Shown here one piece after another: positions 1 through 23,738 of a stretch of 23,738 bases of DNA. Below the pieces are notes generated by a model, which saw only the letters and a program-made list of their open reading frames with translations, was not told where the DNA came from and searched no databases. Each line of letters starts with the position of its first letter. The stretch's first letter is position 1. The stretch is from a virus. A program made the position numbers and the translations under genes. The DNA is taken from IMG/VR virus record IMGVR_UViG_3300035698_004408, positions 1 through 23,738 of that record. One strand, given 5' to 3'.

Positions 1-150
1 AAGGAGAGCGGCGAGTTGATGGAGCGACACCAAGTAGAAGAATACACCGACGCCGTCCTCAACATTGTCATCGAAGAGATCAAAGCGGTGCCCGGATTCG
101 AGGCAGTCATTGATCGCATCGTGACCCGCGTGGACGACATTTCCCTATAA
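1..150 (+). CDS. Small acidic hypothetical protein (5' end uncertain)
   Basis: The frame is open from the first base to a TAA at 148-150. An ATG at 19 preceded by AAGGAG at 1-6 could be the true start and would give a 43-residue protein, MERHQVEEYTDAVLNIVIEE and onward. Alternatively the reading frame continues from the left and the gene is partial. The product is acidic and predicted helical, with no motif I recognise. It lies just before a holin-like gene, so an accessory or lysis-region role is possible but only from position. Confidence 0.45.
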   Translation, partial: KESGELMERHQVEEYTDAVLNIVIEEIKAVPGFEAVIDRIVTRVDDISL

Positions 151-173
151 TCCCCTCTATTTACGAGATTCCT

Positions 174-365
174 ATGGACCCCAAGTCCCTGTTCGCTTCG
201 AAAACCATTTGGTTCAACGTCCTGACTCTGCTGGCCTTGAGCCTGACGTCAGTCGCCGATAGCTCGATCATCCTCGGCAACCCCGTTGCTGTTGGTGTGA
301 TCTCGGTCGCCACCGCCTTGGTGAACGTCGGGCTGCGTTTGTTTACGAAGTCGCCGATCAAGTAA
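174..365 (+). CDS. Small holin-like membrane protein
   Basis: This is a 63-residue protein with an N-terminal SKTIWFNV motif, a hydrophobic stretch at about residues 13-26, a second at about 32-52, and a short basic end (RLFTKSPIK). The pattern of SKT-W-N-V followed by two hydrophobic segments and L-R-L/F-T-x-x-P-I is common in small phage proteins annotated as holins or holin-like. If so, it would sit in the inner membrane and release or activate the lysis enzyme. The gene is followed at once by a strong intrinsic terminator, so it ends a transcription unit. No good Shine-Dalgarno is seen before the ATG. Function is inferred from family resemblance and topology only. Confidence 0.6.
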   Translation: MDPKSLFASKTIWFNVLTLLALSLTSVADSSIILGNPVAVGVISVATALVNVGLRLFTKSPIK

Positions 366-388
366 CGCAGATGCTGCGTTCTCACAAC

Positions 389-420
389 CGGGTGCCTAAT
401 AATTAGGCACCCGTTTCTTA
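389..420 (+). terminator. Rho-independent terminator after the holin-like gene
   Basis: A perfect 11-bp inverted repeat (389-399 with 403-413, CGGGTGCCTAA arm) closes on a TAA loop and is followed by TTTCTTA. It lies 23 bases after the stop of the holin-like gene. The near-perfect symmetry could also make it work weakly in the other direction. Confidence 0.85.
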
Positions 421-424
421 CAAT

Positions 425-480
425 CCGCCTGATCCGCCTGATCCGCCTGATCCGCCTGATCCGACGGTAACGCCTGATCC
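425..480 (+). repeat. 9-bp tandem repeat CCGCCTGAT
   Basis: Four perfect copies of CCGCCTGAT occupy 425-460. A fifth, imperfect copy (CGCCTGATCC) is at 471-480 after an interruption, CCGACGGTAA. The array sits between the terminator and the next gene and is bracketed by two copies of CCCGTTTCTTAC (410-421 and 482-493). On the minus strand it reads as an Arg-Arg-Ile repeat with no sign of being a gene. Confidence 0.9.
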
Positions 481-511
481 GCCCGTTTCTTACGCCCACA
501 CACCGATTCCC

Positions 512-1171
512 ATGTCACAGAAAACCGTAGCAGCCGTGCTTATCCTGGTCGCTTCCGCACTTGGCGGCCCCGTTGCTGTGAAGCAATCACTCAACGCCGC
601 ACGAGTGGACGTGGTCATTGTAGGCCCCTCAGACGCCGTTGTAGGCGAGTTGGTGAAGCTGTCGATTGACGGTGACCTTCCCTCTTGGCTGCTGCCTACA
701 GACGACGTACACGTCGACAAGGGCACCTGCTACATCAGCTTCCGCAAGGACGGTCGCTACGAAGTCATCGGCAGCTCGCTGAGCGGCGGCAAGATTATTA
801 ACGTGCGACACTCGATTTTGGTCGGTAAACCGCTCGCCCCGCTCGCACCACTGGCGCCGCCTCTTAAGCGGACTCTCGCAGAAGATGTTGCGAGTTGGGC
901 GGGTGAGTCGTCCGCGCCCAAGGCCGCGTGCCGCGCGATCGGGAAGAATTTTACGGCCGCTGTTAGCCAAGCAACGTCCACCCAGTCACTCTTGACCGCC
1001 GTGTCAGCTCTGAATCGTGAAACGAATCAAGCCGGTTGCGAAGCTGTCCTGGCGAAGATCCAACGGTACATCTTCGAGAACGTCCAAGGCAAAGACCTGG
1101 AAACCCACAAGAGCGCTTTCACCGAAATCGGCAGCGGTCTGATCTCCTACGCCAACTCAACCCCTCAATAG
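512..1171 (+). CDS. Exported hypothetical protein with Pro-rich linker
   Basis: This 219-residue protein begins MSQKTVAAVLILVASALGG, a short hydrophobic segment typical of a signal peptide or membrane anchor. A beta-rich region of about 85 residues follows (roughly residues 30-105, VDVVIVGPSDAVVGELVKLS), resembling an Ig/PKD-like fold. A LAPLAPLAPP linker comes at about 108-117, then an all-helical C-terminal half. It may be an envelope-facing protein of the lysis block or a small virion protein; I cannot name a family. The next gene starts nine bases after its TAG, so the two are probably co-transcribed. It is the first gene after the terminator and repeat, which suggests a new transcript starts between 421 and 511, though I see no clear promoter. 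Confidence 0.7.
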   Translation: MSQKTVAAVLILVASALGGPVAVKQSLNAARVDVVIVGPSDAVVGELVKLSIDGDLPSWLLPTDDVHVDKGTCYISFRKDGRYEVIGSSLSGGKIINVRHSILVGKPLAPLAPLAPPLKRTLAEDVASWAGESSAPKAACRAIGKNFTAAVSQATSTQSLLTAVSALNRETNQAGCEAVLAKIQRYIFENVQGKDLETHKSAFTEIGSGLISYANSTPQ

Positions 1172-1179
1172 AGCGCCCC

Positions 1180-1488
1180 ATGAAAGACATTGCAATCGTC
1201 GGCAACAAGCCGCGAATAATCACCGGCTACAAAACGATCTCTGGCTCCGCCGCCGCCATCGTCTCGTTCGGCCCGGCGCTGACGTGGGGCGTGCTGCTAC
1301 TGTCCGCGCCCGCGAACGTCACGAACTTTGTTGTGTCAACAAACCCCGGTGTCTCCCTCGGCAGCGCTGAGAACGGGGGGTTCCTGCTCGTCCCCGGCGC
1401 CTCGGTATTCGTCCCGGCAGAATATCTTAAGGACGTTTTCTTGTTGCTTGTTTCAGGCACCCCCATCGTCCATTACATGGCCTACTAA
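1180..1488 (+). CDS. Small beta-rich virion-type protein
   Basis: This is a 102-residue protein. The frame is open further upstream (from about 1036), but that part overlaps the previous gene, and the ATG at 1180 just after the preceding TAG is the natural start. The sequence alternates hydrophobic and small residues: a W-G-V-L-L-L strand, then an N-V-T-N-F-V-V-S-T-N-P-G-V strand, then an L-L-V-P-G-A-S-V-F-V turn. This is the pattern of small phage structural proteins in which a surface-type beta-sandwich offsets a coordinate value, often found next to tail fibre or decoration genes. Its stop overlaps the start of the next gene (TAATG), implying translational coupling to the lectin-like protein. 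A virion or receptor-contact role is inferred. Confidence 0.65.
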   Translation: MKDIAIVGNKPRIITGYKTISGSAAAIVSFGPALTWGVLLLSAPANVTNFVVSTNPGVSLGSAENGGFLLVPGASVFVPAEYLKDVFLLLVSGTPIVHYMAY

Positions 1489-2165
1489 TGTTCTTGGGGC
1501 TCCCACGATATGCCGGACCAGGCGGTCTGATCGGTGGCTTTCACAGCACCTACCTCGCACCTCCCGGTGGTGGAGAACCCGCGCCCAATACGGGTCTGGG
1601 CGTGTATTTCAACGGCGTCAATCAGGTTGCGACGTATGCGGCGGCCATCGTGCCCGCCTCTGCGGATTACACGTTCAGCACTGAATACAACATGCCGAGC
1701 TCCAGCGGCGGCGCTCGCTTGTACGCGGCAAACGGCGGTGTATTCTTCATATCAGTCACACGGGTCGAGTACAGCCCTGGCCTGTTCCGTTCACAATGCA
1801 GGCTTCAGGGGCCGTCAGCCTCTGGCACGCTCTCGGTGACTCACAACATCACGCCCGAACTCCCACGAGATGTTTGGTACAAGTTGACAGTCACTAAGGT
1901 CGGCCTGGTCTACACGATCGGTGTAGATGATAACGGGTCTACCGAAGAGACCTTTGCAAACATAATCGACACCCCAAGTAGCACACCCCGCACGGCGTAC
2001 AATGGCTCGGCGTACTCGCGACAGTCGATGCGAAACATTCGCGTAGAATCATCTGCCGGTAATTACTACTATCTTTGTGATGAAGGTACCGGGGTGACTC
2101 TGAATGACAACAGCCCCAACGATAATCACGCGACCATATCCGGCACCGTACCGTACTGGCTGTAA
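1488..2165 (+). CDS. LamG/concanavalin A-like lectin-domain phage protein
   Basis: This 225-residue protein starts within the stop of the previous gene (TAATG). After a Gly/Pro-rich N-terminus (residues 1-40) comes a jelly-roll-like region: YFNGVNQVATYAA, a DYTFSTEYNMP strand, RDVWYKLTVTKVGLVYTIGV, then SMRNIRVES. The end, LCDEGTGVTLNDNSPNDNHA, is the typical closing motif of LamG/ConA-like domains in phage fibre proteins. Such domains bind glycans or stabilise fibre tips. Its distance from the tail genes but adjacency to lysis-type genes is notable. It may be a receptor-binding or decoration protein. The fold call is fairly firm; the exact role is inferred. Confidence 0.7.
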   Translation: MFLGLPRYAGPGGLIGGFHSTYLAPPGGGEPAPNTGLGVYFNGVNQVATYAAAIVPASADYTFSTEYNMPSSSGGARLYAANGGVFFISVTRVEYSPGLFRSQCRLQGPSASGTLSVTHNITPELPRDVWYKLTVTKVGLVYTIGVDDNGSTEETFANIIDTPSSTPRTAYNGSAYSRQSMRNIRVESSAGNYYYLCDEGTGVTLNDNSPNDNHATISGTVPYWL

Positions 2166-2202
2166 CCGGCCACCCCGCCCTTTAGAATGGACCTCTAAGA
2201 AC

Positions 2203-3036
2203 ATGCAAGTAATCCTGTCAGCTATTTGGGCAGCCTCACTGTGCATCACAGTCGCGACCGCAACGCCGCGCTTTGATGTAACACCTGATCCGACCCCTCC
2301 CGAGTGGCAAGAGAGGGGCGCAGGGGAAACGTATGTTCTGTATCGTACCCACAACGTCCGCGCGATGTCGCAAGGCAAAGCGGGTTCCTGCGTAGGGGCT
2401 GCGCACTCGAAGGCACTGGAGCTGCAACACGGCATCCCGTTCTCAGCCGAATGGTCCTACGGCACCAGCCGCAAACACTTCGATCACAACAGCCCGTCCC
2501 CCGGCAGCAATTGTGCATGGGCAGCCCAAGCCGGGAAGGATGTTGGTAACCTCCCGGCCTACTACTACATTTCACAAGGTGTTGACCTTACCGAGTACAG
2601 CGCTCAGCGCGCGAAGCAATGGGAACGCGGCCCGCCCGTCGAGCTTGAATGGGTTGCTGGTCAGTATCGTGGGTCCGGCTTTGTTCATATCTCCTCCTGG
2701 GAGGAACTGCGTGGCGCGATCGCCAGCGGTCACCCCGTCATCGTGGGGAGCCCGGTCGGCTTCGGCTCGAAGCGCGGTCAAGTATTGGACAGCCGCGGTC
2801 GACTGTCTTCGAAGTGGTGGTCACGTTGGCCCCACGCCATGGTTTTCTGTGGTGTTAGTGACGGAAACAGCAAACAAGCCCTACTGCTGAATAGCTGGGG
2901 TTTATCTTGGGTCTCTGGTCCTCGTTGGGTGGGTGATGAGCCCGCTGGTAGTTTCTGGGTGTCGAAGCGCGACGCCGAAAAGATGCTAAGTTATGGGGAC
3001 GCCTGGGCCATCCTTCCTATCCAAGGTTTGAAGTAG
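2203..3036 (+). CDS. Exported papain-like (C1 family) cysteine protease
   Basis: This 277-residue protein starts at ATG 2203; the open frame extends back to 2104, but that part overlaps the lectin gene. Residues 1-20 (MQVILSAIWAASLCITVATA) are a signal peptide. The catalytic signature of clan CA/C1 peptidases is complete: Q57 of the oxyanion hole and C63 in SQGKAGSCVGAA, H211 in RWPHAMVFCGV, and N230 in LLLNSWGLSWV. The enzyme should cleave peptide bonds outside the cytoplasm. It could be an endolysin-like enzyme acting on proteins or peptide crosslinks of the envelope, or a virion protease used at entry. The next gene, an exported thioredoxin, begins immediately after its TAG, so the two are likely co-translated. 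A thiol protease beside a disulphide reductase is a sensible functional pair. The substrate is unknown. Confidence 0.85.
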   Translation: MQVILSAIWAASLCITVATATPRFDVTPDPTPPEWQERGAGETYVLYRTHNVRAMSQGKAGSCVGAAHSKALELQHGIPFSAEWSYGTSRKHFDHNSPSPGSNCAWAAQAGKDVGNLPAYYYISQGVDLTEYSAQRAKQWERGPPVELEWVAGQYRGSGFVHISSWEELRGAIASGHPVIVGSPVGFGSKRGQVLDSRGRLSSKWWSRWPHAMVFCGVSDGNSKQALLLNSWGLSWVSGPRWVGDEPAGSFWVSKRDAEKMLSYGDAWAILPIQGLK

Positions 3037-3618
3037 ATGAAATCCTATGTTCTCGCTCTTACGTTTATTAGTGCTTTGGCGTTCGCCCCGCCCGCTGAGG
3101 GACAAAATTCTGTTGTCATCCCCAATCCTGGTCAAGTGGCTGAACAGTCTGTACCCTACGATCTCGGCTTCTACGCCCCCGACACCCGGCCCGACAGCGT
3201 CATTCCCGAGGGCAAGGCTGATACGGTCGTTGTTTTCTCGGCGTCGTGGTGCGCACCGTGCCGATTGATGAAGCCCACGTGGCGAGAGCTGCGCGCGGAG
3301 GGATACCGAGTCGTCTACATCGACTTGGATAATCCCTATGGTGAAGTCGGCAGCTATCCGTATGTAACGAAAGAGTTCATCGACGGCGCGTTGCAAGACC
3401 GCCCAACCAGTGTCCCCACGATTAAACTTTACAACAGTGAGCTCGACATTCAAATTGGCGAGACCATACACGGGGCCACGTCGAAACAACGCATCAAGGA
3501 AGACCTATGGAAGCCATCACAGTTGCCGGACTTAGCGCAGGATGCTGCGCAGTCATCCTATGTTCCTCCTCAATTATGGCATGGGCTCGACAGATCAAAG
3601 TCACGAAGGCGCTATTAG
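3037..3618 (+). CDS. Exported thioredoxin-like protein
   Basis: This 193-residue protein starts directly after the stop of the protease gene (TAGATG). Residues 1-22 form a signal peptide (MKSYVLALTFISALAFAPPA). The thioredoxin core shows the active-site motif SASWCAPCRLMKP with C72 and C75, and the cis-proline motif SVPTIKLYN with P127. It should reduce or exchange disulphides in the periplasm or at the envelope. The last 37 residues are basic and low in structure, and they are encoded in the region that overlaps the next gene by 112 bases. It may keep the neighbouring papain-like protease in its active thiol form, or open disulphides in a host surface layer. The family is clear; the partner is inferred. 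Confidence 0.88.
   Translation: MKSYVLALTFISALAFAPPAEGQNSVVIPNPGQVAEQSVPYDLGFYAPDTRPDSVIPEGKADTVVVFSASWCAPCRLMKPTWRELRAEGYRVVYIDLDNPYGEVGSYPYVTKEFIDGALQDRPTSVPTIKLYNSELDIQIGETIHGATSKQRIKEDLWKPSQLPDLAQDAAQSSYVPPQLWHGLDRSKSRRRY
3496..3502 (+). promoter_or_regulatory. Ribosome binding site deciding the start at 3507
   Basis: AAGGAAG lies about five bases before ATG 3507, inside the thioredoxin gene. It supports this early start for the overlapping membrane protein rather than a later one after the thioredoxin stop. Confidence 0.7.
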
Positions 3619-3785
3619 CGTGCCCCTTCTGCACTTCATTCTGGTGCAGTCTGATCTTTGATCCCAGTGCCACTGTCTTCGCGACCATGGCTGTCGCAAA
3701 CTTCACCATACTTTTCATTCACTGGAGCTTCACAACCTATGGCAACACTCCTCCCGAGGCCGAAGCTGCTGCGCGGACTGATTAA
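3507..3785 (+). CDS. Small membrane protein with CPFC motif (DUF1360-like)
   Basis: This 92-residue protein begins inside the thioredoxin gene in another frame. The start is supported by AAGGAAG just upstream and by the first membrane segment (about residues 4-25, AGLSAGCCAVILCSSSIMAW), which would be lost with a later start. A second hydrophobic segment lies at about 53-74. Between them is LLACPFCTSFWCSL (C39, C42, C47), which matches the CP-x-C-x-S-F-W signature I associate with DUF1360-type membrane proteins. The function of that family is not known to me. Two conserved cysteines beside a membrane segment, next to an exported thioredoxin, suggest a redox or metal-binding role, but this is inference. 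The tail is polar and acidic. Confidence 0.7.
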   Translation: MEAITVAGLSAGCCAVILCSSSIMAWARQIKVTKALLACPFCTSFWCSLIFDPSATVFATMAVANFTILFIHWSFTTYGNTPPEAEAAARTD

Positions 3786-4110
3786 GCGTCGCATCGTTTC
3801 CGGTGACGCCAAAACCGTCGCGCTCATCAACAGCCGACTCGACGACCCCGCGACGTATCGCGCCCTGAACGAGTATTTCACCACCAATCGCGGATCGAAG
3901 TGGATCGACCGCTTCAAGGTGTGGTGCGACTGGTTGTGGTTGCACAAAGACGCTATCCTGCGCATTCTTGGTCTGGTCCTGATGTTCACTGATGGAGAGC
4001 CCACCCTAAAAACGATCGAGGACGTTGAGGCCGAAGACAAGGCCAAGGCCAAGGCCAAGGCCAAGGCCAAGGCCAAGGTTGAGACGCTCGACTTGGGCTT
4101 CAACAAGTAG
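3739..4110 (+). CDS. Membrane-associated protein with Ala-Lys repeat tail
   Basis: This 123-residue protein has its start chosen at ATG 3739, giving MATLLPRPKLLRGLIKRR; an upstream extension to 3658 would lie inside the previous gene. It overlaps that gene by 47 bases. Residues about 53-78 (KWIDRFKVWCDWLWLHKD, then AILRILGLVLMF) look like an amphipathic helix followed by a short membrane segment, a pattern seen in many uncharacterised proteins of phage lysis regions. The C-terminus has a run of alternating Lys and Ala encoded by AAGGCC repeats. The position directly before the terminase raises the possibility of a small terminase, but no helix-turn-helix is visible and the membrane-like segment argues against it. 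Confidence 0.6.
   Translation: MATLLPRPKLLRGLIKRRIVSGDAKTVALINSRLDDPATYRALNEYFTTNRGSKWIDRFKVWCDWLWLHKDAILRILGLVLMFTDGEPTLKTIEDVEAEDKAKAKAKAKAKAKVETLDLGFNK
4039..4080 (+). repeat. In-frame AAGGCC hexanucleotide repeat
   Basis: Six perfect AAGGCC copies (4039-4074) and a seventh ending AAGGTT code for a Lys-Ala run. The six-base unit keeps the frame, so copy number could vary by slippage without breaking the gene. Confidence 0.92.
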
Positions 4111-4111
4111 T

Positions 4112-5785
4112 ATGAAGTTCGACCTCCGCGAACGGATTCAGAAAGCACTGAAAGACGCTTCATTAACCACCTGCACCAGGTGGGCTGAGAACCGCGTCGT
4201 CATGCCTGCACCCTTTCGAGGCCCGATCAACTTCGACCGCTTTCCATGGCAGCGGGAAATCCTGGATATCGAACGCGGGACCATCACGGTCATGAAGGCC
4301 GCCCAGATCGGATACTCGATCGCCGGGATGATCCGCGCCTTGTACGTGTTGTCGGAGCGCCGCGAGGACGTGTTGTATGTTCTGCCCACACAAGGTCTGG
4401 CGGGTGACTTCTCCAAGGGACGTCTCGACGCCTTGGTCGAATTGTCGCCCCAACTGCGGACCTTGTTCAAGGGCGGGGACTCAGTTGGACTCAAGACCAC
4501 AACCGAGCGCGCGAACCTTTACATCCGGGGTTCGGTGTCGAGTCGGGGGTTGGTCTCGGTGCCAGTGGCATCCGCAATCATCGATGAGTATGACCGGTGC
4601 CAAGATGGGACGTATGACCTTGTGACCGAACGTCTCAGCGGTCAAGTGAACAAATACCTTTTCGCGCTGAGCACGCCGACTCTGCCTGAGTTCGGAATCA
4701 GCAAACAGCACGCGCTCGGGACGATGGAAGAATTTTTCTTCAAATGCCCATCATGCAGTAAGCAGATTACCTTACGGTGGCCGGACAACGTTATCGTTTG
4801 CGGCGACTACCCCGGCGACCCTGAGTCTGCCAAGACGCAATACATTTGCAACGAGTGCAAAGCAGTTCTGCCGCATGAGACGAAGGCGGAGTGGTTGCAA
4901 GGTTCCGCTTGGGTCCCTGCGAAACCAGAAGTGAAAGGTCACCGATCGTTTTCGATCAACCAGATGTTCAGCTCGACAGTGACTCCGGAAGAGATGGCAA
5001 ATGCAAGTCACAAAGCAGAGTTAAGTGAATTTGCCGCTATCGAGTTTAAGAATCAGAAGCTCGGCCAGGCTCACATGTGCGAAGGCGCGCGGCTGACCGA
5101 TCAAATTATTGAGGCGTGCAAGATTGGCGGGTACACCCTGGGTGGTGAGCGCCCCGAGGATTCGACCCGGCTGATCTGCATGGGAGTCGACGTTGGGTCA
5201 TTCCTAGATTGTTGGATCGCGGAGTTCACGTTTGATCGCGACCCCCGAAACATGCCCTATGAAAACTCAACGTCAAAACTGCTGCAAGCAACCAGAATCC
5301 CGTCAACGGATTCGAACTGTTGGGAACAAGTCGGCAACTTGATGCGAGAGTGGCAGATCCGACACGCCTCGGTCGACTTTCAGCCAGACACAGTCAACGC
5401 CCGCCGCTTCTGTCGCGCGTTTCGTGGATACGCTACCATGGTCGCCTACCGGCGCGGTACCGTCGGCAACGAGATCAAGGTGACAGAAGATGAACAGATG
5501 GTCAAGTGCTTAACTGTCGACCGAACGGTGTTTCTCGACCTGTCGCTCGGACGGTTCCACAAAGGAAAGATCAAGATTCCTGGATCTATTCCGGGGGTCG
5601 TGCGAGAGCACTTGAAAGCTCCCATCCGCACGTTTGAAATTGATGACCTCGGTCTGCCGCGCGGCGTCTATCGCAGCATCGCAGATGACCACTTCGCCCA
5701 CGCGTCGGCATACTGCGAGATCGCATTCATGCAAGCATTTACACAATCCACGGGTCGGACCATCCAGGCCGGAGAAGGTTACTAA
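4112..5785 (+). CDS. terL: Terminase large subunit, GpA-like
   Basis: This 557-residue packaging motor and nuclease drives DNA into the prohead and cuts it. The start at ATG 4112, one base after the previous stop, gives MKFDLRERIQKALKD; the frame extends upstream only through the antiphase reading of the AAGGCC repeat. The ATPase domain shows a Walker A-like KAAQIGYS (residues 62-69), as in lambda gpA-type terminases. Walker B is at 156-161 (IIDEYD, with D158 and E159). A LFALSTPTLPEFGISK motif follows, then two CxxC pairs (CPSC and CNEC) that probably bind zinc. A nuclease domain begins near MGVDVGSFLDCW. It is followed by the portal gene with one base between, the usual packaging order. No small terminase is recognised nearby. 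Confidence 0.93.
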   Translation: MKFDLRERIQKALKDASLTTCTRWAENRVVMPAPFRGPINFDRFPWQREILDIERGTITVMKAAQIGYSIAGMIRALYVLSERREDVLYVLPTQGLAGDFSKGRLDALVELSPQLRTLFKGGDSVGLKTTTERANLYIRGSVSSRGLVSVPVASAIIDEYDRCQDGTYDLVTERLSGQVNKYLFALSTPTLPEFGISKQHALGTMEEFFFKCPSCSKQITLRWPDNVIVCGDYPGDPESAKTQYICNECKAVLPHETKAEWLQGSAWVPAKPEVKGHRSFSINQMFSSTVTPEEMANASHKAELSEFAAIEFKNQKLGQAHMCEGARLTDQIIEACKIGGYTLGGERPEDSTRLICMGVDVGSFLDCWIAEFTFDRDPRNMPYENSTSKLLQATRIPSTDSNCWEQVGNLMREWQIRHASVDFQPDTVNARRFCRAFRGYATMVAYRRGTVGNEIKVTEDEQMVKCLTVDRTVFLDLSLGRFHKGKIKIPGSIPGVVREHLKAPIRTFEIDDLGLPRGVYRSIADDHFAHASAYCEIAFMQAFTQSTGRTIQAGEGY

Positions 5786-5786
5786 G

Positions 5787-7547
5787 ATGAAAAATACAAG
5801 GTTCACGATCTCTACGTTACGGCACCCCCGGTACCTGTCCGATTCTTTGGACTGGGAAAAGTGGCGCGATGCTTTCGAGGGTGGCGAGTTCTACCGTGAC
5901 AACTACCTGGTCAAGTTCGAAGACCGCGAGACCGACGCCGACTTCCGCCAGCGTCGCGACCTCACACCGATCCCCTCGTTCGCCAAGTCCGCGCTGCTTG
6001 ACGTTCGGAATAACATCTACCAGCGGTTGGTCAGCGTCACACGTGTCGGCGGCTCGAAAGCCTTCCAAGACGCAGTCGCCGGTTACAACGGCGGAGTCGA
6101 CGGCGAAGGCTCGACGATGGATTCGTTCATCGGCGACGATATCTTGACCGAGTTGCTGCTAATGGGTAAGGTTGGCGTTTACATTGACGCCCTACCGCCG
6201 GAAGGGCCGACACTGGCCGACGCCAGTTACCCCCCGTTCCTCACCTGCTATCGCATCGAGGACATTCTGTCTTACACGAAAGCTCCGCGCGGAAAGGGCG
6301 GTGAGTTCTCAAGCGTCCTCCTGCGCGACCACAACGTCACGGTCACGACCGAGCTCGGACACGGTGTGTCACTGCCCAGCGGAGTCGAACAGCGGCTGCG
6401 CCTGGTGTGGAAGGACGACAACGGGTTCGTATGGTTTCGAATGTATACCTCAGAGGGCGAAGTCATCCTTCACCGGGACTCGGGCCCCGACGGCGCTGTC
6501 CTCACCAACTTGAAGCGTGTCCCCTTCGTGCTGATGGACATTGGTGACTCCCTCATGAAGGACGTCGCCTCGTACCAAAAGGCTCTGTTGAATCTCAGCA
6601 GCAGCGACGTATTCTACGCCATCAAGTCGAACTCCCCCTTCCTCACGATCCAACGCGATCAATTCGCGTCGGGTGACCACTTGAAAGGGCCGGAGTCCGC
6701 CGCCGGCGGCGCTGGTGATCGCGCCGAGAGCGTGGGGGCCGGGAAGGGCCGGTACTACGGCGTCAACTTGGAGCGTCCTGGGTTTATCAGTCCGCCCACT
6801 GACCCACTCGAAGCGTCTATGAAGCTTCAGGACAAGCTGGAGGGAAACATCCGCTCCCTGATCAACCTCGCCGTACAAGGCAAGGCGGGCAGTCGGACGG
6901 AGTCCGGCGAAGCCAAGAAAGTCGGCCAAGGGGGTCTCGAAGCTGGGTTGTCTTTCATCGGCATGGCACTCGCAAACGGCGAGAAGCTGATCGCCGACGT
7001 GTGGGCCGAGTACGAAGACGTGGAGAACCCCAAACCCGCTACCATCAAGTACCCCGATCGGTACGTCTTGAAGTCAGACATTGAGCGCCTGGAAGAAGCG
7101 TCCGAAACGCTGAAGCTCGTCGAGCGCCTGCCGACGCAAGAGCTGAAGCGGGTTGCGTCAAAGATGATTGTTGACACGCTCCTCAGTGGGCGCCTGTCGC
7201 AGTCCGAAGTCGATCGGATTTACGCCAAAATCGACTCTAACGATTACATCCTGAGTGACCCCCAAGTGACACTCCAGGCCCACAAGGCTGGACTGGTCGA
7301 CGATCTGACCGCCTCAGAGGCTCTGGGATATGACGCCGGTAAGGTTGTGCCCAAGGCCAAGAAAGACCGCGCGGAGCGCATTGCCGAGACGCTCAAGGCT
7401 CAAACGCCCCGCGACCAGCAAGGGCAAGCGCCAAACTTTGCCGCGCGCGGAGCTCCCGAGCTGGACACGAACCCAAACAGCGGCTCCGACGAACGGACCT
7501 ACAAGTCAAACGAAGTCCCAGAACCTGCTCCGACCGAGACCCCGTAA
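5787..7547 (+). CDS. Portal protein
   Basis: This 586-residue protein starts at ATG 5787, one base after the terminase stop, behind GGAGAAGG at 5771-5778. A longer frame back to 5634 overlaps the terminase and is not needed. The first 100 residues include YRDNYLVKFEDRETDADFRQ and ALLDVRNNIYQRLVSV, and the middle has GDDILTELLLMGKVGVYIDA, which are typical of portal proteins of the DUF4055-like group. A long helical region (about residues 350-500) matches the portal wing and stem, and the last 70 residues are polar and disordered-looking. It forms the dodecameric ring at one vertex through which the terminase pumps DNA. Its TAA overlaps the next ATG. Assignment rests on size, pattern and position after the terminase. 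Confidence 0.85.
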   Translation: MKNTRFTISTLRHPRYLSDSLDWEKWRDAFEGGEFYRDNYLVKFEDRETDADFRQRRDLTPIPSFAKSALLDVRNNIYQRLVSVTRVGGSKAFQDAVAGYNGGVDGEGSTMDSFIGDDILTELLLMGKVGVYIDALPPEGPTLADASYPPFLTCYRIEDILSYTKAPRGKGGEFSSVLLRDHNVTVTTELGHGVSLPSGVEQRLRLVWKDDNGFVWFRMYTSEGEVILHRDSGPDGAVLTNLKRVPFVLMDIGDSLMKDVASYQKALLNLSSSDVFYAIKSNSPFLTIQRDQFASGDHLKGPESAAGGAGDRAESVGAGKGRYYGVNLERPGFISPPTDPLEASMKLQDKLEGNIRSLINLAVQGKAGSRTESGEAKKVGQGGLEAGLSFIGMALANGEKLIADVWAEYEDVENPKPATIKYPDRYVLKSDIERLEEASETLKLVERLPTQELKRVASKMIVDTLLSGRLSQSEVDRIYAKIDSNDYILSDPQVTLQAHKAGLVDDLTASEALGYDAGKVVPKAKKDRAERIAETLKAQTPRDQQGQAPNFAARGAPELDTNPNSGSDERTYKSNEVPEPAPTETP

Positions 7548-8239
7548 TGGCAATCAAGCACCTTATCTTCACCGCCGCCGCCACGCTGTACGGTAAGACG
7601 ACGATCGATTCGCTGCCGTGGGGCACCGACGCCGTGACCATCACCGAAGACGCCACGTATCCGGGAGTTTACCCCGCGACCACGGTTCAGCCGTTCATCT
7701 TCCAGCAATTGGGAGCCTCCCCCGACGCTGCCGACACCTTCGTCGGCGATATCCGGTCAGCGTACTACGGCTTCGTCAGCGACGGTGACCTGTACATGGC
7801 TCGCCGATCCCATAACTGGGACTGGCAGTCCGCCAACCTGTCCGACAAGCTAAAGGCGCTTTACTCTGCCACGGACCTGATTGAAAAGTTCAACTTCATC
7901 GGGACCAAGACGGTCAGCACCCAGACGCTGGCGTTCCCCCGGACCCGCACCCTGAGTTCAGGGATTGTCTGCCAAATTGGCGCAACCACCGGCGTCCCGC
8001 CCGAGATCGTGAAGGCCATCTACCTGATCGCGGACGCCCTGCTTGGTGGCCGCGACCCTCAGGCCGACTTCGAAGCCCAGAACGTGAAGGTGGAGACGTT
8101 TGGACCGGTCCGAACCGAATTTGCCACGGATAAGGGCCCGATGCAACACATCGCAAACCTGATCCCCTCGCCGTCCGCTTGGGCCCTGATTCTACCGTTC
8201 CTCGGGATCAGCACCTCGTTTTCGGTGAACAAAGGCTAA
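7547..8239 (+). CDS. Head-tail connector-like protein (DnaT-like family pattern)
   Basis: This 230-residue protein is translationally coupled to the portal gene (TAATG). Its core, FPRTRTLSSG followed by TGVPPEIVKAIYLIADALLGG and VKVETFGPVRTEF, matches a phage family often labelled as putative DnaT-like proteins. In that family a helical domain with an FPR motif and a P-P-E-I-x-x-A helix sits in the head-completion region. Despite the label, the position after the portal favours a connector/adaptor role at the head-tail joint. The N-terminal 80 residues are beta-rich and unfamiliar. A 150-base gap follows before the next gene. I am moderately sure of a virion assembly role and unsure of the precise one. 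Confidence 0.6.
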   Translation: MAIKHLIFTAAATLYGKTTIDSLPWGTDAVTITEDATYPGVYPATTVQPFIFQQLGASPDAADTFVGDIRSAYYGFVSDGDLYMARRSHNWDWQSANLSDKLKALYSATDLIEKFNFIGTKTVSTQTLAFPRTRTLSSGIVCQIGATTGVPPEIVKAIYLIADALLGGRDPQADFEAQNVKVETFGPVRTEFATDKGPMQHIANLIPSPSAWALILPFLGISTSFSVNKG

Positions 8240-8389
8240 AGTCAAGAAAACTTGCCGCAATCTGCGCAAATTACTGAGAATTATCCCCGACAAGTGCTGA
8301 TTCTGAGACATTGTTAAGTGCAGGGATCTCTTTCCCAAAACGATCACTTTTCCCCTGAATAGGGCCGACTGGACGGACTCCAGGTACTC

Positions 8390-9232
8390 TTGACCGAGGC
8401 AGTAAAGTTGAAGATCTCCCATCTCCTGTTGGCAGACCCCCGTTTCATCGCTCGTGACAACGACGGGGCCGACGACAGCGATCAGTCATCCGACGACGTC
8501 GCATCAGATCTTCCCGCGAACGCCAAGTTCACCCCGGAACAGCAAGCACTTGTCAACGATATCGTGGTCAAGCGCGTCAAGAAAGTCCGCTCGCAGTTGG
8601 AACAAACCGAGCGACAGTACGAGTCCCTCCTGCAATCGCAGAACCTCACCGCTCAACAGAAGTCCACCCTCCAGGTCGAACTTGAAAACGTCCAGGCCCA
8701 GCTTCGGACCAAGGATCAACAAACCACCTACGAATCCAAGAAACGGGAGTCGGAGTTTGGCAAGAAATTGGAAGAACTCGGCGTTGAGGCCAAGCGCTAC
8801 CGATCGATGTTCGAGACTCAGACCCGAGACAACGCAATCCTGGCGGCAGCAGGCCACCACGGAGCATACAATCCAGAACAGTTCATTTCGGTCCTCGGTC
8901 CCCGCACAGAGATCGCAGCCGAAACGAATGAACACGGCGAGCAGACCGGTCGCTATGTTCCACGTGTGAAGGTTCAGAAGAGGGCGGAAGACGGCACCGT
9001 CACCGAGGTCTTTGTGACGCCTGATGAGGCGATCGAAGACATGAAGAACGACATTCCCCGCTATGGAAATTTGTTCCGTGGTAATGTCGCAAAAGGAATC
9101 GGCGAAGGAAGCAATTCCAGTTTCGCTGGCAAGGGTCGCGTCGACGTCAGTAAGTTGACCGATGCCGAATACTTTGCCAATCATGACGCCATTAAAAAGC
9201 AGTATGGCATTCGTGATCGTCGCGGATTCTAA
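8390..9232 (+). CDS. Putative capsid scaffolding protein
   Basis: This protein of about 280 residues has a long, highly charged coiled-coil middle (about residues 50-145, QALVNDIVVKRVKKVRSQLE onward), an acidic DDSDQSSDD stretch near the N-terminus, and a short basic end (IKKQYGIRDRRGF). Scaffold proteins directly upstream of a coat gene usually look like this. They fill the prohead and leave or are cleaved before packaging. No ATG serves as start. TTG 8390 is one option. TTG 8408, eight bases after GAGG (8396-8399), is better placed for the ribosome and gives MKISHLLLADPRF. An upstream TAG at 8360 limits the extension. Function is inferred from shape and position. Confidence 0.7.
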   Translation: MTEAVKLKISHLLLADPRFIARDNDGADDSDQSSDDVASDLPANAKFTPEQQALVNDIVVKRVKKVRSQLEQTERQYESLLQSQNLTAQQKSTLQVELENVQAQLRTKDQQTTYESKKRESEFGKKLEELGVEAKRYRSMFETQTRDNAILAAAGHHGAYNPEQFISVLGPRTEIAAETNEHGEQTGRYVPRVKVQKRAEDGTVTEVFVTPDEAIEDMKNDIPRYGNLFRGNVAKGIGEGSNSSFAGKGRVDVSKLTDAEYFANHDAIKKQYGIRDRRGF

Positions 9233-9318
9233 CCCACTCACCGCATCGCGGGAATTTACCGGTTCACCGGGCTCTCTCACTTTCTCTCCCACAACTGTTT
9301 CTTTAGGAAGCCTCCCTC

Positions 9319-10734
9319 ATGTTCTCGATGATTTTCGCAGCGGCTTGCCGCCTGATTGCAAAAGACAACAACAACACCGCCTTGATTCCCGAAGTCTGGA
9401 GCCGCGAAGCTCTTATGACTTTGATGTCGAACACCATCATGGCTCAATTGGTTCACCGTGACTTCAGCAACTTGGTTGCCAGTGAAGGTGACGTTGTCAA
9501 TACCAGCCGCCCCGCCGACTTCGCTGGAAAGCGAAAGACGGACGCTGACAACGTGACTGACCAAGACGCGGTCAGCCCAAACATCCCGGTCCCGTTGGAC
9601 CAACACTTCCACGTCAGCTACATCATCAAAGACGGCGAGCGCAGCAAGGCTCTCCCGGATCTGTTGGAGCGCTACATGGAACCAGCCGCTCGTGAGATCG
9701 CTGAAAAGATTGACCAAGTTCTGTGCGGACAAGTTGCCCGCCTGCAAACTCACCAAGTCGGACAACCCGGTGCAGTCTCTGAACTGAACATCGACGACTA
9801 CATCCTGGACGCTGACGAAAAGCTGAACGACAACCGCGCCCCCAAGTTCGGACGTTACCTGGTTATGTCGAGCCGAGCCAACCGCGCCGCCTTGGGAGCC
9901 GACATTGTTGTCGAAGCAGACAAGCGTGGCGATTCCGGTACCGCCCTGCGAGAAGCAAGCGTGGGTCGAATCTACGGCTTCGATACGTTCATGGACCAAA
10001 ACGTCGCTCACGTCAACCCGAATGACACCGAAGTCGCTCTGGGTGTGACCGACGGTGCCGAAGTCAAGGGCTCGACCGTCATCGAAGCGACGAACGCAAT
10101 CGCCAGCGTCACGAACGCTGGTGGTGAGTACATCACCATCGCTGGTAGCAAGTTCGCCCACCGGATTGCGTCCGCCACCGCCGACACGGCCGCTTCGGAC
10201 ATTACGCTAACGGAAGGTGTCACCCACGACATTCTCTCCGGTGCGGATGTCACGGTCTACATGGCTTGCGACGTCAAGGGTGCATTCGCTTCGGGACACG
10301 CCAAGGAAGTCATCCTGGACGGTTTCGCTGCCAACAAGGGCCCCCAAGTTGGACAGATCGTCACCTTCGGTGTGAGTGCGGCCAGCCACTCGTATACCGT
10401 GATCGCAGTCACCAAGACTTCTACCACTGAGTATTCGGTGCTCTTGGACCGTCCGTTGTCCGCAGCTTTGACCGACAACCAGTTGGCTTTCCCCGGCCCC
10501 GCCGGTAGCCGATCGATCGCCTTCACCCGCGAATCGATCGCCTTGGTCAGCCGCCCCCTGGCATCCGTCCCCGAAGGATCGGGCGCTGCGTCTTACGTCG
10601 CAAGCATGGACGGACTGGCAATGCGCGTCACGATGCAGTACGACTCCAAGGCTCAAGGCACGCGAGTGACCTTCGACGTCTTGTGCGGTGTCGCGATCTT
10701 GGACGAACGTCTGGCTGTCGTCATCAACGGCTAA
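9319..10734 (+). CDS. Major capsid protein, P22 coat-like (HK97 fold)
   Basis: This 471-residue protein starts at ATG 9319, seven bases after AGGAAG (9306-9311). The N-terminal part, MTLMSNTIMAQLVHRDFSN then GDVVNTSRPADFAGKRKT, matches the P22 coat protein family. So does the closing motif, RVTMQYDSKAQGTRVTFDVL then GVAILDERLAVV. Between about residues 230 and 395 is a Thr/Val/Ala-rich beta region, probably an inserted surface domain. The family forms the icosahedral shell. An 86-base non-coding, pyrimidine-rich leader precedes it and a strong terminator follows, which fits a highly expressed gene at the end of a transcript. A P22-type coat in a phage with a tape measure protein is known from other siphoviruses. 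Confidence 0.9.
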   Translation: MFSMIFAAACRLIAKDNNNTALIPEVWSREALMTLMSNTIMAQLVHRDFSNLVASEGDVVNTSRPADFAGKRKTDADNVTDQDAVSPNIPVPLDQHFHVSYIIKDGERSKALPDLLERYMEPAAREIAEKIDQVLCGQVARLQTHQVGQPGAVSELNIDDYILDADEKLNDNRAPKFGRYLVMSSRANRAALGADIVVEADKRGDSGTALREASVGRIYGFDTFMDQNVAHVNPNDTEVALGVTDGAEVKGSTVIEATNAIASVTNAGGEYITIAGSKFAHRIASATADTAASDITLTEGVTHDILSGADVTVYMACDVKGAFASGHAKEVILDGFAANKGPQVGQIVTFGVSAASHSYTVIAVTKTSTTEYSVLLDRPLSAALTDNQLAFPGPAGSRSIAFTRESIALVSRPLASVPEGSGAASYVASMDGLAMRVTMQYDSKAQGTRVTFDVLCGVAILDERLAVVING

Positions 10735-10753
10735 GCCGGAGGTAATGAATTAC

Positions 10754-10784
10754 ACACGAGCTCGGAAACGAGCTCGTGTTCTTT
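10754..10784 (+). terminator. Rho-independent terminator after the coat gene
   Basis: A perfect 11-bp stem (10754-10764 with 10769-10779, ACACGAGCTCG arm) closes on a stable GAAA tetraloop and is followed by TCTTT. It lies 20 bases after the coat gene stop and just before a tRNA-like sequence. Confidence 0.9.
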
Positions 10785-10786
10785 AA

Positions 10787-10859
10787 TGTAGGGTGGAGTA
10801 GCGGTAGCTCAACGGGCTGAGATGGCCTGGAGACGGTGGTTCGAATCCACTCCCTGCAT
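10787..10859 (+). tRNA. tRNA-like gene, atypical anticodon arm
   Basis: Seventy-three bases fold as a cloverleaf. The acceptor stem is TGTAGGG with CCCTGCA (one G-T pair). The D arm is GAGT with GCTC around AGCGGTA. The T arm is GGTGG, TTCGAAT, CCACT. The anticodon stem is CGGGC with GCCTG. With a strict seven-base loop (TGAGATG) the anticodon would be AGA and position 33 would be G, which is abnormal. With a four-bp stem and a nine-base loop, T818 (position 10818) is U33 and the anticodon is GAG. The body resembles bacterial initiator/Met tRNAs more than Leu or Ser tRNAs, and no long variable arm is present. No CCA is encoded. It may be functional, degenerate, or a tRNA mimic. Confidence 0.65.
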
Positions 10860-10882
10860 CTTTTATTCGGTCGACCACAAGG

Positions 10883-11188
10883 ATGGGTGATGACGTGCCA
10901 AGTGACAATTCCTACAGAATCCCCGGCCCCCTGATCATCCTGGTCATGGGCTCCTTGCTCACGGGTGCAATTAGCTTCAACGCATGGGCGGTGGCTGCGG
11001 TATACGCGAGACCGACCGAGGAGCGGGTCACTGAAATGATCGAAGACAAGTCCCAGTTCACGCGGGACCGGTCGATGATCTTGCAAGCACTGAATGACTT
11101 GAAGACTGAGAATATCGAGGTCCGCAAGGCCCTGGAGAAGACGACCGATGAATTATCTCAGTTGAAAATTCTCCTGAAGGCAAGGTAG
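10883..11188 (+). CDS. Small membrane-anchored coiled-coil protein
   Basis: This protein of up to 101 residues has one membrane segment at about 16-40 (LIILVMGSLLTGAISFNAWA and on) and a long charged helix at about 45-101 (DRSMILQALNDLKTENIEVR, KTTDELSQLKILLKAR), likely a coiled coil. ATG 10883 overlaps the only Shine-Dalgarno-like bases (AAGGATGGG). GTG 10895 would be better spaced and would shorten it by four residues. The layout resembles haemolysin XhlA-type or spanin-like lysis accessory proteins, but here it stands between capsid and connector genes, so the role is open. Its TAG is followed directly by the ATG of the next gene. Confidence 0.6.
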   Translation: MGDDVPSDNSYRIPGPLIILVMGSLLTGAISFNAWAVAAVYARPTEERVTEMIEDKSQFTRDRSMILQALNDLKTENIEVRKALEKTTDELSQLKILLKAR

Positions 11189-11629
11189 ATGGAGCCGATT
11201 CGAAACCCGCGAGTGGCCCGATCTCAGAAGCAAGTCTTCTACAACTTCACTCGTCGATACGGCGAGCAAATTGTCCTAAGAAAAGTCCTGTTGAGCGACG
11301 TCGACTACGCCACGGGCAGCCCGACCAGAACCTACACTAGCGTAACGATTAGAAACGCAGTGTACGTCCCGCCGACCGTGGCGCGGAATGTAACCTACAC
11401 CCCCGCGATGATGCAGGCAGTACGCTCCGCCGCGTGGCAGGGTGGCGCCGGTCAGGATATCGAGCACGTTGCGTTCCTCATCTGTGAGCGGGACGTTCGA
11501 GCGTGGGGCGACCTTGACGCGACGCAGTTCATCACGTGGCGAGGTTCTGACTACGAAGTCACCGACGCCCAACACTTTGACGGAGGCGTTGTCGCGACCT
11601 GTAAGGTCGCGAAGGGTTCCCGTACATGA
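11189..11629 (+). CDS. Head-tail connector / head closure-like protein
   Basis: This 146-residue beta-rich protein contains RYGEQIVLRKVLLSDVDYAT, VTIRNAVYVPPTV, HVAFLICERDV and ITWRGSDYEVTDAQHFDGGV. The last motif (W-R-G-x-x-Y-x-V-x-D) is typical of small barrel proteins at the head-tail joint of siphoviruses (head completion/stopper type). It starts directly after the previous TAG and ends in TGA, which is part of an ATGA overlap with the next gene and is itself followed by TAG. Position between coat and tail tube fits a neck role. The name is from pattern and gene order, not from a clear family match. Confidence 0.65.
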   Translation: MEPIRNPRVARSQKQVFYNFTRRYGEQIVLRKVLLSDVDYATGSPTRTYTSVTIRNAVYVPPTVARNVTYTPAMMQAVRSAAWQGGAGQDIEHVAFLICERDVRAWGDLDATQFITWRGSDYEVTDAQHFDGGVVATCKVAKGSRT

Positions 11630-12090
11630 TAGAAACACGACTACCGCGCTGGGTCACTTCAAGCATCGCCCTGCACCTGAAGACCCTCATTGAAGTAACA
11701 CTTGAACTACGATTCTTTGTTGAGGGCGTTGACCGAGAGGAGCGAGATTGGTTCCGCAAGGACTCTGCTGTCCTTCGTGTGAATGGTCCGACTCCCGTCT
11801 TCGGAAGCGGCACGACACGATACAAATTTGAAGCGATGGTTATGTTGACCGACTTGGTCAACGACACCGCGAACGGGTTCCTGAACCACGACCGCCTGGG
11901 CACCATCGCAAACGCATTGAGTAACCCCGTCCCCGTGTTCAGATACGGTGACGGTGACACTCAAGTTGGCTGTCTCGATATTGACCGCAACGCATCTGAT
12001 TTTCTCCGAATTGTGCAGTTTGGGAAACTCGATAAGGACACGGAAGTGGTCCAGGGTGCTGTGATTGTCCGTTACGAGATCTGCTTGTAG
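11626..12090 (+). CDS. Tail terminator/completion-like protein
   Basis: This 154-residue protein is coupled to the preceding gene by an ATGA overlap. It shows mixed alpha/beta sequence, including YKFEAMVMLTDLVNDTANGF, RLGTIANALSNPVPVFRYGD, FLRIVQFGKLDKDTEVVQGA and VIVRYEICL. The closing pattern of an alternating strand ending in R-Y-E is common in small proteins that cap the tail tube and join it to the head. It directly precedes the major tail protein, where such genes normally lie. A 69-base gap follows. I do not recognise a specific family. Confidence 0.6.
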   Translation: MIETRLPRWVTSSIALHLKTLIEVTLELRFFVEGVDREERDWFRKDSAVLRVNGPTPVFGSGTTRYKFEAMVMLTDLVNDTANGFLNHDRLGTIANALSNPVPVFRYGDGDTQVGCLDIDRNASDFLRIVQFGKLDKDTEVVQGAVIVRYEICL

Positions 12091-12159
12091 TACCCTACCG
12101 GCATCGCCGGGTTCTGTGCATCGCCCTATACACCCCCTCCCGATTAGGAAATTGCTACT

Positions 12160-12900
12160 ATGGCAAAGATTCAGTTACGCGATACGAAGATTTATTTGCA
12201 AGACGGCCTGGCCGGTACTGCCGCTGTCAATGACGCTTCTGGCGTTGCCGCCACCGACACGTCTGTAACCCTTGACGCCGTCGCGTTAAATACGGCTGCC
12301 ACCACGACTATCCCAGTCGGTGCCCGATTGACGTTCGCAAGCGATCCCACGATCTACACCGTGACCGCCGTCACCGGTGCGGCACCTTCGACTGCGGTCA
12401 CGTTTACTCCCGCGAAGGTTGCACCCACCGCTCCTGATGACGCGGTCATCACGTTCCTCCCGCAACGGTTGCTCATCAAGATCGGTGAAGGCGACCTGTC
12501 GTGGAGCGAAAGCCGTGAGTTCATCTATGACCGCGACCGCGACGTCCTGGACACCGTGCGACAAGGCCAAGATCAACCCGTGTCGGTTGACCTGTCGTTC
12601 ACGTTTGAATACGTGACCGCTCAGACCGCCCACCCTCCGACCCCTGTTGATGCGTTGAATCGTTTCGGCAACGCCAGTGCCTGGGTATCCAGCTCCTCTG
12701 ACTTGTGCGAACCCTACGCTGTCGACTTGATCGTCATTCACTGCGTCCCGTGCGGAACTGATCAGGATCAAGAGCTCCTGTTCCCCGACTTCCGTTACGA
12801 GTCGTTGGACTACTCGATTGCCGACGCCGCAATCAGCGTCTCGGGACAGTGTAACACGACTCGGATCACTACGGTTCGGTCGGACAACGCAAGCTGCTAA
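12160..12900 (+). CDS. Major tail (tube) protein
   Basis: This 246-residue protein starts at ATG 12160, nine bases after AGGAA (12146-12150). Residues 1-15 (MAKIQLRDTKIYLQD) and the second half (IKIGEGDLSWSESREFIYDR, VDLSFTFEYVT, FRYESLDYSIADAAISVSGQ) fit a tail tube protein made mostly of beta strands. Between about residues 25 and 105 lies a Thr/Val/Ala-rich segment (DTSVTLDAVALNTAATTTIP, IYTVTAVTGAAPSTAVTFTP) that looks like an inserted surface beta-domain and resembles one in the coat protein. A terminator follows directly, as after the coat gene. Position before the chaperone and tape measure genes is the standard one. The protein polymerises into the tail tube. Confidence 0.8.
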   Translation: MAKIQLRDTKIYLQDGLAGTAAVNDASGVAATDTSVTLDAVALNTAATTTIPVGARLTFASDPTIYTVTAVTGAAPSTAVTFTPAKVAPTAPDDAVITFLPQRLLIKIGEGDLSWSESREFIYDRDRDVLDTVRQGQDQPVSVDLSFTFEYVTAQTAHPPTPVDALNRFGNASAWVSSSSDLCEPYAVDLIVIHCVPCGTDQDQELLFPDFRYESLDYSIADAAISVSGQCNTTRITTVRSDNASC

Positions 12901-12910
12901 TCCAGCGAAT

Positions 12911-12950
12911 GAGTGGTGGCGGGTAACGTGCCCGCCACTCTTTTATTTTT
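12911..12950 (+). terminator. Rho-independent terminator after the major tail gene
   Basis: GAGTGGTGGCGGG (12911-12923) pairs with CCCGCCACTC (12931-12940), giving a ten-bp GC-rich stem with a three-base bulge and a TAACGTG loop. It is followed by TTTTATTTTT. It begins ten bases after the stop codon of the tail tube gene. Confidence 0.85.
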
Positions 12951-12977
12951 CTCAAATGCTAACGTGGAGTAAAGCAG

Positions 12978-13436
12978 ATGAAAATTGGTGGAATTACCCC
13001 GACCCGTGCCCAAGATGTACTGGTCCTCCCCCGAACCGACGGCGACCTGATTTTCCGGGCCCATTCGGTTCTCTCGATGGACGAGTTCAACGCTCTCTGT
13101 CCCAAGCCCACGCCCCCGGTCAAGTTGACCAAGAACGGCAAGGAACTACACGTCGACGCTCCCAGCTACTTGCAAGAAGTGGAAACGTGGGCAAGTCGCC
13201 GACACGCTTTCATCTGCATCAAGTCGCTTGAACCTTCCGACATTGAATGGGACACTGTCAAGGCCGAAAAGCCTGCGACGTGGGAAAACTGGATGAAGGA
13301 TCTGGAGACCGCTGGCCTTTGCTCGATCGAAATCCAGCGAGTCCAACAAGTCGTCATCGACGCGAACGCCTTGAACGAGGCCAAGTTGAAAGAGGCTCGC
13401 GAGTCTTTTCTACGTGGTCAGGGGATCAAGGAGTAG
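12978..13436 (+). CDS. Tail assembly chaperone, short form (G-like)
   Basis: This 152-residue protein starts at ATG 12978, eight bases after GGAG (12966-12969). It is rich in charged helices with few beta strands (TWENWMKDLETAGLCSIEIQ, ALNEAKLKEARESFLRGQGI). It lies between the tail tube and tape measure genes, where siphoviruses code a chaperone that coats the tape measure protein during assembly. In lambda this gene (G) is extended by a programmed frameshift into T. Here the -1 frame past its TAG contains a coding-like segment without its own start, so the same arrangement is likely. Confidence 0.75.
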   Translation: MKIGGITPTRAQDVLVLPRTDGDLIFRAHSVLSMDEFNALCPKPTPPVKLTKNGKELHVDAPSYLQEVETWASRRHAFICIKSLEPSDIEWDTVKAEKPATWENWMKDLETAGLCSIEIQRVQQVVIDANALNEAKLKEARESFLRGQGIKE

Positions 13437-13660
13437 GACGAATCCTCTGGCCCCCTCGCAGGACGGTCAACTACGCAATCTGGTCAGCCTGCATCCGAGT
13501 CGGGTGCAGACCGCCAGGTGTCCAGGCAAACTGGGACGACTGTAGCGTACTCACTCAAGCCAGCATCCTTGCATACGATCAGGTGAGATCCCACGATGAG
13601 GTTCCAAGCCAGCCTAAGTCGAATAGCGCTGGATCAACGTCAGCTCGAAGGAATCGATAG
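12978..13660 (+). CDS. Tail assembly chaperone, -1 frameshift product (GT-like)
   Basis: A -1 shift near the end of the short chaperone would avoid its TAG (13434-13436) and continue to a TAG at 13658-13660, giving about 227 residues. The extension reads VGRILWPPRRTVNYAIWSAC and then WDDCSVLTQASILAYDQVRS. The W-x-x-x-x-x-x-x-Q-A-x-x-L-A-Y-D-Q-V-R pattern is typical of the T part of G/GT chaperones. The extension frame has no usable start codon before a late GTG. Candidate slip points are T_TTT_C (13406-13410) and G_GGG_A (13421-13425). Neither is a perfect X XXY YYZ heptamer, so the exact site is uncertain. The end overlaps the next gene by 65 bases. Confidence 0.65.
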
Positions 13661-14081
13661 CTACGTCCAGGAAACCGTAAAAGAGGCTGCGAGGATCTGG
13701 GTCCGCGCGGCTTTGGAGATTATCCCCTCCTGGTCAGGTGCCTCGCGTGCAACCTTGCAATCACTTGCAGCCGCTGTTGGAGAGCACGTCAGCATTGACC
13801 TGGCGACCGACGCTCCTGATCGGATCTCGCTGGGTAGACTGTCCAGCAGAGGTGGCGTCACGAAGAACGGACAAGGGTCTTGGGAGTTCTACTATGAGAC
13901 CCAGCTCCGCTATCTCACGGCAAACGAAACGACTACCGTAGCGCCCCGCACAGAGGGGCTCCGTGGGAAGCTCAGACAGCCGACCCCGTACAACTTCCGA
14001 GAAGCCGGTAACGCAGCCGTGCGGGCGTACCTGGCGACTATTCAATTCCCTGTTATCCAACTGATTGGATCAGATCTTTAG
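13596..14081 (+). CDS. Minor tail protein (possible HK97 gp10-like fold)
   Basis: This 161-residue protein starts at ATG 13596, inside the predicted frameshift extension of the chaperone. A helix at the start (GIDSYVQETVKEAARIWVRA) is followed by IPSWSGASRATLQSLAAAVG and a final LRQPTPYNFREAGNAAVRAY. The sequence of helix, P-x-x-(S/T)-G-x-x-R-x-x-L motif, strands and a closing helix recalls HK97 gp10-like minor tail proteins, which complete the tail or neck. It is normally found nearer the connector genes, so its place between chaperone and tape measure is slightly unusual. Its TAG is directly followed by the tape measure ATG. Assignment is tentative. Confidence 0.55.
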   Translation: MRFQASLSRIALDQRQLEGIDSYVQETVKEAARIWVRAALEIIPSWSGASRATLQSLAAAVGEHVSIDLATDAPDRISLGRLSSRGGVTKNGQGSWEFYYETQLRYLTANETTTVAPRTEGLRGKLRQPTPYNFREAGNAAVRAYLATIQFPVIQLIGSDL

Positions 14082-15758
14082 ATGGCCGATATCAACAACA
14101 CGATTGGTCTTGACGCCTCCAGTGCGATCAGCTCACTGAACCGGCTGAAGATCTCTGTTGATACCGCCAATGCCTCCATGTCGAAGTTTAAGATCACCGC
14201 CAGTGGTGACATTGAAACGAAATTCGACGGCGCCGCTGCCGGGGCGGAACGACTGAAGAAAGGCACCGACCAGATTGCCACCAGCACGAAGAATGCTAAC
14301 ACGGGGGCCCAGAGTCTCCTGATCTCCTGGCAGTCGATAGCTCGCATTGCTGCGACGCAAATTATTAGCCAGTCTATCAACGAACTCGTCCAAGGGTTCA
14401 CTGAGTCCGCCGAAGCCGCTGCTGAGTTTCAATTCGCGATCGGTCGTATCAACGCCATCGCGGATCAGAGCGAAACAAGCTTTGACAACCTCTCGGATCG
14501 TGTTAAGGCTCTGTCTATCGCGATCGGTCGCGACCTGGGCGAGACCTCTGCGGCTGCCTTTGAAGCGTTGCAAAACGACCTAGGCACTACCTCCGAAACA
14601 TTCAAGCTGCTTGAGAACGACGCCGCCAGGCTGGCGGTCGTCACTGGTGGCTCGCTCGGCGACGCCGTTAGTGCGCTGTCCGCAGTCATCAAAGTGTACG
14701 GCCAGGACAGTGACGACGCCGCTGGTGCCGCCGGTATTTTATTCGGTGCGATCAACGCTGGTCGATTGACGCTCCCTGAGTTGGCTAGCAGTCTCGGTAC
14801 AGTCATTCCGCTGGCCGCGAGACTTGGGGTCAGCTTTGAGCAAGCCGCGTCCTCAATCGCCACAATCTCTCTGGCTGGAGTTGACGCTGCCACTGCGCAG
14901 ACTCAGTTCCGCAACGTCCTGAACAAACTCATCAAACCGACAGAGGAGTTGAAGAAAGCCTTTGTCGGTCTTGGCGTCGACGGATTCGGAGCCCTGCTGG
15001 CACGTAACAATGGCGACGTAGCAGCGGCGCTTGCGGAGATCTCAGGGGAACTTGGGAATAATGAAACCAGGATCGCGAAGGCATTCAATACCATCCGGGG
15101 TAACCTCGGTGTCTTTAACATTCTGTCGCAGAATGGCGAACTTGCAGCGAGCACACTCAAAACAGTAACAACCTCCGCCGGGGAATTAGGCGAGAAGTTC
15201 GAAGAGATCGACAAGCTGGATGCACAAACCGCTAACAAGAACGCGGCGAAATTGGGCGTCATCTTCGTTGAACTCGGGGAACATGCGTTAGTAGCCAAGA
15301 ACGCGGTAACCAGCTTATTCCTGTCTGTCGTCCAGGACTCCGCGACCGCAGAGACGCTCCTGCTCTCCCTCGCGGGGACCGCCGGAATCGCTACGACGGC
15401 ATTCATCGGGCTGAAGGTCGCTGGTATTGGTGCCCTTGCTGGTTTCGCTGGCCCTCTCGCACTTGTTCTCGGTGCCACAACTGCATTCACAGTAGGGGTG
15501 GGGTTGGGGGTCGTTGCTTCCCAAAAGCTCGTCAAGGAGTTTAACTCCCTTGACGACGCAGCTCAGTTCGAATTGGATCGACTGGAGCGAGTTGTTAAAA
15601 TTGTCGAAGAGATCAACGCTGGTAACGTCGCTGAGCTGACCTCCGAGTTGAACAGCGTCGACTCGGTTCTGAACAAGTTGCTGGCATCGTCGCGGACCAC
15701 TGCTGATGGTATTATCGCAGCATTTGCTGCCACTGAAGGTCGCCTGAAAAACGTTTGA
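14082..15758 (+). CDS. Tail tape measure protein, N-terminal part, ended by in-frame TGA
   Basis: This 558-residue product starts right after the previous TAG. Residues about 110-340 show the TP901/PhageMin-type tape measure core: ETSAAAFEALQNDLGTTSET, AINAGRLTLPELASSLGTVI, LGVSFEQAASSIATISLAGV and DAATAQTQFRNVLNKLIKPT. A hydrophobic stretch at about 430-485 (TAGIATTAFIGLKVAGIGAL, then GLGVVASQKLV) is the usual membrane-inserting region. The frame stops at TGA 15756-15758 but continues open in the same frame to 17687. The next segment carries the expected C-terminal tape measure motifs, so this is one gene interrupted by a single stop. Whether it is read through, mutated, or an assembly error cannot be told here. 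Confidence 0.9.
   Translation: MADINNTIGLDASSAISSLNRLKISVDTANASMSKFKITASGDIETKFDGAAAGAERLKKGTDQIATSTKNANTGAQSLLISWQSIARIAATQIISQSINELVQGFTESAEAAAEFQFAIGRINAIADQSETSFDNLSDRVKALSIAIGRDLGETSAAAFEALQNDLGTTSETFKLLENDAARLAVVTGGSLGDAVSALSAVIKVYGQDSDDAAGAAGILFGAINAGRLTLPELASSLGTVIPLAARLGVSFEQAASSIATISLAGVDAATAQTQFRNVLNKLIKPTEELKKAFVGLGVDGFGALLARNNGDVAAALAEISGELGNNETRIAKAFNTIRGNLGVFNILSQNGELAASTLKTVTTSAGELGEKFEEIDKLDAQTANKNAAKLGVIFVELGEHALVAKNAVTSLFLSVVQDSATAETLLLSLAGTAGIATTAFIGLKVAGIGALAGFAGPLALVLGATTAFTVGVGLGVVASQKLVKEFNSLDDAAQFELDRLERVVKIVEEINAGNVAELTSELNSVDSVLNKLLASSRTTADGIIAAFAATEGRLKNV
15756..15758 (+). other. In-frame TGA inside the tape measure gene
   Basis: The codons read AAA AAC GTT TGA AAC AAC ATA CTG. 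Trp (TGG) in place of TGA would give RLKNVWNNILAGFGESRQ, a continuous amphipathic helix. The base after TGA is A. A short stem (GGCTT with GAGCC type pairing, 15774-15789) lies 16 bases downstream but lacks a convincing SECIS loop. Confidence 0.85.
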
Positions 15759-15800
15759 AACAACATACTGGCAGGCTTCGGCGAGAGCCGTCAGCGCATC

Positions 15801-17687
15801 TTGGATCAGGTCAAAGGTACCCTGGACGACTTAGACAAAAGCATCACGGATAATACGAAACAGCTGGGAGCCGCCGGAGACGCCTTGGAGCTGTTTGACT
15901 TCCAGAGGTCGATTGAGGGTCTGGGCAAGCAACAGCAGGCTGCGCGCGCCTTGGAGCGATCCTACGCGGCTGTCTCAGAGGCGGCCCGTGCCGCTGGCTC
16001 GGCTGGGCTCGGCGACGGTTCCCGTGAAACCGCTGAGGACTTATTGAAGGCCGCCGACGCTGCTGCTAAGCTATCACTTAGCCTCGCAGAAGCCAGTGGG
16101 AACTCCTCACAAGTTGCTCGTGCTCAGAACCAAGTCCGGGCTGTCCTTCAGTCTCAGGAGGTTTTGGTTAAGCGGCAATTGCAACTTCAGAAACAGCTTC
16201 CACAGGAAGCTCTGCGTGAGCAGCTAGACGCGATCTCCGATATCAACGAGGCACAGAAGAACTCCGTTGAGCAACAGATTGCTGAGTATAACAAATTGAC
16301 CAAGCAGGTGGCCGAAGGGGTGCCGCGCGAGGCTTTGAAGGATCAGTTCGACGCGATCGCTCAGAATCTTAAAGGCTTGGAAGAGGCTCTACCTGAGTTC
16401 TCCGGCTCGGATATCATCAAAAGGTTCGGGCTGACGAACTTGGCGGAGTCAGTCGAGACTCAGCTCATCAACTCGCTGAATAACCTTGACGTGCGGTGGG
16501 AGACCTCCATCACGAGTCTGAAGAATCAATTGACCAGTGAGCAGTTCGAGGCTACGGTCAAATTGAACGCTATCATCGACTCCGCCGACGTCGACGCAGC
16601 GACGCGAGCAGCGCTGGATGGCGTTCGTACAGACGACCCCACGGTCGGGCTTGAAAAGCGAGCCGAGATTATCAAACAAGCGGTGATCGATCAGAAATCC
16701 GCCGGTGGGGAGTTAGAGCTGACGGGAAAGCAGTTTGCCCTGTCGATGCAGACGGCTGTCACGTCGCTGGAGCTGGCCAGCAAGAATGGATTCTTCGGGG
16801 TGCAGGCCGATAACGCAGCGGCACTTGCGGAACCTGCTATCGCAGCCATCAAGGGAATTGGTGGCGCCTCCGGAGAGGAGCTTGTGGCTATCCGGCAGAA
16901 GCTAGCCGAGGCCATCCAATTCGTCCAGGAGCAGGTACCGGGTGCCACGGGCACCCTGGTTGCAGCCACCCAAGAACAACTGCTGGCCGGCTTGCGGGCT
17001 GGTCTTGCGGCTGCTCAAGCTCAGTCGAAACTGCTCGCAGCGGCTATCACACCTGATCCAGCCGCTCAGACTGATTTAGACGAGCTTCTCCTATTGATTA
17101 ACACACCCCAGACACTTGATCTGGAAGTCCCCACCACAAGTATTGATGGGGCCCGGCAGTCGCTCGATAACATGGAGGGGTCTGCTAGGAATGCCGCCAC
17201 CTCCACGGGTAACATCGGGACCCAGGCATCGTCGGCGGCCGGTAGCGTAGGGAGCCTGAACTCCACTACGGGTTCCCTCGCGAGTTCCGCCCGTAACGCT
17301 GAGTCGGCGTTCAACCGTATGGCGGAAGCGGCTCGCGCTGCCGCTGCTGCTGCGGCTGCCGCCGCCTCAGCGGGCGGTGCCTCATTTGCATTTCACGGGG
17401 GGATGCAGTACATGGCGAGCGGTGGCCGAAGTCGCGGTCAAGACACCCAAGCAACAATGCTTGCCCCCGGAGAGTTCGTCGCCAACCAAAGAGCGACTGC
17501 CAATTTTCTTCCTGAGTTGCAAGCCATCAACGCTGGCAATGCTCCTTCTAGCCCGGGTGGAAACAACACCAATATCAGTATTGGTGACATTAACGTTACG
17601 TCCCAATCCCAGCTACCTTCGCAGACTGCCCGCGAAGTCGGCAACTCCATCAAGCGTGAACTGCGCAGAGGAACATTTAGACTATGA
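15801..17687 (+). CDS. Tail tape measure protein, C-terminal part (same frame after TGA)
   Basis: The frame continues from 15759 to TGA 17687. The first possible start codons are CTG 15768 and TTG 15801, and neither has a Shine-Dalgarno, so separate initiation is poorly supported. The sequence is long, helical and Gln/Ala/Glu-rich, as expected of the tape measure rod. Near the end are an Ala-rich run, FAFHGGMQYMASGGRSRGQD, then TQATMLAPGEFVANQRATAN and FLPELQAINAG, the characteristic C-terminal motif of tape measure proteins (G-G, PGEFV, L-x-x-INAG). Together with the upstream part the protein would have about 1,200 residues. The end overlaps the next gene by ATGA. Confidence 0.88.
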   Translation: MDQVKGTLDDLDKSITDNTKQLGAAGDALELFDFQRSIEGLGKQQQAARALERSYAAVSEAARAAGSAGLGDGSRETAEDLLKAADAAAKLSLSLAEASGNSSQVARAQNQVRAVLQSQEVLVKRQLQLQKQLPQEALREQLDAISDINEAQKNSVEQQIAEYNKLTKQVAEGVPREALKDQFDAIAQNLKGLEEALPEFSGSDIIKRFGLTNLAESVETQLINSLNNLDVRWETSITSLKNQLTSEQFEATVKLNAIIDSADVDAATRAALDGVRTDDPTVGLEKRAEIIKQAVIDQKSAGGELELTGKQFALSMQTAVTSLELASKNGFFGVQADNAAALAEPAIAAIKGIGGASGEELVAIRQKLAEAIQFVQEQVPGATGTLVAATQEQLLAGLRAGLAAAQAQSKLLAAAITPDPAAQTDLDELLLLINTPQTLDLEVPTTSIDGARQSLDNMEGSARNAATSTGNIGTQASSAAGSVGSLNSTTGSLASSARNAESAFNRMAEAARAAAAAAAAAASAGGASFAFHGGMQYMASGGRSRGQDTQATMLAPGEFVANQRATANFLPELQAINAGNAPSSPGGNNTNISIGDINVTSQSQLPSQTAREVGNSIKRELRRGTFRL

Positions 17688-18184
17688 AAGATTTAATCCA
17701 AAAGGCCGGACTCTCCGGCAAGTTTCAAATCCACTGTATCGACAAAGACGGAAACCTGAAGTGGGAGGAAGACTTCCCCAACGGTATCACCAACGTCGGC
17801 ATCGCATACTTGCTGGACGCTGGCTTCGATGACGGGACGAAAAGCACCGCGTGGTTTATCGGTCTGATCGACAACGCGGCCTTCAGTGCTCTTGCCGCCG
17901 CCGACACAATGGCATCGCACGCTGGCTGGGCTGAGTCGTCCGCCTACACCGAAAGTACTCGTCCTGCGTGGACGAATGGGGCCACGGCGTCCCGATCGAT
18001 GACCAACTCTTCCACTGTTGACTTCTCGATGAACGCGACGGCAACCATCAAGGGTGTGTTCATCACGTCGAACAGCACCAAGGCCGGAACCACCGGAACG
18101 TTGTGGTCGACTGCCGCATTCAGCAGCAACGCATCGGTCACGAACGGTGACACGTTGAAGATCACGTACACCATCAACGGCTAA
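17684..18184 (+). CDS. Phage virion-associated protein of unknown function
   Basis: This 166-residue protein is coupled to the tape measure gene by ATGA and preceded by AGAGGAA (17667-17673). It has a short helical start, then NGITNVGIAYLLDAGF, TAWFIGLIDNAAFSALAAAD and TMASHAGWAESSAYTESTRP, and a Ser/Thr-rich beta C-terminus ending in TLWSTAAFSSNASVTNGDTL. I recognise this as a widespread phage protein pattern, with N-x-I-x-x-x-G, W-(F/Y)-(I/V)-G-L-I and D-T-M-x-S-H-x-G-W. It is usually coded among structural genes of podo- and siphoviruses, and its precise function is not known to me. A tail or decoration role is likely from context. Confidence 0.7.
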   Translation: MKDLIQKAGLSGKFQIHCIDKDGNLKWEEDFPNGITNVGIAYLLDAGFDDGTKSTAWFIGLIDNAAFSALAAADTMASHAGWAESSAYTESTRPAWTNGATASRSMTNSSTVDFSMNATATIKGVFITSNSTKAGTTGTLWSTAAFSSNASVTNGDTLKITYTING

Positions 18185-18196
18185 TCCGAGGGTGCC

Positions 18197-19303
18197 ATGA
18201 CGATCTTTCACCACGAAGGATTCGAGACCATTGGTACCACGGCGACGACGGGTGCCAACATCGAAGCCAGGTACAATAAGATCCCGGTCAGTCTCTTCCA
18301 AGAGACTGGGGGCGGTCACACTGGTGACGTAGCTTTAATCAATGATCACCTGTCGGTGGGGCTGGCTCTCCAGATGCCAGTCACGCAGTCGTCAAGGGGT
18401 ACATTTTTCCGTAATGCGTGGGCGTCGCCGTATAACGTGACGACGAATGGCTCGCACCCAGTTATGGTAAACGGGTTCCGGTATTACAACTACGCGTCCT
18501 CACCGTCGGCGTCCCGAACCATCTGGTCATATATGACGGCGGCCACGTCGCCAGCGATCAATCTGATCGTGGCTTCAAATGATGTCGACTTGGTATACTC
18601 TGACACCACGGGCTCGGTGACGATCACGGGGGCTCTCGGCACCGCAGCGTGGCATTACATCGAGATTGAGTGGAAGCCGACAACGTCGGCGCTAGGCGGG
18701 TACGCTAAGGTTTTCGTCGATGGTACTGAGGTTTATTCTAGCGGTGCGAGGACCACCGTGGCGTTTTCGTTCTCGTCGTCTTTCGGCACGCGCATCGGAA
18801 TACTCGGTACCGCGAATGAGGCTTCAGGGCAGTCGGCATTCGATGACTGGTATCAAATGTCAATTGACGGAGTCAATCACACGGCTAGGCTCGGAGAGGT
18901 GCGAGTTCTCCGCCTGACTCCGACGTCCGACGCGTCACCCAACGACTGGACTCGGTCGGCTGGGGGTACCAACTTCTCTCTGATCGATGAGCAGACCTGG
19001 GACACCGCCGACTACGTGGAAGCTTCGACGACCGGAGATGAGGACCACTATGGCCTCACCACCCTAGCAGGGACCAGCACGGTTCACGCCCTTCAGATTG
19101 ACGCCGTGTGCCAAGGCACCTCATCGGGTCGGACGTTGCACGTGGGCTTTGACAACGGCACACTTGACGATGAGAGCGGTGGAGTTATCGGAACGGCGAC
19201 GACGGCAGTTGTTAGGAAACTCTTTACAACTGACCCCAGTGGCGCCGCTTGGACTCAGACGAGCGTCAACGCAAACGAAGCCGTACAGCGGATGACACTG
19301 TAG
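18197..19303 (+). CDS. LamG/concanavalin A-like tail protein
   Basis: This 368-residue, almost wholly beta protein has no signal peptide. The first domain shows MTIFHHEGFETIGTT, TSPAINLIVASND, AAWHYIEIEWKPTTSALGGY, AKVFVDGTEVYSSG and ASGQSAFDDWYQMSIDG. This is the typical order of strands in jelly-roll lectin-like domains of phage tail proteins (Y-I-E-(I/V)-x-W-K, V-F-V-D-G, D-D-W-Y). A second, smaller domain begins around residue 250 with DASPNDWTRSAGGTNFSLID. Such proteins occur near the tail tip and may bind host glycans. It lies between the unknown virion protein and the repeat-containing tail protein, one base before the next start. Confidence 0.7.
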   Translation: MTIFHHEGFETIGTTATTGANIEARYNKIPVSLFQETGGGHTGDVALINDHLSVGLALQMPVTQSSRGTFFRNAWASPYNVTTNGSHPVMVNGFRYYNYASSPSASRTIWSYMTAATSPAINLIVASNDVDLVYSDTTGSVTITGALGTAAWHYIEIEWKPTTSALGGYAKVFVDGTEVYSSGARTTVAFSFSSSFGTRIGILGTANEASGQSAFDDWYQMSIDGVNHTARLGEVRVLRLTPTSDASPNDWTRSAGGTNFSLIDEQTWDTADYVEASTTGDEDHYGLTTLAGTSTVHALQIDAVCQGTSSGRTLHVGFDNGTLDDESGGVIGTATTAVVRKLFTTDPSGAAWTQTSVNANEAVQRMTL

Positions 19304-19304
19304 C

Positions 19305-20621
19305 ATGACACTAAGGACCTTCCAGTTTCACGTCCAGGCGCTTGTCACCCCCGTAGCGGGGTCGATCGTCGATCGCTCAGTTACTGATGAGCTGAGCCTA
19401 TCGGACTTGGCTGGCTTGGCCTATTTGAGGGAAGTGGCGGATGATCTGAGCCTCTCGGACTTGGCGGCTGGCGTAGTCGGCAAGTTTACTGAGAATACCA
19501 TCGCGCTTTTCGATGACGCGGTCTTCGTTTTCGTGCCGGGCGGTGTAATTACCATCCTGGAAGATCTGGGCTTGACCGATGAAGTCTTGCTTTCGGACGT
19601 CCGCGATGTCGACGACCCACTTAACGTGACTGACGTCGCCGCATTTGACTTCGGCACCATCCGCGTCCCAGCACGCAGTGACCTGTTGTTGTCGGACTCG
19701 GTTGAATACGGCTACCTGATCCGCAACTTTCACCCAGTTGACGTGCTTGACCTGACGCAATTGGTGGGTCTTGCGAAGGACTTCGCAGTAACGCAAGACT
19801 TGGGCGTGACTGACGAAGCTCGATTCACCGACACCATCAGTCCCCTCGGATTAACGGACGTCGCGCTCTTTGGTAAGGGGAAGCTGGCGTCAAACCAACT
19901 CGCCATGACTCAGTCGGTGGGTGTGATTCAAGGTCTGAACAAGGTGGTTGCACACGAGCTGTCTCTGTCGCAGTCTGTGGCCTACTACTCGGAAGCCCCT
20001 TGCCACCGATACACCTTCAAGACGTTCCATGGTGTAGGTGGTGTAGAGCCCCAAGAAAAGGCCCTGAACTACACTAGTAAGTTGTTGATGCAGTCAATCG
20101 ATACCGGTCAGCTCATCGAGCTGAAGAATCCGGAAACAGATGACAAGCGGCGGTTGGCTTTCAACCGAGTCAATCGAAGATTCTTCGACGGCACCGCTGA
20201 TGTTTACACGGACGATGCGTGGGTCACGGAACAGACCCAAGTCTACACGATCACTGGAGTCAAGCGGGAAACCCTTGACACTTTGTTTCAGTTCCTGCTA
20301 GATAATCTTGGGCGTGAAGTCGTACTGAAGGATTGGAAAGGAGTCACATGGATTGTGATGATCACGAACCCCGGAGAGGTCTACACGGAGGACGGCGAGG
20401 GGTATTGGACGCTCGACTTTGAGGTCGAAGGCGCAGCCATCGAGGGCGAGTACGTCATCGATCCGGTAAGTCTCGTTCAAGACCCCAGCCGTGCAGGAAG
20501 CCTATGGGTCCGGTCGGGAGACAGCGCGCCTGCCCTCACCGACCGTGCCAACCGGTACTTCGATCTGGTTCCGGAATCTACACTGGAGCTGGTAGACAGT
20601 TCGGCCTTCGTCCTGGTCTAA
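19305..20621 (+). CDS. Tail-tip protein with N-terminal D-x-L-x-L-(S/T)-D repeats
   Basis: This 438-residue protein has two parts. Residues about 22-230 consist of roughly eleven degenerate repeats of 14-22 residues built on D-x-L-x-(L/V/M)-(S/T)-(D/Q): DELSLSDLA, DDLSLSDLA, EDLGLTDEV, DPLNVTDVA, SDLLLSDSV, QDLGVTDEA, SPLGLTDVA, NQLAMTQSV and HELSLSQSV. Residues about 230-400 form a tail-tube-like domain with LIELKNPETDDKRRLAFNRV, DTLFQFLLDNLGREVVLKDW, TWIVMITNPGEV and YWTLDFEVEG, a pattern of phage distal tail proteins. The repeats may form an elongated solenoid or peripheral spike. The gene lies directly upstream of a related smaller protein and the hub. The C-terminal domain call is moderately firm. 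Confidence 0.7.
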   Translation: MTLRTFQFHVQALVTPVAGSIVDRSVTDELSLSDLAGLAYLREVADDLSLSDLAAGVVGKFTENTIALFDDAVFVFVPGGVITILEDLGLTDEVLLSDVRDVDDPLNVTDVAAFDFGTIRVPARSDLLLSDSVEYGYLIRNFHPVDVLDLTQLVGLAKDFAVTQDLGVTDEARFTDTISPLGLTDVALFGKGKLASNQLAMTQSVGVIQGLNKVVAHELSLSQSVAYYSEAPCHRYTFKTFHGVGGVEPQEKALNYTSKLLMQSIDTGQLIELKNPETDDKRRLAFNRVNRRFFDGTADVYTDDAWVTEQTQVYTITGVKRETLDTLFQFLLDNLGREVVLKDWKGVTWIVMITNPGEVYTEDGEGYWTLDFEVEGAAIEGEYVIDPVSLVQDPSRAGSLWVRSGDSAPALTDRANRYFDLVPESTLELVDSSAFVLV

Positions 20622-20658
20622 GTCACACCACCTCACCTACCCTGCCCCGAGGAACCTC

Positions 20659-21045
20659 GTGACCAACTACTTTCTGATCCAGGCCCCGTACCCAGCGCTG
20701 GCGTCAACCATGCTGCTACCCCCTCCCAAGGTGGGTAACAACATGGGATTGAACGCCGAGGTCACTATAATCCGAATGATGGACGGCAGCCGCCGATCTA
20801 TTATCAAGAAAGCGGGAAATAAACGTAGACACCGCTGGCCTTTTGTGTTATCCCGTGATAAAATGGAAGAAGTGCAAGACTTTATCTTGCGTTATCGCGG
20901 AGCCACGTTCCGCGTCGCCTGGCGCGGACAAATTGTGATCGGTAAGGTCAACCTGAACCCGATCGAGTTCGCCGGAGACGGTCGTGCCGGTGGCTGGCCT
21001 GGAGATGAAGCCTATCAAGTAACCCTAGAACTGGTCGAAGTATGA
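20659..21045 (+). CDS. Small tail-tip protein (distal tail-like)
   Basis: This 128-residue protein starts at GTG 20659, five bases after GAGGA (20649-20653); no ATG fits. It contains GLNAEVTIIRMMDGSRRSII, HRWPFVLSRDKMEEVQDFIL, YRGATFRVAWRGQIVIGKVN and EAYQVTLELVEV. The order (strand, helix with K-x-x-E-x-x-x-F, strand with G-x-x-F/V-R-V, strand ending in L-E-L-V-E-V) parallels the C-terminal domain of the preceding protein, so they are probably structural relatives that form stacked rings at the tail tip. It overlaps the hub gene by ATGA, implying coupled expression. Confidence 0.65.
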   Translation: MTNYFLIQAPYPALASTMLLPPPKVGNNMGLNAEVTIIRMMDGSRRSIIKKAGNKRRHRWPFVLSRDKMEEVQDFILRYRGATFRVAWRGQIVIGKVNLNPIEFAGDGRAGGWPGDEAYQVTLELVEV

Positions 21046-23738
21046 AACAATTCTCCCCCTCAGTCGCCGACGCCCTAAACCGCAAGCAGGGGATCGAGAC
21101 TGTTTTGTACATTGGCATTGAGTGGGCGGACGGAGCCGAGACCTTCTACTCCAGCACCGAGGTGGCTGGGTCAATCAAGTCGCTGATCTCCCTTGGCGGC
21201 CTGGAAATGACCACGAGGGTTGGCGGTGGCTCCTCTCAGTCTGCTACGGTTGAGCTCTCTGATACGAACGGTGACCTGACTTCCATCCTGAACACCGTTG
21301 ACGTCCACAAGCGACCCGCCAAGGTCTATCTGAGCTTCCCAGGGGTTCCTGTGGATCAAGCCGTCGTCTTACTGGACGGGGAGATCAATAGTGAGATCAA
21401 GTGGGACGAGGCGGCTAGATCGCTGAGCTTCTCCATTTTATCGCGAATCGAAAGTCGTCAGTTTGGTTTCGCTGCGGAGGATGGCTTGTTCACCAGCGTG
21501 GACCCGAGCCAACTGACAGCCGAGTGGCCCTTTCGCTTTGGCTTCACGTGCTCTCGCCCGACCGTCAAGATTGGCAACGGGATCAAAGGTTTTCTACGGC
21601 GACCTCAAGGTGTCGTGGACGTCACCTTGGACGCTAAGATCTGCCAGGCTGAACAGATTCAATGTCCGACCATCCTAGGTAGAAATCCGGATGGGACGTA
21701 TGGAAACTCCAGGCAAAACATGCAAGTAGCTGATAAACAGTTCGCGAGGCTCCGTGAAGGAAAGCCTGCCACCCTACCGGGCTTCGCTATCAGTGGGGAG
21801 GGCACGGCTATCGATCCTGTTGTGGGTGTAACGAAATTACACCAAGTCGGTTACAAATGCAGCAACGGAACCCTGACTGAAGTCTTTACGCAATATGACG
21901 CTCCCGTTCCGGGAACGTTCAACATCCCACGTGCCCCAGGATATCGAGACCCTGAGGCGACCGGGTATCAGGTACTGCGAGGGAAGTGTATTCCGGACTA
22001 CTCTGACGTCGATCGCAGTTGTGTCAATGACAAATTCTCTGTACTTTGTCAGTACCTGCGACAACGCACGGCTCAGCAATTCTGGGCCTCGCCCACTTTG
22101 ACTGTTGGTGGTGGTGAAAACTTCCCCCAGAATCAGCGCGTTACTATCCTGGTGGGGTCGATCCAGTACACGGGCATATTCTCAGGTGAAATTTTTACTA
22201 TTGAGAAGGTCATTGACCCGGCTGCTAACCCTGCGCAGCTTTGCAAGACGATCCCGCCTTACTCACGCGGCTACCGGAAGACTACTCCCACACTTCCCAC
22301 GACTCTGGCTGCGTGCGAAGCACCCGTCACGGATTACGAACTACGCATCGTCGGTGGGGCGGGCGAAGGGTTCCGAGCACTTGACGAAATTGATTCGAAG
22401 GGATTCCTTTGGCTACCGAGTGGAACCGAAGTGACCCTGCAAAACGGCAGCATCGAAGTTCATATCGTCTCACTGGTGCCCGGCTCTGTATCGCAGGTGA
22501 TGGCTTACCGCAAGGTGGGTGACATTCAACTGTTGACTCAAGTGCCGCCGTCATACTATGAAGTCGTGACGACAGATTACGGCGACCTGAGCGGGGTCGA
22601 GGTCCACCTGGACCGACCGCTTAGCACCTACCGAGATGAGGGCTGGGGTGCGGAATTATATGTCACATTTGTCTCGTCGCTGCCGCACAATCCGGTTGAC
22701 GTCATCCAGTGGATTGCCGAGACGTATACCGACCTGACAATTGACTCGACCAGCTTCTCCGTCGCGAGGGATGCCCTTGGGCGATACCCTTGCAACTATT
22801 ATCACGCGGCTCGCGAGAGTGCCTTGAATACGATGAACAAGATCGCATTCGAGGCGCGCTGTGCTTTGGTTATTAGCGACGGGGTTCTCAAGATCTCCTA
22901 TCTACCCGTGGAACCGGCGTCGCTTCGCACACTCGGGCCCGGCGACGTGGTGGCGACTTCCTTTTCGTTTGACCACACGACGACCGAGGAGCTGGTCACC
23001 TCAAGTCGCGTCTCGTGGCAAGACGTCGGGGCTGGCAGCTTAAGGTCCGATGAGCTTGAAAATAAGTTCACGGTTGACAACAACGTTGAGAAGTACGGAT
23101 TCATCAAGTCGGACACCTCCTACCAAACGATTACCAATAAAGCACAAGCCCTGAAGACGGCAACCTTCTGGTCAATCCGGGACAGTAACACGTGGCGATA
23201 CGCCACGCTGAGCGTTGGCATGGAACACCTGGATCTGGAATCCTATGACTGCGTGACGCTGGCGATCCCGTCCTTTCCCACTGTCAAGTGCATCGTAGAA
23301 CGGGTCGCATATGACCCGTCGCAGGGGGTAGTGGAGCTTCGACTGTGGACGCCGATTCTATCGGGCACGTCGGAAAAGTATCTGTTCGCGTGGCCCGCTG
23401 GGAACAATCAGGCGATCACTTACCCCTTGAACAACTCAGACCTGCCGGTGCCCCGCGTCGCGCTGACGCCGCCTCCGACCAGCCCGCTGTTCGTCGACAC
23501 GCCGAACGCCCGAGCCGCTGCGACGCGCGGTGACCGGTTTCCCAGTGATACCGGAGACACCCTGCCCATTAACGAGTGCCGGGAGACCTCCGACGCCACT
23601 GTCTTAGACGTGATCGAACCCCTCTTCGATGACATTGACCTTAAGGGGGCGGCGGCTCGGTCGGATCAAGTTGCTGCCCAGAACTACTCGGCAAACGTCA
23701 GTCCACCCGGCGGCGGGGGTGGTGGTGGTGGCGGGGGT
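21042..23738 (+). CDS. Tail hub / baseplate protein (3' end outside window)
   Basis: I translated this frame by hand. From ATG 21042 it is open for 899 codons to the last base with no stop, so the gene is cut by the window edge. The N-terminal 160 residues (IETVLYIGIEWADGAETFYS, SLGGLEMTTRVGGGSSQSAT, LDGEINSEIKWDEAARSLSF) form a hub-like beta domain. A Cys-containing middle region (about 175-430) is unfamiliar. Residues about 545-790 read NPVDVIQWIAETYTDLTIDS, YHAARESALNTMNKIAFEAR, CALVISDGVLKISYLP and RVAYDPSQGVVELRLWTPIL. This is the pattern of gp27/gpJ-type tail hubs that close the tail and touch the cell. A Pro-rich linker and at least ten glycines in a row end the visible part. Fibres or a peptidase may follow outside. 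Confidence 0.82.
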   Translation, partial: MKQFSPSVADALNRKQGIETVLYIGIEWADGAETFYSSTEVAGSIKSLISLGGLEMTTRVGGGSSQSATVELSDTNGDLTSILNTVDVHKRPAKVYLSFPGVPVDQAVVLLDGEINSEIKWDEAARSLSFSILSRIESRQFGFAAEDGLFTSVDPSQLTAEWPFRFGFTCSRPTVKIGNGIKGFLRRPQGVVDVTLDAKICQAEQIQCPTILGRNPDGTYGNSRQNMQVADKQFARLREGKPATLPGFAISGEGTAIDPVVGVTKLHQVGYKCSNGTLTEVFTQYDAPVPGTFNIPRAPGYRDPEATGYQVLRGKCIPDYSDVDRSCVNDKFSVLCQYLRQRTAQQFWASPTLTVGGGENFPQNQRVTILVGSIQYTGIFSGEIFTIEKVIDPAANPAQLCKTIPPYSRGYRKTTPTLPTTLAACEAPVTDYELRIVGGAGEGFRALDEIDSKGFLWLPSGTEVTLQNGSIEVHIVSLVPGSVSQVMAYRKVGDIQLLTQVPPSYYEVVTTDYGDLSGVEVHLDRPLSTYRDEGWGAELYVTFVSSLPHNPVDVIQWIAETYTDLTIDSTSFSVARDALGRYPCNYYHAARESALNTMNKIAFEARCALVISDGVLKISYLPVEPASLRTLGPGDVVATSFSFDHTTTEELVTSSRVSWQDVGAGSLRSDELENKFTVDNNVEKYGFIKSDTSYQTITNKAQALKTATFWSIRDSNTWRYATLSVGMEHLDLESYDCVTLAIPSFPTVKCIVERVAYDPSQGVVELRLWTPILSGTSEKYLFAWPAGNNQAITYPLNNSDLPVPRVALTPPPTSPLFVDTPNARAAATRGDRFPSDTGDTLPINECRETSDATVLDVIEPLFDDIDLKGAAARSDQVAAQNYSANVSPPGGGGGGGGGG
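23709..23738 (+). repeat. Polyglycine-coding GGN repeat at the right edge
   Basis: Ten consecutive GGN codons (GGC, GGG, GGT) follow SPP in the hub frame and run into the window edge. The stretch is G-rich on the coding strand and is in frame with the hub gene. Confidence 0.9.

What the first reader, a model, noticed from the sequence alone, without database searches (positions are those of the whole stretch)
14082..17687. Tape measure gene split by one in-frame TGA, with Trp fitting the position
Both halves are in the same frame, the N-terminal half has the tape measure core and the C-terminal half has the PGEFV/INAG end, and the second half has no credible start. TGG to TGA is a single transition and RLKNVWNNILAGF makes a natural helix. 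Options are translational readthrough giving short and long forms, a suppressor tRNA, a decayed prophage, or a sequencing or assembly error. A truncated tape measure would normally be lethal for tail assembly, so readthrough or error is likely if the phage is active.
Basis: partly seen in the sequence, partly recalled or inferred. Interest (0 to 1): 0.7.

Follow-up and report, generated by a model that had tools for sequence, protein, structure and literature searches.

The report
Tape measure gene with stray stop
A phage tail-length gene that is one unbroken frame in all relatives found carries a single stray stop codon in this assembled contig; nothing points to programmed readthrough or a changed genetic code, so it is most likely a base-call error or a recent disabling mutation and of little wider interest.

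Summary
Window 14082-17687 is one reading frame for a siphophage tape measure protein (TMP; Pfam PhageMin_Tail), cut once by TGA at 15756-15758 (558 aa, then 642 aa). Relatives settle what it is. Eight distinct full-length relatives in public viral contigs, 23-59% identical in the N-terminal half, encode the TMP as one uninterrupted ORF of 1165-1463 codons. No recoding signature was found. There is no other in-frame TGA in the 18 window genes with relatives. TGA ends three other reading frames normally. No tRNA in the window could read UGA. The downstream RNA fold is unexceptional and the following codons offer no credible restart. The C-terminal half is not clearly decaying faster than in its nearest relative. 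Best explanation: an ordinary TMP gene with one isolated nonsense base, either a sequencing or assembly error or a very recent inactivating mutation. The two cannot be separated without reads. Not novel; low interest.

The parts
14082..15758 (+). N-terminal 558 codons of the tape measure protein gene, ending at the in-frame TGA
   Evidence: ORF list; PF10145 and PHROG tape measure hits; 23-59% identical to intact TMPs
15756..15758 (+). isolated in-frame TGA; residue in relatives is G, G, E, A, A, Q, T or L, never W, and never a stop
15759..17687 (+). C-terminal 642 codons of the same TMP gene, with the conserved C-terminal end (GDINV...SIKRELRRGTFRL) and the normal terminal TGA that overlaps the next gene's ATG (ATGA)
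12978..13436 (+). tail assembly chaperone G-like gene upstream of the TMP (context)
   Evidence: intact homologues in relatives; position before the TMP
13596..14081 (+). small tail gene immediately upstream of the TMP (context), intact in relatives
17684..18184 (+). next gene, overlapping the TMP's terminal TGA; intact and conserved

Best explanation
This is an ordinary single-ORF phage tape measure gene of about 1201 codons in which one codon reads TGA in this contig. The TGA is an isolated point change: either a wrong base in the consensus of a metagenomic contig, or a very recent nonsense mutation in the phage or prophage copy that was sequenced. It is not a programmed element. If the base is real, the expected product is a 558-aa fragment lacking the conserved C-terminus, and that copy would make defective tails unless suppressed by chance. 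Shown: same frame, homology across the stop, no stop in relatives, no other lesion. Inferred: error or recent mutation as the cause, and the functional consequence.
For: All eight distinct full-length relatives (L010, L012=L013, L014=L017, L015, L018, L019=L002, L021, L022) are uninterrupted across the site. The column is variable with no Trp. All 18 window genes with relatives align without internal stops apart from this one. One lesion in 1201 codons and a C-terminal half that is not accelerated (unique changes window versus L010 with outgroup L012: N 57/55, C 58/55) mean the stop is at most very recent. TGA otherwise acts as a terminator: 11629, 17687 and 21045 in the window and the TMP stop in seven of the eight relatives. 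315 of 10,800 possible single substitutions in this gene create a stop, so a few such genes are expected in any large set of contigs.
Against: No reads, coverage or near-identical contig is available: a pattern search around the site in viral contigs found nothing, so the base itself is unverified. The nearest relative is only about 55% identical, so a lineage-specific recoding that arose after that split cannot be formally excluded. Relative-rate counts with outgroup L014 are uneven (N 31/54, C 60/37).
Confidence: 0.88

Rival explanations
1. Programmed or selected UGA readthrough in which ribosomes sometimes insert an amino acid, giving a 558-aa short form and a 1201-aa long form of the tape measure.
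For: The downstream frame is intact to the conserved C-terminus. A hairpin begins 9 nt after the stop.
Against: No relative has a stop. The downstream fold is no better than shuffles (z 0.11); for the first 36-40 nt, 128 of 1189 and 190 of 1188 other positions in the same gene fold at least as well. The hairpin is not kept at the same place in relatives. Full-length TMP is needed in quantity for every tail (general knowledge of siphophage tails).
Confidence: 0.06
2. Reassigned genetic code (TGA = Trp as in table 4, or TGA = Gly as in table 25), or a phage suppressor tRNA reading UGA.
For: The two nearest relatives have Gly at the position. The contig is a fragment, so a tRNA elsewhere cannot be ruled out.
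Against: Only one in-frame TGA in the homologous genes, and every other Trp there is TGG. TGA ends three other reading frames. The only tRNA found has anticodon AGA. Phages with reassigned stops show low coding density and many broken genes under table 11 (PMC11210395), which is not the case here.
Confidence: 0.02
3. A genuinely split tape measure: two separate proteins made by termination and restart.
For: The second ORF is long and its C-terminus is conserved.
Against: No ATG or GTG within 183 codons after the stop and no clear Shine-Dalgarno sequence before TTG 15801. All relatives encode one polypeptide.
Confidence: 0.02
4. An old, decaying prophage remnant with a pseudogenised tape measure.
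For: A nonsense codon in an essential structural gene is what early decay looks like.
Against: The 18 genes with homologues, from terminase to the tail genes, are otherwise free of stops, and the C-terminal half shows no clear acceleration. No integrase or host flank is evident in the window.
Confidence: 0.05

Closest known systems
Phage tail length tape measure proteins, PF10145 PhageMin_Tail (PHROGs 23013, 4704, 991, 28 and others)
   Same: PhageMin_Tail domain, position after the tail chaperone genes, long helical protein, conserved C-terminal end; homologous along its whole length to intact TMPs of uncultured relatives
   Different: One in-frame TGA at codon 559 that no relative has
Phages with stop-codon reassignment (Crassvirales and others, PMC11210395, PMC9523058)
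   Same: An in-frame stop in a late structural gene
   Different: A single occurrence; TGA still used as terminator; no matching tRNA in the window; normal coding under table 11
Natural UGA readthrough proteins such as the Qbeta A1 coat extension (from memory)
   Same: UGA between two in-frame coding parts of one phage gene
   Different: Not conserved in relatives, no distinctive signal, and it interrupts a core protein rather than adding an extension

Membership tests
Tape measure protein (PF10145) | PhageMin_Tail domain above the gathering score | tested here: met
   81.3 bits against a cut-off of 33.2
Tape measure protein (PF10145) | Gene order after the tail tube and tail chaperone genes, before distal tail genes | tested here: met
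   Same order in L010, L012, L014, L015, L019
Tape measure protein (PF10145) | Single long uninterrupted ORF (usual, not strictly defining) | tested here: not met
   One TGA at 15756-15758; met in all relatives
Programmed stop-codon readthrough | Stop codon conserved among homologues | tested here: not met
   No stop in any of eight distinct full-length relatives
Programmed stop-codon readthrough | Stimulatory downstream structure | tested here: not met
   z-score 0.11; ordinary for this gene and not kept in relatives
Programmed stop-codon readthrough | Extended product detected | not testable with these tools
   Needs proteomics
Stop-codon reassignment (tables 4, 25, 15) | Reassigned codon recurs in many genes and is not used as terminator | tested here: not met
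   One in-frame TGA; TGA ends ORFs at 11629, 17687 and 21045
Stop-codon reassignment (tables 4, 25, 15) | Cognate suppressor tRNA | tested here: inconclusive
   None in the window; the only tRNA has anticodon AGA, but the contig is a fragment

The most novel reading that the evidence does not exclude
A lineage-specific UGA readthrough that makes two lengths of tape measure protein from one gene, having arisen after the split from the nearest sampled relative.
Probability: 0.04. Interest if true: 0.6.

Novelty: not a real feature. Interest (0 to 1): 0.07.

Why it matters
It mainly matters as a caution: a lone in-frame stop in a metagenomic contig should be checked against relatives before recoding is proposed. 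If readthrough were real, it would be a new way to set tail length, but no evidence here favours it.

Tried and rejected
A blastn search of the phage collection with the gene gave no match. A tblastn search gave only weak matches (25-33% identity), limited in the rows listed to the N-terminal third. A pattern search for the stop region in viral contigs found no near-identical copy. A genome-contig search found no relative. Readthrough structure was tested by folding and compared with every other position of the gene and with relatives, and rejected. TGA reassignment was rejected from stop usage and the single occurrence. Restart was rejected for lack of a start. Paper searches turned up no described tape measure readthrough in the titles, abstracts and passages seen. 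The tRNA at 10787 was considered as a suppressor and rejected on its anticodon. A structure prediction was not run because it would not discriminate among the explanations.

Full report
Observation. The frame beginning at ATG 14082 runs 558 codons to TGA 15756-15758 and continues in the same frame for 642 codons to TGA 17687, with no other stop. The first part has the PhageMin_Tail domain (PF10145, 81 bits against a cut-off of 33) and many PHROG tape measure hits; the second part alone matches no family. The record is a 23.7 kb linear virus contig with terminase, portal, capsid and tail genes in order (gene identities from order, homology and general knowledge).

Relatives. A search with the N-terminal half found one good relative, L002. 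A search with the tail tube gene (12160-12900) found a family of 14 contigs. Eight distinct ones carry the whole tape measure gene: L010, L012 (=L013), L014 (=L017), L015, L018, L019 (=L002), L021 and L022. In all of them the gene is one open frame of 1165-1463 codons. Both halves of the window gene align to these single proteins: 59.5% and 51.9% identity with L010, 50.7% and 38.8% with L012, 44.8% and 40.0% with L019. At the column of the TGA the relatives read G, G, E, A, A, Q, T and L. No relative has Trp there, and the protein family is poor in Trp (0 to 4 per protein). The argument that Trp is the natural residue therefore fails; the position tolerates many residues.

Is it recoding? A programmed stop should be conserved at least in the nearest relatives, and it is not. 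The RNA downstream folds no better than shuffled sequence (z 0.11). The 36-40 nt hairpin after the stop is matched or beaten at 128-190 of about 1190 other positions in the same gene, and it is not kept in relatives. TGA is otherwise a terminator: it ends the ORFs at 11629, 17687 and 21045, each as an ATGA overlap with the next gene, and it ends the tape measure gene in seven of the eight relatives. Outside the tape measure gene no homologous gene has an in-frame TGA. The only tRNA in the window has anticodon AGA. A changed code or a suppressor system is therefore not supported. Published reassigned phages show a genome-wide loss of coding density under table 11 (PMC11210395), which is not seen here.

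Is it a split gene or a decayed one? After the stop the first in-frame ATG or GTG is 183 codons away, and TTG 15801 lacks a clear ribosome-binding site, so two proteins by restart is unlikely. All 18 window genes that have relatives, from terminase (4025) to tail (21042), are otherwise free of internal stops. The last 45 alignment columns, the most recognisable part of the C-terminus, are intact in the window. Using L012 as outgroup, the window and L010 have equal numbers of unique changes in both halves (57/55 and 58/55); with other outgroups the counts scatter. The downstream part was thus probably under constraint until very recently. The stop is either not in the living phage or very new.

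Conclusion. The most economical account is a normal tape measure gene with one isolated nonsense base in the assembled sequence. I put roughly equal weight, slightly favouring error, on a consensus error and on a recent inactivating mutation; only reads or near-identical contigs can separate them. About 2.9% of single-base changes in this gene create a stop (315 of 10,800), so such cases are expected when many contigs are screened.

Side results. Just upstream, the tail assembly chaperone gene (12978-13436) is followed by a -1 frame extension to about 13660 that is 78% identical in L010 and is found in all family members that cover the region. By reading the sequence, it is entered around TCT TTT CTA near the end of the chaperone gene. 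This is the familiar G-GT type frameshift of long-tailed phages (PMC5009743), so the one recoding event with comparative support here lies elsewhere and is of a known kind. A tRNA gene or tRNA-like remnant follows the capsid gene in several members.

Noticed in passing
window 13400-13660 (after chaperone gene 12978-13436): A -1 frame extension (SRVFSTWSGDQGVGRILWPPRRT...) conserved in all relatives covering the region (78% in L010 down to 34% in L022), entered near TCT TTT CTA: a G/GT-type programmed -1 frameshift of the tail chaperone, a known kind.
   Followed up: partly
window 10787-10860; L012 2455-2527; L015 6108-6182; L009/L010 just after the capsid gene: A tRNA gene sits just after the major capsid gene in several members with different anticodons (Ser AGA with an odd G33 in the window, Met CAT in L012, unclear in L015), while L009/L010 seem to keep only the two ends of a tRNA; a tRNA site in the middle of the structural operon that looks to be decaying or turning over.
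   Followed up: partly
window 423-483 and 4038-4078: Short tandem repeats of 9 bases (ATCCGCCTG, 6.8 copies) and 6 bases (CAAGGC, 6.8 exact copies); the second encodes an Ala-Lys run at the end of the ORF before the terminase and lies just upstream of the likely terminase start.
   Followed up: no
window 23700-23738: The contig ends inside a run of Gly codons (PPGGGGGGGGGG) of the last ORF, so assembly probably broke at a low-complexity repeat.
   Followed up: no
window 174-4110: The first 4 kb, including a papain-like peptidase-like ORF (2104-3036) and a thioredoxin-like ORF (3037-3618, CxxC), had no match in the fetched relatives; identities are by eye only.
   Followed up: no
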